Shown: piece after piece, positions 1 to 64,000 of the stretch | How the letters are laid out: each line of letters starts with the position of its first letter | Numbering within the stretch: the first letter of the stretch is position 1 | Assembly: GCF_003850045.1 (NCBI RefSeq) | Contig: NZ_RQJX01000003.1 | Location: 1-64,000 of the forward strand | Source: Aeromicrobium camelliae | Lineage (GTDB): Bacteria; Actinomycetota; Actinomycetes; Propionibacteriales; Nocardioidaceae | Length of the DNA stretch: 64,000 nucleotides | Direction: 5' to 3' | Program-made: the position numbers and the translations under genes | The notes under the pieces: model-generated | What the model saw: only the letters and a program-made list of their open reading frames with translations | Told to the model about the DNA's origin: nothing | Databases searched by the model: none

Positions 1-308
1 AAGACAACCCGCAGGGCGTCAGTCTCGATACAAGTCAGAACGCCAGCAACAGCCCACACCCATCTTCACCGTCTCGATACGTCGCCCACCGAGGCCATAG
101 GTGGTCGAGTAGGAGGTCGCTCAGCGACCGACGCATCGAGACCACGCCACGTCAACTGGTCTCGATACGCGGCTCGCAGAGCTCGCCACTACTCGACCAC
201 CTAACCCCGGTGGTCGAGTAGGAGGTCGCTCAGCGACCGACGTATCGACCACGTTGCGTGGTCTCGATACGCTCCCTCGTTCCTCGGTCGCTACTCGACC
301 ACCTACGG
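1..308. repeat. Block of interspersed hairpin repeats
   Basis: This stretch has no gene. It holds about four copies, in both orientations, of an imperfect palindrome of about 45 bases. Its ends read GGTGGTCGAGTA and TATCGAGACCAC, and its centre often forms a GGTCGC/GCGACC stem. Copies sit near 100-145, 157-203, 209-253 and 257-303. The block abuts the 3' end of the leftward gene ending at 309, so it may also end transcription. The same family recurs near 6024, 12153 and 29959. Confidence 0.85.
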
Positions 309-1268
309 TTACTTCACGAGGAGTTGGCGGTGGCGTTGGACGGCTAGGTCGGTGTCTTCGTGGGCGAGGTCGGCGTTGATCTGCGCGGCCGTGGTCAGAC
401 CCGAGCCGGCGGCGGCCACCACCATCGAACCGAGATCCGAGGCGTTACCGGCCGCCCACACGCCGTCGACCTGCGTACGGCCTGTCGGGTCGATCGGGAT
501 GAGGTCGCCGAATCCGCCCGGGTGCGCTTCCAACGAACCGCCCAACTGCTCATGCAGCTCACCTCGGGCGACGAACCGCGGAGCGACCGTGACCGCGTCG
601 ACCTCGACCTCGGTGCCGTCGGCGAGGACCACCCCGCGCAGCCGCTCGCCGTCGTCGCTGAGCCGCTCGACCCGTCCTTCGACCACACGCACACCCAACG
701 CGCTCAGCTGCTCAGCCTGCTCGTCGGTCAACGGCTCCATCTCATGGAGAAACAACGTGATGTACTCGCTGAGCTGCCGGAACAACAGCACCTGGTGCAA
801 GCTCGCCGCCGCGCGCCCCAGGATCCCGATGTGCTGACCGCGGGCCTCCCACCCGTGGCAGTACGGGCAGTGCAGGACGCTGCTCCCCCAGAATCGCTGT
901 ACTCCGGGAACGTCAGGCAGCTCGTCGACGAGCCCGGAGGTCAACAGCAGACGCCGTCCGCGCACCTCGGTACCGTCCTCGAGCCGCACACCGAACTCGC
1001 TGCCCTCGCGGGCGGCCTCGACGGCACGTCCGTCGAGGAACGTGACCCCGTACTCCTCGGCCTCGCGGCGCCCGTGCGCCAGCACCTCGGTCGGGGGCAT
1101 GCCCTCGCGGCTCAAGAAGTTGTGCACTCCGTGCGCGGGGGCGTTGCGTGGTTCTCCTGCGTCGATCACGACGACCGAACGGAGCGACCGGGCGAGCGCC
1201 ACCGCTGCGGCGAGCCCGGCGGGTCCGCCACCGATCACGACGACGTCGTACTGCTGGTTCTGATTCAT
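309..1268 (-). CDS. Thioredoxin-reductase-like NAD(P)/FAD oxidoreductase
   Basis: A 319-residue flavoprotein of the thioredoxin reductase fold. The FAD dinucleotide motif GGGPAG is at residues 13-18, a CPYC motif is at about 134-137 where classical TrxB has CATC, and the C-terminal FAD segment WAAGN is near 271. It probably moves electrons from NAD(P)H through FAD to a disulfide or small oxidant in the cytoplasm; the partner is unknown. The start at 1268 is preferred because a strong GAGGAGGCT ribosome site lies just upstream and the flavin motif follows at once; a longer reading would add 78 unrelated residues. It is divergent from an XRE-cupin regulator 82 bases away, which may control it. 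Confidence 0.88.
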   Translation of the reverse strand: MNQNQQYDVVVIGGGPAGLAAAVALARSLRSVVVIDAGEPRNAPAHGVHNFLSREGMPPTEVLAHGRREAEEYGVTFLDGRAVEAAREGSEFGVRLEDGTEVRGRRLLLTSGLVDELPDVPGVQRFWGSSVLHCPYCHGWEARGQHIGILGRAAASLHQVLLFRQLSEYITLFLHEMEPLTDEQAEQLSALGVRVVEGRVERLSDDGERLRGVVLADGTEVEVDAVTVAPRFVARGELHEQLGGSLEAHPGGFGDLIPIDPTGRTQVDGVWAAGNASDLGSMVVAAAGSGLTTAAQINADLAHEDTDLAVQRHRQLLVK

Positions 1269-1325
1269 GGAGCCTCCTCGTTCGGCACCCAGCATGCGTA
1301 CCCCGGAACGAGAAGTGCAAACCAC

Positions 1326-1342
1326 TTTGCCGGTGTGGCAAA
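1326..1342. promoter_or_regulatory. Candidate operator between divergent genes
   Basis: TTTGCCGGTGTGGCAAA is an inverted repeat with perfect 6-base arms around GGTGT. It lies 9 bases before the XRE-cupin start and within the shared promoter region of the divergent flavoprotein gene. This is a natural place for autoregulation by the XRE protein. No experiment supports it; it is inferred from symmetry and position. Confidence 0.5.
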
Positions 1343-1350
1343 CTGCGGGC

Positions 1351-1935
1351 ATGGACGCTACCGAGCAGACCCTCGCCGGAGTGGGAAGCCGCCTGCGCGC
1401 CGTCCGCAACGGCCGCAGGCTCACCTTGAACGACGTCGCGCAGGACGCCGGCATCTCGGTGAGCACCCTGTCGCGCCTGGAATCGGGGCAACGCCGCCCC
1501 ACCCTCGAGCTGCTGTTGCCGCTCTCGCGCGTCTACGGAATTCCGCTCGACGAGCTCGTCGGCGCCCCGGCCAACGGTGATCCGCGCATCCACATCCGGC
1601 CCGTTCGGCGCTACGGCCAGATCATCCTGCCGCTCAGCCGCGGGACCACGGGGGTCCACGCGTTCAAGCACGTCCTGCCGCCCTCGCGCAAACCCGCGAC
1701 GCCGTCCCCGAAGGCGCATCCCGGTCACGAATGGCTCTACGTCATCCACGGGAGACTGCGCCTCGTCCTCGGCGAGCAGGACCTCGTGCTCGAGGACGGC
1801 CAGGCGGCCGAGTTCGACACCCGCACCCCGCACTGGTTCGGGGCGGCGGGCGACGAGCCGGTGGAGTTTCTCAGCCTGTTCGGACCGGAGGGGCAGCGCG
1901 TGCACGTGACCCCGGGATCGGAACTCGGGGCCTAG
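1351..1935 (+). CDS. XRE-family regulator with C-terminal cupin
   Basis: A 194-residue DNA-binding protein. An XRE/Cro helix-turn-helix spans about residues 9-68 (ending near VYGIPLDELVG), and a single small cupin barrel about 100-185 with HPGHEWLYVIHG and a late TPHW segment. Proteins with this layout usually sense a small molecule in the cupin and repress a neighbouring gene. Here the natural target is the divergent flavoprotein. The ATG at 1351 is chosen because upstream codons run into the promoter palindrome and the HTH begins soon after. The ligand is unknown. Confidence 0.85.
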   Translation: MDATEQTLAGVGSRLRAVRNGRRLTLNDVAQDAGISVSTLSRLESGQRRPTLELLLPLSRVYGIPLDELVGAPANGDPRIHIRPVRRYGQIILPLSRGTTGVHAFKHVLPPSRKPATPSPKAHPGHEWLYVIHGRLRLVLGEQDLVLEDGQAAEFDTRTPHWFGAAGDEPVEFLSLFGPEGQRVHVTPGSELGA

Positions 1936-1990
1936 CTCGCGCTCCGGTCGAACGAGGCGGCCTGTCAGCTCCCCGCTCTACTCTCGACGC

Positions 1991-2708
1991 ATGCTTCGTA
2001 CCGTCTGCGTCAACGGTACACGCACCCCCGACGATCATCGCGCCCTCTCCGCCGATCCAGTCGTGCTCGCACGGGACGCAGCCCGGGCGATCGCGGCCGG
2101 CGCTGCAGAAGTTCACCTGCATTCCAAGGACGAGGTGGGCCGGGACTCGCTGAGCTCGACATGTCGGGCGTTGGCTGCGGGCGTTCCGCACTGAACTACC
2201 GGGGGTGACGCTCGGGGCGACCACGGGAGCCTGGGCGGTTGACGGTGCCGACGAGCGCCTCGCGCAGATCCGCGGGTGGCAGGAGCTGCCGGACCTCGCC
2301 TCCGTGAACTGGCACGAGGACGGCACCGAGGAGCTCGCCGCGCACCTCAATGAGCGCAACGTCGGAATCGAGGCGGGCCTGTGGACGGTGGACGCGGCCG
2401 AAGGCTGGGCCAGCTCTCCGCACGCCGCCGAGTGCCGTCGGATTCTCGTCGAGGTGCCGGACCTGCCCGACGATCGCGTCCGCGCCACCCCCGAGAACAT
2501 CCTCGCGGTGATCGCGGAGTCGGGGCACGATCTCCCGATCCTGCTGCATGGTGAGGAGCGGTCCGCCTGGCCCGCCGTGCGGCTCGCGCGCGAGCTGGGT
2601 CTCGACACGCGCATCGGGCTCGAAGACACCCTCACCCGACCCGACGGTACGGTGACCGCCTCGAACGCCGAACTCGTCGCGTTATGCCGCGACGTCTGGC
2701 GCAGCTAG
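1991..2708 (+). pseudogene. Frameshifted BKACE (beta-keto acid cleavage, DUF849) gene
   Basis: Two frames together give a short BKACE-type protein of about 239 residues. The first frame (from 1991) carries the N-terminal strand and a metal-binding HLHSK segment and stops at 2192-2194. The second, through 2708, carries LPGVTLGATTGAW, SVNWHEDG, GIEAGLWTVDAAEG and a C-terminal barrel. Adding one base near 2160 would give one unbroken frame, so a one-base deletion is the simplest account. The enzymes of this family cleave 3-keto acids with acetyl-CoA. It could be true decay or a sequencing error; the rest of the reading frame looks unworn. It overlaps the convergent mntR stop by 4 bases. Confidence 0.75.
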
Positions 2709-3370
2709 AGCTCGCTGACCCAGATCGCCTCGGCAGCGGGGAGGCCGAGATCGCGCTCGACCCCGGCCACGCTGACCTTCATCGTGCCCGCGTACTCGTG
2801 GCGCTCGTGCACGTCGAGGACGACGTCGAGGCCGATGCCCTGGTCGGTGAGGAACCGCAGGAGTGCCGGGTCGGCGTCCGACACCCGCGCCACCCGCACC
2901 CGCCCGCCGTCGACCTCGGACAACTGTCGCGCCTCGAGGTCCGGGAGTTCGCCGCTCGCCGTCGGGATCGGGTCGCCGTGCGGGTCGCGGGTGGGATCGC
3001 CGAGGGCGGTGGCCAGACGCTCCATAAACAAGTCGGACACCGCGTGCTCGAGCACCTCGGCCTCGTCGTGCACCTCATCCCAGCCGTAGCCGAGGTAGTC
3101 GACGAGGAAGGTCTCGATAAGCCGGTGCCGCCGCACCATCGCGAGCGCGGCACGACGTCCGGCGTCGGTCAGCTCCACGTCGCCGTACCGCTCGTGGGTG
3201 AGCAGTCCCTGCTGCGTGAGCTTCTTGACCGTCTCGGAGACGGTGGACGGCGACTGACCGAGCCGCTGGGCCAGAGCGCGAGAGGAGATCGGCTCATCGC
3301 GCCACTCGCGACTCGTCCAGATGACCTTGAGATAGTCCTGGTTCGACGCGGTCAGCTCGTCGGGGTGCAC
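2705..3370 (-). CDS. mntR: MntR, manganese-dependent DtxR-family repressor
   Basis: A 221-residue DtxR/MntR family regulator. The N-terminal winged helix (about residues 8-70) contains SPSTVSETVKKL. A metal-binding and dimerisation domain follows, with RRHRLIETFLVDYLGY, WDEVHDEAEVLEHAVSD and DPHGDPIP, and a C-terminal SH3/FeoA-like domain. The match is closer in memory to the mycobacterial MntR (Rv2788/SirR) than to IdeR. It is the last gene of the ABC importer operon, 4 bases after the permease. This suggests a Mn(II)-bound repressor acting on its own operon. I could not find a convincing operator upstream of the first gene. Confidence 0.88.
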   Translation of the reverse strand: MHPDELTASNQDYLKVIWTSREWRDEPISSRALAQRLGQSPSTVSETVKKLTQQGLLTHERYGDVELTDAGRRAALAMVRRHRLIETFLVDYLGYGWDEVHDEAEVLEHAVSDLFMERLATALGDPTRDPHGDPIPTASGELPDLEARQLSEVDGGRVRVARVSDADPALLRFLTDQGIGLDVVLDVHERHEYAGTMKVSVAGVERDLGLPAAEAIWVSEL

Positions 3371-3374
3371 GGTC

Positions 3375-4217
3375 TCAGGCTAGTCGATCGGTCTCGCGCG
3401 CCCGCCGCCATCGGGTCAGCAGCCCGGTGCGCGGAGCGGCGAGATAGGCCAGGGCGAACGCCGCGGCCTGCCCCAGGACGATCATCCCGCCGGGCGCGAC
3501 GTCGAGGTGGAAGCTCGCGGTGAGGCCGGCGATGGATGCGACCACCGCCACCACAGGTGCGAGCACCAGCATGCGGGTGAAGCGTTCGGTGAGCAGCCGC
3601 GCGGTGGCGCCGGGGATGATCAACATCGCGACCACGAGGATCACGCCGACCGCCTGCAGACCGACCACCGTCGTGACGGCAAGCAACCCGAGCAACAGCA
3701 TCGTCAACCGGCGCGGTGACATGCCGACGACGTGCGCGTGCGCGGGGTCGAAAGCCCACAGCACGAGGTCGCGGCGCTTGAGGATCAGCACGACCGAGAC
3801 CAGCACCGCCAGCGCGACCACCTGGGTCACCTCGGCGTCGCTCACCCCCAGCACGTTGCCGAAGAGGATGTGGCCGAGATCGATCTGGCTCGGCACCACC
3901 GAGATGAGCACGAGGCCCAGCGCGAAGAGGCTCGTGAAGACGATGCCGATCGCGGTGTCCTCCTTCGTCGGCCCCGAGCGCACCGCCCCGATCAGCGACA
4001 CGGCGAGCACGGCGAAGACCAGCGCGCCGATCGCGAAGGGCCAGCCGACGACGTACGCGAGGACGACCCCCGGCAGCACCGCGTGCGAGACCGCGTCGCC
4101 CATCAGCGACCACCCGACCAGCACGATCCAGCAGCTCAACAGCGCGCACACCACGGCGGAGGCGACGGTCACGAGCAACGCCACCTGCATGAAGGAGTAG
4201 CCGAACGCCTCGATCAT
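3375..4217 (-). CDS. Manganese/zinc ABC transporter, permease
   Basis: A 280-residue ABC-3 (ZnuB/MntB-type) membrane protein with about eight hydrophobic segments. It starts MIEAFGYSFMQVALL and contains the family motif GDAVSHAVLPG. Its ATG at 4215-4217 overlaps the stop of the ATPase gene by 4 bases, which fixes the start and indicates coupled translation. It would form the inner-membrane channel for Mn(II) or a related divalent ion, working with the ATPase and the lipoprotein encoded upstream. The co-operonic mntR favours manganese over zinc. Confidence 0.88.
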   Translation of the reverse strand: MIEAFGYSFMQVALLVTVASAVVCALLSCWIVLVGWSLMGDAVSHAVLPGVVLAYVVGWPFAIGALVFAVLAVSLIGAVRSGPTKEDTAIGIVFTSLFALGLVLISVVPSQIDLGHILFGNVLGVSDAEVTQVVALAVLVSVVLILKRRDLVLWAFDPAHAHVVGMSPRRLTMLLLGLLAVTTVVGLQAVGVILVVAMLIIPGATARLLTERFTRMLVLAPVVAVVASIAGLTASFHLDVAPGGMIVLGQAAAFALAYLAAPRTGLLTRWRRARETDRLA

Positions 4218-4939
4218 GCGTCCCCCTCCCAGCCGAACGCCCGCGCCAGATGCTCGGGCGTGATCGCGCTCGCCACCGGACCAGAGGTCACGATGCGGCC
4301 TGCGCGCAGAATGACCGCGGCATCGCACCAGTCGGCGAGCCCATGTACGTCGTGCGTCGACACCAGTACGGTCACGCCGCTGGCGGCCGCGTCGCCGATG
4401 ACCTGGCGCAGGGCCATCTCGCTCGGCAGGTCGACGCCCGCGAAGGGCTCGTCCAGCAGGAGCACCTCGGCCTCCTGCGCGAGACCGCGAGCGACGAAGG
4501 CGCGCTTGCGTTGGCCGCCGGAGAGCATGCCGATCTGGCGGTCCTCGAGGCCGAGCAGACCGACCCGCGCGATCGCCTCATCGACGGCGGCGTGGTCCGC
4601 GGCACTGAGCCGGTTGGTCCAGCGGCCACCGCGTTGGCGACCCATCGCGACGACCTCGCGCACGCTCACCGGGAAGTCCCAGTCGATCCGCTCGCTCTGC
4701 GGCACGTAACCGAGAGCGGCACGACGCCGAGCGCGCGCCGGGGTGTCGTCGAGGATGCGCACCTCACCGCCGATGGGGCGCGTGCGGTCGGCGAGCGTGT
4801 CGAACAATGTCGTCTTGCCCGAGCCGTTCATCCCGATGAGCGCGCACACGACACCGGACTCGACCTGCACAGTGACGTCGTGGAGCACGGTCGCGTCGCC
4901 GCGCCGGACGCTGACGCCGCGCACGTCGATCGCCGTCAT
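4214..4939 (-). CDS. Manganese/zinc ABC transporter, ATPase
   Basis: A 241-residue cytoplasmic ABC ATPase. The Walker A motif is GMNGSGKTT near residue 37, the signature is LSGGQRKR, Walker B is EVLLLDEP, and the switch His is in STHDVHGL. It powers the adjacent ABC-3 permease. Its start at 4937-4939 overlaps the stop of the binding-protein gene by 4 bases, and its own stop overlaps the permease start in the same way, so the three genes form one tightly coupled operon. A longer frame upstream is a shadow of the binding-protein gene. Confidence 0.9.
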   Translation of the reverse strand: MTAIDVRGVSVRRGDATVLHDVTVQVESGVVCALIGMNGSGKTTLFDTLADRTRPIGGEVRILDDTPARARRRAALGYVPQSERIDWDFPVSVREVVAMGRQRGGRWTNRLSAADHAAVDEAIARVGLLGLEDRQIGMLSGGQRKRAFVARGLAQEAEVLLLDEPFAGVDLPSEMALRQVIGDAAASGVTVLVSTHDVHGLADWCDAAVILRAGRIVTSGPVASAITPEHLARAFGWEGDA

Positions 4940-5832
4940 GCGCCCCCTCCGAGACCGTCGACGATCGTGCGGACGTCGTGGCGCAGCAGGTCGAGGTACG
5001 TCGGCACGGGCCCGTCCGCCGCCGAGACGGAATCGACATAGAGCGTGCCGCCGAACCGCGTTCCTGCTTCCTCGGCGACCTCGCGCATCGTGCGATCGGA
5101 GACCGTTGACTCGCAGAACACCGCCGGCACGTCGCGCTCCTCGACCGCCCGGGCGACCGAGAGCACTCCCTGCGGCGTGGTCTGCTGCTCGGCGTTGACG
5201 GGCCACAGGAACACCTCCTCCAGACCGGCATCGCGCGCGAGATAGGAGAAGGCGCCCTCGCAGGTCACCAGGACGCGGCGATCCGGAGGCAGCGCGGCGA
5301 CGGCTTCGACCAGTTCGGTCTCGATCGCGTCGAGTTCGGCGCGGTAGGCGTCGGCCTGCTCGCCGATCTCAGCTGTCGCGTCCGGAGCGAGCTCAGTGAG
5401 CGCCTCCTCGAGGACGTTCACATAGCGCTTCGCCTCGCGCGGCGACATCCACGCGTGCGGGTTGGCGTGATCACTGCCGGCGATCGGGAGCGGATCGGTG
5501 TCACGGCTGACGACGACTCGGGGAACGTCGAGCCGCTGCGTGAACTGCTCGAACCAGGCTTCCAGCCCGAGGCCGTTGTCGATCAGCAGATCCGCTGCGT
5601 CGGCGCGGCGCAGATCTCCCGGTGTCGGCTCGTAGCCGTGGACCTCGGCCCCCGGACGCATGAGCGACTCGACGCGGACCGCGTCACCACCGATGGCCCG
5701 CGCCATGTCGGCGACGACGGTGAACGTCGCTACGACATGCGGTCGATCATCGGTCTCGGCGGGGGCGGGCGCGCACGCCGTGAGTAAGCCCGCGACGACC
5801 GCGAGCGCCCCGATGGACCGAAAGTTCGGCAT
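4936..5832 (-). CDS. Manganese/zinc-binding lipoprotein of the ABC importer
   Basis: A 298-residue cluster A-I solute-binding protein (ZnuA/PsaA/MntA family). It has a lipoprotein signal ending LLTAC, with the lipidated Cys at residue 20. Likely metal ligands are the His in VHGYEP, the His residues in the DHANPHAW segment, and later acidic residues. It is anchored outside the membrane and hands the metal to the permease. The start at 5830-5832 is chosen because it gives a complete lipoprotein signal. It is the first gene of the importer-mntR operon. The metal cannot be settled from sequence alone, but mntR points to manganese. Confidence 0.88.
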   Translation of the reverse strand: MPNFRSIGALAVVAGLLTACAPAPAETDDRPHVVATFTVVADMARAIGGDAVRVESLMRPGAEVHGYEPTPGDLRRADAADLLIDNGLGLEAWFEQFTQRLDVPRVVVSRDTDPLPIAGSDHANPHAWMSPREAKRYVNVLEEALTELAPDATAEIGEQADAYRAELDAIETELVEAVAALPPDRRVLVTCEGAFSYLARDAGLEEVFLWPVNAEQQTTPQGVLSVARAVEERDVPAVFCESTVSDRTMREVAEEAGTRFGGTLYVDSVSAADGPVPTYLDLLRHDVRTIVDGLGGGA

Positions 5833-5895
5833 GGCGAACACTTTGGCCACGGTCTCCGTATAGCGCTCGACGAGGAGACGAACTACGATCAGACC

Positions 5896-6000
5896 ATGAC
5901 CGAAATCGATCGTCACTTGCTGCGGGTGGGAACCGTGCGCACCGCGCTCTTCGTCGCGGCGTTCGTCGTCTTCCTCACCCTCGCCGCCGCCCTCGCCTGA
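5896..6000 (+). CDS. Putative 34-residue single-span membrane peptide
   Basis: This short frame begins MTEIDRHLLRVGTVRT and continues as one hydrophobic helix of about 18 residues rich in Ala, Val, Leu and Phe. Nearly all of its codons end in C or G, as in real genes of this genome. It lies divergent from the manganese importer, 63 bases from that start codon, and stops at a TGA at 5998-6000. The ribosome site is weak. I know of no family. It could be a small regulator of metal transport or an unrelated membrane peptide; existence is probable, function unknown. Confidence 0.5.
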   Translation: MTEIDRHLLRVGTVRTALFVAAFVVFLTLAAALA

Positions 6001-6023
6001 GCGACCGAGCCAGCAAGCCCGGG

Positions 6024-6153
6024 TGAGGTGGTCGAGTAGCCGCGAGGTCTCGATACGTCGGTCGCTGAGCGACCTCCTACTCGACCACCTACACCCGGTC
6101 AGCTGGTCGAGTAGCGCGAGGGACGAGCCGCGTCTCGAGACCACCTACACCGG
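6024..6153. repeat. Interspersed hairpin repeats
   Basis: Two to three copies of the GGTGGTCGAGTA...TATCGAGACCAC palindrome family described at 1-308, one with an inner GGTCGCTGAGCGACC hairpin. They fill the gap between the small membrane peptide (+) and the 3' end of the leftward TIGR03084 gene, where they could act as a bidirectional terminator. Confidence 0.85.
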
Positions 6154-6155
6154 GG

Positions 6156-6950
6156 TCAGCGGTCGGCGAGGGGTTTGGGGTCGTTGCCAGGGAGGCCGGC
6201 GAAGGCCTGCACGATGTCGAGCCAGTGGTCCGCGTGCTCGCCCTGCGCTTGCACATCGACGTCGGAGCGATGCCGTCGCCGCGTCGCCAGCAGTGCGAAG
6301 TCCCAGGCATCGCCGGTCACGCGCTCAGGCGCATCCTCCGGACCCCACGTCCACAGCTCGCCGCTCGGCGCCGTGAGTTCGACGCGAACCGGCACGTCGG
6401 GGGCCTGCTCGCCGCGCATCATGTAGGCGAACCCGCGCGTGCGGACGCCGAGGTGGCAGACATGACGCACGCGATCGGTGCGCGGCACCTCGATGCCCAC
6501 CGCCTCCGCGACGTCGTGCCCATGCGCCCAGGTCTCCATGATCCGCGCCGTCGCCATCGACGCCGGGCTCATCGGCGGCCCGAACCACGGCACCTTCTCC
6601 CCCTCGGGCACCGACAGCAACGCCTCCGTCAACGCGCCGCGCCCCTCACGCCAGGCGCGGAGCAGCTGGTCCGGCGGTTCGAGGGCCAGCTCGTCCGCCG
6701 CTTTGTCGACAAATTGCTCCGGGTCGTCCGCCGCTTGGCGCATGACCTCGTCGAAGGCCGGGCGATCGCGGATGGCCTGCTCGGAGGTGACGTCGGTCCA
6801 GTGCAGGTGCGCGATCTGATGCGCGACCGTCCACCCCTCCGGCGTCGTGACGGTCTGCCAGCCTGCGTGGTCGAGGCCGCCGACCCAGCCATCCAGCTGC
6901 AGGCTCTCGGCGGCGAGGTCGTCGAGGATCGCGGCGAGGACGGATGCCAT
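6156..6950 (-). CDS. TIGR03084-family DinB-like metal-binding protein
   Basis: A 264-residue protein resembling the actinobacterial TIGR03084 family, whose N-terminal half has the DinB/mycothiol-dependent four-helix fold. Candidate metal ligands are the His residues in WTVAHQIAHLHWTD (about residues 41-54) and in ETWAHGHDVAEAVG. The C-terminal part with WTWGPEDAPERVTGDAWDFALL matches the wHTH-like domain of mycothiol-dependent maleylpyruvate-isomerase relatives. The start at 6948-6950 lies 1 base after the stop of a TetR gene, so the two form an operon. The substrate is unknown; a thiol-dependent transferase or isomerase is a reasonable guess. Confidence 0.8.
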   Translation of the reverse strand: MASVLAAILDDLAAESLQLDGWVGGLDHAGWQTVTTPEGWTVAHQIAHLHWTDVTSEQAIRDRPAFDEVMRQAADDPEQFVDKAADELALEPPDQLLRAWREGRGALTEALLSVPEGEKVPWFGPPMSPASMATARIMETWAHGHDVAEAVGIEVPRTDRVRHVCHLGVRTRGFAYMMRGEQAPDVPVRVELTAPSGELWTWGPEDAPERVTGDAWDFALLATRRRHRSDVDVQAQGEHADHWLDIVQAFAGLPGNDPKPLADR

Positions 6951-6951
6951 G

Positions 6952-7563
6952 TCAGCGCTCCAGTTCGTGATCGAGGGTCGTGGCCCACGCGTCGAGGATC
7001 GCGGCGCGGCGCGTGGAGTCGTCACTCAGTGTGGCCGCCAAGCCGAGACCGCGCACGAGGTCGAGCGTGGCTTGGACAAGCTGGCGATTGCGTCCGCGGC
7101 TCTCGTCGATGTCGAGCAGTTCGACGGCCTGGGCGTGGGTTTCGCGGCCGATCCGCCGTTCGAGGTCGCCCACCTGCTCGCGGAGCGCGGCGTCGGTGCG
7201 CGCCGCCACCCACAGCTCGAGCGCGGCGAAGAACACCGGCGAGGTGAACTGGCTCGACAACACCTCGAGGACGGCCCGCGTCCGGCCCTCCTCCGGAAGG
7301 TCGGCGATGCCGGCTTCGAGTTCGGTGCGGCGGCGCTCGGTGATGTAGTCGACGGCGGCGAGGACGAGGTCCTGCTTGCTCGGGAAGTGATGCAGTTGAG
7401 CACCGCGGCTCACCCCGGCGCGACGGCTGACGACGGTCGTGGTCGTGCCGGCCCACCCGAACTCGACGAGGGAGTCGACGGTGGCCTCCATGAGCCGCTG
7501 ACGCATCGCCCTGGTGCGCTCACCCTGGGGCGTGCGGGCGCTCGTCGCCTCTCCTGCGGTCAC
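6952..7563 (-). CDS. TetR-family transcriptional regulator
   Basis: A 203-residue TetR regulator. The HTH spans about residues 16-65 with TTTTVVSRRAGVSRGAQLHHFPSKQDLV, followed by an all-helical ligand domain. The GTG start at 7561-7563 is chosen because it gives a normal-length N-terminus; frames further upstream run into a palindrome and are low-complexity. It is the first gene of a pair with the TIGR03084 protein, one base apart, and probably controls that pair. The ligand is unknown. Confidence 0.85.
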   Translation of the reverse strand: MTAGEATSARTPQGERTRAMRQRLMEATVDSLVEFGWAGTTTTVVSRRAGVSRGAQLHHFPSKQDLVLAAVDYITERRRTELEAGIADLPEEGRTRAVLEVLSSQFTSPVFFAALELWVAARTDAALREQVGDLERRIGRETHAQAVELLDIDESRGRNRQLVQATLDLVRGLGLAATLSDDSTRRAAILDAWATTLDHELER

Positions 7564-7665
7564 CGGCCCAGCATGCTCGGCGGAACAAAAACAGTCAAGC
7601 CTGCCGGTAAGTGAGGGCGGGCGCGGAGAGCGAGTCTCACGATGCGAGCGAGTCGACAGCACCTG

Positions 7666-7732
7666 CCCAACTTTTGGCCAGTTCGCGCCCGTTTCGGCGC
7701 GTCCCAGGGGCCACAAGTGGCCAAAAGTCGGG
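7666..7732. repeat. Intergenic inverted repeat
   Basis: A 15-base arm CCCAACTTTTGGCCA at 7666-7680 pairs with TGGCCAAAAGTCGGG at 7718-7732 with one mismatch. Smaller dyads lie inside, including GCCACAAGTGGC. The core contains GCGCCCGTTT, also found inside the hairpin at 45125-45193. It lies in the 212-base gap between the TetR start and the IS481 element. It may be a terminator for the leftward hydrolase gene, displaced from it by the insertion. Confidence 0.7.
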
Positions 7733-7819
7733 GAGAACACCAGGGCCGCGCGCCGGGCTGCGCGAGGCGGCTAGCTGTACTCGGCAGAGACGTTGGTGAC
7801 ACGGGCGTTGCGAAAGGAG

Positions 7820-7874
7820 GAGACCTCCTGGCGTAGTGGAGCTGTCTAGTTCCCCACGTTGACCAGGAGGTCTC
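7820..7874 (+). promoter_or_regulatory. Hairpin sequestering the transposase ribosome site
   Basis: Arms GAGACCTCCTGG (7820-7831) and CCAGGAGGTCTC (7863-7874) form a perfect 12-base-pair stem. The 3' arm contains the AGGAGG ribosome site and touches the GTG start at 7875. In RNA this would hide the ribosome site, a known way for insertion sequences to limit transposase made from readthrough transcripts. A diverged IS481 copy at 54380-54442 has the same layout with changed but still pairing arms. Confidence 0.75.
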
Positions 7875-8846
7875 GTGTCACACGCTAACGCGCGGCTGAA
7901 TGTCCGCGGCAGGTTGTTGCTGGTCGAACGGGTGATCGGTGAGCACCGCCCCGTCGCGCATGTCGCAAAAGAGCTCGGTGTCTCGCGCCAGTGCGCGCAT
8001 CGCTGGGTGAACAGGTTCCGAGTCGAGGGCATCGAGGGGCTGCAGGACCGCTCATCTCGACCGCACTCGTCACCGCGACGGACACCGGCCGATGTCGAAG
8101 AGCGGGTGCTTGCGCTGCGGCGCGAGCTGCGCCAGGGACAAGACCGGATCGGACCGGTCGCCGGCGTTCCCGCTCGCACGGTCGGGGCGATCCTGGCACG
8201 GAACCGAGTACCGCGCCTGGACGAATGCGACCCGTTGACCGGCGTGGTGATCCGCGCGTCGAAGCAGACCGCGACGCGCTACGAGCGGTCCGAGCCGGGC
8301 GAGCTGGTCCACATGGATGTGAAGAAGCTCGGCCGCATCCCCGACGGCGGCGGCTGGAAAGCAAACGGCCGCGAGCACGGCCAGACCTCAGCGCAGAAGC
8401 GAGCCCGAATCGGCTTCGACTACGTCCATTCCCTCGTCGATGACCACTCCCGGTTGGCCTACTCGGAGATCCTCCCCGACGAGAAGGGCCCCACCTGCGG
8501 AGCATTCCTGCTGCGCGCCGCGACCTACTTCGCCGGGCACGGCATCACCCGCATCGAACGAGTGATGACCGACAACCACTTCAGCTACCGGCTCTCGGGC
8601 GACGTCCGCGCCGCGATCGCCATCCTGGGCGCAAAGCACGTCCTCATCCGACCGCACTGCCCTTGGCAGAACGGCAAGGTCGAACGCCTCAACCGCACCC
8701 TGCAGACCGAATGGGCCTACCGCCAGGTGTTCCGCTCAAACGACGAGCGAACCGCCGCCCTTGCGCCCTGGCTCCAGCACTACAACACTCAACGACACCA
8801 CTCCGCTATCGGAGGCCCACCGATCAGCCGACTGTCACCAACGTGA
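7875..8846 (+). CDS. IS481-family transposase
   Basis: A 323-residue DDE transposase. The N-terminal helix-turn-helix region includes VAHVAKELGVSRQCAHRWVNRF (split here by family convention), followed by a retroviral-integrase core. The catalytic residues are the Asp in HMDVKK, the Asp in VMTDNH and the Glu in NGKVERLNRTLQ. The C-terminal NTQRHHSAIGG segment is typical. The length is normal, so it looks functional. Translation starts at a GTG immediately after a stable hairpin. Confidence 0.93.
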   Translation: MSHANARLNVRGRLLLVERVIGEHRPVAHVAKELGVSRQCAHRWVNRFRVEGIEGLQDRSSRPHSSPRRTPADVEERVLALRRELRQGQDRIGPVAGVPARTVGAILARNRVPRLDECDPLTGVVIRASKQTATRYERSEPGELVHMDVKKLGRIPDGGGWKANGREHGQTSAQKRARIGFDYVHSLVDDHSRLAYSEILPDEKGPTCGAFLLRAATYFAGHGITRIERVMTDNHFSYRLSGDVRAAIAILGAKHVLIRPHCPWQNGKVERLNRTLQTEWAYRQVFRSNDERTAALAPWLQHYNTQRHHSAIGGPPISRLSPT

Positions 8847-8859
8847 CTGCCGAGTACAG

Positions 8860-9942
8860 CTAGCCCGCGAGGTGACCGGAGAGGTCCTCTTCGTCGGCGG
8901 ACGCGTCGACGACAGTCTGCTCGGGCTGCTCGCCCACGCAGCGGCGAGCGAACTCGGCGGCGAGCGTGAGCGCCAATGCGGCGTCGGGGACGATGTCGAC
9001 GAACGAGACGAATGCGTGAAGCTGCCCGCGCCACAAATGCGTCTCGACGTCCACGCCCTTGTCCGTCAGCAGCAGGGCGAAGGCCTCGACCTCGGGCCGC
9101 AACATCTCGTCCTCGACCGCGACGAGGTGCACGGGCGACTGGATGTACGCGGAGGCATGCAGCGGCGAGGCGAACCCCTCGATCACGGCTCCCTCGGGCA
9201 ACCACAGTTCGCGCATCGTCGCGACGCGGCTGATCGGCAGGTAGGCGTCGCGCATCGGCGACACGCGGACGACGTTCTTGTCGGTTCGCTCCGGGTCGAG
9301 GCTCAGCAGCGGAGAGAACCCGATCAGTCCGGCGGGCGGCTGGAGGCGGCGGCGCGTCGCCAGCTCCCCCACTTTCATCGTCAGATAGCCGCCGGCCGAA
9401 TCGCCGCCGACGACGATCTTGTCCGGGTGGTCGACGACCTGGAGCAGCGCCTCGTACGCGGTGATCGCGTCGTCGACCGCATCGGCGACCGTGCCCTCGG
9501 GCAGCAGCACGTAGTCGACGGAGAGGAGCACGCCGCCCGTCTCCAGCACGAGCCGCTCGCACATGCTGCGGTGCGACTCCACGCTGCCGGTGAAGAAACC
9601 TCCGCCATGGAAGTAGAGGATCGTGACGTCGCTGGTCCGGCCGTCGGCGGGCTCCATTCGCTCGCCGCGGACGCCACCGAGATCGATCGACTCGGACGTG
9701 ATGCCCTCGTTCGGCACGCGCGGCTTGTAACGCTCCATCGACCTCAGCCGCGCGAACATCCGGTCGTGGATCGGGACGACTCGCAGCAGCGGTTTGATCG
9801 TCAGGCGCGTGCCGCGGCCCAGCAACCGGGCGCGCGGACTCGGGTCGTCATGGATGATCGCGTTCGCGTGGACAGCGCGCAGAGGACGTCGCCGCGGCCA
9901 CCAACGACCCGGAAGCCGTCGCAGATCCACAGGGAGCGTCAT
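8860..9942 (-). CDS. Alpha/beta hydrolase of the HSL (hormone-sensitive lipase) type
   Basis: A 360-residue esterase/lipase-type hydrolase. It shows the oxyanion-hole motif YFHGGGFF, the nucleophile elbow GGDSAGG, an acidic residue in VAVEDEML and the His in GQLHAFVSF. The substrate is probably a short ester or acylglycerol. The ATG at 9940-9942 is preferred; a longer frame would overlap the divergent phosphofructokinase promoter. The stop codon lies inside the duplicated GCTAGC of the adjacent IS481, so the insertion landed just beyond the gene without damaging it. Confidence 0.85.
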   Translation of the reverse strand: MTLPVDLRRLPGRWWPRRRPLRAVHANAIIHDDPSPRARLLGRGTRLTIKPLLRVVPIHDRMFARLRSMERYKPRVPNEGITSESIDLGGVRGERMEPADGRTSDVTILYFHGGGFFTGSVESHRSMCERLVLETGGVLLSVDYVLLPEGTVADAVDDAITAYEALLQVVDHPDKIVVGGDSAGGYLTMKVGELATRRRLQPPAGLIGFSPLLSLDPERTDKNVVRVSPMRDAYLPISRVATMRELWLPEGAVIEGFASPLHASAYIQSPVHLVAVEDEMLRPEVEAFALLLTDKGVDVETHLWRGQLHAFVSFVDIVPDAALALTLAAEFARRCVGEQPEQTVVDASADEEDLSGHLAG

Positions 9943-10048
9943 CGCTTCAGGATACGGTCGAAATGCCACGAATTCAGGGCGCGTGACGAGGCCCACGCGG
10001 CCCCCGACAGCGCCCCTCACCAGCGGCGTCGTCCGATACGGTGGAGAC

Positions 10049-11386
10049 GTGGTCACCTACGACGACCTGACGCTCGAGGACCTGCAGGTCCGCACCCTCG
10101 GCGAGCCCACCTTCGACTCACCGCTGGCCGAGTACGTCGCCGACCGGACGACCAACGCGTACTACGTCGCCGAGGATGATCGAGTCCTCGTCGACGACAC
10201 GATCACCCTGCTGCAGCGACGTGGGGACATCACCCTCTCCGAGGTGCCGTCCTACGAACCCGGTGGTCCTCGCCGCAAGATCTTCTTCGACCCCGCGACC
10301 ACCAAGGCCGGCATCGTCACCTGCGGCGGTCTGTGCCCCGGACTCAACGACGTCATCCGTGCCCTCGTCCTCGAACTGTTCGAGCACTACGGCGTCACCG
10401 ACGTCATCGGCTTCCGCAACGGCTACGCGGGCCTCGTCCCCGGCGCCGCACCGGACCCGATCGAACTCACCCCGTCGTTCGTCAAGACCATCGCCGAGCG
10501 CGGAGGCACCGTGCTCGGGTCCTCGCGCGGAAGCCAGGACGTCGGCGTCATGGTCGACAACCTCGTCGACAAGGGGGTCGACATCCTCTTCGTCATCGGC
10601 GGCGACGGCTCCATGCGCGGCGCGCACGCGATCGCCGAGGAAGTGACGCGGCGCGGCCTGCCGATCGGCGTGGTCGGCGTGCCGAAGACGATCGACAACG
10701 ACATCCCGCTCATCGGCACCAGCTTCGGCTTCCAGACCGCGTACGCCAAGGCCGCCGAGTCGATCAAGGCGGCGCGCGTCGAGGTCGAGGCGGCGATCAA
10801 CGGCGTCGGCGTCGTCAAGGTGATGGGCCGTCACGCCGGCTTCGTCGCCTGCTACTCCGCGCTGGCCAACCACGACGCCGACTTCGTCCTCATCCCCGAG
10901 GTGCCGTTCACGCTCGAGGGCGAGAACGGACTGCTCGCTCAACTGCGCAAACGCGTCCGGGAACGCGGCAGCGCCGTCATCGTGCTCGCCGAGGGCGCCG
11001 GGCAGGACCTCATCCCGGCCAGTCGACGCACCGACGCCAGCGGCAATCAGATCCTCGGCGACTTCTCCGGCTTCCTGCGCGCGCAGATCGCCCGCGACTT
11101 CAAGAACCGTGACGAGCCGCTGACGCTGCGGCACTTCGACCCCGGCTACATCATCCGGTCGGTGCCGGCCGACCCGGCGGACTCCGTCTACTGCACGCGG
11201 CTCGCGCAGGCGGCCGTGCACGCGGCCATGGCCGGACGCACCGACATGGTCGTCGGCCGACCGCGCCACCGCTTCGCGCACCTGCCGATCGAGGAGGTCA
11301 CCAAGCGCACGCAGCAGGTGAATCCCGACGGCGACCTGTGGCTGAGCGTGATGGAGTCGACCGCCCAGCCGCTGACTATGCGCTGA
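10049..11386 (+). CDS. 6-phosphofructokinase, PPi-clade type with ATP-type residue
   Basis: A 445-residue phosphofructokinase that phosphorylates fructose 6-phosphate in glycolysis. GGDGS at about residues 184-188 has the Gly seen in ATP-using enzymes, while PKTIDND at about 212-218 has the Lys seen in pyrophosphate-using and trypanosomatid-type enzymes. MGRHAGF and the C-terminal sugar-phosphate site are present. The long N-terminal extension (about 90 residues before GGLCPGLN) also fits the long clade. ATP use is more likely. The GTG at 10049 is chosen since no closer ATG exists. It overlaps the convergent GntR gene by 11 bases. Confidence 0.88.
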   Translation: MVTYDDLTLEDLQVRTLGEPTFDSPLAEYVADRTTNAYYVAEDDRVLVDDTITLLQRRGDITLSEVPSYEPGGPRRKIFFDPATTKAGIVTCGGLCPGLNDVIRALVLELFEHYGVTDVIGFRNGYAGLVPGAAPDPIELTPSFVKTIAERGGTVLGSSRGSQDVGVMVDNLVDKGVDILFVIGGDGSMRGAHAIAEEVTRRGLPIGVVGVPKTIDNDIPLIGTSFGFQTAYAKAAESIKAARVEVEAAINGVGVVKVMGRHAGFVACYSALANHDADFVLIPEVPFTLEGENGLLAQLRKRVRERGSAVIVLAEGAGQDLIPASRRTDASGNQILGDFSGFLRAQIARDFKNRDEPLTLRHFDPGYIIRSVPADPADSVYCTRLAQAAVHAAMAGRTDMVVGRPRHRFAHLPIEEVTKRTQQVNPDGDLWLSVMESTAQPLTMR

Positions 11387-12077
11387 AGGGCTCGAAGGCC
11401 GACAGCAGATGCCGCTCGGCGCGCGTGAGGTAGTCCTCGAGCAGGGTCGCGGCTTCCTCGAGCCGGGCTGCTGCGACGGTCTCGGCGATCTCGCGGTTGA
11501 GCCCGACGTACGGGCCGTGGAAGTCCTCCGCGGAACCGGCTCGGAAGAACACGAGCCGCATCTCGGCCAGCAGCCGGCTCATCTCGGCATCGAGACGGGC
11601 GCTGCCGGCGAGACCGACGATGCCGCGATGGAACCGCTGGTTGGCTGAGGCGACCATGTCGCCGTCGCCGTTCGCGAGGCCCTTCTCGCCGTCGGCGACC
11701 GCGGCGAGCAGCACCGAGCCCCCGTCGTTCGCGGTGCGGGCGGCGCGCAGGCATCCGGGCTCGATGACGCGGCGGGCACGGTAGATGTCGCGCACGTCCT
11801 GAGCGGTGGGGACGCGTACGAACACGCCCCGATGCGGCTGCCGTTCCAGCACCCGCTCGGCGATCAGCTGGCTCAGCGCCTCGCGCAGCGTGTTGCGGGA
11901 GATGCCGAGGGCGTCGGCGATCGCGGCCTCGGGCAGGCGGTCGCCGGGACGCAGCACACCGTCCGCGACACGCTCGCGCACCGCGTCCGCGGCACGATCG
12001 GACGACGACGTGAGCACGACCTGGGCGCGGGCGGCGGTCAGCGCCTCCAGCGCGGCAGTCAGGTCGGTCGCGGTCAC
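11376..12077 (-). CDS. GntR-family (FadR/FCD) regulator
   Basis: A 233-residue GntR regulator. A winged helix (about residues 27-90) contains LPEAAIADALGISRNTLREA, followed by an all-helical FCD ligand domain with metal-type residues such as NQRFHRGIV and a late AERHLL. The GTG at 12075-12077 is the likely start. It faces away from the 5-oxoproline operon, whose promoter carries a perfect FCD-type palindrome at 12444-12462. It therefore probably controls that operon, as KipR does in Bacillus although by an unrelated protein family. Confidence 0.85.
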   Translation of the reverse strand: MTATDLTAALEALTAARAQVVLTSSSDRAADAVRERVADGVLRPGDRLPEAAIADALGISRNTLREALSQLIAERVLERQPHRGVFVRVPTAQDVRDIYRARRVIEPGCLRAARTANDGGSVLLAAVADGEKGLANGDGDMVASANQRFHRGIVGLAGSARLDAEMSRLLAEMRLVFFRAGSAEDFHGPYVGLNREIAETVAAARLEEAATLLEDYLTRAERHLLSAFEPFSA

Positions 12078-12152
12078 GGCCCCATCGTACGAGGGACTCC
12101 GCCGCAAGCGACCGTTCCGTTCGGTCGCGGCTCGACGGCTAGCCCGGCCTCA

Positions 12153-12423
12153 GGTGGTCGAGTAGGAGGTCGCTCAGCGACCGACGTATCGAAACCACCT
12201 ACAACTCACGTAGGTGGTCGAGTAGGGCGGAGCTCGGCGACCGACGTATCGAAACCACGTTGCGTGACGTGGTCTCGATACGCGGCGGCTACATCCTCGC
12301 CTGACTCCCCGCCCGGAGATAGGTGGTCGAGTAGGAGGTCGCTCAGCGACCGACGTATCGAGACCACGTTGCGTCACTGGTCTCGATACGCGGCTCGTCC
12401 CTCGCCGCTACTCGACCACCTAG
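12153..12423. repeat. Interspersed hairpin repeats in a divergent intergenic gap
   Basis: The 461-base gap 12078-12538 has no gene. Most of it is at least four copies, in both orientations, of the GGTGGTCGAGTA...TATCGAGACCAC repeat family. One copy has the full GGTCGCTCAGCGACC centre. Unlike the other blocks, this one lies between divergent genes. The last 115 bases carry the operator and promoter of the NRAMP-pxp operon. Confidence 0.85.
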
Positions 12424-12443
12424 GTTCTGGGGGTCGGCGTTGC

Positions 12444-12462
12444 GGGATTGTTCAACAATCCC
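12444..12462. promoter_or_regulatory. Perfect FCD/GntR-type operator
   Basis: GGGATTGTTCAACAATCCC is a perfect 9-base palindrome around a central C. It contains the TTGT-ACAA core typical of sites bound by FadR/FCD GntR regulators. It lies 76 bases before the NRAMP start and beyond the repeat block next to the GntR gene, so it is the best candidate site for that regulator. Confidence 0.7.
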
Positions 12463-12538
12463 TTAGCATCGCCGACATCGCTGTGAAACAGGTCGCAGTG
12501 AGGGTGGGAACTCCCATCCGCAACGTCAGGAGTGCTTT

Positions 12539-13756
12539 ATGCCCGACGCCTCGACCACAGAGCAGGAACGTCCCGGCTCGGCCCGCACCGCCCTCATGGG
12601 CGCGATGTTCCTCATGGCCACCAGCGCCATCGGACCGGGCTTCATCACGCAGACCACCGACTTCACGGTCAAGCTCGGCGCCGCGTTCGCGTTCGCGATC
12701 CTCGCGTCGATCGTCATCGACATCGCCGTGCAGATGAACGTGTGGCGCGTCGTCGGCGTCGCCGGCAAGCGCGCCCACGAGCTCGGCAACGAAGTCCTTC
12801 CCGGCATCGGCTGGGCGCTGGCGTTCCTCGTCGTCACCGGCGGCCTCGTCTTCAACATCGGCAACACCAGCGGCGCCGGCCTCGGCACCAACGCGATGTT
12901 CGGCCTCGACCCGAAGATCGGCGGAGCGATCTCCGCGCTCATCGCCATCGGCATCTTCCTCAGCAAGCGCGCCGGCGTCGCCCTCGACCGCATCGTGGTC
13001 CTGCTCGGTGTCGTCATGATCGCGATGACGGCCTACACGGCGATCGTGTCGCAGCCTCCGCTCGGCGAGGCGATGCGCAACGCCGTGCTGCCCGAGACCG
13101 TCGACTTCCTCGCCATCACCACGATCGTCGGTGGCACCGTCGGCGGCTACATCACCTACGCCGGCGCGCACCGCCTCCTCGACACCGGCATCACCGGCCC
13201 GGAGAACGTCGGTCGCATCACCCGCACCTCGGTGTACGGCATCCTCGTCACCGGGCTCATGCGGGTGCTGCTGTTCCTCGCGATCCTCGGCGTGACGATC
13301 GGCGGCGTCGAGCTGGCCGCCGACAACCCCACCGCTTCGGCCTTCGAGTCCGCGCTCGGCGACATCGGCCTCGTCGTGTTCGGCACGATCCTGTGGGCCG
13401 CCTCGATCACCTCGGTCATCGGCGCCGCCTACACCTCGGTCTCGTTCCTCACCACGTCGAAGACCGCCCGCCGCCGCCAGAACCTGCTGACAGTCGCCTT
13501 CATCGCACTCAGCGCGGTGCTGTTCGTCGTGCTCGGCGCGGCGCCGGTCACCCTGCTGGTGTTCGCCGGTGCGTTCAACGGCCTGATCCTGCCGATCGGT
13601 TTCACGGTCGTGCTGTGGGTCGCGTGGATGCGCAGGGACCTGCTGGGCGGGTACCGGTACCCCTGGTGGCTCAAGATCGCCGGACTCGCCGTCTGGCTGC
13701 TGACCCTGTACCTCGGCTGGAACTCACTCGGCGGACTGGCCGACCTCTGGAGCTGA
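12539..13756 (+). CDS. NRAMP-like transporter of the 5-oxoproline operon
   Basis: A 405-residue membrane protein with about eleven hydrophobic segments and the NRAMP/LeuT-like layout. The first helix reads [13 protein letters not shown] and the sixth [15 protein letters not shown]. Both lack the DPGN and MPH metal-binding motifs of true Mn/Fe carriers. The Bacillus subtilis homologue YcsG sits in the same neighbourhood (ycsF, ycsG, ycsI, kipI, kipA). A metal role is therefore doubtful, and import of 5-oxoproline or a related amide is a reasonable inference. It is the first gene of the operon, 4 bases before pxpA. Confidence 0.8.
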
Positions 13757-13760
13757 TCAC

Positions 13761-14516
13761 ATGCGCATCGACCTGAACAGTGACGTCGGCGAATCGTTCG
13801 GCCGCTGGGAGCTGGGCGACGACGAAGCCATGCTCGCGCTGGTCTCCAGCGCCAACGTGGCGTGCGGCTTCCACGCCGGCGACCCCACCACCATCGGCCG
13901 TACGTGCCGGTGGGCGGTCGAGCACGGGGTGCGGATCGGAGCGCAGGTGGGCTACCGCGATCTCGCCGGATTCGGGCGCCGCTTCATCGACGCGACGGTG
14001 CGCGAGCTGACCGACGACGTGATCTATCAGATCGGTGCCCTGCAGGCCCTCGCGCGTGCGGCCGGCGGATCCGTCACGTACGTCAAACCGCACGGTGCGC
14101 TGTACAACACGGCCGTGCATCACGAGGGACACGCGCAGGCCGTCGTCGACGCCGTCGCCGCGGTCGATCCGACGCTGCCCGTGCTCGGCCTGCCGGGGTC
14201 GGCGCTGCTCGCGGCCGCCGAGGCGAAGGGCCTGCGACCGGTGCGCGAGGCGTTCGCGGACCGTGCGTACACCCCTGAGGGAACCCTGGTGTCCCGGCGC
14301 GAACCCGGTGCCGTGCTGCACGATCCGCAGACAGTGGCCGCACGTGTGACTCAGATGGTCACCGACGGCACGGTCGAGGCGATCGACGGCACCACGGTGC
14401 GCCTCGAGGTCGACTCGGTGTGCGTCCACGGGGACAGCCCGGACGCCGTGGCGATGGCCCGAGCCGTTCGCGAACAGCTCGAGGCTGCGGGCGCACAGAT
14501 CGAGGCGTTCTCATGA
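13761..14516 (+). CDS. pxpA: 5-oxoprolinase subunit A (LamB/YcsF)
   Basis: A 251-residue LamB/YcsF protein. It starts [16 protein letters not shown] and contains [25 protein letters not shown] and VKPHGALYN, all family hallmarks with likely catalytic Asp and His residues. With PxpB and PxpC it hydrolyses 5-oxo-L-proline to glutamate using ATP, recycling a damage product and using it as a nutrient. It is the second gene of a tightly packed five-gene operon, and its stop overlaps the pxpB start. Confidence 0.95.
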
Positions 14517-15124
14517 AGCTCCTCCCCTGCGGCGAGCGCGGCGTGCTGCTCGAACTCGCCGACATCGGCGAGGTGCTGGACTGGGTCGCGGCGATCGAGG
14601 CCGCCGACCTGGATGTCGTCGACATCGTCCCCGGCGCCTGCACCGTTCTGCTGACCGTGGACGAGCCGGGTTCTCTCCCGGCCGTCCGTGACGCCGTCAG
14701 CCGTCTCACGCCTGCGGCCGGCACCCGCCGCGACGACGCCACCACCGTCGAGATCCCCACGGTCTACGACGGCCCCGACCTGGAGGACGTCGCCCGCCTC
14801 ACCGGTCTCTCCGTCGACGAGGTCATCGCCGCGCACGGCGAGCAGGAGTGGACGGTGGCGTTCGGCGGCTTCGCGCCCGGCTTCGGCTACCTCGTCCGCG
14901 AGGACACCCGGCTGGAGGTGCCGCGTCGGCACGAGCCGCGCACCCGCGTTCCGGCAGGCTCGGTCGGGCTCGCCGGCGAATTCAGCGGCATCTATCCGCG
15001 GGAGTCGCCCGGCGGGTGGCAGCTGATCGGGCGGACCGACGTGGTGCTGTTCGACCTGGACCGTGAACCTCCGGCGCTGCTCACCCCCGGCACGCGCGTT
15101 CGCTTCGTGGAGGCCGGCCGATGA
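14513..15124 (+). CDS. pxpB: 5-oxoprolinase subunit B (KipI-like)
   Basis: A 203-residue allophanate-hydrolase subunit 1/KipI family protein. It begins [15 protein letters not shown] and contains [11 protein letters not shown] and [20 protein letters not shown], the diagnostic C-terminal stretch. It forms a complex with PxpC that takes part in the ATP-dependent opening of 5-oxoproline. The start is fixed by the ATGA overlap with pxpA, and its stop overlaps the pxpC start in the same way. Confidence 0.94.
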
Positions 15125-16017
15125 CCGCTCTGGAAGTCGTGCAGACCGGAGCTCAGGCGACCGTCCAGGACGCAGGTCGTCCCGGGCTCGCCGCGATGGG
15201 CATCGGACGGTCGGGAGCCGCCGACCGTCGGTCCTTCGCCCTGGCGAACCGGCTCGTCGGCAATGCCGAGAACGCCGCCGCGATCGAGGTGCTGCTCGGC
15301 GGGCTCGTCCTGCGCGCACATGTGGAGGTCGACGTGGCGGTGACCGGCGCGGCCGTCGAGGTGAGCATCGACCGGGGCGACGGACCGGTTCCAGCCGGTC
15401 TCAACGCCCGCCACACCCTGCGACCCGGGTGGTTGCTGTGTCTCGGCCAGGCCACGGCGGGCCTTCGCGCGTACGTCGCCGCCCGTGGCGGGCTCGATGT
15501 CGCGCCCGTCCTCGGCTCCCGCAGCACCGACACCCTGTCGGGCATCGGGCCGGCGCCACTCCAGCCCGGAGACCTGCTGCCTGTCGACGCCTGCACCCTG
15601 CCGTTGCCGAACACGGACCTGGCCCCCGTCCGTCAGCTGGACGACGACGAGATCACCCTGCGGTTTATCCGCGGCCCGCGCGAGGACTGGCTCGCCGACG
15701 CCGAGCACCTCGTGACGACGCGCTGGACCGTCTCGGACAAGGTCGACCGGGTCGGAGCACGACTCGTCGCTGCGGAGGGGCCGGGAGTCACGATGGCCGT
15801 CGAGGGTCGACAACTGCCGAGCGAGGGCGTCGTCCGCGGCGCCATCCAGGTACCGCCGGGCGGCGAGCCGGTCATCTTCCTCGCCGATCACCCCGTCACC
15901 GGTGGCTATCCCGTCGCCGGGGTGCTGACCGACGACGACGCCGACCGCGCCGCGCAGCTGCGACCCGGGCAACGGGTCCGGCTCGCGTGGCACCGAGAAG
16001 GAGGAACCCGCCGATGA
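15121..16017 (+). CDS. pxpC: 5-oxoprolinase subunit C (KipA-like)
   Basis: A 298-residue allophanate-hydrolase subunit 2/KipA protein. It has [20 protein letters not shown] near the N-terminus, [20 protein letters not shown] in the middle and [16 protein letters not shown] near the end, all conserved in the family. It is the partner of PxpB. Start and stop both overlap neighbours by 4 bases, showing one translationally coupled operon. Confidence 0.94.
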
Positions 16018-16805
16018 CCACCGATGTCGCCACCCTCTCCCCCGCCGAGGCGCGCCGCCGCTTCCGCGAAGGACTCGTCACCCCGACCGCCGGATGGTCG
16101 GCGGGCTACGCGCAGGCCAATCTCGTCGCAGTGCCGCGCGACTACGCCTTCGACCTGCTGCTGTTCGCGCAGCGCAACCCCAAGCCGTGCCCGATCCTCG
16201 ACGTGCTCGAGCCCGGTCAGTTCACCGGACCGTTGCTCGGCGACGAGGGCGATATCCGTACCGACGTGCCCGCCTACCGGATCTACCGCGACGGCGTCCT
16301 CACCGAAGAGGTCCCCGACGCCACCGAGTACTGGCGTGAGGACCTGGTCGCGTTCCTCGTGGGCTGCAGTTTCAGCTTCGAGGACGCGCTGCTCGAGGCT
16401 GGAGTGCCGGTGCGGCACATCGAGGAGGGCCGCAACGTGCCGATGTTCCGCACCAACCGGCCCTGCCGCTCGGCCGGCCGGATGAGCGGGCCGCTCGTCG
16501 TGTCGATGCGGCCCATCCCGGCCGAGCAAGTCGCCGACGCCGTGCGCGTCACGTCGCGGTATCCGGGTGTGCACGGCGCCCCGGTGCACGTCGGCGATCC
16601 GGAGGCCTTGGGCATCACCGATCTCTCCCAGCCCGACTTCGGCGACGCCGGCACCATCCGACCCGGTGAGATCCCGGTGTTCTGGGCCTGCGGAGTCACC
16701 CCGCAGGCCGCGGTGATGGAGTCGAAGCCGCCGCTCGCGATCGGCCACGCGCCCGGTCACATGCTCGTCACGGACCTGCGCGACAGCACCCTCCTCGTGC
16801 CCTGA
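16014..16805 (+). CDS. Putative hydro-lyase of the D-glutamate cyclase/YcsI family
   Basis: A 263-residue protein of the DUF1445/YcsI family. It has [17 protein letters not shown] near the start, then [22 protein letters not shown] and [12 protein letters not shown]. Mammalian relatives (DGLUCY) interconvert D-glutamate and 5-oxo-D-proline. In a pxp operon it could bring D-configured 5-oxoproline or D-glutamate into the pathway. The ATG at 16014 overlaps the pxpC stop. A longer frame upstream is only a shadow of pxpC. Confidence 0.85.
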
Positions 16806-16845
16806 CGGAGGGCCGCATGGTGAGATAGGTGTCCACGCTGCGGTA

Positions 16846-16870
16846 TTCGTGTCACGCTCGGTGTCACGAA
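16846..16870 (+). promoter_or_regulatory. Repeat in the metY leader
   Basis: The 85-base leader of metY holds a direct repeat GTGTCACG at 16849-16856 and 16861-16868, exactly 12 bases apart. The same region can be read as an inverted repeat TTCGTG/CACGAA. It could bind a methionine-pathway repressor. I saw no SAM riboswitch fold. Confidence 0.3.
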
Positions 16871-16890
16871 CGAGGAGCGAAGGAGCACCC

Positions 16891-18180
16891 ATGAGCGAGA
16901 ACTGGTCGTTCGAGACCAAGCAGATTCACGCCGGCCAGGAGCCGGATCCGACGACGGGCGCCCGCGCCCTGCCGATCTACCAGACCACGTCGTACCAGTT
17001 CCGGGACACGCAGCACGCCGCGGACCTGTTCGGCCTCGCCGAGCCGGGCAACATCTACACCCGGATCATGAACCCGACGCAGGACACCGTCGAGCAGCGC
17101 ATCGCCGCGCTCGAGGGCGGCGTCGGCGCACTGCTCGTCGCCTCCGGGCAGGCCGCGACCACCGGAGCGCTCACCAACGTCGCCGAAGCCGGCGACCACA
17201 TCGTCGCGTCCGCCAGCCTCTACGGCGGCACCGACAGCCTCCTGCGCCACAGCTTCCCGAAGCTCGGCATCGAGGTGACCTTCGTGGCCGAGCCCAACGA
17301 CCCGCAGCAGTGGCGTGACGCGGTCCGCGAGAACACGAAGGCGTTCTTCGGCGAGACGATCGGCAACCCGAAGGGCGACGTGCTCGACCTCGAGGCCGTC
17401 GGCGCCGTGGCGCGCGAGGTCGGCGTGCCGTTCATCGTCGACAACACGGTGGCCACGCCGTACCTGCTCAACCCGCTCAAGCACGGCGCGGACACCGTCG
17501 TGCACTCGGCGACCAAGTACCTGGGCGGTCACGGCACCGCCATCGCCGGTGTCGTCGTGGACGGCGGCACGTTCGACTACGGCGCGCACGGCGACAAGTT
17601 CCCCGGATTCACGACGCCCGACGAGAGCTACCACGGGCTCGTCTTCGCCGAGGCGCTCGGCCCGGCGGCGTACCTCACCAAGCTGCGTGTGCAGTACCTG
17701 CGCAACGTCGGTCCCGCGATCGCGCCCTTCAACGCGTGGCTGCTCGCCCAGGGCCTCGAGACATTGAGCCTGCGCGTCGAGCGGCACGTCGAGAACGCGC
17801 GCCGAGTGGCCGAGTGGCTGCAGGCGCGTGACGACGTCGCCTCGGTGCACTGGGCCAGCCTGGCCAGCAGCCCCTACCAGGAGCTCGCGCAGAAGTACGT
17901 GCCCAAGGGCGCCGGTGCGATCGTCACGTTCGAGCTGCCCGGTGGTGTCGATGCCGGACGCCGGTTCATCGACGCGCTCGAGCTGCACAGCCACGTCGCC
18001 AACATCGGTGACGTCCGCAGCCTCGCGATCCACCCGGCCTCGACGACGCACAGCCAGCTGACGGCCGAGGAACAGGCGGGCGCCGGCGTGACGCCGGGCC
18101 TCGTGCGACTCGCCGTCGGGCTCGAGGGTATCGACGACATCCTGGCCGACCTCGACGCGGGATTCCGCGCGGCGAAGTGA
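16891..18180 (+). CDS. metY: O-acetylhomoserine sulfhydrylase MetY
   Basis: A 429-residue PLP enzyme of the Cys/Met metabolism family. It makes homocysteine from O-acetylhomoserine and sulfide, and some homologues also accept O-acetylserine. SWSFETKQIHAGQ-type N-terminus, YQTTSYQF, MNPTQDTVEQRIAALEGG and the lysine region HSATKYLGGHGT are clear. The ATG at 16891 follows an AGGAG site by 6-7 bases. Its stop overlaps the metX GTG start by 4 bases, so the two methionine genes are co-translated, a common actinobacterial arrangement. Confidence 0.94.
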   Translation: MSENWSFETKQIHAGQEPDPTTGARALPIYQTTSYQFRDTQHAADLFGLAEPGNIYTRIMNPTQDTVEQRIAALEGGVGALLVASGQAATTGALTNVAEAGDHIVASASLYGGTDSLLRHSFPKLGIEVTFVAEPNDPQQWRDAVRENTKAFFGETIGNPKGDVLDLEAVGAVAREVGVPFIVDNTVATPYLLNPLKHGADTVVHSATKYLGGHGTAIAGVVVDGGTFDYGAHGDKFPGFTTPDESYHGLVFAEALGPAAYLTKLRVQYLRNVGPAIAPFNAWLLAQGLETLSLRVERHVENARRVAEWLQARDDVASVHWASLASSPYQELAQKYVPKGAGAIVTFELPGGVDAGRRFIDALELHSHVANIGDVRSLAIHPASTTHSQLTAEEQAGAGVTPGLVRLAVGLEGIDDILADLDAGFRAAK

Positions 18181-19157
18181 CCCAGCAGGCGGCGATCGGC
18201 GACCTCACCCTCGAGTCGGGTGAGGTGCTTCCCGACGTCACGCTCGCCTACGAGACGTGGGGCGAGTACGACGGAACGAACGCCGTCCTCATCCTCCACG
18301 CTCTCACCGGTGACACCCACGTCACCGGTGAGGGCGGGTGGTGGAACCACGTCGTCGGTCCCGGCCTCGGCATCGACACCGACCGGTTCTTCGTCGTCGC
18401 GGCGAACATCCTCGGCGGCTGCCGCGGCAGCACCGGACCGACCACCCTCGCGCCCGACGGCGAGCCCTGGGGGTCGCGATTCCCCTCGATCACGGTCCGC
18501 GACCAGGTCGCGGCGGAGGTGGCGTTCGCGGACGTCCTCGGCGTCGACACCTGGTACGGGGTCATCGGCGGCTCGGCCGGCGGGATGCGCGCGCTCGAGT
18601 GGGCGATCGAGCATCCCGCGCGCGTCGAGCGGCTGTTCCTGCTCGCCACGTGCGCCGCGGCATCGGCCGACCAGATCGCGTTGTCGGCGACCCAGAACGA
18701 CATCATCCGCGCGGCCGGGCCCGTCGCCGGCCTCGACCTCGCCCGCCGGATCGCGCACATCTCGTATCGCAGCGAGGTGGAGTTCGCCGAACGCTTCGGG
18801 CGGCGGGTGCAGGGCGACGGCCGGTTCGCGGTCGAGTCGTACCTGCAGCACCACGGCGACAAGCTCGTCAAGCGGTTCGACGCCGACTCGTACATCGTGC
18901 TCAGCGACGCGATGAACAGTCACGACGTCGGGCGCGGCCGCGGCGGCGTGCAGGCGGCGCTGGGACGCATCGAGGCCGAGACGGTGGTGGCCGGGATCGA
19001 CTCCGACCGGCTCTACCCGCTGTATCAGCAGCTCGAACTCGCCGACGGCATTCCCGGCTGCGAAGCGCTCGACATCGTCAAGTCCCCCTACGGCCACGAC
19101 GGCTTCCTCATCGAGGCCGACCAAGTCGGTGACCTCGCCCGCCGCTTGCTGGCGTGA
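18177..19157 (+). CDS. metX: Homoserine O-acetyltransferase MetX
   Basis: A 326-residue alpha/beta-hydrolase-fold acyltransferase that makes O-acetylhomoserine for MetY. The nucleophile elbow is VIGGSAGGMRALEW, with Ala where GGSMGG is usual. The NILGGCRGSTGP segment and the C-terminal YGHDGFL with catalytic His are present. A SDRLYPLYQQ stretch carries the expected acidic region. The GTG start overlaps the metY stop. The protein is somewhat short at the N-terminus compared with many MetX proteins (about 350-380 residues), but the catalytic parts are all there. Confidence 0.92.
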   Translation: MTQQAAIGDLTLESGEVLPDVTLAYETWGEYDGTNAVLILHALTGDTHVTGEGGWWNHVVGPGLGIDTDRFFVVAANILGGCRGSTGPTTLAPDGEPWGSRFPSITVRDQVAAEVAFADVLGVDTWYGVIGGSAGGMRALEWAIEHPARVERLFLLATCAAASADQIALSATQNDIIRAAGPVAGLDLARRIAHISYRSEVEFAERFGRRVQGDGRFAVESYLQHHGDKLVKRFDADSYIVLSDAMNSHDVGRGRGGVQAALGRIEAETVVAGIDSDRLYPLYQQLELADGIPGCEALDIVKSPYGHDGFLIEADQVGDLARRLLA

Positions 19158-19370
19158 CGGATTACCAGGTTACGTAGGTTTTCCCTCACTCCTCCGGGTG
19201 AATTTCACTGGAGAAGTGGGAGTTTTCCTGGGTCGGTGGGCGCGGCGCTCCGAGCCGCTGACGGATTACCAGGTGACGTAGGAGATCTTCACTCCTCACA
19301 GGAAACCGGCACTCCTCCAGGGGAATTCACCCGGAGGAGTGAGGGAAAACCTACGTAACCTGGTAATCCG
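19158..19370. repeat. Perfect 47-base inverted repeat between convergent genes
   Basis: The gap between metX and the ABC pseudogene is almost entirely one large palindrome. The arms 19158-19204 and 19324-19370 are exact reverse complements over 47 bases, beginning CGGATTACCAGGTTACG. The pairing continues imperfectly inward (GGAGTTTTCCTG against CAGGAAACCGGCACTCC). The central part holds a third, shorter direct copy of the arm end near 19260 (GGATTACCAGGTGACGTAGG). The left arm begins in the base after the metX stop codon. It could end transcription from both sides. Confidence 0.92.
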
Positions 19371-19373
19371 CGC

Positions 19374-21102
19374 TCAGCTGGGAGTCTCGAGGCGGAAGGC
19401 GGCGACGAGTTCGCGATAGAGATCAGATTCGCTCAGGAGTTCATGGTGGGTTCCCTGCGCCACCACTCGTCCGCCGTCCATCACCACGATGCGGTCGGCG
19501 TCGATCACGGTGGACAGTCGATGCGCGATGGTCAGAACGGCTCCCCGCTCCGCCTGGCGCCGGATCGCCTCGTGAATCGCTGACTCTGTCACACCGTCGA
19601 CCTGCGCCGTCGCTTCGTCCATCAGCAGGATCTGCGGCTCGGCCAACAAGGCGCGCGCGATGGCGATCCGCTGCCGCTGACCTCCCGAGACATTCGTGTC
19701 GGTGAGGACCGAGTCGAGCCCGTCGGGAAGTTCGGCGACGAGGGAGTCCAGGCCGAGTTCCCTCAGCACCCGCGCTACGTCCTGGTCCGACGCGTTCGGG
19801 TTGATGATCAGGAGGTTGTCGCGGAGTGCCGGGCACGACCGGGGTTTCCTGTTCGACGTACGCGAGTTTCGCGCGCGCCTGCCGCGGCGACATCTGCCTG
19901 TAGGGGACACCGCCACGTCGCACCTCGCCCGCCTCCGGTTCAAGGAAGCCAAGCACCGCCGACATGACGGACGTCTTACCCGCACCCGAGGGACCCACGA
20001 GCGCGACGTGCCCGCGCTCTGGGAGATCAATCGTCACCTCGGCGAGTGCGAGGCGCGCATCCGCCCCGTAGCGAGCCTGCACGGCGACCAGTGAGAGACC
20101 TGCCCCCACCTCGACCGCATGAACATCGCCGACAGGTTCGCGCGGGAGCGCATCGACCTCCCGGATACGGGCGGCCGCTGCGATCCCGGCCTGCAGCGCC
20201 GTCATGTTCTGACTCAGCTCAGTGATCGGCCCCATGAGGCCGAACGCGTACAGGAGGAAGGCCACGAGCGTCGACACCGCCATGTCGCCGGCCGCGACCC
20301 GCGCTGCACCCAGTGCAAGGATGACGATGATGGCGGCTTGAATGCCCGTCCATGACACGGTCCACGCGACAACCTCGCGACGCACTGCTCGCACCCCGTG
20401 GTCCCGCGCCCTATCGACATCGGCGAACAGCCGCGCCCGCTGACGTTCCTCGGCTCCGGCGGCCTTGACCGTTTTGATGGCGCGCAGGGTGCCTTCAGTT
20501 CCGCCACCGAGATCGGCCAGCGCGGCCTGCGCCTTCTCCTGGGCCGCAGCGATACCAGGCATCAGCACGCCGAAGAGCACAGCGACCACCACGACCGCAG
20601 CGAGGGTGACCGCGAACAGCACCAGGTCTAGTACGGCCATGAGAATCAGCGTGCCGACGAGCACGACGCTGCCGTTCACGAGGCCGATCAGGCTCGACGA
20701 CGCCGCCTCGCGCATCAGCACCGAGTCGCTCGTGACCCGCGTGACGAGATCGCCGGGCGGCTTGCGGAGCAACGGCAGGACCTTCGCCGACAGGAAGCGA
20801 GCGATCAAGTGCCGCCGCGCACCACGCACGATGTCCTCGGCGAGGGTGCCCAGCAGGATCCACTGCCACCAGCTGATGAGGGCGCCGACGACGAGCAGAC
20901 CGAGCAAGACGGCGACCGGGCCGGAGATCGATCCGCCGACGGCGAGCGTGTCGAGCACCCATTTGGTCACCAGTGGCGTGGCCAGTTCCATGCTCGATGC
21001 CATGAGCCCGAGTGCCAGCGTCACGGCGAGCGTGCGCCGATGGGGACGCGCAAACGACCACAGCACATAGAACCGCGAGGACGAGTCAACCATGGTCCCC
21101 AT
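19374..21102 (-). pseudogene. ABC exporter (fused membrane and ATPase domains), frameshifted
   Basis: The gene would encode a one-chain ABC exporter of about 575 residues. It has a six-helix membrane domain (about residues 20-310) and an ATPase with Walker A GPSGAGKTS, signature NVSGGQRQR and Walker B ILLMDEAT. The frame breaks near 19824-19831, after YVEQETPVVPGT; two missing bases there would join it to LRDNLLIINPN. The break falls between Walker A and the signature, so the product would lack half the ATPase. Start is at 21102 or 21093. It is divergent from a TetR gene and probably was its target. Decay or a sequencing error are both possible. Confidence 0.82.
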
Positions 21103-21104
21103 TA

Positions 21105-21138
21105 AGACACATCTGTCTCATGTAGGACAAGTTAGTCT
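21105..21138. promoter_or_regulatory. Two tandem operator-like dyads, 20 bases apart
   Basis: AGACACATCTGTCT at 21105-21118 is a dyad with perfect 5-base arms around CATC. GGACAAGTTAGTCT at 21125-21138 is a weaker copy with the same 5-4-5 layout. Their spacing is exactly 20 bases, about two helical turns. They lie between the divergent exporter and TetR genes, touching the exporter start, as expected for cooperative binding of TetR dimers on one face of the DNA. Confidence 0.65.
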
Positions 21139-21168
21139 CGTCACGGGACGACGGGATATCCTGAATGC

Positions 21169-21711
21169 GTGAGCACGTCCACGCAGGACCGCACCAGGCG
21201 GACCATCTTGCTTGCGGCGATTCGTGTTCTCAGCGCCAACCGAAGCGCGAGCATGCGAGAGATCGCCGAGGAGGCCGACGTTGCGCGCAGCACCGTGCAT
21301 CGCTACTTCGCCGACCGGCCGGCGCTCGAAGCCGCCATGAGTGAATTCGTCGACGAGGAGTACATCGCGATCGGCACGGCGGCCCGCCCCGAGGAGGGAA
21401 CGGGAATCGACGCCCTCGAACGGCTCGCGACTGAGCTATTCGATCACCTCGAGGTCTTCGGCTGGTGGTTCCAACTTCCCGAGGACGAGGAAGAGGTCGC
21501 TGTCGAGGAAGACGACCACATCGTCTCGCGCGTCGTGCAGCGCGGACACGACGACGGCACGATCGACCCATCTCTTCCCGTGGGTTGGGTCACTGGGCTC
21601 GTGTGGTCCCTGCTGTATTCGGCGAACGCCTACACCCAGGAGGGCTCCTTCACCCGCGGCGAGGTGCGCAAGCTGTTTCTGCATAGCCTCCGCAAGTCCG
21701 TCAGCGCTTGA
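21169..21711 (+). CDS. TetR-family regulator of the adjacent exporter
   Basis: A 180-residue TetR protein. The HTH (about residues 10-55) has SMREIAEEADVARSTVHRYFADR, followed by a helical ligand domain with an unusually acidic stretch EDEEEVAVEEDDH near residue 105. The GTG at 21169 begins MSTSTQDRTRRTIL. It is divergent from the ABC exporter gene and most likely represses it through the two dyads at 21105-21138. Since the exporter is frameshifted here, the regulator may now lack a useful target. Confidence 0.85.
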   Translation: MSTSTQDRTRRTILLAAIRVLSANRSASMREIAEEADVARSTVHRYFADRPALEAAMSEFVDEEYIAIGTAARPEEGTGIDALERLATELFDHLEVFGWWFQLPEDEEEVAVEEDDHIVSRVVQRGHDDGTIDPSLPVGWVTGLVWSLLYSANAYTQEGSFTRGEVRKLFLHSLRKSVSA

Positions 21712-21717
21712 GTCCGC

Positions 21718-22023
21718 TCACCACGAGGATGTGGTGATGCCGGGAAGCTCGCCGCGGTGAGCGCCTTCACGGAGTCGGATGCGCGAGAGACCGACCTTGC
21801 GGACGTAGCCTCGGGGCCGGCCGTCGACCTGGTCGCGGTTGCGCACCCGCACCGGCGAGGAGTCGCGCGGCAGCTTGGCGAGCGCACGCGAGGCCGCCAT
21901 CCGCTCCTCCATCGACAGTGAGGTGTCGCGGCTCGCCTGGCGCAGGGCAGCGCGCTTCTCGGCGTACCGCGCCACCTTCTCCTTGCGCCGCTCGTTCTGC
22001 ACGATCTTGCTGCGCTTGGCCAT
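21718..22023 (-). CDS. rpsN: 30S ribosomal protein S14, zinc-independent form
   Basis: A 101-residue long-type S14. It starts [20 protein letters not shown] and ends in [20 protein letters not shown] and SSW, with no CxxC zinc knuckle. Such C-minus paralogues replace zinc-binding S14 when zinc is scarce. It is the last gene of a leftward rpmB-rpmG-rpsN operon, one base after rpmG. It is probably under Zur control. Confidence 0.94.
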
Positions 22024-22024
22024 G

Positions 22025-22195
22025 TCAGCGCTCCTCGCGGAAGTCGACGTGCTGCCTCGCGACCGGATCGAACTTGCGCAGCACCAGCCGGTCCGGGTCG
22101 TTACGGCGGTTCTTGCGGGTCACGTAGGTGTAGCCCGTGCCCGCGGTGGACCGCATCTTCACGACGGGCCGGATGTCCGAGCTCTTCTTACTCAC
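22025..22195 (-). CDS. rpmG: 50S ribosomal protein L33, zinc-independent form
   Basis: A 56-residue L33. It reads [20 protein letters not shown] at the N-terminus and [14 protein letters not shown] in the middle, with no cysteines, so it cannot hold the usual zinc. The GTG start at 22193-22195 overlaps the rpmB stop by 4 bases. Its stop is one base before rpsN. Confidence 0.93.
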
Positions 22196-22428
22196 AACTT
22201 CTCCCCTCGCGCCAGGATCTGCGCCACGACGGCGTCGATCCCGCGTCGATCGATGGTCTTGATGCCTCGCGCACTGACGGTCAGCGTCACGCGCCGGCCC
22301 AGGCTGGGAACCCAGTACGTCTTGCGCTGGATGTTCGGATCGAACCGTCGCTTGGTGCGGCGGTGCGAGTGCGAGACGTGATGGCCGAAGCCGGGCTCCG
22401 CGCCGGTGACCTGACAGTGCCGTGCCAT
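22192..22428 (-). CDS. rpmB: 50S ribosomal protein L28, zinc-independent form
   Basis: A 78-residue L28. It starts [20 protein letters not shown] and contains [19 protein letters not shown]. It has a single Cys and lacks the cysteine pairs of the zinc-binding form. It is the first gene of the leftward alternative ribosomal operon. It is divergent from rpmE2 across a 67-base gap with a Zur-like motif. Confidence 0.93.
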
Positions 22429-22438
22429 GATACTCCTT

Positions 22439-22467
22439 ATTGAAAACGATTCCCATGACGATATCAT
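22439..22467. promoter_or_regulatory. Candidate Zur box between divergent ribosomal operons
   Basis: The 67-base divergent gap has an AT-rich island unlike its surroundings. ATTGAAAACGATTCCCATGA resembles actinobacterial Zur boxes of the TGAAAATGATTTTCA type. An ATGACGATATCAT dyad overlaps its end. All seven flanking genes fit Zur regulation in related organisms. Binding is inferred, not shown. Confidence 0.65.
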
Positions 22468-22495
22468 TCGTGCAGCACCCGCTGAAAGGACCTGC

Positions 22496-22741
22496 ATGAA
22501 GCCCGACATCCACCCCACCTACCGCCCCGTCGTCTTCCGCGATCGCTCCGGCGACCTCACGCTGCTCACGCGTTCGACCGCGACGAGCGACGCGACGATC
22601 GAGCTGGACGGCGTCACGTACCCGGTCATCGATGTGGACGTCTCGAGCGCCAGCCATCCGTTCTGGACGGGCCGCGGGCGCGTCGTCGATTCCGAGGGCC
22701 GCGTGGAGCGATTCCGTCGCCGCTACGGGAGCGACGCATGA
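22496..22741 (+). CDS. rpmE2: 50S ribosomal protein L31 type B, zinc-independent
   Basis: An 81-residue type B L31. It starts [20 protein letters not shown] and contains [13 protein letters not shown] and [11 protein letters not shown], with no CxxC motifs. It replaces the zinc-binding L31 under zinc limitation. An AAAGGA ribosome site precedes the ATG at 22496. Its stop overlaps the start of the CobW-like gene by 4 bases. Confidence 0.94.
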
Positions 22742-23802
22742 GCGTGCCGGTCGCCCTCGTCACCGGCACGGCCGCGGACGCGGTGGAACGGACGGTGCTG
22801 ACGCTCGCGTGGGACGCGCCCGACGCCGTCGCCGTCCACCACACGATCGACGTCCCCCGCCAGCGACTGACTCGGATCGTCGCGGACCACACGGGCATCC
22901 TCGAACGCGAGGAGATCGACCTCGACCACGCGTGCGCCAGCTGCGCGCTGCGGGAGGACATCCTGCCGACGCTCGCCCGACTGGCCGAGGCCGGGCGATG
23001 GAGCTCGATCGTGGCGCACCTGCCGACGAGCGCTGACGCCACCGGCATCTGCCGCGTCCTCGAGTACGACCCCGAGTTCGATCTGCACGTCAGCGAGGTC
23101 ATCGCCGTCGTCGACGGAACGACGTGGGAGGACGACCTCCTCGGCGACGATCTGCTGCGCGAACGCGGCATCCACACCTCCGCCGAGGACGGCCGCAGCG
23201 TCGCGGAGACGTTGTCGGCCCTCGTCGAGTACGCCGACACCGTCATGGTCGTCGGGGACATCGGCGACGACGGGCGCGACCTCCTCTCGGTGCTCGCCCG
23301 CCGCGACGCCCGCCTGGTGGACGACCACCTCGCCTACGCCTTCGACACGGGGCGCCGCCGCGACCACGAGAGCGCCGAACGCTGGGTCGACCCCATGAGC
23401 ACTCAGCCGGTCGGTCTGATCGAGGACGGGGTCGCATGGACGTTGGAACTGCGCTCCGATCGCCCGTTCCACCCCGACCGCCTGCACGCGCACATCGCCG
23501 AACTCGGCGGCGGGCCGCGGCGCTCCCGGGGCTGCTTCTGGCTCCCGACCCGCCCCGATCAGGCGTGCGAGTGGTCGGGAGCGGGCGGGCAGCTGAGCGT
23601 CGGCACCGCACTCGCCCAACCCCAGGGCCGCCCGCACACACGCCTCCTCGTCAGCGGCATCGACGACGGCATCGACGAGCTCGTCACCTTGTTCCATCGC
23701 TGCCTGCTGACCGACGAGGAGCTCAACCACCGCGGCTGGGCCTGGGACGTCAGCGACGACGGATTCACCCCGTGGCTCGGCCCCCTGCGCCGCGCCGCCT
23801 GA
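22738..23802 (+). CDS. CobW-like protein lacking a P-loop (Mrf-like candidate)
   Basis: A 354-residue member of the CobW/COG0523 group found with alternative ribosomal proteins in actinobacteria. The Walker A position reads [13 protein letters not shown] instead of GxxGxGKT, so GTP binding is doubtful. The metal motif CxCC is reduced to CASCALRED near residue 61. The C-terminal CobW domain is present (GCFWLPTRP and QLSVGT). In mycobacteria a CobW-like protein in the zinc-repressed ribosomal operon (Mrf) is reported to recruit the hibernation factor Mpy; this gene may be its counterpart. Family is fairly sure, role is inferred. Confidence 0.8.
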
Positions 23803-23819
23803 CCCCGAGGAGACACCTC

Positions 23820-23996
23820 ATGGCCGTACCGAAGCGCAAGACCTCGCGCAGCAACACCCGCCACCGCCGCAGTCAGTGGAAAGCCCACCCCGTCACCCTC
23901 GTCCCCGTGACAGTGGGCGGCGAGACCGTCCGCGTCCCGCGCCGGCTCGTCCGGGCCGTCCAGTCGGGACTGATCGATCCGAAGGAGTACCGATGA
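23820..23996 (+). CDS. rpmF: 50S ribosomal protein L32, zinc-independent form
   Basis: A 58-residue L32. It starts [20 protein letters not shown] and has no cysteines, unlike the usual CxxC form. A GAGGAG site precedes the ATG at 23820. It follows the CobW-like gene and overlaps rpmJ by 4 bases. Confidence 0.93.
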
Positions 23997-24115
23997 AGGT
24001 CCGCAACTCGCTGCGCTCGCTGAAGAACCAGCCGGGCTCGCAGGTCGTCCGCCGTCGCGGGCGCACCTACGTCATCAACAAGCAGAACCCACGGCTCAAG
24101 GCTCGTCAGGGCTGA
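23993..24115 (+). CDS. rpmJ: 50S ribosomal protein L36 type B, zinc-independent
   Basis: A 40-residue type B L36 with [19 protein letters not shown] and [17 protein letters not shown]. It has no cysteines or zinc site. Its ATG overlaps the rpmF stop. It closes the rightward rpmE2-CobW-rpmF-rpmJ operon. Confidence 0.92.
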
Positions 24116-24131
24116 CGCCTACGATGGCCGC

Positions 24132-25136
<1,005 letters not shown>

Positions 25137-25215
25137 TCGCTCGCGCTGCGGCACGCCGCGTCCTGTGGTTCGGTGGAGGTGGTTGAGCGCGTTCCACGAA
25201 CGAAAGGTGTCAGCA

Positions 25216-26103
25216 GTGCCAGAACCCGATGTGACCGAACCCGCGCTCAGCGAGGGCTTCCCCGCGCAGCAGCAGGAGCCTCCCGGCGTCACCGGAGCGA
25301 CGGAGCCGCTGCCCGACCACGGCGAGAACAGCTATGTGGGGCACGGCAAGCTCGAGGGGAAGCGTGCGCTGATCACCGGCGGGGACTCCGGCATCGGCCG
25401 TGCCGTCGCCCTGGCGTTCGCCCGCGAAGGCGCCGACGTCGCGTTCACCTACCAGCCCGAGGAGTCCGAGGACGCCGCCGAGACGACCCGGCTCGTCGAG
25501 GCCGAGGGTCGGCGCGCGCTCGCGATCGAGGCCGATCTGCGCGACAACGCGACCTGCAAGAACGTCATCGCCCAGGTCGCCGATCAACTCGGCGGCCTCG
25601 ACGTGCTGGTCAACAACGCCGGCTACCAGTTCGCGCGGCGCGAGAGCATCGCCGACATGACCGACGACCAGCTTGAGCGCGTCCTCGCCACCAACCTCAA
25701 GGCGATGTTCGTCCTCACGCGCGAGGCGATGCCGCACCTCAAGCAGTCGCGCGGCAACATCATCAACGTCTCGTCGATCCAGGCCTACGAGCCGTCGACG
25801 TCGTTGCTGGACTACGCGTCCACGAAGGCCGCGATCAACAACTTCACGATCAACCTCGCGCAGGAAGCCGGCGCCGACGGCGTCCGCGTGAACGCGGTCG
25901 CGCCCGGACCGATCTGGACGCCGCTCCAACCGGCCACGCAGAGCACGGAGAAGCTGGCGCAGTTCGGCCAGGAGACGCCCCTCGGTCGTGCCGGGCAGCC
26001 GGCGGAGTGCGCTCCCGCGTTCGTGTTCCTGGCCAACGAGACCGATGCCAGCTACGTGTCGGGCACGGTGCTCGGCGTGACCGGCGGAAAGGGGGTGTTC
26101 TGA
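25216..26103 (+). CDS. SDR oxidoreductase (glucose-dehydrogenase-like, extended N-terminus)
   Basis: A 295-residue short-chain dehydrogenase. A 45-residue Pro- and Glu-rich N-terminal extension precedes GGDSGIGRAVALAFAREGA. NNAGYQ, the catalytic Ser in NVSSIQAY and YASTKAAINNF (Tyr and Lys) are present. This type (YghA/YhdF-like) is often tied to general stress. The GTG at 25216 follows GAAAGG by 8 bases; another GTG at 25207 is possible. Its stop overlaps the next start, so it forms a pair with a small Rho-N-like protein. Confidence 0.87.
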   Translation: MPEPDVTEPALSEGFPAQQQEPPGVTGATEPLPDHGENSYVGHGKLEGKRALITGGDSGIGRAVALAFAREGADVAFTYQPEESEDAAETTRLVEAEGRRALAIEADLRDNATCKNVIAQVADQLGGLDVLVNNAGYQFARRESIADMTDDQLERVLATNLKAMFVLTREAMPHLKQSRGNIINVSSIQAYEPSTSLLDYASTKAAINNFTINLAQEAGADGVRVNAVAPGPIWTPLQPATQSTEKLAQFGQETPLGRAGQPAECAPAFVFLANETDASYVSGTVLGVTGGKGVF

Positions 26104-26378
26104 TGCCCAGCAAGAAGGACGAGAACGACTCGCAGCTGAAGAACCCGGACATGTACGAGGAACTTCGCGACGAGGGCGCGTCCAAGGAGAAGGCCGCACG
26201 CATCTCCAACGCCGCCGCGCGCGACGGCAAGAAGGAAGTCGGCAAGCGCGGCGGCAAAGCCGGCTCCTACGAGGACTGGACCGTCGACGAGCTGCAGGAC
26301 CGCGCGAAAGAACTCGGCATCGAGGGTCATTCGCAGATGAAGAAGGCGGAGCTCATCGACGCTCTGCGCAACCACTGA
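26103..26378 (+). CDS. Small DUF7218/Rho-N-domain-like protein
   Basis: A 91-residue hydrophilic protein. The first half has MYEELRDEGASKEKAARISN and a basic KRGGKAGSYEDW linker. The C-terminus WTVDELQDRAKELGIEGHSQ with ELIDALRNH is a SAP/Rho-N-like helix-extended-loop-helix that often binds nucleic acid. The ATG at 26103 overlaps the SDR stop. The role is unknown; pairing with a stress-type SDR and nearby dps suggests stress protection. Confidence 0.8.
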   Translation: MPSKKDENDSQLKNPDMYEELRDEGASKEKAARISNAAARDGKKEVGKRGGKAGSYEDWTVDELQDRAKELGIEGHSQMKKAELIDALRNH

Positions 26379-26389
26379 CCCGGACACGA

Positions 26390-26425
26390 CACGAGGCCCG
26401 CCGCGAGCATGCGGCGGGCCTCGTG
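26390..26425. terminator. Bidirectional terminator hairpin
   Basis: CACGAGGCCCGCCGC and GCGGCGGGCCTCGTG form a perfect 15-base-pair stem with a 6-base loop, extended outward by further GACACGAC/GTGTCGTC pairing. It sits between the convergent DUF7218 and dps genes. No long T tract follows, as is usual in GC-rich actinomycetes. Confidence 0.85.
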
Positions 26426-26432
26426 CGTGTCG

Positions 26433-26951
26433 TCACTGGTGGATGGGACGCGGCATCGACCGGTTCGCGACGCGGTTCTCCGAGTCGATCATCCACGCGA
26501 GTTGCTCGAGGCGCTCGAGGATCGAGTGCAGGATGTCGGCGGTCGTCGGGTCCTCCTCGTCGACCTCGTCGTGGATCCGACGGGCGGTCGCGGCGACGCC
26601 GTAGAGCGCACCGGTGATGAGGTCCACAGTCTCTGCGGTGTCGACCTCGTGGGCGGGGAACTCGGCGAGGCTCGACTGCTCGGCGACGGTCTTGGCCCGG
26701 CCGTCGGGCGTGATGTAGATGGCGCGCATGCGCTCGGCGACGGTGTCGGAGAACTCCCGGGCGGCGTCGACGACCTCGTCGAGCTGCAGGTGCAGGTCAC
26801 GGAAGTTGCGGCCGACGACGTTCCAATGGGCCTGCTTGCCCTGGATGTGCAGGTCGATGAGGTCGACATGCAACTGCTGCAGGTGGCCGGCCAGGCGCTC
26901 GGAGGCCTTGAACGGGGGGTGAGCCGTGTGGGTCTCGGCGACGGTGCTCAT
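26433..26951 (-). CDS. dps: Dps ferritin-like DNA-protection protein
   Basis: A 172-residue Dps. The ferroxidase ligands are in QGKQAHWNVVGRNFRDLHLQ and LDEVVDAAREFSDTVAER. A long C-terminal helix holds LERLEQLAWMIDSENR. It would store iron in a dodecamer and protect DNA from peroxide. The N-terminal tail is short and the C-terminal tail ends PRPIHQ. It is alone in its transcription unit, with a hairpin terminator shared with the gene on the other side. Confidence 0.93.
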   Translation of the reverse strand: MSTVAETHTAHPPFKASERLAGHLQQLHVDLIDLHIQGKQAHWNVVGRNFRDLHLQLDEVVDAAREFSDTVAERMRAIYITPDGRAKTVAEQSSLAEFPAHEVDTAETVDLITGALYGVAATARRIHDEVDEEDPTTADILHSILERLEQLAWMIDSENRVANRSMPRPIHQ

Positions 26952-27056
26952 GATCTCTCCTCTGCTTTCTTTGAACGACTCAATGAAAGCACGAATTTCC
27001 TTGCCATTCCAGCCAGGAGAGCCTTACAAAAGTCAGGTCTGCCTACCCTGAACGGC

Positions 27057-27815
27057 TCACACGAGTCGCTTCACCACACCCAGCGGAGCGTGCTTCATGA
27101 CGTGCGAGAGCGGCATCCAGGGCCACGTCGGGACGTGCGCTTCGGCCACCTCGGCCTCGATCTTGGCCACCAGCGCCCGACTTCCGGTCTCGGTGTCGAC
27201 CATGAGCTTGGCCTCCTGCTCGACGCCCTCGTTCATCTCCGAGGCGATATAGCCCGGGTACAGCGTCGTGACCTTGATATCGAGGCCCTTGCGCCCGATG
27301 AGGTCCATCCGGATGCCCTCGGCCAGATGCGCGACGCCCGCCTTCGTCGCCGCGTACGTGGTCATCGACGAGGGCATGCCGCGCATCGCCGACATCGAGG
27401 AGATGACCACGAGGTGCCCGGTCTTGCGCTCGTAGAAGTGCTCCATCGCCGCCTCGCACTGAGCCAGCGCGGCGATGAAGTTCGTCTCCGCCGTCTGCAG
27501 GTTGGCGTGGAACTTGCCGGTGCCGATCCGGCCGCCCTTGCCGAGGCCAGCGTTGACGATCACCCGGTCTACGCCGCCGTGCACCTCGGCCGCCTCCTTG
27601 ACGACCGCGAACACGCGCTGGTGATCGTTGACGTCGAGCGGGTGAACGCTCACCTCGATACCCGGGTGCGCCGCCAGCAGCTCGTCGCGCAGTGCTTCCA
27701 GCCGCTCGGTCCGCCGCGCCGCGAGCGCGAGGTGATGGCCCGATTCGGCCAGCACGCGGGCCATCCCGTCCCCGAGCCCGGAGGACGCCCCGGTGATCAA
27801 CGTGGTCTTGCGCAT
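27057..27815 (-). CDS. SDR-family oxidoreductase
   Basis: A 252-residue classical short-chain dehydrogenase. It has TGASSGLGDGMARVLAESG (nucleotide binding), NAGLGKGGRIG, the Ser in VVISSMSAMRG and YAATKAGVAHLAEG. The C-terminal tail MPLSHVMKHAPLGVVKRLV is basic and hydrophobic and may touch membranes. It lies 8 bases downstream of a histidine-phosphatase gene in the same operon, after a TGAGGAGC site. The substrate is unknown. Confidence 0.87.
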   Translation of the reverse strand: MRKTTLITGASSGLGDGMARVLAESGHHLALAARRTERLEALRDELLAAHPGIEVSVHPLDVNDHQRVFAVVKEAAEVHGGVDRVIVNAGLGKGGRIGTGKFHANLQTAETNFIAALAQCEAAMEHFYERKTGHLVVISSMSAMRGMPSSMTTYAATKAGVAHLAEGIRMDLIGRKGLDIKVTTLYPGYIASEMNEGVEQEAKLMVDTETGSRALVAKIEAEVAEAHVPTWPWMPLSHVMKHAPLGVVKRLV

Positions 27816-27823
27816 GATGCTCC

Positions 27824-28465
27824 TCAGCGATAGGTGACGAGGTCGCGGGGAAGGTGGGTGTGCTCGTTGAAACTGAGCAGGCGCGGCCCGGACGTGCCGC
27901 ACAGGATCGTGGTGATGCTCGCGTTGACGAGCACGTCGTTGAGTCGCTGGAAGAGCGAGTCGTCGCCCACCAGGACGTGAGAGACCGCCATCGCGATGGG
28001 GCCGCCGGAGCTGAAGACGGCGACCTGCCGCCCCGGGCCGGCCACCGCCACCGCGCGCTCGAAGGCCGCGAGCACCCGCTTCTGGAACCCGGCGTAGGGC
28101 TCGTCGAACTCGCCGACGCCCTCGCGCCACCGTGCCAGCGCCTCGTTGAGCACCGCCTGGAACGCCTTGGTGTCCAGCGCGAGTGCCCCTTCGTCGTGCG
28201 CCGTCGCGATGCCGATGTGGTCGTACTCGTTCCACCCGGCGTCGACGTCGTACCCGTCCGGACCTCCGCACGCGTCGATCGCGTTGATCGCCGTCTCCGA
28301 GTGACGGCGCATCGAGCCGGCGATCGCGTCGGTCGGTTGGAACTCGGCCGCTTCCCATGCCTGACCGATGGCCGACGCCTGGGTATGACCGAGCGGTGAG
28401 AGCACGTCGTAGTCGTCGCTGCCGAAGGAAGCCTGACCGTGCCGAATGAGATGAAGGACACCCAC
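27824..28465 (-). CDS. Histidine-phosphatase-family protein
   Basis: A 213-residue phosphoglycerate-mutase-like phosphatase. The phospho-His motif is LIRHGQAS at residues 6-13, and the supporting Arg-His appears in MRRHSETAI. The second His of the usual core is replaced in VFSSGGPIA, as in one known branch. The GTG start at 28463-28465 faces the 472-residue unknown gene. It is co-transcribed with an SDR. The substrate, probably a small phosphomonoester, is not predictable. Confidence 0.85.
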   Translation of the reverse strand: MGVLHLIRHGQASFGSDDYDVLSPLGHTQASAIGQAWEAAEFQPTDAIAGSMRRHSETAINAIDACGGPDGYDVDAGWNEYDHIGIATAHDEGALALDTKAFQAVLNEALARWREGVGEFDEPYAGFQKRVLAAFERAVAVAGPGRQVAVFSSGGPIAMAVSHVLVGDDSLFQRLNDVLVNASITTILCGTSGPRLLSFNEHTHLPRDLVTYR

Positions 28466-28526
28466 GCCGTGACCCTACCGTTGTCGGCTCGCGCGCACTT
28501 GCAACGTGAGGCTAGTCTCAGCTTCC

Positions 28527-29945
28527 ATGAGCACTTCCGGTGTGCGCTTCCCGAGCGACAGCACCTCGGCCACCGCCCGCGAGGTCGTCGCCGACGCCCT
28601 GCGCAAGACCGATCCGGCCGGTGCGCTGGCCGTCGAGCACGAGACGAACTGGCGGCGCGGCTACCTGACGCACTTCGCCCGGCTCCTGGAAGCCGGCATC
28701 GGCGATCCTCAGGCCGCCGTCACGATCGCGACCGAAGGGCTGCGCAGTGCCACCGAGCACCTGCGATTCGACGACCTGCCGCTCGGCGAGGCGATCGACA
28801 ACGCCACGGTCACCCAGGCGTTCCACACCCGCACGATCGACGGAACCGCCGAACCCGAGCGCGAACTCTCCATCCCCTACCGCGGTGAGCGGCTCGTCGG
28901 CCGGCAACTGCGCGACCAGCTCGACGACTGGGTGGCGCGCGGCATCATCACGGCGTCCTGCGCGCAGGCCGTGCAGAAGGTCCAGGAGCATCCCGAGTGG
29001 CTGAGCCTCGAGGGTGACACCGTCGTCGTGTTGGGCGCGGGTGCCGAGATGGGGCCGTACCGGTCGCTGCTGCGCTGGGGTGCGGAAGTCGTCGCGGTCG
29101 ACCTTCCGCGTGCGGACATCCAACAGCGCATCCGCCAACATGCCGAGGGCGGCGCCGGCCGCACCCATCTGCCGGCGCGCATCGTCATCGACGACGCGAG
29201 TGAGGCGGGCGCCGACGTCATCCACGAGCTGCCCGCGGTCGCGCAGTGGCTCGAGGGGATCGAAGGACGCCTCGTGCTCGGCAACTACTGCTACGCCGAC
29301 GGCGGCACCCACGTGCGGGTCACGATGGCGGCCGACGCCCTCGCCACCCACCTCATCCGGCGTCGCCCGGACACCGCTCTGGCGTTCCTCGCCACCCCGA
29401 CGGACGTCTTCGCGGTCCACGGGACGGAGGTGGTGGCGGCCAACGAGCGCTACCGCAAGGCCTCCTCGCTCGTCCGCACTCCGCTGCGCGTCGTCAGCGG
29501 CGGGCGGCTCCTGCAACGCAACTACCCGCCGCACGCCGACATGGGCATCTGTGATGCGCTCGTGCCCCAGCAAGGCCCCAACTACGCGTTCGCCAAGCGC
29601 CTGCAGCGCTGGCGGGCGACGGCCGCTCGGCACGAGGGCACGCTCGTCTCGCTCAACGTCGCGCCGTCCACCCGGACGCGCTCGGTGGTCAAGAACAAGG
29701 CCCTCGCGGCGGCCTACGCCGGCGCCCATCGCTTCGGCGTGGAGGTCTTCGAGCCCGCGACGAGCAACGTGCTCATGGCCGCGATGCTCGTGCACGACCT
29801 GAAGGCCGGGGTCACCCCGCAGCCCGAGCCGTGGATGGACGAGGCGGAAGGCGCGGCCCACGGTGGTCTGTGGACGGCCGCGTATCACCCGCGCAGCGCG
29901 CTCGGCCTCGCCGCCGTCCTCGGCGTCGGCGCCCTCCGCAGCTGA
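28527..29945 (+). CDS. Unrecognised 472-residue protein with Rossmann-like core
   Basis: I do not recognise a named family. The N-terminal third is helical (EVVADALRKTDPAGALAVEH, with TNWRRGYLTHF). The middle has a clear beta-alpha-beta nucleotide-type turn VVVLGAGAEMGPYRSLLRWG followed by VVAVDLPR, where Asp would bind an adenine ribose. The rest includes LGNYCYADGGTHVRVTMAADA, NYPPHADMGICDALVPQQGP and a hydrophobic C-terminus ALGLAAVLGVGALRS. A NAD-, FAD- or SAM-dependent enzyme is possible. The ATG at 28527 is chosen for length and position; it is divergent from the histidine-phosphatase operon. Confidence 0.8.
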   Translation: MSTSGVRFPSDSTSATAREVVADALRKTDPAGALAVEHETNWRRGYLTHFARLLEAGIGDPQAAVTIATEGLRSATEHLRFDDLPLGEAIDNATVTQAFHTRTIDGTAEPERELSIPYRGERLVGRQLRDQLDDWVARGIITASCAQAVQKVQEHPEWLSLEGDTVVVLGAGAEMGPYRSLLRWGAEVVAVDLPRADIQQRIRQHAEGGAGRTHLPARIVIDDASEAGADVIHELPAVAQWLEGIEGRLVLGNYCYADGGTHVRVTMAADALATHLIRRRPDTALAFLATPTDVFAVHGTEVVAANERYRKASSLVRTPLRVVSGGRLLQRNYPPHADMGICDALVPQQGPNYAFAKRLQRWRATAARHEGTLVSLNVAPSTRTRSVVKNKALAAAYAGAHRFGVEVFEPATSNVLMAAMLVHDLKAGVTPQPEPWMDEAEGAAHGGLWTAAYHPRSALGLAAVLGVGALRS

Positions 29946-29958
29946 CGCCATCGCGGAA

Positions 29959-30182
29959 CGTGGTCTCGACCACCACGCCCCGGCCATAGGTGGTCGAGTA
30001 GCGGCGAGGAACGAGCCGCATGGAGCCGTGGCAATGAGGGCATAGCCGCCACGGAGCGAGACCAACTCACGTCCACGTGGTCTCGATACGGCCCTCGTCC
30101 CTCGGGCCTACTCGACCACCAACAACCGGAGTAGCTGGTCGAGTAGCGGCGAGCTCTGCGAGCCGCGTATCGAGACCACCTA
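29959..30182. repeat. Interspersed hairpin repeats between convergent genes
   Basis: At least three copies of the GGTGGTCGAGTA...TATCGAGACCACC family fill the gap between the 472-residue gene (+) and the 3' end of the enoyl-CoA hydratase gene (-). One copy is split by a separate 40-base palindromic stretch with CCGTGGC and GCCACGG arms (about 30026-30054). Confidence 0.83.
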
Positions 30183-30187
30183 TGCGG

Positions 30188-30937
30188 TTACTTGCCGAGG
30201 AAGTGGGCTTGGCGCTTTTCGAGGAAGGCGGCTTTGCCTTCCTCGTGGTCGGCGGTCCCGGCGAGCATGGTCTGACCCTCGGCCTCCCGGTCGAGCGTCT
30301 CGCTCAGCGTCGGCAGGCTGGCGGCGTTGACGGCCGCCTTCGTCTGGGCGTACGCCACCGTGGGACCGGCCGCGAAACGAGCAACCGTCGCCTCGACGAA
30401 CTCGTCGAACTCCTCATCGGGGACGCTGTGCGTCAGCAGGCCCATCGCCACTGCGGTGTCCGCCGGGAGCTTCTCGCCGCTCAGCATGAGGTTCATGGCG
30501 CGGGTGCGACCGATCGACGCGGCCAGCAGCTCGGTGGCCGCGCCGTCGGGCATGAGCCCGATGTTGACGAAGGCCTGAAGCACGTAGCCCGACGACCGGG
30601 CGATCGACACGTCCGCCGCGACGACGATGGAGCATCCCACGCCCGCCGCGAGTCCGTTGACCGCCGCGACCACGGGGTACGGGGCCTGCGTGATCGCATG
30701 GATGAGACGATCGATCGCCGCGAGGATGCCCGGGTTGACGGTGTCCTTGGCCATCGCCGCACCGGAGGAGAACGCCCGCCCCTCGCCGGTGAGGACCGCG
30801 ACCCGGACACCCTCGGCCTCCTCGAGCGCGGCGGCGATGGCGTTCACCATGTCGGTGTCGAGGGCGTTGAGCCGGTCGGGGCGGTTGAGCGTGATCCGCA
30901 GGACGCCGTCCTGCCGGTCGATCAGCACATCGGTCAT
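30188..30937 (-). CDS. Enoyl-CoA hydratase/isomerase, PaaG-like
   Basis: A 249-residue crotonase-fold enzyme acting on acyl-CoA. The oxyanion-hole parts are RAFSSGAAMA and AAVNGLAAGVGCS. The usual catalytic Glu position is Phe (QAFVNIGLMPDG), and the Asp in MPDG is kept, as in PaaG-type isomerases, so double-bond isomerisation is more likely than hydration. The start at 30935-30937 overlaps the upstream hydrolase stop by 4 bases and follows GGAGGG, which settles it over an ATG 15 bases further out. Confidence 0.87.
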   Translation of the reverse strand: MTDVLIDRQDGVLRITLNRPDRLNALDTDMVNAIAAALEEAEGVRVAVLTGEGRAFSSGAAMAKDTVNPGILAAIDRLIHAITQAPYPVVAAVNGLAAGVGCSIVVAADVSIARSSGYVLQAFVNIGLMPDGAATELLAASIGRTRAMNLMLSGEKLPADTAVAMGLLTHSVPDEEFDEFVEATVARFAAGPTVAYAQTKAAVNAASLPTLSETLDREAEGQTMLAGTADHEEGKAAFLEKRQAHFLGK

Positions 30938-31797
30938 CGAGAAACCCTCCATTGTCCGAGCAAGGTCTGCAGCGCGGCGATCAGCGCCACCGGCTGGTCG
31001 AGCATGATGTGGTGTCCCGCGTCCGGGATGACGGTCACGGGTACCGTACCGCCGAGTCGCTCACGCACGACCTCGGTGATGTCGTGCGTCGCCATACCCC
31101 GCTCGCCGCGCAGCAGCGCGACGTCGCAAGCGGCACCGGCGAGGTCCTCCGGCTGCATCATGGCCGACAGGAACACCCGCGGGTCGAACTTCCACCGCCA
31201 ACCGGCCTCGGTCTTGGTGACCGACTCCGCGGCGACGTGCGCCAGCACGTAGTCGAGGCAGGCCGGGTCCTCCGGCACGGTACGGAACCGGGCGAGGATC
31301 TCCGCGCGGTCGGCGTAGTACTTGACGGCGTCGGGATTGGCCCGCTGCGCACGCCACATGCCCGCTTCCGGGGAGACTCTGCGCACGGGCGAGTCGATGG
31401 CCACGACGCCGCGAATCCGATCGCCGTGCTCGCGCGCCGCGGTCAACGCGACGAAGCCGCCCATGCTGTGGCCGTAGATGATCGGCGGGAGCGCGGACTC
31501 GGCGGCGGCCACGGCCATCACCTCGTCGGCCCACGTCGTCAGGTCGTACGACGGGCGATGATCGCTGTCGCCGTGACCGGACAGGTCGAGGGCGATGACG
31601 GGATGCTCGGCGGCGAGGTGCGGTCCGATGTGGTCCCACCAGCCACCGTGCGCGGCGCCGCCGTGCACCAGCACGACCGGCGCCCCGTCACGGGACCCCC
31701 AGACGCGATAGTGGATCGACGCTCCCTCCACGCCGATCCGCTCGATCCGAGGACTGTGGGTGACAGCCGAACTGAACCAATCGGGCGCCACCTTCAC
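30934..31797 (-). CDS. Alpha/beta hydrolase
   Basis: A 287-residue hydrolase. It has VVLVHGGAAHGGWWDHIGPH, LDLSGHGDSD, the nucleophile elbow YGHSMGGF and a late IPDAGHHIMLDQP with the catalytic His. It is first in a pair with the PaaG-like gene. The GTG at 31795-31797 (VKVAPDWFSS) is the likely start; the next GTG at 31791 is also possible. The substrate is unknown, perhaps an acyl ester or thioester given its partner. A dyad lies about 30 bases upstream. Confidence 0.84.
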   Translation of the reverse strand: MKVAPDWFSSAVTHSPRIERIGVEGASIHYRVWGSRDGAPVVLVHGGAAHGGWWDHIGPHLAAEHPVIALDLSGHGDSDHRPSYDLTTWADEVMAVAAAESALPPIIYGHSMGGFVALTAAREHGDRIRGVVAIDSPVRRVSPEAGMWRAQRANPDAVKYYADRAEILARFRTVPEDPACLDYVLAHVAAESVTKTEAGWRWKFDPRVFLSAMMQPEDLAGAACDVALLRGERGMATHDITEVVRERLGGTVPVTVIPDAGHHIMLDQPVALIAALQTLLGQWRVSR

Positions 31798-31825
31798 GCC
31801 CCTCACCGTAGGACCTGGCCTATTT

Positions 31826-31843
31826 ACCGTCAAGCGTGACGGT
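31826..31843. promoter_or_regulatory. Perfect dyad before the hydrolase-crotonase pair
   Basis: ACCGTCAAGCGTGACGGT has perfect 7-base arms around AGCG. It lies 29 bases upstream of the hydrolase start and just after the nitroreductase gene. It could be an operator for a TetR- or FadR-like regulator of acyl-CoA genes, or a short terminator stem for nitroreductase. It is not followed by a T tract. Confidence 0.5.
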
Positions 31844-31852
31844 TTCCGGATG

Positions 31853-32518
31853 TCAGCGGTGCCACCGCACGTTGTCCTCGAACGGCGTTCTCGGGGCCCG
31901 GAAGTTGTTGGCCGGATGGTCGTGGTCGGGATAACCGAACGAGATCGCGCAGACCACCCGGCGATCGTCGTCCCACTCGAACCACTCGCGGAGCAACGCG
32001 GACTTCTGCGCCAACGCCGCTTGAGCGATCGCGCCGAGCCCGTACGCGTGGACGGCGAGCAGGAAGGACTGCACGTAGAGCCCGGCATCCACCAGGGCGT
32101 AGACGCCGAGGCTCGCGGGCACGGTGAGGATCGCGGCGTGTGGAGCGCCGAAGAACTCGAAGTTCCGGAGCATCTCGCGGGCCGAGGCCTCGCGGTCTCC
32201 GCGCTCCACCCCGACCGCCTCGTACAGTTGCCAGCCGACCTCACGCCGCCGGTCGCGGTAGACGCCCTCATAGCTCCGCGGGAAGTCGAAATCGCTGCCG
32301 AACTCGGTGTCCGCCTCGATCGCCTTGCGCAGATCGTCGAGGGCCGAGCCGGACACGATCTCGACCTCCCAGGGCTGCGTATTGCACCACGACGGGGTTC
32401 GCTGAGCCATCTGCAGGATGTGCACGATCGTGGCCTCAGGGACCTCGGCTTCCTCGAAGCCTCGACAACTCCGGCGGTCGGCGAGCAGCCGGTCCAAGAT
32501 GGCGATATCCGTCGTCAT
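31853..32518 (-). CDS. Nitroreductase-family flavoprotein
   Basis: A 221-residue NADPH:FMN oxidoreductase fold protein. It has RRSCRGFEEAEVP at the N-terminus (FMN phosphate contacts), MAQRTPSWCNTQPWEVEIVS, and AIAQAALAQKS and SFGYPDHDHPANNFR near the end. It would reduce nitro, quinone or enone compounds in the cytoplasm. It faces an HSDL2-like SDR gene across about 100 bases. Confidence 0.88.
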   Translation of the reverse strand: MTTDIAILDRLLADRRSCRGFEEAEVPEATIVHILQMAQRTPSWCNTQPWEVEIVSGSALDDLRKAIEADTEFGSDFDFPRSYEGVYRDRRREVGWQLYEAVGVERGDREASAREMLRNFEFFGAPHAAILTVPASLGVYALVDAGLYVQSFLLAVHAYGLGAIAQAALAQKSALLREWFEWDDDRRVVCAISFGYPDHDHPANNFRAPRTPFEDNVRWHR

Positions 32519-32616
32519 GGCGTCACGTTAAGGCACTCTCGTTGCAACCGCGTTTTACCTGTCGCCGAGAACCGCCATGATGGGATGAACATCCGAATCG
32601 AGCTGAGGAATCCCAC

Positions 32617-33480
32617 ATGAAGCTGGTTGACGGCGCCACGATGATCATGTCGGGCGGCAGCCGCGGCATCGGCGAGGCGATCGCGGTGCGCGCGGGTCGC
32701 GACGGCGCGAACGTCGCACTGCTCGCCAAGTCCGCCGAGCCCCACCCCAAGCTGCCGGGGACCATCTACACGGCAGCCAAGGCGATCGAGGAGGCCGGCG
32801 GGCATGCCCTCCCCCTCGTGGGCGATATCCGCGACGACGATTTCGTGACCGAGGCCGTGGCGCGGACCGCCGAGCAGTTCGGCCGGATCGACATCGTGGT
32901 CAACAACGCGAGTGCGATCGATCTGTCGCGCACCGAGGATCTGCCGATGAAGAAGTACGACCTCATGACGCAGATCAACAGCCGCGGCGCGTTCCTCCTG
33001 TCCAAGCTCGCGATTCCGCATCTGCGGCGTTCGCCCAACCCGCACATCCTCACGCTCTCACCGCCGATCCTCACCGACCCGAAGTGGTTCGGTCAGTACA
33101 CGGGCTACACGATCGCCAAGTACGGCATGAGCCTCGTGACCCTCGGGTTGGCGGAGGAACTGCGCGCCGACGGGATCGCCGCCAACTCGCTGTGGCCGCG
33201 CACGGCGATCGACACGGCAGCGGTGCGCAATGTGGTCGGACCGGGCCTGCAGACCTCGTCGCGCACGCCGCAGATCATGGCTGACGCCGCCCACGCCATC
33301 CTCACCAAGCCGGCACGCGAGGTGACCGGACAGTTCTTCATCGACGACGACGTGCTCGAGGCCGAGGGGGTGACCGACTTCTCCGGCTATCTCAACGGTG
33401 GGCGCGAGGAAGACCTCGTGCTCGATTTCTGGGTCGAGCCGAAGGGGATCGTCGGCGCCGACCCGAGCAAGCGGATCTAG
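32617..33480 (+). CDS. HSDL2-like short-chain dehydrogenase
   Basis: A 287-residue SDR of the hydroxysteroid dehydrogenase-like 2 group. It has SGGSRGIGEAIAVRAGRDGA, AEPHPKLPGTIYTAAKAIEE, NNASAIDL, LSPPILTDPKWFGQ and YTIAKYGMS (Tyr and Lys). In animals HSDL2 is linked to lipid metabolism; the bacterial substrate is unknown, but the neighbours are acyl-CoA genes. The ATG at 32617 follows a GAGGAA site. A long palindrome follows the gene. Confidence 0.88.
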   Translation: MKLVDGATMIMSGGSRGIGEAIAVRAGRDGANVALLAKSAEPHPKLPGTIYTAAKAIEEAGGHALPLVGDIRDDDFVTEAVARTAEQFGRIDIVVNNASAIDLSRTEDLPMKKYDLMTQINSRGAFLLSKLAIPHLRRSPNPHILTLSPPILTDPKWFGQYTGYTIAKYGMSLVTLGLAEELRADGIAANSLWPRTAIDTAAVRNVVGPGLQTSSRTPQIMADAAHAILTKPAREVTGQFFIDDDVLEAEGVTDFSGYLNGGREEDLVLDFWVEPKGIVGADPSKRI

Positions 33481-33527
33481 CGGCACGGGCCGGCCGGCCG
33501 CGCAGGCCCGGGTGGCGCTCCCCTTCC

Positions 33528-33611
33528 CCGCGAGTGGCGCAAAGTGGTGACCGAGTGGCGCAAAGGTGGGCCGATTCGCCGGGAATCGCCCCCACTTTGC
33601 GCCACTCGCGG
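33528..33611. repeat. Intergenic palindrome with 20-base arms
   Basis: CCGCGAGTGGCGCAAAGTGG at 33528-33547 pairs perfectly with 33592-33611. A second direct copy of the left arm lies at about 33552-33567 (GAGTGGCGCAAAGG), and a small GATTC/GAATC dyad is at the centre. It fills the gap between the convergent HSDL2-like and OsmC genes and probably terminates both. Confidence 0.85.
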
Positions 33612-33664
33612 TCGGGGACGGGAACGTCGTCCGGGCGACGCGGGCGACGGGGCGACCGCCCGGG

Positions 33665-34090
33665 TCAGGAGCGGAGGCCGGCTTGGACGGGGGTGCCGAG
33701 CTCGACCGTCCGCGAGACGGTGCAGAGCCGATCATGCGAACGGTCGATCGCCACCTCCAGCCGGTCCTCGGCCTGACGGCCCGCCTCGTCGTTCGGGAAC
33801 GTCACGTCGAACCCGACGACGATGTCCTCGAGCCGGTTGCCGTCGTCATCGGACTTCTTGACGCCCGAGACGACGATGTCGAACCGCTGCGGCTCGGACC
33901 GCTTGGTCGTGAGGTAGTCGACGTCGATCGCGGTGCACCCCGCGATCGCGGCGAGCAACAGTTCGACGGGGGTGAAATTGGTGTCGTCACCTTCGCCGAT
34001 CTCCAGAAAACCGCCCCGGGGGTTCGTCACGCGGTAGCGGGCGCGCTCGATCCGGGTCAGGTCGATCGTCCGCACGTTCTCGTCACTCAT
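33665..34090 (-). CDS. OsmC-family peroxidase-like protein
   Basis: A 141-residue OsmC/Ohr-type protein. The two conserved cysteines are in LLLAAIAGCTAIDV (about residue 55) and in HDRLCTVSRTVE near residue 123. It would reduce organic peroxides or persulfides with thiol help. The ATG at 34088-34090 is only 25 bases from the start chosen for the divergent cation transporter. Confidence 0.87.
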   Translation of the reverse strand: MSDENVRTIDLTRIERARYRVTNPRGGFLEIGEGDDTNFTPVELLLAAIAGCTAIDVDYLTTKRSEPQRFDIVVSGVKKSDDDGNRLEDIVVGFDVTFPNDEAGRQAEDRLEVAIDRSHDRLCTVSRTVELGTPVQAGLRS

Positions 34091-34115
34091 GCCCAGATCG
34101 TGCCACGATGAGCAG

Positions 34116-35042
34116 GTGCCCGCTGGAAGCCTGCTGACGGTGGTGATCGCATTCGCCACCAACCTTGCGGTCGCTGTGGCGAAGACGATCGCCGCCGCCG
34201 TGACCGGCTCCGCCTCGATGGTCGCCGAGGCGACGCACTCCTGGGCGGACACCGGCAACGAGGTCTTCCTCCTCATCGCCGAGCGCCGCGGCTCGCGCAA
34301 GCGGGACAAGCGCCATCCCTTGGGCTACGGCAGAGAGACCTACATCTGGTCGATGTTCGCCGCGTTCGGACTGTTCACCGTCGGCTCCGTCGTCTCCATC
34401 ATGCACGGCATCCAGGAGCTGCAGACACCGTCGCAGGATGCCGACTACCTGGTCGCCTACATCGTGCTCGCGGTGGCGTTCGTGCTCGAGGGCTTCTCGT
34501 TCCTGCAGTCGCTGCGCCAGGCGACCCGCGGAGGACAGCGCCTGAAGCTGCGGACCCTCGCGTACGTCAGCCGCACGTCCAACCCCACCCTCCGCGCCGT
34601 GTTCGCCGAGGATTCCACCGCGCTGCTGGGGCTGATCCTCGCAGCGGCCGCGCTCGCGCTGCACCAGATCACCGGCAACGCGGCGTGGGACGCGATCGGT
34701 TCGATCGCCGTCGGCATGCTGCTCGGCGGCGTGGCGGTCTTCCTCATCGTCCGCAACATCGAGTACCTGCGCGGGCGGCAGGTCCCGGACAGCACCCGCG
34801 CCGAGGTCCTGCGCAAGCTGCTGGAGCGGCCCGCGGTCGAGCGGGTGACGTACCTGCACATCGAGTTCGTCGGGCCGTCCCAGCTGTTCCTCGTCGCCGC
34901 GGTCGACATCGTCGGCGACCGCCCCGAACATCAGGTGGCGCAGCAGCTTCGCGCGCTCGAGGCAGAGATCGAACGGCACGAGAACGTCACCGAGGCGGTG
35001 CTCACGCTGTCCACCGCCGATGAGCGCAGCCTCGTTCCCTGA
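34116..35042 (+). CDS. Cation diffusion facilitator family transporter
   Basis: A 308-residue CDF protein with about six membrane helices. The metal-site segment is SASMVAEATHSWADTGNE (His and Asp in helix 2), and AVFAEDSTALLGL gives the helix 5 Asp. A cytoplasmic C-terminal domain ends with ENVTEAVLTLSTADERS. It would export Zn, Fe or a similar ion against protons. The GTG at 34116 is chosen to leave a minimal promoter for the divergent OsmC gene; an in-frame ATG at 34089 would overlap it. Confidence 0.85.
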   Translation: MPAGSLLTVVIAFATNLAVAVAKTIAAAVTGSASMVAEATHSWADTGNEVFLLIAERRGSRKRDKRHPLGYGRETYIWSMFAAFGLFTVGSVVSIMHGIQELQTPSQDADYLVAYIVLAVAFVLEGFSFLQSLRQATRGGQRLKLRTLAYVSRTSNPTLRAVFAEDSTALLGLILAAAALALHQITGNAAWDAIGSIAVGMLLGGVAVFLIVRNIEYLRGRQVPDSTRAEVLRKLLERPAVERVTYLHIEFVGPSQLFLVAAVDIVGDRPEHQVAQQLRALEAEIERHENVTEAVLTLSTADERSLVP

Positions 35043-35056
35043 ACCAGACTGGCTGC

Positions 35057-36535
35057 ATGACCCGCAGCCTGGTCACCGGTGCCACCGGTTACGTCGGCGG
35101 GCGCCTCGTGCCCGCTCTCCTCGACGCCGGCCACGACGTCCGGGTGCTGGTCCGCGACCCGCGCAAGGCTCGTGGGCACGCCTGGGCCGACCGGGTGGAG
35201 ATCGTGCAGGGCGACGCCACCGCTCCGGCCGATGTCGCCCGAGCGCTGGAGGGCGTCGACGTCCTCTATTACCTCCTGCACTCGATCGGCAGCGGACGCG
35301 GTTTCGGCGCCACCGAACTCGAGATCGCCCGGTCCTTCGCGGACGCGGCCCGAACGGCGGGCGCGCGGCGGATCGTCTACCTGAGCGGGATGGTGCCGCG
35401 CGACGAGGAGTTGTCGGAGCATCTGCGCTCGCGATCGGCCGTCGCGCAGACGTTGCTGGATTCCGGCGTCCCGACCGCCGTCCTCCAGGCCGGTGTGGTC
35501 ATCGGGTCGGGGTCGGCGAGCTTCGAGATGCTGCGGTACCTGACCGAACGGCTCCCCGTCATGGTGACGCCACGGTGGGTGCACACCCGCATCCAGCCGA
35601 TCGCCATCCGCGACGTGCTCCGCTACCTGCAGCTGGCCGCCGATCTCCCCGCGGACGTCAACCGGCGCTTCGACATCGGGGGCCCGGACGTCCTGACCTA
35701 CTTCGCGATGATGCAGCGCTATGCCGCGGTCGCCGGGCTGCCCCGACGCCGGGTCCTTCCGGTGCCCGTGCTGTCGCCGTGGTGGTCGAGCCATTGGGTC
35801 GGCCTCGTGACACCGGTGCCGGCGTCCCTGGCCCGGCCGCTCGTGGAGAGCCTGCGCAACACGGTCGTGGCGAGCGAGCACGACATCGCCGCGTTCATCC
35901 CGGACCCGCCCGACGGGCTGACGGGGTTCGACCGCGCGGTCGAGTTGGCGCTGACGAAGATCCGTGAGCTCGACGTCCCGACCCGGTGGAGCTCCGCGGC
36001 CACCGCGGGCGCGCCCAGTGAACCGCTCCCGTCCGACCCTGAGTGGGCCGGTGGGTCGCTGTACACCGACGAGCGCAGCCGCGAGGTCGACGCCTCACCC
36101 GAACGTCTCTGGGAGGTCATCGAAGGGATCGGCGGCGAGAACGGTTGGTACTCCTGGCCCTTCGCCTGGCGGGTACGCGGGCTGCTCGACCGCCTCGTCG
36201 GCGGCCCGGGATTGCGCCGGGGCCGCCGGGATCGGCAGAACCTCGCCGTCGGCGACGTTTTGGACTTCTGGCGGGTCGAGGAGACCGACGACCGGACGTA
36301 TCTGCGGCTGCGCGCCGAGATGCGACTGCCGGGCCTGGCCTGGCTGGAACTTCGCGTCGGCTCGGACGAAGGAGGATCGACGACCTTCCATCAGCGGGCG
36401 CTGTTCCACCCGCGGGGTCTGCTGGGGCAGCTGTACTGGTGGTCGGTGTGGCCGTTCCACGGCATCGTGTTCGGCAGCATGCAGCGCAACATCGCGCGGG
36501 CCGCCGAGGACCGCCGCGACGTCAGAGCAGCGTGA
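35057..36535 (+). CDS. NAD(P)-binding epimerase fused to DUF2867
   Basis: A 492-residue two-domain protein. The first 300 residues are an atypical SDR with TGATGYVGGRLVPALLDAGH, VLYYLLHSIGSG and VYLSGMVP. The last 150 are a DUF2867/START-like domain with SREVDASPERLWEVIEG, NGWYSWPFAWRVRG and FHPRGLLGQLYWW. The fusion is common in actinobacteria; function is unknown. Its end overlaps the convergent aldose-epimerase gene by 14 bases. Confidence 0.87.
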   Translation: MTRSLVTGATGYVGGRLVPALLDAGHDVRVLVRDPRKARGHAWADRVEIVQGDATAPADVARALEGVDVLYYLLHSIGSGRGFGATELEIARSFADAARTAGARRIVYLSGMVPRDEELSEHLRSRSAVAQTLLDSGVPTAVLQAGVVIGSGSASFEMLRYLTERLPVMVTPRWVHTRIQPIAIRDVLRYLQLAADLPADVNRRFDIGGPDVLTYFAMMQRYAAVAGLPRRRVLPVPVLSPWWSSHWVGLVTPVPASLARPLVESLRNTVVASEHDIAAFIPDPPDGLTGFDRAVELALTKIRELDVPTRWSSAATAGAPSEPLPSDPEWAGGSLYTDERSREVDASPERLWEVIEGIGGENGWYSWPFAWRVRGLLDRLVGGPGLRRGRRDRQNLAVGDVLDFWRVEETDDRTYLRLRAEMRLPGLAWLELRVGSDEGGSTTFHQRALFHPRGLLGQLYWWSVWPFHGIVFGSMQRNIARAAEDRRDVRAA

Positions 36536-37394
36536 TGCGGTAGGAGAACTGCAGTCGCTCGCCGACCGGCACGATCGCGTTGCCGGGCTTGTCGAGGAAG
36601 TCGCCGGCGAAGTCCTGCGGCGCGGGAAGTCCGCGCCACGCCTCGATGCAGACGAAGCCGGCGCCCGGCTTGGTCCACAGCGTCACCCCCGTGAAGCCTT
36701 CCCATTCGATCCGCACGCCGCGACCGGTCGAAGCCAGGTACGCCAGGCCCTTGCTGACGACGCTCGGCATGATGACGGCGCCGTCCTCGAAGATCGCGTC
36801 GGTCAGTCCGATACGGCGATCCTCTCCGACGAGCGAGGGGTACTCCTCGTCGGTGAGCAGGTTCTCGACGACACGGCGGTACGGGCCGTGCTCGGGCTCA
36901 TCGAACCGCAGCTCGTGCAGGGTGCGACGGGCGTCGGGCTCCAGCGGCCACGCGAACGCCGGGTGGAAGCCCAGCGAGAACGGCATCGGGACGTCGCCCC
37001 GGTTCTCGACGTCGTAGGTGATCGACACGGAGAGGTCGTGGGCTTCGTACGTGACGGCGAGGGCGAAGTCGTACGGAAAACGCTCCCGGGTCTCGTCGTC
37101 GGCCGCGAGGACGAAGCTGGCACGGGACTCCTCCACGTCGACGACATCGAACGCACGGTTGCGCGCGAAGCCGTGCTGCGACATCGGGTACTTCTGTCCG
37201 CGCACGGTGATCGTGTCATCGGGGACACGACAGATGATCGGGAACAGCACGGTGGCGCGACGCGGCCACTCTGGCCCGGCCTGCCACAGGTACTCATGAC
37301 CGTCGCCGTCGCGCAGCGACTGAGGCTCAGCTCCTTGGGGCGACACGGCGAGCGAGACATGCTCACCGCGCACGACGATGTGCTCCGCATCCAT
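36522..37394 (-). CDS. Aldose 1-epimerase family protein (LacX-like)
   Basis: A 290-residue galactose-mutarotase-like beta-sandwich protein. It has SPQGAEPQSLRDGDGHEYLW, HGFARNRAFDV (conserved His and Arg), SLGFHPAFAWP and a late EWEGFTG with the likely base. It would interconvert sugar anomers. The ATG at 37392-37394 begins MDAEHIVVRGEHV. Confidence 0.87.
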   Translation of the reverse strand: MDAEHIVVRGEHVSLAVSPQGAEPQSLRDGDGHEYLWQAGPEWPRRATVLFPIICRVPDDTITVRGQKYPMSQHGFARNRAFDVVDVEESRASFVLAADDETRERFPYDFALAVTYEAHDLSVSITYDVENRGDVPMPFSLGFHPAFAWPLEPDARRTLHELRFDEPEHGPYRRVVENLLTDEEYPSLVGEDRRIGLTDAIFEDGAVIMPSVVSKGLAYLASTGRGVRIEWEGFTGVTLWTKPGAGFVCIEAWRGLPAPQDFAGDFLDKPGNAIVPVGERLQFSYRITLL

Positions 37395-37557
37395 GCCTCG
37401 ACCGTAGGCCTTCCCGGAGCTCTCGGCATCGCCGAGCGACGGTCGGTGACCAGCGTCACGGTATCCGGCGGTTGAGCGGTGGCTCGCGCCGCGGTCGTGG
37501 CAGCATCGTGATGAAACGGAGCCCGCGGTTCGGCTCTTTCGTCTGGAAGGGGCGGAC

Positions 37558-38082
37558 ATGACCACCACTCGTCGTGCGCGTCAGCGATGGTCGGCCGGCG
37601 GCGCGGCGATCCTCACCGTCGTGCTCCTCGCCGCGGGATGCGGCGCCTTCGAACCGAGCCCCTCGCCTGAGGAGGAGCGGACTGCCGCCGCCGAGGCAGC
37701 GACGCGAGCCTACAAGCGTTACTGGGGCGTGCTGATCCAGGCTCAGAACAGTGGCGATCTGCCCGAGGACGCGTTCGACGGCATCGCCGCCGGTTCGCAT
37801 GTGGAGTACTTCGCGCAGCGCATCAGCGACTACCGAACGCAGGCCATCGTGCGCGAGGGAGAGCCCGAGCTGACGGCGTACGAGGTCGACCTCGTCTCCG
37901 AGACCCAAGCAGTCGTCACAGCCTGCTTGGACGAGCGAGCCTGGATGTTCCGCGCAGGCGACCGGCTCTTCGAGCCCCCTCAGCCCAGTCCGAGACCGGT
38001 CGGCGCCAAGGTCATGCGTCGAGGCGGTCCCTGGATGGTCATCGACACCCTCCCCTCACCCGAGATCGACAAGGAGTGCTGA
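37558..38082 (+). CDS. Small secreted lipoprotein, NTF2-like possible
   Basis: A 174-residue lipoprotein. The signal ends VVLLAAGCG, with lipidated Cys at residue 28, and is followed by EPSPSPEEERTAAAEAATRAYKR-type helix. The mature part resembles small helical/NTF2-like actinobacterial lipoproteins; I do not recognise a specific family. It is divergent from the aldose epimerase gene across a 163-base gap. Confidence 0.78.
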   Translation: MTTTRRARQRWSAGGAAILTVVLLAAGCGAFEPSPSPEEERTAAAEAATRAYKRYWGVLIQAQNSGDLPEDAFDGIAAGSHVEYFAQRISDYRTQAIVREGEPELTAYEVDLVSETQAVVTACLDERAWMFRAGDRLFEPPQPSPRPVGAKVMRRGGPWMVIDTLPSPEIDKEC

Positions 38083-38141
38083 CGGCCGCTCGGGCACGGC
38101 TCCCGAGCGCGTGCGGCTCGCGGTGCCCGTACCGTGGGCGT

Positions 38142-39146
38142 ATGGAGTTCCGATACCTCGGCAACAGCGGACTGAAGATCAGCGCGATCATCTACGGCAA
38201 CTGGTTGACCCACGGCTCCCAGGTCGAGAACGACGTGGCCAAGGCGTGCGTCCGAGCGGCACTCGACGCCGGCATCACCAGCTTCGACACCGCGGACGTC
38301 TACGCCAACGGGGCCGCGGAGTCGGTCCTCGGCGAGGCGCTGGCGCAGGAACGGCGCTCCTCGCTCGAGATCTTCACCAAGGTCTACTGGCCGACCGGGC
38401 CGGGTGGGCCCAACGACACCGGGCTCTCGCGCAAGCACATCATGGAGTCGATCGACGCATCCCTGACCCGGCTGCGGACCGACTACGTCGACCTCTACCA
38501 GGCGCACCGCTACGACTACGAGACGCCGCTGGAGGAGACGATGCAGGCCTTCGCCGACGTCGTCCGCCAGGGCAAGGCGCTCTACATCGGCGTGAGCGAG
38601 TGGACCGCCGACCAGATCCGCGCGGGCCACGCCCTCGCGCAGGAGCTCGGCATCCAGCTCATCTCGAACCAGCCGCAGTACTCCATGCTGTGGCGGGTGA
38701 TCGAAGAGCAGGTCGTGCCCACCTCCCGCGATCTCGGCGTCTCGCAGATCGTGTGGTCGCCCATCGCGCAGGGCGTGCTCACCGGCAAGTACGCGCCCGG
38801 CGGCGAACTCCCGCAGGGATCGCGCGCGACCGACGAGAAGGGCGGCGCCGACATGATCCAGCGGTTCATGAACGACGAGACGCTGCGCGCCGTGCAGGAG
38901 CTCAAGCCGATCGCCGAACAGCAGGGCATGACGATGGCGCAACTCGCGATCGCCTGGGTGCTCAGCAACGACAACGTCGCCGGCGCGATCATCGGCGCCT
39001 CCCGTCCCGAGCAGGTCGTCTCCAACGTCGAGGCGGCCGGCCGCACCCTGGAACCGGAGGTGCTGGAGGCCATCGACGACGTCCTCGGCGACCTTCCCGA
39101 GACCGATCCCGCCAAGACGACGTCGCCTCCGTCGCGGGTAGTGTGA
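38142..39146 (+). CDS. Aldo/keto reductase (YajO/Kv-beta type)
   Basis: A 334-residue (beta/alpha)8 NADPH oxidoreductase. The catalytic set is Asp and Tyr in SFDTADVYANG, Lys in EIFTKVYWP and His in LYQAHRYD. ALYIGVSEW and the C-terminal GASRPEQVVSNVEA (NADP binding) are present. It reduces aldehydes or ketones; the substrate is unknown. It lies 4 bases before the acyl-CoA ligase gene and is probably co-transcribed with it. Confidence 0.9.
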   Translation: MEFRYLGNSGLKISAIIYGNWLTHGSQVENDVAKACVRAALDAGITSFDTADVYANGAAESVLGEALAQERRSSLEIFTKVYWPTGPGGPNDTGLSRKHIMESIDASLTRLRTDYVDLYQAHRYDYETPLEETMQAFADVVRQGKALYIGVSEWTADQIRAGHALAQELGIQLISNQPQYSMLWRVIEEQVVPTSRDLGVSQIVWSPIAQGVLTGKYAPGGELPQGSRATDEKGGADMIQRFMNDETLRAVQELKPIAEQQGMTMAQLAIAWVLSNDNVAGAIIGASRPEQVVSNVEAAGRTLEPEVLEAIDDVLGDLPETDPAKTTSPPSRVV

Positions 39147-39150
39147 GGGC

Positions 39151-40791
39151 ATGAAGCCCTGGGTCGATCTGTACGACGTTCCCGGGGAGGTGGAGATCCC
39201 GGACGAGCCCGTGTTCGCCGCGATGGACCGCGCCGTCGAGCGCTGGCCCGAGCGGGTGGCCGTCGATTTCCTGGGTGCCGCCACCACCTACGCGGAACTC
39301 GGCGAGCGCATCGCCCGCGGCGCCGCCGCACTGCGGGAGCTGGGCGTCGGACCAGGTGACCGGGTGTCGATCGCCGTCCCCAACTCGACGTCGCACGTGG
39401 TCGCGTTCTACGCCGTGGTGAGTCTCGGGGCGATCGCCGTCGAGCACAATCCGACGTACACCGAGGCCGAGCTGCACCATCAGTTGACGGTCAGCGGTTC
39501 CACCGTCGTCATGGCCTGGCAGCACATCGCCGAACGCGTGGTGGCCGCAGCTCGCGGCACCGACGTGCGGGAGGTCGTGTGTGTCGACATCGCCAAGGAT
39601 CTGCCGCTACGGTCACGGCTCGCCCTCAAACTCCCCCTCCCGCCCGCCCGGCGGATGCGCGCCAAGCTCACCGCGCCCCGGCCCGCGGGAACCCTGGACT
39701 GGCACGACCTCGCCGAGTCCGCGGGGCGCATCTCGGAGCGTCCCGCGGTCGCGGCGACCGATCCGGCGCTGTTCCTCTATACCGGCGGCACGACGGGGAC
39801 GCCCAAGGCCGCGATCCTCACGCATCGCAACCTCGTCGCCAACGTGCGGCAGGGGGCGGCGTGGGCGAGTTTCACCGAGGGCACCGAGACGGTCTACGGA
39901 GCGTTGCCGTTCTTCCACGCGTTCGGGCTGACGTTCTGCCTCACGCTCCCGGCGCACATCGGCGCGACGGTCGTCGCGTTCCCGCAATTCGACACCGCGA
40001 TGGTGATGGACGCGTTGAAGCGGCGGCCGGCGACGTTCCTGCCCGGAGTCGCGCCGATGTTCTCCCGGTTGCTGGACCAGGCCGACGCCGACGGCGCGAC
40101 GGACCGCCTGCGCTCGATCCGACTCGGCTTCGCCGGTGCCATGCCGATCTCCACCGAGGTCGTCGACCGGTGGGAGGCGGCCACCGGGGGCCTGCTCATC
40201 GAGGGGTACGGCATGACCGAGTGCTCACCCATCGCGCTCGGCAACCCCGTGTCCTCACTTCGCCGTCCCGGCACGCTCGGTCTGCCGTTCCCCAACACCG
40301 AGATCAAGGTCGACGGCGAGGACGGCCACGGCGAACTGCTGATCCGCGGCCCGCAGGTGTTCGCCGGGTACTGGCAGCTCCCCGAGGAGACCGCCGCCCA
40401 GTTGCAGCCGGACGGCTGGTTGCGCACCGGCGACATCGTCGACCTCGGCGAGGACCACTGGGTCACGCTCGCCGACCGCATCAAGGAGCTCATCCTCGTC
40501 GGCGGTTTCAACGTCTACCCCTCGCAGGTCGAGGACGTGCTGCGCGGGATGAGCGCGATCGAGGACGTCGCGGTCGTCGGGCTGCCGAACGGGTCGGACG
40601 AGCTCGTCGCCGCGGCCGTCGTCGTGCGCGAGGGACACACGCCGCCGGACCTCGACGCGGTGCGCGCCCATGCCGAGCAGACGCTCCCCCGGTACGCCCT
40701 GCCGCGGCACATCGTGGTCGTGGAGGAGTTGCCGCGTTCGCAGCTCGGCAAGGTCATGCGCCGCCTCGTGCGCGACGAGCTCCTCGGCTGA
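39151..40791 (+). CDS. Long-chain acyl-CoA synthetase-like AMP-binding enzyme
   Basis: A 546-residue adenylate-forming ligase. The P-loop is YTGGTTGTPKAAILTH (near residue 210), then GYGMTECSP, DGWLRTGDIVDL and KELILVGGFNVYP, with the C-terminal Lys region RSQLGKVMRR. It would activate a fatty or aryl acid as acyl-AMP and then acyl-CoA. It lies just before the FadB/FadA genes in the opposite direction, so it likely feeds beta-oxidation. Confidence 0.9.
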   Translation: MKPWVDLYDVPGEVEIPDEPVFAAMDRAVERWPERVAVDFLGAATTYAELGERIARGAAALRELGVGPGDRVSIAVPNSTSHVVAFYAVVSLGAIAVEHNPTYTEAELHHQLTVSGSTVVMAWQHIAERVVAAARGTDVREVVCVDIAKDLPLRSRLALKLPLPPARRMRAKLTAPRPAGTLDWHDLAESAGRISERPAVAATDPALFLYTGGTTGTPKAAILTHRNLVANVRQGAAWASFTEGTETVYGALPFFHAFGLTFCLTLPAHIGATVVAFPQFDTAMVMDALKRRPATFLPGVAPMFSRLLDQADADGATDRLRSIRLGFAGAMPISTEVVDRWEAATGGLLIEGYGMTECSPIALGNPVSSLRRPGTLGLPFPNTEIKVDGEDGHGELLIRGPQVFAGYWQLPEETAAQLQPDGWLRTGDIVDLGEDHWVTLADRIKELILVGGFNVYPSQVEDVLRGMSAIEDVAVVGLPNGSDELVAAAVVVREGHTPPDLDAVRAHAEQTLPRYALPRHIVVVEELPRSQLGKVMRRLVRDELLG

Positions 40792-40810
40792 GGGCGCTCC
40801 CCTGACGAGA

Positions 40811-40840
40811 ACGGCCCCGGTGCTGCTGCACCGGGGCCGT
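40811..40840. terminator. Bidirectional terminator hairpin
   Basis: ACGGCCCCGGTGC and GCACCGGGGCCGT form a perfect 13-base-pair stem with a TGCT loop, between the convergent acyl-CoA ligase and fadB genes. Confidence 0.88.
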
Positions 40841-40853
40841 CGTCGTTGCTGCG

Positions 40854-43034
40854 TCAGGCGAAGTTCTCGCCCTTGGCCGCCTTGTCGAGCAGCATCTTCG
40901 GCGGAGCGAAACGCTCGCCGTACTTCTGCGCCAGCTCCTGCGCGCGCTCCGTGAACGCCTGGATGCCGATGCGTCCGTCGGCGGCCTCGTAGCCGTTGAC
41001 GTACTGCAGCGCACCGCCGTGCAGGGGCGGGAAGCCGATGCCGAAGATCGAGCCGATGTTGGCGTCGGGGACGGTGCGCAGGACGCCCTCCTCGAGGCAG
41101 CGGATCGTCTCGATGCTCATGATGAACGTCAGACGCTCCTGGATGTCCTCGAGCGGAACGTCGACCCCCTCCTTGACGAAGTGGTCCCACAGGCCGGGCC
41201 AGAGGTACTTCTTGCCGTCCTCGGGGTACTCGTAGAAGCCGGCACCGGCGGCCTTGCCCTTGCGACCGAGGTCGACGAGCTTGTTGATGACGTCCATCGC
41301 GGGGCTGTCGGGGAACGCCTTGCCCTCGTCCTCAGCCGCCTTCTTGGCCTCGGCGTTGATCTTCTGCGGCAGCGTCAGCGACACCTCGTCGATCATCGCG
41401 AGCGGCTGACCCGGGAAGCCGGCGAGCGACGCGGCGCGCTCGATGCGGACCGGGTTGACGCCCTCGCCCAACAGCTGAGCGCCCTCCATCACGAGGGTCC
41501 CGAACACCCGCGAGGTGAAGAAGCCGCGGCTGTCGTTGACGACGATCGGCGTCTTCTTGATCTGCTTGGTGTAGTCGATCGCGCGGGCGATGGCCTCGTC
41601 GGAGGTCTTCTCACCGACGATGATCTCCACGAGCTGCATCTTGTCCACCGGGCTGAAGAAGTGGATGCCGATGAAGTCCTCGGGCCGCTTGACGCCCTGG
41701 GCGAGCAGCGTGATCGGCAGCGTCGAGGTGTTCGAGCCGAGCAGCGCGTCGGGCTTGACGATCGACTCCAGTTCACCGAACACCGAGTGCTTGAGCTCGA
41801 CCGACTCGAAGACCGCCTCCACGACGAAGTCGCAGCCCTCGAGGTCGGCGTAATCGGCGGTGGGGGTGATGCGGGCGAGGATCTCGTCGCGCTTCGCCTC
41901 GTCCATGCGACCGCGCTGGACCTGCTTGTCGAGCAGCTTGCGGCTGTAGTCCTTGCCCTTCTCGGCCGCCTCGAGCGAGACGTCCTTGAGCACGACCTCG
42001 ATGCCCACCTTGGCCGAGACGTAGGCGATACCCGCGCCCATCATGCCGGCGCCGAGGATGGCGAGCTTGGCGGCCCTCGTATTCTCGATGCCCTCGGGAC
42101 GGGACTTGCCGGCGTTGATCGCGCCGAGATCGAAGAAGAACGCCTGGGTCATGTTCTTGAACTGCTGCCCGATGAGCAGGCTGACGAGGTAGCGCGACTC
42201 GATCCGGCTCGCGGTCTCGAAGTCGACCTGCGACCCTTCGACGGCGGCGCTCATGATCGCCTTCTGCGCCTTGTAGTCCGCGCCCTTGAGCTGCTTGCGC
42301 AGGTTGGCCGGGAAGCTCGGGAGGAAGGCCGCGAACTTGGGGTTGCTCGGCGTGCCACCGGGGATCTTGTAGCCCTGGCGGTCCCACGGCTGCGTCGCCG
42401 CCTCGGGGTTGTCGGCGTTCGCCTCGATCCAGCGCTTGGCCGCGTCGAGCAGCTCGTCGGCCGGGACGATCTCGTCGATGAGGCCGGTGCTGAGCGCCTT
42501 GGCCGGCTTCATGCGCTGCCCCTGGAGCAGCACCTTCATGAGCGCGTCCTGGATGCCGAACAGACGCACGGTGCGGGTCACGCCGCCGCCGCCGGGCAGC
42601 AGACCGAGGGTCGACTCGGGGAGGCCGATCTCGTAGTTGCCCTCCGCCGCGATGCGGTGGTGCGTGGCCAGCGCGATCTCGAGCCCGCCGCCCAGCGCGG
42701 CGCCGTTGATCGCTGCGACCACCGGCTTGCCGAGGGTCTCGAGCTTGCGCAGCGTCGCCTTGATGGACTCGACGTTCTCGAAGAGCATCTGCGCGTCGTC
42801 GGGCTTCGCCTGCGTCATGAGCTTGAGGTCGCCGCCGGCGAAGAAGGTCTGCTTCGCGCTCGTGACGATGACGCCACGGACGTTCTCGATCTCACCGGCG
42901 AGACGGTCGACCGCGGCCTCCATCGAGGCGCGGTAGGTCTCGTTCATGGTGTTGGCGTTCTGGTTCGGGTCGTCGATCGTGAGGGTGACGATCCCGTCGG
43001 CCACGTCGTAGCGGACCGCGTCGTTGTTGGTCAT
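40854..43034 (-). CDS. FadB-like multifunctional beta-oxidation protein
   Basis: A 726-residue fused enoyl-CoA hydratase and 3-hydroxyacyl-CoA dehydrogenase. The crotonase half has NAALGGGLEIALATHHRIA-type and PESTLGLLPGGGGVTR with catalytic Glu. The dehydrogenase half has the NAD site ILGAGMMGAGIAY near residue 325 and HFFSPVDKMQLVEII with the catalytic His. C-terminal helices end PPKMLLDKAAKGENFA. It carries out two middle steps of fatty-acid beta-oxidation with the FadA thiolase encoded just upstream. Confidence 0.93.
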   Translation of the reverse strand: MTNNDAVRYDVADGIVTLTIDDPNQNANTMNETYRASMEAAVDRLAGEIENVRGVIVTSAKQTFFAGGDLKLMTQAKPDDAQMLFENVESIKATLRKLETLGKPVVAAINGAALGGGLEIALATHHRIAAEGNYEIGLPESTLGLLPGGGGVTRTVRLFGIQDALMKVLLQGQRMKPAKALSTGLIDEIVPADELLDAAKRWIEANADNPEAATQPWDRQGYKIPGGTPSNPKFAAFLPSFPANLRKQLKGADYKAQKAIMSAAVEGSQVDFETASRIESRYLVSLLIGQQFKNMTQAFFFDLGAINAGKSRPEGIENTRAAKLAILGAGMMGAGIAYVSAKVGIEVVLKDVSLEAAEKGKDYSRKLLDKQVQRGRMDEAKRDEILARITPTADYADLEGCDFVVEAVFESVELKHSVFGELESIVKPDALLGSNTSTLPITLLAQGVKRPEDFIGIHFFSPVDKMQLVEIIVGEKTSDEAIARAIDYTKQIKKTPIVVNDSRGFFTSRVFGTLVMEGAQLLGEGVNPVRIERAASLAGFPGQPLAMIDEVSLTLPQKINAEAKKAAEDEGKAFPDSPAMDVINKLVDLGRKGKAAGAGFYEYPEDGKKYLWPGLWDHFVKEGVDVPLEDIQERLTFIMSIETIRCLEEGVLRTVPDANIGSIFGIGFPPLHGGALQYVNGYEAADGRIGIQAFTERAQELAQKYGERFAPPKMLLDKAAKGENFA

Positions 43035-43064
43035 ACGTTCTCTCCTGAAGAATCTCGGTCCGGC

Positions 43065-44279
<1,215 letters not shown>

Positions 44280-44346
44280 GACCGTCCTCGTTCGTGGGTA
44301 GAGACACTGGCGCCGCCGAGGGGGCGTGCGCCGCTGCTCCCGATTG

Positions 44347-44363
44347 TGACACCATTACTGTCA
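44347..44363. promoter_or_regulatory. Candidate MerR operator of the fad operon
   Basis: TGACACCATTACTGTCA is a dyad with perfect TGACA/TGTCA arms around a 7-base centre. It lies in the 122-base gap between fadA and the divergent MerR gene, 38 bases before the latter's start. The AT-rich centre stands out from its surroundings. Confidence 0.6.
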
Positions 44364-44401
44364 AAGTGGTAGCGCCGGGGTGAAAGAAGAGGGACGCAGG
44401 G

Positions 44402-45118
44402 ATGTCGAACGGGGATCTCGCCGAGAATCTGAGCGTGGAGCAGCTGGCGTCGCGCGTCGGCATGACGGTGCGGACGGTGCGTTTCTACGCCGGACGCGGG
44501 CTCATCCCCGCCCCACGACGCGAGGGCCGGCACGTCTTCTACGGCCCCGACCACATCGCCCGGCTCGAGCTGGTGCGCGAGCTGCAGGCGCACGGGTTCA
44601 CGCTGGCTGCGATCGAGGGCTATCTGGAGAAGATCCCCGAGGACGCGTCGCCCGCTCAGGTGGCGCTGCACCGCACGTTGCTGGCGCCGTGGATGCCTGA
44701 GCTTCCCGAGACACTCACCCGAGCACAGCTGGTCAAGCGCGCCGGGCGCGAACTCAGCGACGACGACCTCGACCTGCTCGTGGCGCTGGGCATCGTCGAA
44801 CCGACGCCGACCGAAGACGTCTTCAGCGTCGCGTCGGCGCACCTCGGCGTCGGCGTAGGGCTGCTGGAGATCGGCATGCCGCTGGAGGCCGCGCACGAGG
44901 CGCGGCGCATCTTCACCGACCACGGCCAGCAGATCGCGCACGACCTCACCGAGCTCTTCCGCACGTCGGTCTGGCCGAAGATGAAGGAGTCGGGACAGAC
45001 CGAAGGCGCGACGGCGATCATCGAACGGTTCAAACCGCTGACGATCGCCGCCCTCGTGACCGCGTACGAGCAGGCCGTCGACGAGATGAAGCGCGAGACC
45101 ATCCGCCGCCGCCGCTGA
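44402..45118 (+). CDS. MerR-family regulator, likely for fadA-fadB
   Basis: A 238-residue MerR-type regulator. The winged helix has LSVEQLASRVGMTVRTVRFY and YGPDHIARLELVRELQAHGF (residues about 10-75), followed by a long helical domain rather than a short coiled coil. Lack of metal-binding cysteines and the long ligand domain fit an acyl-CoA-type sensor. It is divergent from the fad operon and probably controls it. Confidence 0.86.
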   Translation: MSNGDLAENLSVEQLASRVGMTVRTVRFYAGRGLIPAPRREGRHVFYGPDHIARLELVRELQAHGFTLAAIEGYLEKIPEDASPAQVALHRTLLAPWMPELPETLTRAQLVKRAGRELSDDDLDLLVALGIVEPTPTEDVFSVASAHLGVGVGLLEIGMPLEAAHEARRIFTDHGQQIAHDLTELFRTSVWPKMKESGQTEGATAIIERFKPLTIAALVTAYEQAVDEMKRETIRRRR

Positions 45119-45124
45119 CCCCCT

Positions 45125-45193
45125 CCCCGAATTTTGTGACGCTTGCGCCCGTTTTCGCCGCGCGAACGGGCGATCGCGTCACAAAATTCGGGG
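45125..45193. terminator. Bidirectional terminator-like palindrome
   Basis: CCCCGAATTTTGTGACGC (45125-45142) and its exact reverse complement at 45176-45193 form an 18-base-pair stem. A second GCCCGTT/AACGGGC stem lies inside. It lies between the convergent MerR and DHA-kinase genes, with A/T tracts within the arms. Its core resembles that of the palindrome at 7666-7732. Confidence 0.83.
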
Positions 45194-45202
45194 ATGGCGG
45201 GG

Positions 45203-46852
45203 TCAGTTGAACAGCGCGCTCGGGTCGAGGGCGGACGTCGCGGACGGGTCGAGTCGCTCGGCGATGGCCTGCAGTAGCAGCGCCGCGGCGACGGCGCCGG
45301 GGTCGGGGAAGCCGAGGACGCGGTCGGCCAGATAGCTCGCGCGGCCGCGGCGCGCCCGCAGCTGGCTGGTCGCACGTGCCCCCTCGACGGCAGAGCGCAC
45401 GGCCTCGGCGTCGAGGGCGTCGCGGGCGGCCGCGGGCGCCAGCGCGTCGATCATCGTCCGGTCGCCCGGCTGGGCACCACCGACGCGCTGGAGCGCTTCG
45501 AGCCCAGCGCGAAGTCCGTGGGCGAGCCGTTCGGCCGATGCTTCGTCCTCGGCGGCACGCGCGAGTTCGGCGAGGACGAGCCCGAACAGCGGCCCGCTCG
45601 AGCCTCCGACCTCATCGAGATACGCGTCGGCGAGGGACCGCAGTTCCTGCGCGAGACCGTCGCCGCCACGAGCCGCCGCACGCCGCGTGCCGTCGGCCAT
45701 GTTCGTCCCCATGTCGCCGTCACCGCTGCGCTGGTCGAGATCGTTGAGACGAGACCGGTAGTCGGCGAAGCGCCGGGCGACCTCGTCGAGCCACTCCGAT
45801 GACGGGCCGGCGGTCGGCGCCTCCGAAGCGGGCTCGGCCGGCGCGATGTCGCGCATCGCCGACGGCGTCGGAAGCCCCGGCGTCGCGTGATGGGCGAACC
45901 AGAAGCCGAGCCACCGCTCCTCGTGCACAGCCGTGAGCGTGATGGAGAAACCGCGCATGTCGAGCGCGGAGACATATGTCCCGTAGTGGATGCTCGCCAC
46001 CGGCGCGGAGGCCGCGCGCATCGATCCGGCCGCGCTCGCCGCGACGTGGGCCAGCTCCAGATTGCTGACACCGCCGAGACCGTTGACGAAGACGAGATAA
46101 CCGTGGTCGGCCGGACCCACGGCGTCGAGGAGCTCGCCGATCATCCGCTCGACGAGCTTCTCGACCCCCGGATCGGCGATCGACTCGGCAGCGGATTCGC
46201 CGTGGATGCCCACGCCGTACTCCAGCTCGCCCACCTTCACCTCGAACGCGTCACCGCCCGACGGGGCGGTGTGCGCTGCCCGGGCCACCGAGAGAGACCG
46301 CGACCGCGCAACGACCTCCGTGCCCAACTCGAGCAGTTCGTGCAGTGCCAGCCCCTCGTCCGCGGCCGCGCCGAGGATCTTCTCCACCACGACGGTCGCG
46401 CCCGTGCCCCGTCGGCCGACCTCGGCGTCGTCGCTGCCGAGGTCGTCGTCGATGATCAGAGTCGCGACGTCGCGGCCGTTCGCCTTGAGCCGCTCCTCGG
46501 CGATGGCGAAGTTGATGACGTCGCCGGTGTAGTTCTTCACCAGCAGCAGCACCGGATCACCCGGCGACGTCGCCCGCTCCACCGCGGCGACGATCTGCCC
46601 GTTGTGCGGCGAGGTGAAGACCTCCCCGGGGATCGCGACGTCGAGACCGCCGTGCCCGAGGAATCCCGCGTGCATCGGCTCGTGTCCAGCCCCTCCACCG
46701 CTGACGAGGACCACGCGGCGGTACGGCGACCGTCGGCGGGTCCACGCGTAGACCGGCTCGCGATTGACCGAGATCGCCCCGCCGGAGGACATGGCGAGGG
46801 CCTCGAGCGTCACGAGGTGCGGAGCAGCGGGGCTGGAGAAGGGGCTGGACAC
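45203..46852 (-). CDS. Dihydroxyacetone-kinase-family protein (DhaK-DhaL fusion)
   Basis: A 549-residue ATP-type kinase in one chain. The DhaK half has VSGGGAGHEPMHAGFLGHGG, KNYTGDVINFAIAEER and the substrate-binding His in GVGIHGESA near residue 215. The DhaL half has the ATP/Mg loop LDQRSGDGDMGTNM and GGSSGPLFGL. Such kinases phosphorylate dihydroxyacetone, glyceraldehyde or erythrulose. It is the last gene of a PTS-dehydrogenase-aldolase operon, where it could phosphorylate the aldehyde released by the aldolase. The exact substrate is inferred. Confidence 0.9.
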   Translation of the reverse strand: MSSPFSSPAAPHLVTLEALAMSSGGAISVNREPVYAWTRRRSPYRRVVLVSGGGAGHEPMHAGFLGHGGLDVAIPGEVFTSPHNGQIVAAVERATSPGDPVLLLVKNYTGDVINFAIAEERLKANGRDVATLIIDDDLGSDDAEVGRRGTGATVVVEKILGAAADEGLALHELLELGTEVVARSRSLSVARAAHTAPSGGDAFEVKVGELEYGVGIHGESAAESIADPGVEKLVERMIGELLDAVGPADHGYLVFVNGLGGVSNLELAHVAASAAGSMRAASAPVASIHYGTYVSALDMRGFSITLTAVHEERWLGFWFAHHATPGLPTPSAMRDIAPAEPASEAPTAGPSSEWLDEVARRFADYRSRLNDLDQRSGDGDMGTNMADGTRRAAARGGDGLAQELRSLADAYLDEVGGSSGPLFGLVLAELARAAEDEASAERLAHGLRAGLEALQRVGGAQPGDRTMIDALAPAAARDALDAEAVRSAVEGARATSQLRARRGRASYLADRVLGFPDPGAVAAALLLQAIAERLDPSATSALDPSALFN

Positions 46853-46873
46853 GAGACGTCTCCTTGTCGTGGA

Positions 46874-47680
46874 TCAGGGAAGGAAGCGGGCGGGCGGCGC
46901 GATACCGAAGGCATCGGCGAGCTGACGCAGTTGAGCGTCGTCGATGGCGTGATGCTCCGGACCGCGCGACAGCAGCCATGTCGCCGCTGCCTTGTCCACG
47001 CTCTCGACGACCCCCATCGCCGCCTGGATGGAGGGGCCGCATGCGAGCACGCCGTGATACGCCCACACGACAATGCTCGCCTCCCTCAGCTTCTTCGACG
47101 ACTCGGCGCCGATGAGGTCGGTGCCGCACACCATCCACGGGAGCAGACCGACCCCGTCGGGGATCGCGAGGATCGACTCGGAGTTGGTCGCCCACAGAGT
47201 GCGGGTGAACTCGACCTCGTCGAGCGGGTGCACGTGCGTCATCGCCACCAGTTGCGTGGGGTGACAGTGCAGGACCACCCGGTTGTCGGGGTCGACGGTC
47301 ACCCGCTCCTCGTGCCCGCGCAAGTGCGCCGGCAGCTCACTGGTCGGACGACGTTCCCCGCGGTACCCCCAGACGATGTCGTAGGACGCTCCGTCCTCGG
47401 CGAGCGTGACGACGCCGATGTGCTGCTCGGGGTCCTTGACCAGCAGCCGGAAGGGGCTGCCCGCCGCAGTGACGAGAAACGATGCGCCGCCCAGGCCGGT
47501 GACCGGCCGCTCGAGCTGCACGGTCCGCGCCGGCTGATCGCTGTGGAAGCGGTCCCGCTCCTCATCGGTCAGCCGGTAGCTGAGGTTGCCCGCATGGTTC
47601 TCCGCCCACCCGAGCCGGTAGAGATCGGAGCAGACGTCGATCACCGGGTCGAGGATCTCGGAGACGTCGCGGTTCGCCAT
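46874..47680 (-). CDS. RhaD-like class II aldolase (ketose 1-phosphate)
   Basis: A 268-residue protein closely resembling rhamnulose-1-phosphate aldolase RhaD. It has WAENHAGNLSYRL near the N-terminus, TSELPAHLRGHE with the catalytic Glu, VLHCHPTQLVAMTH with two Zn-binding His residues, IPDGVGLLPWMVCGTD and VVWAYHGVLACGPS with the third His. It should split a ketose 1-phosphate into dihydroxyacetone phosphate and an aldehyde. No rhamnose isomerase or kinase is near, so the natural ketose is likely one made by the operon's dehydrogenase. Confidence 0.88.
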   Translation of the reverse strand: MANRDVSEILDPVIDVCSDLYRLGWAENHAGNLSYRLTDEERDRFHSDQPARTVQLERPVTGLGGASFLVTAAGSPFRLLVKDPEQHIGVVTLAEDGASYDIVWGYRGERRPTSELPAHLRGHEERVTVDPDNRVVLHCHPTQLVAMTHVHPLDEVEFTRTLWATNSESILAIPDGVGLLPWMVCGTDLIGAESSKKLREASIVVWAYHGVLACGPSIQAAMGVVESVDKAAATWLLSRGPEHHAIDDAQLRQLADAFGIAPPARFLP

Positions 47681-47878
47681 TCAGTTGCCCTTTCGGTTGC
47701 GGTCGACGTCGACCCCGACGAGGTCGAGCCTGCGAGTGAGGAGCATCGCCAGCACCAGGGCGCACAGTCCCAGTGCGAGGTTCCAGCTCACGATGCTGAT
47801 GACGAGGAACACCGCGCTCAGCGCCACGCCGGCGAGGAATAGGACCTTGGTCATCCGGTCAACTGCGCGGGGCTGCAT
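47681..47878 (-). CDS. Small two-helix membrane protein in PTS operon
   Basis: A 65-residue protein with two hydrophobic helices (about residues 12-30 and 32-48) and a basic, Asp-rich tail. The ATG at 47876-47878 is preferred because GGAGGG stands five bases before it. This start overlaps the end of the IIC gene by 20 bases; an ATG at 47854 is the alternative. It ends in the base before the aldolase gene's stop-to-start junction. It may assist the PTS permease, but I know of no such family. Confidence 0.72.
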   Translation of the reverse strand: MQPRAVDRMTKVLFLAGVALSAVFLVISIVSWNLALGLCALVLAMLLTRRLDLVGVDVDRNRKGN

Positions 47879-49232
47879 GCTGTCCCTCCAGTTCGGCCTT
47901 GATCGCCAGGTCGTCGCGCTTGATGCCGCGGAAGTAGTAGACGGCGAGCGCGATCGTCACGAGCGCGAGGATGATGCCCACGACACTGCCCTGGACCGCC
48001 TCGGTGGCGATGTAGCGCAGTTCGGAGATGTCCATGCCGAACCAGGCGAGCTGCTGACCCTCGGGTGTCTCGACGCCGCCGCTGCTGCTGGCGAGCGAGG
48101 TGAAGTACGGGGCGAAGTACGTCGCCACGTACAGCTGCATCGGGATGCCGATGATCGTGCCGATCGCCATCTTCACGAAATTGCCCATCGTGAAGAAGAA
48201 GAGCGGGACGACGAGGCAGATGTTCATCAGACCGCCGAACGGCAGCACGATGTTGCCCGGCAGGATGAGCGCGTACAGCAGCAGGACCGGGATGGTCATG
48301 ATCATGAGGAGCCAGTGCTCCGAACGCCCGGCCATGACCGGCCAGTCCAGGCCGATCGTGAACTCGCGGTCGGCGAACCGCTTCTTCGTGAAGTTCGTGG
48401 CCGCTTCGCTCACTGGCGTGAGCGCCGTCGTGAACAGCTTGGCGACGAGCGGGAAGAGCGTCAGCGCAGCCGCGGCCTGGATGCCCAGGGTCAGCGTCGC
48501 GCTGAAGTCGTACCCGCCCAGAGCGCCGATCGCGCAGCCGATGAGGAAGCCCATGACGTGGTTCTCACCGAACACGCCGATCTTCTCGCGCAGCTTCTGA
48601 GCGTCGATGTTCCAGGTGGACGGGAGCACCCGGTCCATGATCTTCACGAACGGGTAGAGCCAGATTCCGGTGAGGAACATCGGGTGCGGCATGGAGACGC
48701 CCGGAATCCCGGTGAGCTTCTGCAGCCGGTAGCGGGTGACGTCGGCGTTCTTGAGCTCGGCGACGGCCTGGAGCGTCGCCACCGCGAAGCCCAGCCACAC
48801 CAGGTCCGAGACGTAGGTGACGAGGAACGCCGTGAGGACCTTGTTGCCGACGTTCCACATGTCCACGTTGAGGCAGGTGGTCCAGCGCATCGCGAGCATC
48901 ACGAGGTTGACGACGATCTGGATCGGGAACATCAGGAAGGCGAATTGCCATCCCCACGCCAGCCCGAGCGCGGGCGGCCAGCCCATGTCGAGCGCGCTCA
49001 GACTCACGCCGGTGTTCTCCACGAAGGCCTGCGACGCGGTGCCGACGTTGTTGAGCATGAAGTCCACGACGAGCGAGATGCCGGCCAGCGCCACACCCAG
49101 GGTGAGGCCGGCCGAGATCGCCCGGGTGATCTTCATCCGGAACGTGATGCCGATCAGGGTCAGGATGACCGCGAGGAAGACCGGCGCGCCGAGGTCGATG
49201 AGACCTTGGAAGACGGTGCGCAGTGCGTCCAT
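47859..49232 (-). CDS. PTS galactitol-type IIC permease
   Basis: A 457-residue GatC/SgcC-family membrane protein. It starts MDALRTVFQGLIDLGAPVFL, with MKITRAISAGLTLGVALAGI and GFLIGCAIGALGGYDF, and about ten helices. It transports and helps phosphorylate a polyol or sugar with IIB and IIA encoded upstream. The galactitol family covers several polyols, so the substrate cannot be named. Confidence 0.9.
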   Translation of the reverse strand: MDALRTVFQGLIDLGAPVFLAVILTLIGITFRMKITRAISAGLTLGVALAGISLVVDFMLNNVGTASQAFVENTGVSLSALDMGWPPALGLAWGWQFAFLMFPIQIVVNLVMLAMRWTTCLNVDMWNVGNKVLTAFLVTYVSDLVWLGFAVATLQAVAELKNADVTRYRLQKLTGIPGVSMPHPMFLTGIWLYPFVKIMDRVLPSTWNIDAQKLREKIGVFGENHVMGFLIGCAIGALGGYDFSATLTLGIQAAAALTLFPLVAKLFTTALTPVSEAATNFTKKRFADREFTIGLDWPVMAGRSEHWLLMIMTIPVLLLYALILPGNIVLPFGGLMNICLVVPLFFFTMGNFVKMAIGTIIGIPMQLYVATYFAPYFTSLASSSGGVETPEGQQLAWFGMDISELRYIATEAVQGSVVGIILALVTIALAVYYFRGIKRDDLAIKAELEGQHAAPRS

Positions 49233-49242
49233 GTCCGCCTCC

Positions 49243-49533
49243 TCAGCCTTCGCCGAGGGCGGTGAGGATCTTGGCGAACTCGTCCTCGGCGCCCATGCCG
49301 GTCAGGAAGGGGATCCCGCTGAACGTCGGGATGTCGTACTGGGCCTCGCCGTGCTGGGCGATGGACACGTACACGTCCGCGCTCTTGATGTAGGTCGGGA
49401 TCGAGTTGATGTTGATGGCCTCGACGCTGACGCTGCCGCGGAGTCCGCGGTCGGCGAGCAGGTTCTCGAGCTTGACGGCGACGGTCTGGGAGGTGGCGAT
49501 GCCACCCCCGCACGCCACGATGATGGTTTTCAT
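49243..49533 (-). CDS. PTS galactitol-type IIB subunit
   Basis: A 96-residue IIB protein. The phosphorylated Cys is in IIVACGGGIATSQ at residue 8. It accepts phosphate from IIA and gives it to the sugar carried by IIC. It lies 10 bases before the IIC gene. Confidence 0.92.
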   Translation of the reverse strand: MKTIIVACGGGIATSQTVAVKLENLLADRGLRGSVSVEAININSIPTYIKSADVYVSIAQHGEAQYDIPTFSGIPFLTGMGAEDEFAKILTALGEG

Positions 49534-49560
49534 AGGGGGTTTCTCGATTCTCGGGGGATG

Positions 49561-50028
49561 TCAGCTGATGGTGCGCGCGATGATCGCGAACAGAGCATCG
49601 GCGTCGGGGGCCGCCTTGAGGGCCTCCATGGTCTCGGTGTCGGAGAACATGCCGATGAGCGACTGCAGCGTCGTGAGCTGCGAGGTCGCGTCCGCGAGGG
49701 CGATCATCACGACGAGTTCGACCTCGACCGTCTGAGCGTTCGCGCCCATCTGGTGGAAGGTGACCGGCTCGGCGAGCCGGGCGACGCTGAGGAAGGACTC
49801 ATTGACGTGCTCGGGGTCCGTGTGCGGGATCGCCACGGGCATGACGGCGGTGGGAAGTCCGGTCGGGAACTTCTCCTCACGCGCCAGGAGTGCGTCGGCG
49901 AAGGTGGGCTCGACCGTGCCGCGAGCGAGCAGCTGATCGGCCATCTCCCTGAGCAGGTCGTCACGCGAGGCCGCTCGGACCCCGACCCGCACGAAGTCGG
50001 GATGCAGCAGCGAGGCGACGGTGCTCAT
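49561..50028 (-). CDS. PTS IIA subunit (fructose/mannitol/galactitol type)
   Basis: A 155-residue IIA protein of the PTS_EIIA_2 domain. The phospho-His is in VMPVAIPHTDPEHV near residue 69. Its start overlaps the stop of the dehydrogenase gene by 4 bases. It relays phosphate from HPr to IIB. Confidence 0.9.
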   Translation of the reverse strand: MSTVASLLHPDFVRVGVRAASRDDLLREMADQLLARGTVEPTFADALLAREEKFPTGLPTAVMPVAIPHTDPEHVNESFLSVARLAEPVTFHQMGANAQTVEVELVVMIALADATSQLTTLQSLIGMFSDTETMEALKAAPDADALFAIIARTIS

Positions 50029-51050
50029 ACGTCGTACCGGATGACGTTCTTGATGACCTCACCGCGAGCGTGCTCGCGGATCGCGGCCTCGAGATCGTCG
50101 AGTTCGTAGGAGTTCTGCACGAAGTCCTCGTGATGGATCGCGCCCATCTTGAGCAGCTCGAACGCCGCACGCACGTGGATCGGCGTCGTGTGGAAGATGC
50201 CCTTCGCGGTGATCTGGTCGTAGTGGAAGCGAGTGCAGTCGAGGGTGACCGACGTGCCCTTCTTGGTGCCGCCGAAGAACAGGACCGTGCCACCGGGGCA
50301 GACCATGTCGAAGGCGAGCTCCCACACCTGCGGCAGGCCGGTCGCTTCGATCGCGATGTCGACGCCGCGACCGTCCTCGGTGAGCTCCTTGACAGCGGCG
50401 ACCTGGTCGACGCCGTCGTGGATGGCGATGGTGTGCTGCGCGCCGAGCTTCGTGGCGAGCTGGAGGCGCTTCTCGTTGACGTCCTGCGCGATGACGCGGG
50501 CGCCGCGCAGGTGCGCGAGACGGATGAACATCAGACCGATCGGGCCGCAGCCGATCACGACGACCGTGTCGCCGAGTTCGATCGGCACCTGAGCGGTTCC
50601 GTAGACGGCGCAGGCGAGCGGCTCCGTCAGCGCCGCCTGCTCGTAGGGCATGTCGTCGGGAAGGCGGAACATCGTCTCGTTGACGATGCGCTCGGGGATG
50701 AGCTGGTACTCCGCGTACGCGCCGAGGTTCGAGGGCAGGTCCACGCACATGGAGTGGTTGCCCTTCTTGCAGTAGTAGCACTGGTGGCAGGGGGCGGTGT
50801 TGTGCGCAACGACGCGGTCGCCCACGGCGAAGCGCGTCACGCCCTCGCCCACCGCGTGCACGACACCGGCGGCCTCGTGCCCGATCAGGTGAGGCGGGTC
50901 GTAGCGGTAGCCGCGCATGAACATCTTGATGTCGGTGCCGCAGGTCAGGGTCACCTTGTTCTGCACTACGACCTCACCCGGACCCGGCGTGGGGATCTCC
51001 ACGTCCTGGATGCGCACGTCTTCGATGCCGTAGTAAACCGCTTGCTTCAT
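50025..51050 (-). CDS. Zinc-dependent polyol (phosphate) dehydrogenase
   Basis: A 341-residue medium-chain dehydrogenase of the sorbitol/galactitol-1-phosphate type. It has the catalytic Zn ligands Cys in TLTCGTD and GHEAAG (His, Glu), the structural zinc set CHQCYYCKKGNHSMC, and the NAD site VVIGCGPIGLMFIRLAHLRG. It would oxidise the polyol phosphate imported by the PTS to a ketose phosphate. The ATG at 51048-51050 is preferred over one 54 bases upstream. It is the first gene of the operon and is divergent from a DeoR regulator. Confidence 0.9.
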   Translation of the reverse strand: MKQAVYYGIEDVRIQDVEIPTPGPGEVVVQNKVTLTCGTDIKMFMRGYRYDPPHLIGHEAAGVVHAVGEGVTRFAVGDRVVAHNTAPCHQCYYCKKGNHSMCVDLPSNLGAYAEYQLIPERIVNETMFRLPDDMPYEQAALTEPLACAVYGTAQVPIELGDTVVVIGCGPIGLMFIRLAHLRGARVIAQDVNEKRLQLATKLGAQHTIAIHDGVDQVAAVKELTEDGRGVDIAIEATGLPQVWELAFDMVCPGGTVLFFGGTKKGTSVTLDCTRFHYDQITAKGIFHTTPIHVRAAFELLKMGAIHHEDFVQNSYELDDLEAAIREHARGEVIKNVIRYDV

Positions 51051-51110
51051 TCGCCTCACCCTGGTGTGATGCGGTGCGCACTGCTGTCCGCCGCTGTGAC
51101 GCACCTAACA

Positions 51111-51167
51111 ACTTGACTGGACAAGTAAACATGAACGGGCAGAATGAAGTCAATACGGATGCCCGTT
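51111..51167. promoter_or_regulatory. Two dyads in the divergent polyol/DeoR promoter
   Basis: ACTTGACTGGACAAGT (51111-51126) has perfect 5-base arms. Downstream, AACGGGCA (51134-51141) pairs with TGCCCGTT (51160-51167) across 18 bases. Both lie in an AT-richer stretch between the operon and the regulator and are good candidates for DeoR binding. Confidence 0.6.
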
Positions 51168-51193
51168 TCGTTTTGAATGGAGACATAGCCTCG

Positions 51194-51967
51194 ATGTACG
51201 CCGCCGAACGCCACCGCGAGATCGTCGCCGCGGTGCGCCAGCACGACCGCGTGACCGTCCAGGAGCTGGCGGGTCGCCTGTCGGTGACTCCGGAGACGAT
51301 CCGCCGCGACCTCAGCGAGCTCGAACAGCGCGGCCTGCTGCGGCGGACGCACGGCGGCGCGGTCCGGGTGGAGCGTACGTCCTACGTCTCTCCGGTCACT
51401 GACGCAGAACGACAGAACCTCAACGCGGCGGAGAAGACCGCGATCGCGCGCGAGGCGCTTGCGCACGTCGAAGACGACTCGACGATCGCCATCGACGCCG
51501 GCACCTCGACGATCAAGCTGGCGGAACTGATCGGACCGGAACGGCGGCTGACGGTCGTCACGTACTCGCTCGTCGTCGCTACGGTGCTGGCCGGACATCC
51601 CCATGTGTCCGTCCACCTGCTGGGCGGACGCGTCGTGGCCAACTCCCGTTCGGCCGTCGGGCCGTGGACGGAGGAGCTCGTCGATCGCGTCACACTCGAC
51701 ACGGCGTTCCTCAGCGTCGACGGTGTCAATGTCCGCCACGGCATCACGACGCACAATATCGATGAAGCCTCGATCAAGGCCAAACTCATGAAGGCGGCCC
51801 GCTCCACGGTGGTCCTGGCCGATTCGACCAAATTCGGCCGGGAGGAATTCGGACGCATTGCGGCCTTGAGCGAAGTCGACACGATTCTGACGAACGAAGG
51901 GGTCGACCTCGACCATGTTCACGACGTCCGCGAAAGCGGAGCGAACGTCACCATCGTTCCGGTGTAG
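51194..51967 (+). CDS. DeoR/GlpR-family regulator of the polyol operon
   Basis: A 257-residue DeoR regulator. The HTH has MYAAERHREIVAAVRQHD and LAGRLSVTPETIRRDLSELE. The sugar-phosphate sensor domain has DAGTSTIKLAEL and ADSTKFGREEFG with the conserved Lys. It should repress the divergent PTS operon until a sugar phosphate binds. The ATG at 51194 gives the normal DeoR N-terminus; earlier starts would read through the operator dyads. Confidence 0.9.
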   Translation: MYAAERHREIVAAVRQHDRVTVQELAGRLSVTPETIRRDLSELEQRGLLRRTHGGAVRVERTSYVSPVTDAERQNLNAAEKTAIAREALAHVEDDSTIAIDAGTSTIKLAELIGPERRLTVVTYSLVVATVLAGHPHVSVHLLGGRVVANSRSAVGPWTEELVDRVTLDTAFLSVDGVNVRHGITTHNIDEASIKAKLMKAARSTVVLADSTKFGREEFGRIAALSEVDTILTNEGVDLDHVHDVRESGANVTIVPV

Positions 51968-52010
51968 CCGAAGAATTGCTGCACCAACACAGAACACCTA
52001 TAGTCGAATC

Positions 52011-52358
52011 GTGGCCAAGAAAACAATTGAGAAGTTCTTCTCCGATATCAGCGGCGAAGAAATCGAAAGCGGAACTCCGACTCTCACTTTCGCCTTTGAC
52101 GGGACGACGTACGAAATCGACGTCACCGATAAGGAAAAGAGCGAGATCGAGAAGGCCTTCGCCCCGTACATCCGGGCAGGTCGCAAGGCGAGCGGTGCGG
52201 GAAACACCCGCCGACGCACTCGTCGTTCGAGCGGTTCGTCGAATTCGGGATCGCAGGCCAAGGAAGTGCGCGCCTGGGCCAAGGAGCAGGGCATTGAGGT
52301 GCCGGCTCGTGGGCGAATTCCGGCGGAGGTTCTCGAGAAGTACAACGCCGCCAACTGA
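52011..52358 (+). CDS. Lsr2-like nucleoid-associated protein
   Basis: A 115-residue Lsr2/H-NS-like protein. The N-terminal dimerisation domain ends with TLTFAFDGTTYEIDVTDKEK, then a basic GNTRRRTRRSSGSSNSGSQA linker. The C-terminal AT-hook-like domain is WAKEQGIEVPARGRIPAEV, with the RGR core that enters the minor groove. Such proteins silence horizontally acquired AT-rich genes. The GTG at 52011 is used. It stands directly before the IS-rich junction and is lower in GC than its neighbours. It may not be the only copy in the genome. Confidence 0.88.
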   Translation: MAKKTIEKFFSDISGEEIESGTPTLTFAFDGTTYEIDVTDKEKSEIEKAFAPYIRAGRKASGAGNTRRRTRRSSGSSNSGSQAKEVRAWAKEQGIEVPARGRIPAEVLEKYNAAN

Positions 52359-52375
52359 ACACATGCAGGACGAAG

Positions 52376-52397
52376 GCCCCAGCTCGTGGAGCTGGGG
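52376..52397 (+). terminator. Terminator of the lsr2-like gene
   Basis: GCCCCAGCTC and GAGCTGGGG form a 9-base-pair stem around a GTG loop, 17 bases after the lsr2 stop. The last base touches the left end of the IS30-type element. Confidence 0.75.
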
Positions 52398-53444
52398 GCG
52401 GTGTCAAGTCGTGGAAGCAACGAGTAGTCGGTTGAAGGCTTCGCGTGGGGTGAGGTACCCGAGGGTGGCGCGGGGGCGGTCGTTCATTTCTTCCGCGATG
52501 GCGGTGAGGTGGGGCTGGTGGGTTGTTATCTGGGTGCCTTTGGGGAGGTACTCGCGGACCAGCCCGTTCGTGTTCTCGTTCGTGCCGCGTTCCCAGGGGC
52601 TGCGTGGGTGGGCGAAGTAGACGGGCATGTCGGTCGCCACGCTCAACGCGGCGTGCTGGGCCATTTCCGGGCCCTGATCCCAGGTGATGGACCCGCTCAT
52701 CAACTGCGGAAGACCACGCACATGGTCGATCACGGTATCCACGACGGCTTCACTGGAACGTCCCTCCGGCAGGGGGAGCAGTATCAGGAACCGGGTCTTG
52801 CGCTCGACCAGGGTCACCGCAGCACTCTTGCCTGCCGCGCCGATGATCAGGTCACCTTCCCAGTGCCCGGGCACACGCCGGTCATCGACCCCGTCGGGGC
52901 GGTCATCGATGGAGACCATGCCCACGATCCGTGCTCCGCCGTTGCAGGTATCGGTGCGGGGCTTGCGGCGCGTGCGCTTGGAACGCAACAAGATCCCCGC
53001 CTTGGCGAGCTCTCCCTTGGGGAGGGCGTAAATGTATGGGTAGATCGCTTCGTGAGAGACGGCACGGCCTTCCGCGTCGAGGGAACCAGGCAACACCTCC
53101 CGGGTGCGGTCGTCGGCCTCTGCGCGCAACCTGCCCGCGATCTGGTTCGGGGTCCGCGAACGGCGCAAATCCGCACGCACTCGCGCGGCAAGCACCGGAT
53201 CGGCGGCAACCTTCCGGGCCTGCGGACGCGCCCGCCGCTTCCTGGCTTTCTCGTCCGCGGTCACGATCCGATACCCGCGGGTCTTCGTCGAGTTCCGGCG
53301 AATCTCCCGCGAGACCACCGACGGGGCTCGTCCGATCCGCTCGGCGATCTGCCGCACCGTCAACTTCGCCTGGACCCCGGCACCGATCTCGGCACGGTCA
53401 TGGAACGTCAACACTCGCCGCTGCAACGACGCTATGACACCGCC
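52397..53444 (-). mobile_element. IS30-family insertion sequence
   Basis: About 1048 bases bounded by a 10-base terminal inverted repeat GGCGGTGTCA (52397-52406) and TGACACCGCC (53435-53444). The transposase stop lies in the left repeat. The right side lies inside an IS3-family orfB; the left side abuts the lsr2 terminator. The flanks therefore do not match and there is no evident short target duplication, so one side was probably lost by deletion or recombination. Confidence 0.85.
52404..53426 (-). CDS. IS30-family transposase
   Basis: A 340-residue DDE transposase. The HTH has LTVRQIAERIGRAPSVVSRE, and catalytic residues are Asp in HWEGDLIIG, Asp in TWDQGPEMA and Glu in GTNENTNGLVREY. C-terminal NDRPRATLGYLTPREAF is typical. 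The length is normal and the start is TTG at 53424-53426. It appears complete. Confidence 0.92.
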   Translation of the reverse strand: MQRRVLTFHDRAEIGAGVQAKLTVRQIAERIGRAPSVVSREIRRNSTKTRGYRIVTADEKARKRRARPQARKVAADPVLAARVRADLRRSRTPNQIAGRLRAEADDRTREVLPGSLDAEGRAVSHEAIYPYIYALPKGELAKAGILLRSKRTRRKPRTDTCNGGARIVGMVSIDDRPDGVDDRRVPGHWEGDLIIGAAGKSAAVTLVERKTRFLILLPLPEGRSSEAVVDTVIDHVRGLPQLMSGSITWDQGPEMAQHAALSVATDMPVYFAHPRSPWERGTNENTNGLVREYLPKGTQITTHQPHLTAIAEEMNDRPRATLGYLTPREAFNRLLVASTT

Positions 53445-53625
53445 TGTGCGCGTCGAACAACGCGTTGGCGCGATACGCCTCGACGAGTTCGGAGTCGGTG
53501 ACCGGGCTCTTCAGCCAGCGGTAGTAGGGCTGGCGGGCGAGTTTGAGCACCCTGCACGTCACCGTCACAGGCACCCTGATCGAGGCGTCCTTGGCGGCCA
53601 GTTCACGGACGAGCGGGAACATCAT
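53445..53625 (-). pseudogene. IS3-family transposase orfB, 5' remnant
   Basis: About 60 residues of the N-terminus of an IS3 OrfB. It has MMFPLVRELAAKDASIRVPV, LKLARQPYYRWLKSP and YRANALFDAHR, then is cut where the IS30-type element begins; normal continuation and the whole integrase core are missing. Its start overlaps the orfA stop by 4 bases, as usual in this family. Confidence 0.85.
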
Positions 53626-53915
53626 TTTCCCGGCAGATTCGCCTGCGACAGATACGCTGCCGCCCGCCGCAGAACCTCGTTCTCCTGCTCCAGGAGCCGG
53701 TTCCGTTTGCGAAGTTCACGCAACTCAGCAGACTCGCTCACGGTCACGCCGGTCTGCCCACCAGCAGCGATACGAGCCTGTCGCAGCCACTTGTCGAGCG
53801 TCCCGACATGAATCCCGAAATCCTTCGCGATCTGCGCCAACGGAACATCGGGGTCACGGTTCAGGGCAACCCGCACCACATCCTCGCGGAATTCTCTGGG
53901 AAACGGCTTCGGCAT
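53622..53915 (-). CDS. IS3-family transposase orfA
   Basis: A 97-residue OrfA. The HTH holds VPLAQIAKDFGIHVGTLDKW, and a leucine-zipper stretch SAELRELRKRNRLLEQENEV follows. Without orfB it cannot drive transposition. It sits in a truncated IS481 element. Confidence 0.88.
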   Translation of the reverse strand: MPKPFPREFREDVVRVALNRDPDVPLAQIAKDFGIHVGTLDKWLRQARIAAGGQTGVTVSESAELRELRKRNRLLEQENEVLRRAAAYLSQANLPGK

Positions 53916-53965
53916 GATGACATCCTTCCAGGCCCGCCCCACGGGCAAGCCAGATCAGATGTCAC

Positions 53966-54379
53966 CTACTCGTGCAGCAGTCCCTCGTGCTCGTAACGGC
54001 GGATCGGTTCCCCGGTGACCCGGTCGATCGCGGAGAGCCGGTTGATGCGGCAACGCACCAAGACGGCGTGGATGGTCGAGGCGGGCAGACCGAGCTCGCC
54101 AGCGATCTGGACCGGTCCGAGACGGCGTCGCCACCTCGCTTTCACGATCTTCTTGACCTGCGGCAGCGGTGTCTTCGTCGGCATCGACCGTGGGCGGCTC
54201 GATCGATCCGTCATCCCGGTCGATCCCTCGGCTTGGAACCGGGCAGCCCACTTCCTGGCCGTGACGGGCGAGACCATGAACATCTTCGCCGCGACCGACG
54301 GCGGCCAGTGATCCTCGACAATCAGGCGCGCCAACCGAAGACGAGCGCGTGGGGTCAGGGCAGCGTTAGCGTGGGACAC
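53966..54379 (-). pseudogene. IS481-family transposase, truncated
   Basis: About 137 residues of an IS481 transposase N-terminus: MSHANAALTPRARLRLARLI, PVTARKWAARFQAEGSTGM and an HTH with GELGLPASTIHAV. It lacks the catalytic core, which was lost where the IS3 piece begins. The full remnant of this element extends to a TGTGATGTCC terminal repeat ending at 54495. It is a distant relative of the complete IS481 at 7776. Confidence 0.87.
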
Positions 54380-54442
54380 GAGGGCCTCCTGGTTCGTGAA
54401 GCGGTTGAACTCAACAGCTCCACTTCACAACCGGAGGCCCTC
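54380..54442 (-). promoter_or_regulatory. Hairpin before the truncated IS481 transposase
   Basis: GAGGGCCTCC and GGAGGCCCTC form the base of a stem that extends through GGTT-GTGAAG-TGG pairing, just before the GTG at 54377-54379. The AGGAGG site is in the 3' arm. It matches the layout of the hairpin at 7820-7874 in the complete IS481, with base changes on both arms that keep pairing. Confidence 0.72.
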
Positions 54443-54511
54443 GCTTTTCAGCTCCTCACAGCCGTGTCGCCGAAACAACGTCCCTGGACATCACACCTAG
54501 GGCGTGTCTGA

Positions 54512-55081
54512 CTAATGTTTGGTCCAGGCGATGACGGCGTTGAGGACGACGGCCGCACGGTAGGTTCGGGCGTGCTTGTCGTAGCGGGTCGCGAGGCCGC
54601 GCCATTGCTTCATGTCGCAGTAGCGGCGCTCGATCACGTTACGGCCGCGGTAGGTCTCGGCGTCGAAGTTCGGTGGCCTGCCGCCAGCAGATCCTCGTCG
54701 AAGGCGGTGGCCCTTCTGATCGTCTGGGACCGGGATGACCGCTGTGATCCTGCGGTCTCGCAGGTGTTGGCGGATCGCCCGCGACGAGTAGGCCTTGTCG
54801 CCGCGGACCGCATCGGGTCGGGTTCGCGTCCGGCCGCCGGGTTGAGCGATGCGCAGCTGGCCCATCAAGGGCAGGAACATCGGTGAGTCGCCAGCCTGCC
54901 CAGCGGTCAGCAGCACGACCAGAGGGAGCCCGTTTCCGTCGACCAGCGAATGCACTTTCGTGCTCAAGCCACCGCGAGAACGGTCGATTGCGTGGTCAGG
55001 CGGCTCGAGCAGATTCGTGTAATTCGACCCAGCCCCCTGTGTGGCGGGTGACGTTCGTGGCGTGCTGGTGAGCGCGGGCAA
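54512..55081 (-). CDS. IS5-family transposase, second frame
   Basis: Carries the catalytic part of an IS427-type transposase: DHAIDRSRGGLSTKVHSLVD, an Asp in AVRGDKAYSSRA and Glu in RNVIERRYCDMKQWRG. It overlaps the first frame by 86 bases and is probably made by programmed frameshifting. About 170 residues belong to it. Confidence 0.85.
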   Translation of the reverse strand: MPALTSTPRTSPATQGAGSNYTNLLEPPDHAIDRSRGGLSTKVHSLVDGNGLPLVVLLTAGQAGDSPMFLPLMGQLRIAQPGGRTRTRPDAVRGDKAYSSRAIRQHLRDRRITAVIPVPDDQKGHRLRRGSAGGRPPNFDAETYRGRNVIERRYCDMKQWRGLATRYDKHARTYRAAVVLNAVIAWTKH

Positions 55082-55412
55082 TCGTGGAATCGACCGAGAC
55101 TGCCCAGTCGATCATCCCGGCGGCATCGGCAGCCGCGGTGAGCTCGGCCAGCACCGCGTCCCAGGTTCCGTCATCGGCCATCCGCCGATGCCACGTCCAG
55201 ACCGTCTGCCACGGCCCGAAAACCTCGGGCAGATCACGCCACGCGATCCCTGTCCGATACCGGTAGATGATCGCCTCGACCATCGTCCGAGCATCGGAGA
55301 ACGGACGACCCTGACGACCCGTCCGAGCAGGCAACAACCCCTCGATCAACGACCACTGCGCATCACTCAGCACCTGAAATCTCGACACCACACCCACGAT
55401 CCCCGACACCAC
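54996..55412 (-). CDS. IS5-family transposase, first frame
   Basis: The N-terminal portion of an IS427-type transposase. It has LSDAQWSLIEGLLPARTGRQ, YRYRTGIAWRDLPEVFGPW and the first catalytic Asp in WAVSVDSTIARAHQHA. It should be joined to the second frame by ribosomal slippage near 55000-55080. The start may be internal, at the GTG before SRFQVLS. Confidence 0.85.
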   Translation of the reverse strand: MVSGIVGVVSRFQVLSDAQWSLIEGLLPARTGRQGRPFSDARTMVEAIIYRYRTGIAWRDLPEVFGPWQTVWTWHRRMADDGTWDAVLAELTAAADAAGMIDWAVSVDSTIARAHQHATNVTRHTGGWVELHESARAA

Positions 55413-55523
55413 CGCGAATCTTTATCAGACACGCCCTAGTCGAATGCGGCCTCAAGTGCAGGAAACTACTCCAGGAGCGTTGCCCGCAGACGGTTGAAGG
55501 CACGGGATCGATCCATGACGAGA

Positions 55524-55622
55524 TCAGCTCGTGCCCTCGGCCCGAGCAGCACGCCGCGCCGCGGTCTTACCCGACTCCTTGGTCACGTTCGCCTCATCAG
55601 TCTCAGTGGTCACAACGGTCAT
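55524..55622 (-). CDS. Possible 32-residue peptide in IS debris
   Basis: A short frame MTVVTTETDEANVTKESGKT followed by AARRAARAEGTS and a stop, with a GAGAGGA site before the ATG. It sits between the IS5 element and an IS110 fragment. It may be the leader part of a lost transposase or chance. I do not recognise it. Confidence 0.25.
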   Translation of the reverse strand: MTVVTTETDEANVTKESGKTAARRAARAEGTS

Positions 55623-55671
55623 CTTGATCCTCTCTCAAGACCAACCGCTTACACAGACCATCTGACACGCC

Positions 55672-56013
55672 CCCGAGTTCATCGGCGTCGTCGGCGGAAT
55701 CGAGAACATCGAAAGCGCCGACCGTTTGGCAGGCGTCGCCGGCCTCGCGCCCGTCTCACTCGATTCCGGACGCATCAGCGGCAACCATCATCGACCGCAC
55801 CGTTACGACAGACGACTGCTCCGAGCCTGCGACTTGTCCGCGCAATCGGCCGCACGATACTGCCCACGATCTCGCGCCTACTACGACAAGAAGCGGGCCG
55901 AAGGGAAGACTCACAAGCAGGCCGTTCGCGCCCTTGCCCGCCGACGAATCAACGTGATCTGGGCCATGCTCCGCGACAACCAGCCCTACCGCGTCGTCGA
56001 TCTTACCGCTTGA
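55672..56013 (+). pseudogene. IS110-family transposase, C-terminal remnant
   Basis: About 113 residues from the transposase_20 domain: EFIGVVGGIENIESADRLAG, AGVAGLAPVSLDSGRISGN with the conserved Ser, RPHRYDRRLLRACDLSAQ, and ARRRINVIWAMLRDNQPYR. The N-terminal DEDD/RuvC-like half is absent. The remnant begins right after an IS5-like end TCTGACACGCCC near 55662. Confidence 0.87.
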
Positions 56014-56026
56014 CAGAACGATTGAG

Positions 56027-56166
56027 ATTCTCGTTCGTGCCGCGTTCCTAGGGCGACCGGGGGTACGCGAAGTAGACCGGCATCTCGGTCGCGACGGTCA
56101 GCTTGGCGTGGTCGGCCATCTCTGTTCCCTGGTCCCAGGTCAGGGAACCGGCCATCAGCTCCGGCA
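56027..56166 (-). pseudogene. IS30-family transposase, internal fragment
   Basis: About 140 bases closely match the middle of the IS30 transposase at 52564-52703 (for example CTCGTTCGTGCCGCGTTCC and the MAQHAAL-coding part), but with many substitutions. Both ends of the gene are missing. It runs directly into the 3' end of a dehydrogenase gene at about 56168, marking a rearrangement point. Confidence 0.82.
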
Positions 56167-56168
56167 GC

Positions 56169-56318
56169 CACGGCGACCTGTTCTACAACTCCGAGATCGT
56201 CCGCGACCTCGACGAGTTCAAGAAGCGCTCCGACCTCATCATCACCAACCGGCGCGCCCAGCACCTCGCCGACGTCGCCGAGAAGGTCTACACCCGCGAC
56301 ATCTACGGCAGAGACTGA
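56169..56318 (+). pseudogene. UDP-glucose 6-dehydrogenase, 3' fragment
   Basis: About 49 residues, HGDLFYNSEIVRDLDEFKKR then SDLIITNRRAQHLADVAEKV and YTRDIYGRD, match the C-terminal end of nucleotide-sugar dehydrogenases such as Ugd. Everything upstream is replaced by IS30-type sequence. The gene is lost; its stub shows what stood here before. It overlaps the convergent glycerate kinase gene by 16 bases. Confidence 0.82.
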
Positions 56319-57484
56319 GGGTGCGGCGAGGGCCGGCCCGCCAGCACTGCGGCGAAGACGTCGTAGCTGGTACGAGCGATCAGGTCGGAGGCTTCCGCAC
56401 AAAGGGACCTCAAGGACGCGGGCCCGGGTGCGATGCTGAAAGCGGCCGCGACGCCGGCACGGTAGGCCTGCTCGGGTTCCACATCCACCGAACCTGCAAT
56501 CACCAGGACCGGACGCCCAGCTGCCTGGCGCGCCACTTCGCCCACCACCTTTCCTTGGAGCGACTGGTCGTCAAACCGACCCTCCCCCGTCACCACAAGG
56601 TCCGCTCTCGCCGCCGCATCAGAGAACCCGGCAAGCTCCATGACCATCCGGGCACCAGATTCGATCCTCGCCTCGAACACGGCGAAGAGTCCCAGCGGTG
56701 TCGCTCCCGCGGCGCCCATACCGGGCAACTGCGGTGTCACCGGCAGCCCGGCGGCGGAGAGCACGTGCCCAAGGCGCTGCAGCCCGCGGTCCAAGGCCTC
56801 CACGTCATCTGGCGATGCTCCTTTCTGCGGTCCGAACACATGCGCCGCGCCAGTCGGCCCCCATGCCGGGGAGGTGACGTCGGTCGCCAGACGCCAGCGG
56901 ACGCGACGCAGGCCTGGAGCAAGGCCGGAGAAGTCCACCGTCGCCAAGTTCTGCAAAGCTCCACCGCCCGGTTGTAGGTCGCGGCCTTGAGAATCAAGGA
57001 ATCGAGCTCCGAGACTGCGCAGGATGCCGGTTCCCCCGTCGGTCGTTGCCGACCCGCCGAGGCACAGGACGACTTCCTCGACACCGTGGTCGAGCGCGTC
57101 CCGGATCAGCACCCCGGTGCCCTCAGTGCTGGCAGAGAGGGCAGCAGCGGGCAGATCAGCAATGCCGGGAAGGCCGCTGGCGGCAGCGATTTCCACCACG
57201 GCAGAGCGGTGGTCCTTCGACAGGGCATACGATGCCCGGACGGGGCGTCCGAGGGCGTCGGCGGTCGACACCGTCCGCAGGTCGTGACCTCGCGCCGCCA
57301 CGATGACGTCGACACTGCCCTCTCCGCCGTCAGCCAACGGCATCCGCGTCAGCTCGAACCGGGGGCCCAGTCGGTCCAAGCCGGCCGACATCGCCTCGCA
57401 GACACCACGGGCAGACAGGCTGCCCTTGAACGAATCGGGCGCGAGAAGCACGTGAAGCGGAGGCGAGGAATCGATCACCGCCAC
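56303..57484 (-). CDS. Glycerate kinase (GlxK/GarK family)
   Basis: A 393-residue glycerate 2-kinase type protein. It starts AVIDSSPPLHVLLAPDSFKG and has ADGGEGSVDVI, CLGGSATTDGGTGI, GMGAAGATPLGLFA and VVTGEGRFDDQSLQGKVVGE. It phosphorylates glycerate for entry to lower glycolysis. It is the last gene of the monooxygenase operon, 3 bases after the hydrolase gene. The GTG at 57482-57484 is the likely start. Confidence 0.9.
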   Translation of the reverse strand: MAVIDSSPPLHVLLAPDSFKGSLSARGVCEAMSAGLDRLGPRFELTRMPLADGGEGSVDVIVAARGHDLRTVSTADALGRPVRASYALSKDHRSAVVEIAAASGLPGIADLPAAALSASTEGTGVLIRDALDHGVEEVVLCLGGSATTDGGTGILRSLGARFLDSQGRDLQPGGGALQNLATVDFSGLAPGLRRVRWRLATDVTSPAWGPTGAAHVFGPQKGASPDDVEALDRGLQRLGHVLSAAGLPVTPQLPGMGAAGATPLGLFAVFEARIESGARMVMELAGFSDAAARADLVVTGEGRFDDQSLQGKVVGEVARQAAGRPVLVIAGSVDVEPEQAYRAGVAAAFSIAPGPASLRSLCAEASDLIARTSYDVFAAVLAGRPSPHPQSLP

Positions 57485-57487
57485 CGT

Positions 57488-58318
57488 TCAGTCGACCTGC
57501 GACCAGAAGCTGCGCAGGACCTTCTCCACCTCGCCAGGCAGATCGATGTTCGGAGAATGGCCGGTGTCCATCACGACCGCCTTGACAGCAGGTGCTGCGG
57601 CGACGATGCGGTCTTGCCAGCCGGGCTCGACCATCACGTCCCGGGACCCGGCCACGAGGAGAATCGGCGTCGACACGGTGGCGAGCGTCTCAGGGTAGCC
57701 GTCAGCCGGCGGAGGCGTTGCGGGCAGCTCCGGGTTGCGCAGTCCCCACGCGCGCAGCGACTCCCAGTGGCCGGGTATCAGCGAATTGGCCAGACGACGA
57801 GCAACATGCTCCTCGGTGGCTGCGTCGCTGCCGACCACAAGATCGCTGATACGGCGAGCTTCCGTTTCGGTGGCCCGGTAGTCGGCCATCGCGGTGATGC
57901 CCGTCTGAGAGCGCCAGGGGCCGCCCGTGCCCGCGATACTCACGGCACTGCGAATCGGCCACACGCCGGCGATACTGGCGCGCAGAATGAGCGAGCCGCC
58001 AAAGGAGTTGCCGACGAAGTGGGCGCGGGTGACACCGAGCTGGTCGCACAGCGCCGCGATGTGGTTCAATCGCGGCGCGTACAACGACTGGTCGAAATGG
58101 TGAACCTTGGCCGAGCCGCCCCAGCCGAGCAGATCAGGCAACAGCACGTGGAAGTCCGCAGACAGCGACTCGGCCACCTCGCCGAACGCCAGTAGTGCGT
58201 CGGTGCCGTAGGCCCCGTCGTGCACGAAGATCACGGTGTCGTTCGCCGGGTCGCCGGCTTCGTAGACGCGAGTGGCCAGGCCGGCGACAGTCAGGTCATG
58301 CGGAACGAGGGTGGGCAT
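57488..58318 (-). CDS. Alpha/beta hydrolase of the meta-cleavage/lactonase type
   Basis: A 276-residue hydrolase with FVHDGAYGTDALLAFGEVAE, LLPDLLGWGGSAK, the nucleophile region HFVGNSFGGSLILRA, and the late MDTGHSPNIDLP with catalytic His. It resembles HsaD/XylF-like and ester or lactone hydrolases. In this operon it could open the ester or lactone made by the Baeyer-Villiger enzyme. The ATG at 58316-58318 follows an AGGAGAAACACC site. Confidence 0.85.
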   Translation of the reverse strand: MPTLVPHDLTVAGLATRVYEAGDPANDTVIFVHDGAYGTDALLAFGEVAESLSADFHVLLPDLLGWGGSAKVHHFDQSLYAPRLNHIAALCDQLGVTRAHFVGNSFGGSLILRASIAGVWPIRSAVSIAGTGGPWRSQTGITAMADYRATETEARRISDLVVGSDAATEEHVARRLANSLIPGHWESLRAWGLRNPELPATPPPADGYPETLATVSTPILLVAGSRDVMVEPGWQDRIVAAAPAVKAVVMDTGHSPNIDLPGEVEKVLRSFWSQVD

Positions 58319-58356
58319 AGGTGTTTCTCCTTGGTGATGAAGCGGTGTTGAGTGGG

Positions 58357-59136
58357 TCAGGATGCTCGCTGGCGGGCACCTCGGTGCCAGGCGAGGGCTC
58401 GGCGTTCGACCAGCCCGAACGCGGCGTTCAGCCCGTAGCCGAGCAGCCCGAGCAGCACGATTCCCGCCCACATGTCAGTCATGGCGAACGAACGCTGAGA
58501 CTCGATCACGAAATACCCGAGACCGTTCGTGCTGCCCACCATCTCACTGATGACCATGAGGATGATGCCCAGCGACAGCGAAGTGCGGATACCAGCGAAG
58601 ATCTGAGGCGCGGCGGCCGGCAGCACCACGCGAGCGAGGGTGTCGGCGCGACGAACCGAAAAGGCTCGACTCGTTTCCATCAGCAGAGGGTCGATCCCGC
58701 GGATCCCGTCGACCGTATTGAGGAGGACCGGCCACACCGAGCCGAAGGCGATCAGCGCAATCTTCGATGTGTCTCCGATCCCCAGCATCAGGATCAACGG
58801 CGGGACGACCGCCGGCGCCGGGATCGCCCGGCAGAACTCGATCAGTGGCGCGGTGGCTCGCGACAGCACAGGGCTGCGCCCGAGCACGAAACCGACCACG
58901 ATGCCCGCGCTGATGCCGATGGCCAGCCCCGCACCCAGACGGACCAGGCTGGGGACCAGATCGCTCCCGACCCGGTCGAAGAGCCACACATTCTGGAAGG
59001 TCTCCAGGATGTGTGGAAGCGGCGGAAAGTAGAACGTGCTGGTGGTCAAGCTGCGCCACCAGATCACGGCGATCACCACAGCAGGAACGGTGACCTCGAT
59101 GGCCAGGTACAGTGCCCGGCTTCTGGTGGTGTTCAT
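58357..59136 (-). CDS. ABC importer permease (SsuC/TauC-like), second
   Basis: A 259-residue binding-protein-dependent permease with about six helices and the EAA loop region IRGIDPLLMETSRAFSVRRA. FYFPPLPHILETF near the start is typical. It starts at 59134-59136, overlapping the stop of the first permease gene by 4 bases. It forms the channel with that permease. Confidence 0.87.
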   Translation of the reverse strand: MNTTRSRALYLAIEVTVPAVVIAVIWWRSLTTSTFYFPPLPHILETFQNVWLFDRVGSDLVPSLVRLGAGLAIGISAGIVVGFVLGRSPVLSRATAPLIEFCRAIPAPAVVPPLILMLGIGDTSKIALIAFGSVWPVLLNTVDGIRGIDPLLMETSRAFSVRRADTLARVVLPAAAPQIFAGIRTSLSLGIILMVISEMVGSTNGLGYFVIESQRSFAMTDMWAGIVLLGLLGYGLNAAFGLVERRALAWHRGARQRAS

Positions 59137-59951
59137 TGAGCCACCTCGCGGTAGGTCGGATGCCAACGCAGGAGGCTGCCCTCGACCCGCACGAAGACGA
59201 TGTTGAGCAGCCAGCCGAGCAGACCAGCGACGACGATCAGCGCATACATCAGATCGGGCGCCCCCGATGCTCGGGCGATATTGATGGTCTGGCCGAGCCC
59301 CGGTGCACCGATGATCAGCTCGGTACTGACGGCCAGGGCCAGCGCCGTCGCCGAGGAGACCCGCATTCCGGTAGCGATGTACGGCAATGCGCTCGGCAGG
59401 AGTACCCTGCGAAACCGCATCGGACCAGGGATCCGATAGGAACGCGCGGTCTCCATCTGCACCGGATCCAGGTCGCGTACGCCATACATGGACTGGATGA
59501 GGATCGGCCACGTGGCGGCGAAGGCGGCCATGAAGATCTTGCTTTCCATGCCGGCGCCGAACATCAAGATCGCCAAGGGGATCAGTGCCACTGAGGGCAC
59601 GGGTCTGAGGAACTCAACGATCGGACGCAGCCCGTGAAACACCGGGTCCCAGAGCCCCGCCACCATGCCGAGCAGCACGCCGACGAGGGTGGCGATACCG
59701 AGTCCGGCCGCCCATCCCTGCAAGGTGAGAAGCACGTCGCTCCACAGCCGAGCCGATACCGCCTCCTCCGCCAGACGCGCGAACACCGTCGACATCGGCG
59801 GGAAGTACCGGGGGTTGACGATGCCCGTTCGCGTGATCAGCTCCAGGAGCGCGAGGATCCCGGCGACGCCAGCGAGACGCTGGAGGAGCGGGAGAAGCCA
59901 CGGGGGAATCGAGAAGTCCCCCTGAGCCGAGGCCCGGGCGGCGGTACTCAC
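59133..59951 (-). CDS. ABC importer permease (SsuC/TauC-like), first
   Basis: A 272-residue permease. It has PPMSTVFARLAEEAVSARLW, LRPVPSVALIPLAILMFGAG and VRDLDPVQMETARSYRI, with about six helices. The GTG at 59949-59951 overlaps the binding-protein stop in the usual GTGA way; an ATG at 59963 would add four residues. The two unlike permeases suggest a heterodimeric channel. Confidence 0.86.
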   Translation of the reverse strand: MSTAARASAQGDFSIPPWLLPLLQRLAGVAGILALLELITRTGIVNPRYFPPMSTVFARLAEEAVSARLWSDVLLTLQGWAAGLGIATLVGVLLGMVAGLWDPVFHGLRPIVEFLRPVPSVALIPLAILMFGAGMESKIFMAAFAATWPILIQSMYGVRDLDPVQMETARSYRIPGPMRFRRVLLPSALPYIATGMRVSSATALALAVSTELIIGAPGLGQTINIARASGAPDLMYALIVVAGLLGWLLNIVFVRVEGSLLRWHPTYREVAQ

Positions 59952-60943
59952 GATGCCGACCATCCGGCGAGGAACTCCTCGACGTCACCGGCTTCCTCGA
60001 TCAGCCCCCAGGTGACGCCCATCTGCATGTAGAGTTCGATCTTCTCCTCGTCGATGGTGTCGGCGAAGACCGGCATCCGCATGGCGGAGACCACCCCTGG
60101 GTCGATCTCAGTGAACTCGGTCACGATGTCGCGCGCCTCTTCGGGGTGTTCCTTGGCATAGGCCACGGAAGCCTCGAGAGCTCGCTGGAACTTCTCGACG
60201 ATCTGCTGATGTCCGTCGATGAACTGACTGGTCGAGAAGTAGAGCGAGGTCGGGAATTCTGGAGCGACGGACTCGTATGGGGTCATCACCACGCGAGCCA
60301 CGCCCGCGCTGACGGCTTGCGTGATGTACGGCTCGACCGCGAACGCCGCGTCCGCCTGGCCGTTCTCGATCGCGGCGGGCATGTCGGGAAACGGCATCTC
60401 GATGAGCTGCACCGAGCTGGGATCGACCCCCTCGTTCTCCAATGCGGTGCGCAAGGTGACCTCAAGGATGTTCTTGAGACTGTTGACTGCGACCGTCTTA
60501 CCGGCCAGATCAGCGGCGCCCTGGATCGGGCTGTCTGCAGCGACGATCACCCCGGACCAGGCTTCTTCGGCGGTAGCTCCACCCGTGGTTCCCGGGGCAA
60601 CCACACGGATCGGGAGGTCCTGAGACTGTGCCAGGACCAGGGACATGGGGTTGGAGAATCCGATGTCGCTGTCGCCCGCGACGACCGAAGCCGTCACGGC
60701 TGCGCCGCTGTCGGCCAGCTGCACATCCAACGACAGCCCTTCGTCGTCGAAGAAACCCTCCTCGATTCCCAGATAGATGGGGGCGACGTCGGCGACAGGG
60801 AACATGCCGAGCTTGATGACGGTGTTTCCGTCCGCGTCAGTGTCAGCTTGGCCTCCCCCGCCACAGGCGGCAAGGGTGAGCACGACGGCGGTGAAGCTGG
60901 CGCCGATGGCGAGCCGGCGGCGGGTTGCTGAGAGATGGGGCAT
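59948..60943 (-). CDS. ABC importer substrate-binding lipoprotein (SsuA/NMT1-like)
   Basis: A 331-residue solute-binding protein. The lipoprotein signal ends VVLTLAACG, with Cys at residue 27. It has FPVADVAPIYLGIEEGFFDD, GFSNPMSLVLAQSQ and AVNSLKNILEVTLRTALEN, typical of NMT1/SsuA proteins that bind sulfonates, aromatics or amines. The start is at 60941-60943 or three bases further out. The operon context suggests the ligand is a ketone or its alcohol precursor, or an aromatic compound; this is inferred. Confidence 0.87.
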   Translation of the reverse strand: MPHLSATRRRLAIGASFTAVVLTLAACGGGGQADTDADGNTVIKLGMFPVADVAPIYLGIEEGFFDDEGLSLDVQLADSGAAVTASVVAGDSDIGFSNPMSLVLAQSQDLPIRVVAPGTTGGATAEEAWSGVIVAADSPIQGAADLAGKTVAVNSLKNILEVTLRTALENEGVDPSSVQLIEMPFPDMPAAIENGQADAAFAVEPYITQAVSAGVARVVMTPYESVAPEFPTSLYFSTSQFIDGHQQIVEKFQRALEASVAYAKEHPEEARDIVTEFTEIDPGVVSAMRMPVFADTIDEEKIELYMQMGVTWGLIEEAGDVEEFLAGWSAS

Positions 60944-61001
60944 CATTGCCTTCTTTTCCAGTAGGTGAGGGGGACGATTTCGGCCGCGAGAGCAGCCGAT
61001 C

Positions 61002-61790
61002 TCAGACGAAGTCGGGGTAGGGCAGGCGAGCCTGGACGCCTCCATCGACGACGAGGGTCTGGCCGGTGATGTAGGAGGCCATCGGCGAGGCGAGGAAGAG
61101 CAGCACCGCCGCGATGTCAGCCGGTTCGGACAATCGTCCGATGGGCGTGTTGTCGACGAATCGTTGAAGCCTCGGCGGGTCGAGGATCTCACGCATCCTC
61201 GGAGTCAGAACGACACTCGGTGCCACGGAGTTGACCCTGACGCCGCTCGGCGCCAGCTCGACCGCCGCGGTCTGCACCAGGCTGATGAGGGCCGCTTTGG
61301 CGGCGGCGTACACGCCGTTTCCCTGTGCGCCGCTCAAGCCGGCGATGGAGCTCACGTACGTCAGAGTTCCGGCGGTACGACTCAGCTGCGCACTACTGTG
61401 CTTGACGAGCCAGCGCGCGTGTTTGAGAACGATATCGAACTGGAACTGCCAGTCTTCCTCGCTCGCCTCGGTGAGCTGCCGGAACCGGGCCATACCGACG
61501 ATGTCGACGACTCCGTCGAGGCGACCGTGTTCGCTCGCGGCCGCGTCGACGGCACCGATGAGTTCCTCCTCGTCGAGGACGTCCGCGGTCAGCGCCAGAC
61601 CGTCGAGTTCCGTCGCTACCGCCTGGGCACGTTCGGAGTCGTTGTCGAGGCACACCACGAAGGAACCTGCTTGCGCGAGGGCGTGGGCGGCCTGACGGCC
61701 GATACCTTGACCTGCCCCGACGACCAGATGGACCTTGCCGGACAGATCGAGCATTCGCAGATAGTCCGGCACCGCAGTTCGGTCAACCAT
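61002..61790 (-). CDS. SDR dehydrogenase of the catabolic operon
   Basis: A 262-residue short-chain dehydrogenase. It has VHLVVGAGQGIGRQAAHALA, VDIVGMARF, the Ser in TYVSSIAGLSGAQ, YAAAKAALISLV and SVVLTPRMREI. It could oxidise an alcohol to the ketone used by the monooxygenase. Its start overlaps the ATPase gene end by 8 bases, so it is inserted between the ATPase and the binding-protein genes of one transporter. Confidence 0.87.
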   Translation of the reverse strand: MVDRTAVPDYLRMLDLSGKVHLVVGAGQGIGRQAAHALAQAGSFVVCLDNDSERAQAVATELDGLALTADVLDEEELIGAVDAAASEHGRLDGVVDIVGMARFRQLTEASEEDWQFQFDIVLKHARWLVKHSSAQLSRTAGTLTYVSSIAGLSGAQGNGVYAAAKAALISLVQTAAVELAPSGVRVNSVAPSVVLTPRMREILDPPRLQRFVDNTPIGRLSEPADIAAVLLFLASPMASYITGQTLVVDGGVQARLPYPDFV

Positions 61791-62667
61791 GCTCGGCCTC
61801 CGCTTCACCCGCGGCTGCGTTGTCGGCGTCGGGCGCCTTGCTGTTCATGATCTCCTCGAACACATACGAGCGGAGCCGGGCGAACTCGGGCAGCTCCTTG
61901 GTGTGAACCTGATGCCGCGGGCGCGGCAGATCGATGTCCAACACCTCCTTCACCACGGTCGGGCGCGATGACAAGATGACGACCCGGTCAGCGAGATAGA
62001 CGGACTCGTCGATGTCGTGGGTGACGAACACGACAGTGACTCCGTACTGGTGCCTCAGATCGAGGACGAGATCCTCCAGCTCAGCACGGGTCTGGGCGTC
62101 GACGGAGGCGAACGGCTCATCCATCAGGAGGATCTCCGGCCGGTAGGCCAAGGCCCGCGCTATGGCCACCCGCTGCTGCATGCCGCCGGAGAGCTGCCAC
62201 GGATACTTGTCAGCGAACCCGGCGAGCCCGACCGACTCGAGGGCGCCGATCACACGCTCACGCCTCTCTTGGGAGCCGAGTCTCATGCGACGCAGTGGGA
62301 ATTCGACGTTCTTTGCGACCTTCATCCAGGGGTAAAGCGAGCGGCTGTAGTCCTGGAACACCAACGCCATCGTCGCCGGGGGTGCTGTGACCGGATCGCC
62401 GAGCAGGGAAACGGTGCCGGACGTCGGGGTGAGGAGACCTGACATGCTGCGCAGCAACGTGGTCTTGCCGCAGCCCGAGGGACCGACGATACACACCAGC
62501 TCACCTTCGCGTACTCCGAAGCTGATGTCGGCGATGGCCTGGGTTGCTTCTGCCCCGGTGCCGTAAGTCTTCGCGAGTCCGCAGACATCGAGCAGGAGTC
62601 GGGCAGACGGCTCAGGAAGTCCGCCGGGCACGGCGATGCCAAGTTCCGGGTTTGCGGTCGTGCTCAC
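61783..62667 (-). CDS. ABC importer ATPase (SsuB/TauB-like)
   Basis: A 294-residue ATPase. It has Walker A GPSGCGKTT, a signature QLSGGMQQRVAIARAL, Walker B ILLMDEPFASVD and the switch His in FVTHDIDES. VFQDYSRSLYPWMKV is the Q-loop. It powers the permease pair downstream. The GTG at 62665-62667 overlaps the tautomerase stop by 4 bases. Confidence 0.9.
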   Translation of the reverse strand: MSTTANPELGIAVPGGLPEPSARLLLDVCGLAKTYGTGAEATQAIADISFGVREGELVCIVGPSGCGKTTLLRSMSGLLTPTSGTVSLLGDPVTAPPATMALVFQDYSRSLYPWMKVAKNVEFPLRRMRLGSQERRERVIGALESVGLAGFADKYPWQLSGGMQQRVAIARALAYRPEILLMDEPFASVDAQTRAELEDLVLDLRHQYGVTVVFVTHDIDESVYLADRVVILSSRPTVVKEVLDIDLPRPRHQVHTKELPEFARLRSYVFEEIMNSKAPDADNAAAGEAEAEHG

Positions 62668-62867
62668 TTCGTGCCCCCGGCGTCTCGCGCCTGCAGGCTG
62701 GCCCCGCCGGCACCCCAGCTGTCACGCTGGACCTCGTCAAGGATGACCCACACCTTCTCCGCCGGCGCACCGCTGGCTTCGCTGTAGGCGGCGGTAAGGG
62801 CAGCAATGATGCGCTCACGTTGCGTGGGGTCGTAACTGTTCGCGTGACGCACTTCGATCAACGGCAT
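62664..62867 (-). CDS. 4-oxalocrotonate-tautomerase-family protein
   Basis: A 67-residue tautomerase. Pro2 becomes the N-terminal catalytic proline after Met removal (MPLIEVRHANSY). VWVILDEVQRDSWGAGG near residue 40 matches the family. It shifts keto-enol or double-bond position in small acids or carbonyl compounds. It stands between the monooxygenase and the transporter ATPase, with short spacing. Confidence 0.88.
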   Translation of the reverse strand: MPLIEVRHANSYDPTQRERIIAALTAAYSEASGAPAEKVWVILDEVQRDSWGAGGASLQARDAGGTK

Positions 62868-62877
62868 GATGGAACAC

Positions 62878-64000
62878 TCATTTCTTCTGGGCGGTGGGCC
62901 TGGGTGCGACGACGTCGTAGGCGTCGCGATCGAACGTCGTAGACAGCTCGTAGAAGCGGAGCAGGGGCCAAGGCCAGTTCTGGGTCACCTTGCCGTAGCG
63001 GTTCTTGTACCAGCTGCGCACGCCGGGCACACCCCAGGCGCGGAGCGCGTTGCCCCTGTCCATGTCGCGGCAATAGGCCTCGTACGCGCCCTGCTTGACA
63101 TCGATCGGCCGGCCGCCCTCGGTGAGACTGAACCGCAGGCATTCCATGATGTACTCGACGGAGCATTCGGTCATGAAGATCGCGCTGCCGGTCACGACAA
63201 GATTGGTGTTCGGACCGAACACCAAAAACAGGTTCGGGAATCCCGGAACGGAGACCCCCTTGTACGCCCCCGCGTTCCCGTCCCAATCCCTGTGCAGGTC
63301 TCGGCCGTCCTTGCCGGTGACCTCCATCGGCATGAGGAAGTCTGAGGCCCGAAAGCCCGTGGCGTACACGATGACGTCGAACTCCCGCTCACCGGATGCG
63401 GTCTCGATGCCGGTTGGCGTGATCCGGGTGATCGGATCGGTGACAAGGTCGACATTGTCTCGATGCAACGCCTCGGCCCAGACTCCGTTGTCGCGCAGCA
63501 TGCGTTTGCCGCCGGGCGGATAGTCCGGGACGACCTTGGCGAGCAGATCCGGTCGGTCGGCATACTGTTCCTCGAGCCGGGCGACCAGTTGATCACGGAG
63601 CAGTTTGTTGGCCGCGGACACCGTGCCCGGCTCGTCCCACTCCGGATCGACGGTCACCAGCGAGAGACGGCCCTCCGTTGCCAGCCAGAACTGCCAGAAC
63701 CGGAACCACCGGGGATACTCGGGCACGACGTCGAACAACCATCTCATTCCTGTCGGGACCGGCTCGTGATAGCTCGGGGTGGGGAGCATCCAGGGTGCGC
63801 TGCGCTGGTAGACGGCGAGTTCAGCCACGGTTGGTGCGATGGCAGGAACGATCTGATAGGCGCTCGCGCCCGTGCCGATGACGGCCACCCTTTTGCCCGT
63901 CAGATCCAGTGACGGATCCCACCGAGCTGAGTGAAACGCCGTTCCCTCAAAAGAGTCGATACCGGGAATGTCAGGGAGCTGAGGTTGATTGAGCTGGCCC
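62878..64000 (-). CDS. Baeyer-Villiger-type flavin monooxygenase, 5' end beyond window
   Basis: At least 374 residues are visible and the N-terminal FAD motif lies beyond 64000. FEGTAFHSARWD matches the Baeyer-Villiger fingerprint FxGxxxHxxxW(P/D). It is followed at once by the NADPH motif VAVIGTGASAYQIVP. YATGFRASDFLMPMEVTG and FGPNTNLVVTGSAIFMTE continue the pattern, typical of BVMOs related to cyclic- and aryl-ketone enzymes. It would insert oxygen into a ketone to give an ester or lactone. It is the most upstream gene visible in this leftward operon. Confidence 0.9.
   Translation of the reverse strand, partial: GQLNQPQLPDIPGIDSFEGTAFHSARWDPSLDLTGKRVAVIGTGASAYQIVPAIAPTVAELAVYQRSAPWMLPTPSYHEPVPTGMRWLFDVVPEYPRWFRFWQFWLATEGRLSLVTVDPEWDEPGTVSAANKLLRDQLVARLEEQYADRPDLLAKVVPDYPPGGKRMLRDNGVWAEALHRDNVDLVTDPITRITPTGIETASGEREFDVIVYATGFRASDFLMPMEVTGKDGRDLHRDWDGNAGAYKGVSVPGFPNLFLVFGPNTNLVVTGSAIFMTECSVEYIMECLRFSLTEGGRPIDVKQGAYEAYCRDMDRGNALRAWGVPGVRSWYKNRYGKVTQNWPWPLLRFYELSTTFDRDAYDVVAPRPTAQKK

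Follow-up and report, generated by a model that had tools for sequence, protein, structure and literature searches.

A leftward Baeyer-Villiger monooxygenase operon with an ABC importer and a glycerate kinase in Aeromicrobium camelliae

Layout and surroundings of the operon

The window, a stretch of 64,000 nucleotides of the A. camelliae genome, ends inside the gene for a Baeyer-Villiger monooxygenase (BVMO). All of the genes named in a preliminary description were present on the minus strand between 56303 and 64000 (Table 1), and the gene for a short-chain dehydrogenase/reductase (SDR) was seen from the coordinates to be wedged, as stated there, between the ATPase and binding-protein genes of an ABC importer. 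Extension of the reading beyond 64000 on the same contig completed the BVMO gene and revealed a second hydrolase gene, Hyd1, followed by a divergent gene for an IclR regulator. The description of a single leftward operon was borne out but its extent had to be revised, since Hyd1 lies upstream of the BVMO and the unit consists of ten genes rather than nine. The order is Hyd1-BVMO-tautomerase-ABC ATPase-SDR-binding protein-permease-permease-Hyd2-glycerate kinase, facing IclR. The distances at the nine junctions from Hyd1 to the kinase are -4, 10, -4, -8, 55, -16, -4, 38 and 3 bp, with overlaps at five, and no terminator-like site was found on the minus strand over this interval. The grouping is not due to chance, because the ten genes are co-directional and four of them recur with the same type of IclR in 4 of 43 other BVMO loci. 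Neither a known pathway encoded upstream nor separate transcription of the kinase, the outcomes that would have contradicted the preliminary description, was found by sequence.

Table 1. Features of the operon and its flanks
Feature	Position	Strand	Remarks
IS remnants (IS481, IS4/5, IS110, IS3, IS30 type)	52404-56013		flank operon
Glycerate kinase, class I (GlxK/GarK family)	56303-57484	-	final operon gene; PF02595, TIGR00045
Hyd2, alpha/beta hydrolase, BVMO partner	57488-58318	-	nearest solved folds are meta-cleavage-product C-C hydrolases
Permease B, ABC importer	58357-59136	-	PF00528; start and open frame checked
Permease A, ABC importer	59133-59963	-	PF00528
Substrate-binding lipoprotein, NMT1/SsuA-like, ABC importer	59948-60946	-	PF09084, 140.3 bits; open frame checked
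SDR	61002-61790	-	PF13561, 189.5 bits
ATPase, ABC importer	61783-62667	-	PF00005, 115.5 bits
Tautomerase, 4-OT fold	62664-62867	-	PF01361, 45.9 bits
BVMO, type I, N-terminally extended	62878-64830	-	650 aa; cut by window edge at 64000
Hyd1, second hydrolase	64827 to about 65636 or 65657	-	beyond window, same contig
IclR regulator gene	65748-66524	divergent from operon	beyond window, same contig

The IS debris said to adjoin the operon is real. Among its pieces, Pfam identified IS481, IS4/5 and IS110 transposase domains. A further piece, with PF01527, resembles plasmid-borne IS3 transposases, the IS5 matches likewise fell on plasmids, and a protein with HTH_38 and rve domains was read as IS30. 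A comparison with 48 congeners gave no close homologue of the BVMO, and the operon sits between the IS remnants and a synteny break; for these reasons horizontal acquisition, raised as a possibility in the preliminary description, is considered likely. The third-position GC content (GC3) of the operon, kinase included, was lowered. In a sister genome (G107) the two collinear flanks were on different contigs and no empty insertion site was obtained.

A perfect palindrome, TTCCG-N5-CGGAA, was located at 65681 in the divergent IclR promoter, with no second occurrence in the 160 kb searched; its match was reached by 1 of 1000 plain shuffles. For the best palindrome matches in four related intergenic regions, the corresponding counts were 2 (L030), 63 (L026), 85 (L047) and 97 (L031) of 1000 plain shuffles, so that the palindrome is offered as a candidate conserved IclR operator, and as a lead only. 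An Rfam search returned nothing over threshold.

Enzymes and importer

The BVMO gene encodes a complete type I enzyme that is extended at its N terminus and retains its catalytic residues. The fingerprint FxGxxxHxxxW(P/D) is present as FEGTAFHSARWD at residue 294, between two dinucleotide-binding motifs, GAGMSG at residue 150 and GTGASA, and the protein also carries GGTWLENVYPGCRLD at residue 179. G319, G321 and A324 of the second motif were invariant in 11 of 11 aligned sequences, as were D193 and R443, which matched the active-site aspartate and arginine of phenylacetone monooxygenase in an alignment to 1w4x, residues numbered D66 and R337 in that enzyme. The best NCBIfam match was PtlE, at 165.5 bits far under the cut-off of 1100. 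BVMOs are widely used in biocatalysis and, to our knowledge, few natural substrates have been established for the N-extended, HAPMO-like branch. The extension in HAPMO itself comprises roughly 140 residues, and in the operon enzyme the first glycine motif was encountered only at residue 150 of 650. Judged by this extension, which HAPMO is described as carrying (PMC10028610), the enzyme is probably HAPMO-like and activity on aryl ketones is predicted.

Structurally, Hyd2 was closest to CumD and DxnB2, both C-C hydrolases; CarC, BphD, HsaD and MhpC came lower in the list, and esterases also fell within the first 50 structural matches. The Ser-Asp-His triad (S105, D227, H254) and R175 were invariant in 9 of 9 family members, and R175 coincided with an arginine present in CumD, CarC and DxnB2, presumably their substrate-binding lid arginine. 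Scores against equivalog models were 56.6 bits for HsaD (cut-off 400) and 27.2 bits for BphD (cut-off 462.15). Hyd2 appears to resemble C-C hydrolases more than esterases, and the scheme originally proposed, alcohol to ketone to ester or lactone followed by hydrolysis, is therefore just one of two options. The top scores of Hyd1 were to PcaD-type models and fell under their cut-offs (TIGR02427, 138.4 versus 255.85 bits), so it was not assigned as the 3-oxoadipate enol-lactonase PcaD. The tautomerase has Pro-1, the residue following Met, and has Tyr and Trp at the positions of the two arginines of 4-oxalocrotonate tautomerase, Arg-11 and Arg-39. With both arginines replaced and scores of 37.1 of 56.9 bits (TIGR00013) and 44.6 of 70 bits (DmpI), it departs from the 4-oxalocrotonate/2-hydroxymuconate tautomerases despite its Pro-1.

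The term SsuABC-like, given to the importer in the preliminary description, holds loosely: the families and the gene make-up are those of SsuABC, TauABC and NMT1-type importers, but the aliphatic-sulfonate and taurine models were below cut-off. SsuA_fam reached 127.2 of 163.5 bits, SsuC, TauC, SsuB, TauB, NtrCD and Sao were likewise under their cut-offs, and a known sulfonate importer was rejected since none of these NCBIfam cut-offs was exceeded. The lipobox cysteine of the binding protein, C28, was invariant in the four sequences aligned; its predicted structure (pLDDT 57.1) was too poor for a hint of the ligand. The ATPase type is common, with a match at E <= 1e-70 in 66 of 394 genomes of the class, the source genome counted.

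The kinase scored 410.7 bits against PF02595 (cut-off 23.3) and 378.3 bits against TIGR00045 (cut-off 168.45), as a class I glycerate kinase should, and aligned over nearly its full length to 3cwc and 1to6. Class I enzymes are reported to yield either 2- or 3-phosphoglycerate (PMC2063504). The kinase is the third copy in the genome, the others being on contigs C6 (38% identity) and C7 (46%). Its GC3 was 0.754, versus 0.886 and 0.884 for these two, and as both have a normal composition it is unlikely to be the ordinary copy of the host. By its position, 3 bp after Hyd2 with no intervening terminator, and by a composition skewed like that of the operon, the kinase appears to belong to the unit. 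The 38% identity of the C6 copy is the level of most congeneric matches.

Related BVMO loci

The neighbors of 43 other BVMO loci were examined; in 12 of them, less than 8 kb of sequence was available on one side or both. A Hyd2 homologue was the commonest partner, near the BVMO in 12 loci. Homologues of Hyd1, the tautomerase and IclR occurred in four loci, all of them with Hyd2: Rhodococcus pyridinivorans plasmid p_4-4_A (L026), Prescottella agglutinans (L047), a Blastococcus MAG (L030) and Pseudonocardia sp. MH-G8 (L031). Their BVMOs are 57-62% identical to that of the operon. These core clusters share IclR, Hyd1, Hyd2, BVMO and tautomerase with the operon, but their carrier is of the MFS type in place of the ABC importer, and they have a different small SDR and no glycerate kinase. 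L026 and L047 also have a second SDR beyond IclR, with 33-34% identity to the operon SDR, and a CYP199-type P450 with an iron-sulfur reductase; the L047 enzyme has CYP199 structures as its nearest matches and shares 85% identity with its L026 counterpart. The five-gene set thus recurs and lends itself to cloning and testing as one piece.

That the importer is a dedicated one was corroborated by the finding of the same type beside a BVMO in three of the 43 loci, a Rhodococcus antarcticus plasmid (L027), a Cryobacterium MAG (L041) and L093 (G054). They share the binding protein, two permeases and the ATPase (55-62% identity) beside an N-extended BVMO, and differ in that homologues of Hyd1, the tautomerase, IclR and the kinase were all absent at the limits applied. 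A further locus, L103 (G088), was rejected as too unlike for these limits (ATPase 40%, permease 33%). Aromatic-catabolism genes adjoin two of the three. L027 has a gentisate-dioxygenase-like cupin (267.9 bits, below the cut-off of 442.1) and a gene of the mycothiol-dependent maleylpyruvate-isomerase family, while L093 has two FAD hydroxylases, the one tested being MhpA-like and below cut-off, and an HpcH/HpaI-family aldolase. The pairing of importer and BVMO thus recurs, in two cases with such genes, and both the place of the importer and an aryl-ketone theme are supported; the CYP199-type P450s of L026 and L047 also fit an aromatic theme. Judging by this comparison, carriers (MFS or ABC) and end genes seem to be exchanged.

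A glycerate kinase was found within 8 kb of the BVMO in none of the 43 loci, nor at looser limits, and the idea that it is common to related BVMO loci was rejected. The placing of the kinase in the operon by the preliminary description was upheld, but the C3 acid said to be released is something we infer, since no other locus examined carries the kinase: the pathway could yield glycerate, in a link to the kinase made in one genome alone.

Possible pathways

The reading to which we give the highest weight, with a probability of about 0.45, is that the genes form a regulated catabolic operon, gained by horizontal transfer, for a secondary alcohol or ketone that is imported and probably aromatic. 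It draws on the gene order, the families, the intact catalytic residues and the recurrence of IclR, Hyd1, Hyd2, BVMO and tautomerase and, separately, of importer and BVMO. In the scheme that we infer, with its substrates, order of steps, induction and glycerate step, the binding protein and ABC importer would take up the compound, the SDR would convert a secondary, perhaps benzylic, alcohol to a ketone, and the HAPMO-like BVMO would insert oxygen next to the carbonyl. Hyd2 would then split the product, Hyd1 and the tautomerase would deal with an enol or a second ester, and the glycerate kinase would convert the C3 acid set free to phosphoglycerate for glycolysis, with IclR governing the whole gene set. 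A lower likelihood is given to the glycerate step than to the other parts of the scheme. Counting against this catabolic reading, the small SDR inside the four core clusters has only 25-29% identity to the operon SDR, and a tree of 40 of the 44 BVMO sequences (L046, L047, L048 and L049 were too short) did not unite the operon BVMO with those of the core loci, so that BVMO phylogeny gives no proof that the core set arose once. The absence of the kinase from the 43 other loci, its final place beside the IS remnants, the likeness of Hyd2 to C-C hydrolases and the commonness of the ATPase type weigh on the same side.

The kinase might instead be a passenger in the same aryl-ketone operon, carried to its place beside Hyd2 by the rearrangements from which the IS remnants stem, with no role in the pathway. 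Its absence from 43 of 43 other loci, its terminal position beside those remnants and the two other glycerate kinases of the genome are consistent with this, as are its nearest relatives, since three of the five whose neighbors were read are beside a GntP permease, one of them also beside a sugar-diacid-type regulator. The 3-bp gap, the lack of a terminator on the operon strand and a GC3 lowered like that of the operon argue the other way, and the passenger role is considered rather doubtful. Less probable still is a route in which the BVMO forms a lactone or enol ester from a cyclic or vinylogous ketone, the PcaD-like Hyd1 opens it, the tautomerase ketonizes the enol and the beta-diketone or vinylogous acid so formed is cut by Hyd2 at a C-C bond to give a C3 unit. 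The structural neighbors of Hyd2 and its invariant R175 point in this direction, as do the PcaD-type scores of Hyd1, albeit under cut-off, and the co-occurrence of Hyd1 and tautomerase in the same four loci; the esterases among the Hyd2 matches, and the P450, MhpA-like hydroxylase and gentisate-type genes of related loci, which indicate aromatics, make it unlikely. BVMOs serve in biosynthesis too, and the best NCBIfam match was PtlE; nevertheless, the importer, the kinase, the hydrolases and the control by IclR are typical of catabolism and no biosynthetic gene was recognized by eye among the frames from 50000 to 84000, so detoxification or natural-product tailoring in place of a growth pathway is very improbable.

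If the kinase truly belongs to the pathway, the operon itself reveals glycerate as its product, and the substrate is therefore narrowed to compounds with a glyceroyl side chain. A proposal of our own, to which little probability is attached, is a Baeyer-Villiger route for lignin arylglycerols or aryl dihydroxypropanones. The SDR would make Ar-CO-CHOH-CH2OH, whose two alpha-ketol isomers the tautomerase, lacking the two arginines, could interchange, the BVMO would place an oxygen between the aryl group and the carbonyl and so form a glyceric acid aryl ester, and a hydrolase would free a phenol and glycerate, which the operon kinase would pass to glycolysis. We know of no simpler chemistry by which a HAPMO-like BVMO would yield glycerate.

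The hap cluster of Pseudomonas fluorescens ACB reportedly encodes the 4-hydroxyacetophenone monooxygenase pathway and, like the operon, pairs an N-terminally extended type I BVMO with a hydrolase (HapE/HapF). The operon adds the tautomerase, the PcaD-like Hyd1, the ABC importer and the glycerate kinase. Hap-type clusters include genes for hydroquinone ring cleavage, whereas Pfam detected no ring-cleavage enzyme among the ten operon genes, further neighbors being inspected by eye; in this the operon differs from the hap type, and the same result counts against the catabolic reading favored above. The acpAB genes of Rhodococcus rhodochrous GD02, proposed to act on acetophenone, likewise pair a BVMO with an esterase on an aryl ketone, and the closest characterized homologue of AcpA is, according to the authors, phenylacetone monooxygenase; the available text of that report mentions no importer or glycerate kinase, unlike the operon (PMC9618137). 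No description of the operon cluster was found in searches of open-licence literature, where the terms Baeyer-Villiger monooxygenase and glycerate kinase occurred together in a single paper, a review on plastics. The only intradiol dioxygenase matches in the genome are protocatechuate 3,4-dioxygenase subunits, encoded on another contig.

Extent and layout of the operon

The operon is real; its parts are ordinary and their combination is unusual. Family models confirmed all of the gene identities given in the preliminary description. When contig C13 (225,984 bases of a 3.06 Mb genome; the window is bases 1-64000) was read past the window, the BVMO was completed (650 aa) and two further genes were found: Hyd1, a second hydrolase with a stop that overlaps the start of the BVMO, and, beyond it, a divergent IclR gene. 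By its high G+C, its Lsr2 gene and the closest gene clusters, the source reads as an actinobacterium. The nine junction gaps are -4, 10, -4, -8, 55, -16, -4, 38 and 3 bp, the last being that between the hydrolase Hyd2 and the glycerate kinase start. Consensus scans, which are weak evidence for an actinobacterium, gave no sigma-70-like site in the region and a sole minus-strand terminator-like site, located within the IclR gene. No feature that would split the kinase from the other genes was found. The divergent IclR-Hyd1 promoter, just outside the window, contains a perfect palindrome, TTCCGTAAATCGGAA, with no second occurrence in the 160 kb of the source genome searched, a candidate IclR operator.

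Positions of the features discussed (C13, contig of the source genome; L numbers, loci)
Feature	Sequence	Position	Strand
Palindrome in IclR-Hyd1 promoter	C13	65681-65695	
Terminator-like site in IclR gene	C13	65889	minus
Lsr2 gene	C13	51990-52358	
Flanking blocks matched in G107	C13	45255-51960; 66584-71285	
Gene set adjoining the operon (L023)	C13	67494-71350	
Second BVMO cluster (L025)	G000:C15	3438-8348	
BVMO of Prescottella agglutinans, two pieces	L047	10001-11892	
AA_synth family protein (PF06684)	L041	9351-9926	

Enzymes and possible substrates

The BVMO has the type I fingerprint, and its counterparts of the phenylacetone monooxygenase residues D66 and R337 were unchanged in all 11 relatives of the alignment. 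Its FAD-binding motif is preceded by approximately 140 residues. An N-terminal extension sets 4-hydroxyacetophenone monooxygenase (HAPMO) apart from other type I BVMOs (PMC10028610). In this feature the operon BVMO resembles HAPMO.

The nearest solved structures to Hyd2, by sequence and by predicted fold (mean pLDDT 84.8), were meta-cleavage-product C-C hydrolases, an arginine of which aligns to one invariant in the Hyd2 family; esterases were also among the structural matches. Hyd1 is PcaD-like, below the model cut-off. The tautomerase has kept Pro-1, while Tyr and Trp occupy the places of Arg-11 and Arg-39 of 4-oxalocrotonate tautomerase (in the four relatives, Gln or Leu at the first place and Trp or His at the second). 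Because both arginines are replaced, its identification as 4-oxalocrotonate tautomerase proper was rejected. The proposed oxidation of an alcohol to a ketone by the SDR, conversion to an ester or lactone by the BVMO and subsequent hydrolysis is possible, but the C-C hydrolase-like Hyd2, PcaD-like Hyd1 and atypical tautomerase fit other schemes too.

The neighbouring genes at several related loci are, judged by sequence, aromatic-catabolism genes. In L047 (Prescottella agglutinans) a P450 that is closest, among solved structures, to CYP199 enzymes, and in L026 (a Rhodococcus pyridinivorans plasmid) one 85% identical to it, are each adjoined by an iron-sulfur reductase. L027, on a Rhodococcus antarcticus plasmid, has a neighbour with gentisate 1,2-dioxygenase as best model (267.9 bits, below the cut-off of 442.1), together with mycothiol-dependent maleylpyruvate-isomerase-family and fumarylacetoacetate-hydrolase-family genes, and may be read as a gentisate-type pathway. 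L093 has two FAD hydroxylases, the one tested scoring best, below cut-off, against MhpA models, and an HpaI-like aldolase, also below cut-off. Protocatechuate 3,4-dioxygenase, as its beta and its alpha subunit, accounted for the sole intradiol dioxygenase matches in the source genome; each subunit exceeded the cut-off, so the organism can probably degrade protocatechuate. In contrast, L041 (a Cryobacterium MAG) has the AA_synth gene between its Hyd2 homologue and BVMO, with an amidohydrolase upstream, possibly indicating a different substrate class.

BVMO loci and glycerate kinases compared

A named-genome scan gave 20 loci, four of 195 records from a plasmid search were used, 84 of 394 genomes of the class had a BVMO match at E <= 1e-100, and 18 places were chosen from the scans, namely the closest plus a selection of the others. 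The comparison set comprised 43 loci with a BVMO homologue, including the source genome's second cluster and its near-copy in a congener (L106); at 12 of them, one or both sides are shorter than 8 kb. Hyd2 was the commonest specific neighbour, with homologues within 8 kb of the BVMO at 12 of the 43 loci, while an SDR of any kind was present at 22. Hyd1, the tautomerase and IclR were each found at four, the same four in every case (L026, L047, a Blastococcus MAG and Pseudonocardia sp. MH-G8), all with Hyd2 and with BVMOs among the nearest to that of the operon (57-62% identity). Importer genes occurred at three (L027, L041 and L093), and glycerate kinase within 8 kb of the BVMO at none of the 43. 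Consequently, the operon is a mosaic of the core set of one group, the carrier of another and its own kinase. The BVMO tree neither supported nor excluded one origin of the core set. Directly behind the BVMO of L035 lies, by reading, a small tautomerase-like gene of another kind, outside the tautomerase count. The BVMO of P. agglutinans gave two separate partial matches that part near residue 353-358, and so may be frameshifted or disrupted.

Family models and alignment clearly identify the operon kinase as a class I glycerate kinase. The source genome has two more, on C7 (46% identity) and C6 (38%), and some match occurs in 48 of 49 congeneric genomes, source included. Across the 394 class genomes, source counted, 17 others had a match at E <= 1e-80 (45-54% identity); 14 of these 17 were taken for analysis, and none had a BVMO match. 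Of the five whose neighbours were read, three have an adjoining GntP permease (PF02447, over cut-off), one of these with a sugar-diacid regulator. The attractive idea that the kinase signals release of glycerate rests on one genome.

Probable acquisition and flanking DNA

The GC3 of all ten operon genes (0.752-0.827) is lower than 0.833, the 25th percentile among 102 background ORFs prefiltered to GC3 above 0.7, a filter that raises the background somewhat. The kinase, at 0.754, fits the operon and not the other two kinases (0.886 and 0.884), so it appears to have come with, or to, foreign DNA. BVMO matches at E <= 1e-90 were found in 25 of the 49 congeneric genomes (source counted, some incomplete), none outside the source genome exceeding 49% identity. 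That 49% match is accounted for by the second cluster, which the source genome shares with G094, the congener with the near-identical copy; the cluster consists of an MFS carrier, a Hyd2 homologue (42%), a BVMO (48-49%) and IclR, flanked, by reading, by proA and nadD.

By its flanks, the closest relative is G107, which matches blocks on both sides of the operon and nothing between, has a different gene set adjoining its LysR gene, and gave no BVMO match at E <= 1e-90. The position is a synteny break rather than an empty site, because the two blocks sit on separate G107 contigs. An Lsr2 gene (both domains over cut-off), the sole PF11774 match reported in the source genome, separates the DeoR gene from the IS remnants flanking the operon; the Lsr2 family silences foreign DNA. 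The set adjoining the operon on the other side, with similar genes in G107, contains PTS-like components (by reading), an eIF2B-family protein (PF01008) and a PF04227 (Indigoidine_A) protein, and is perhaps for sugar or nucleoside utilisation.
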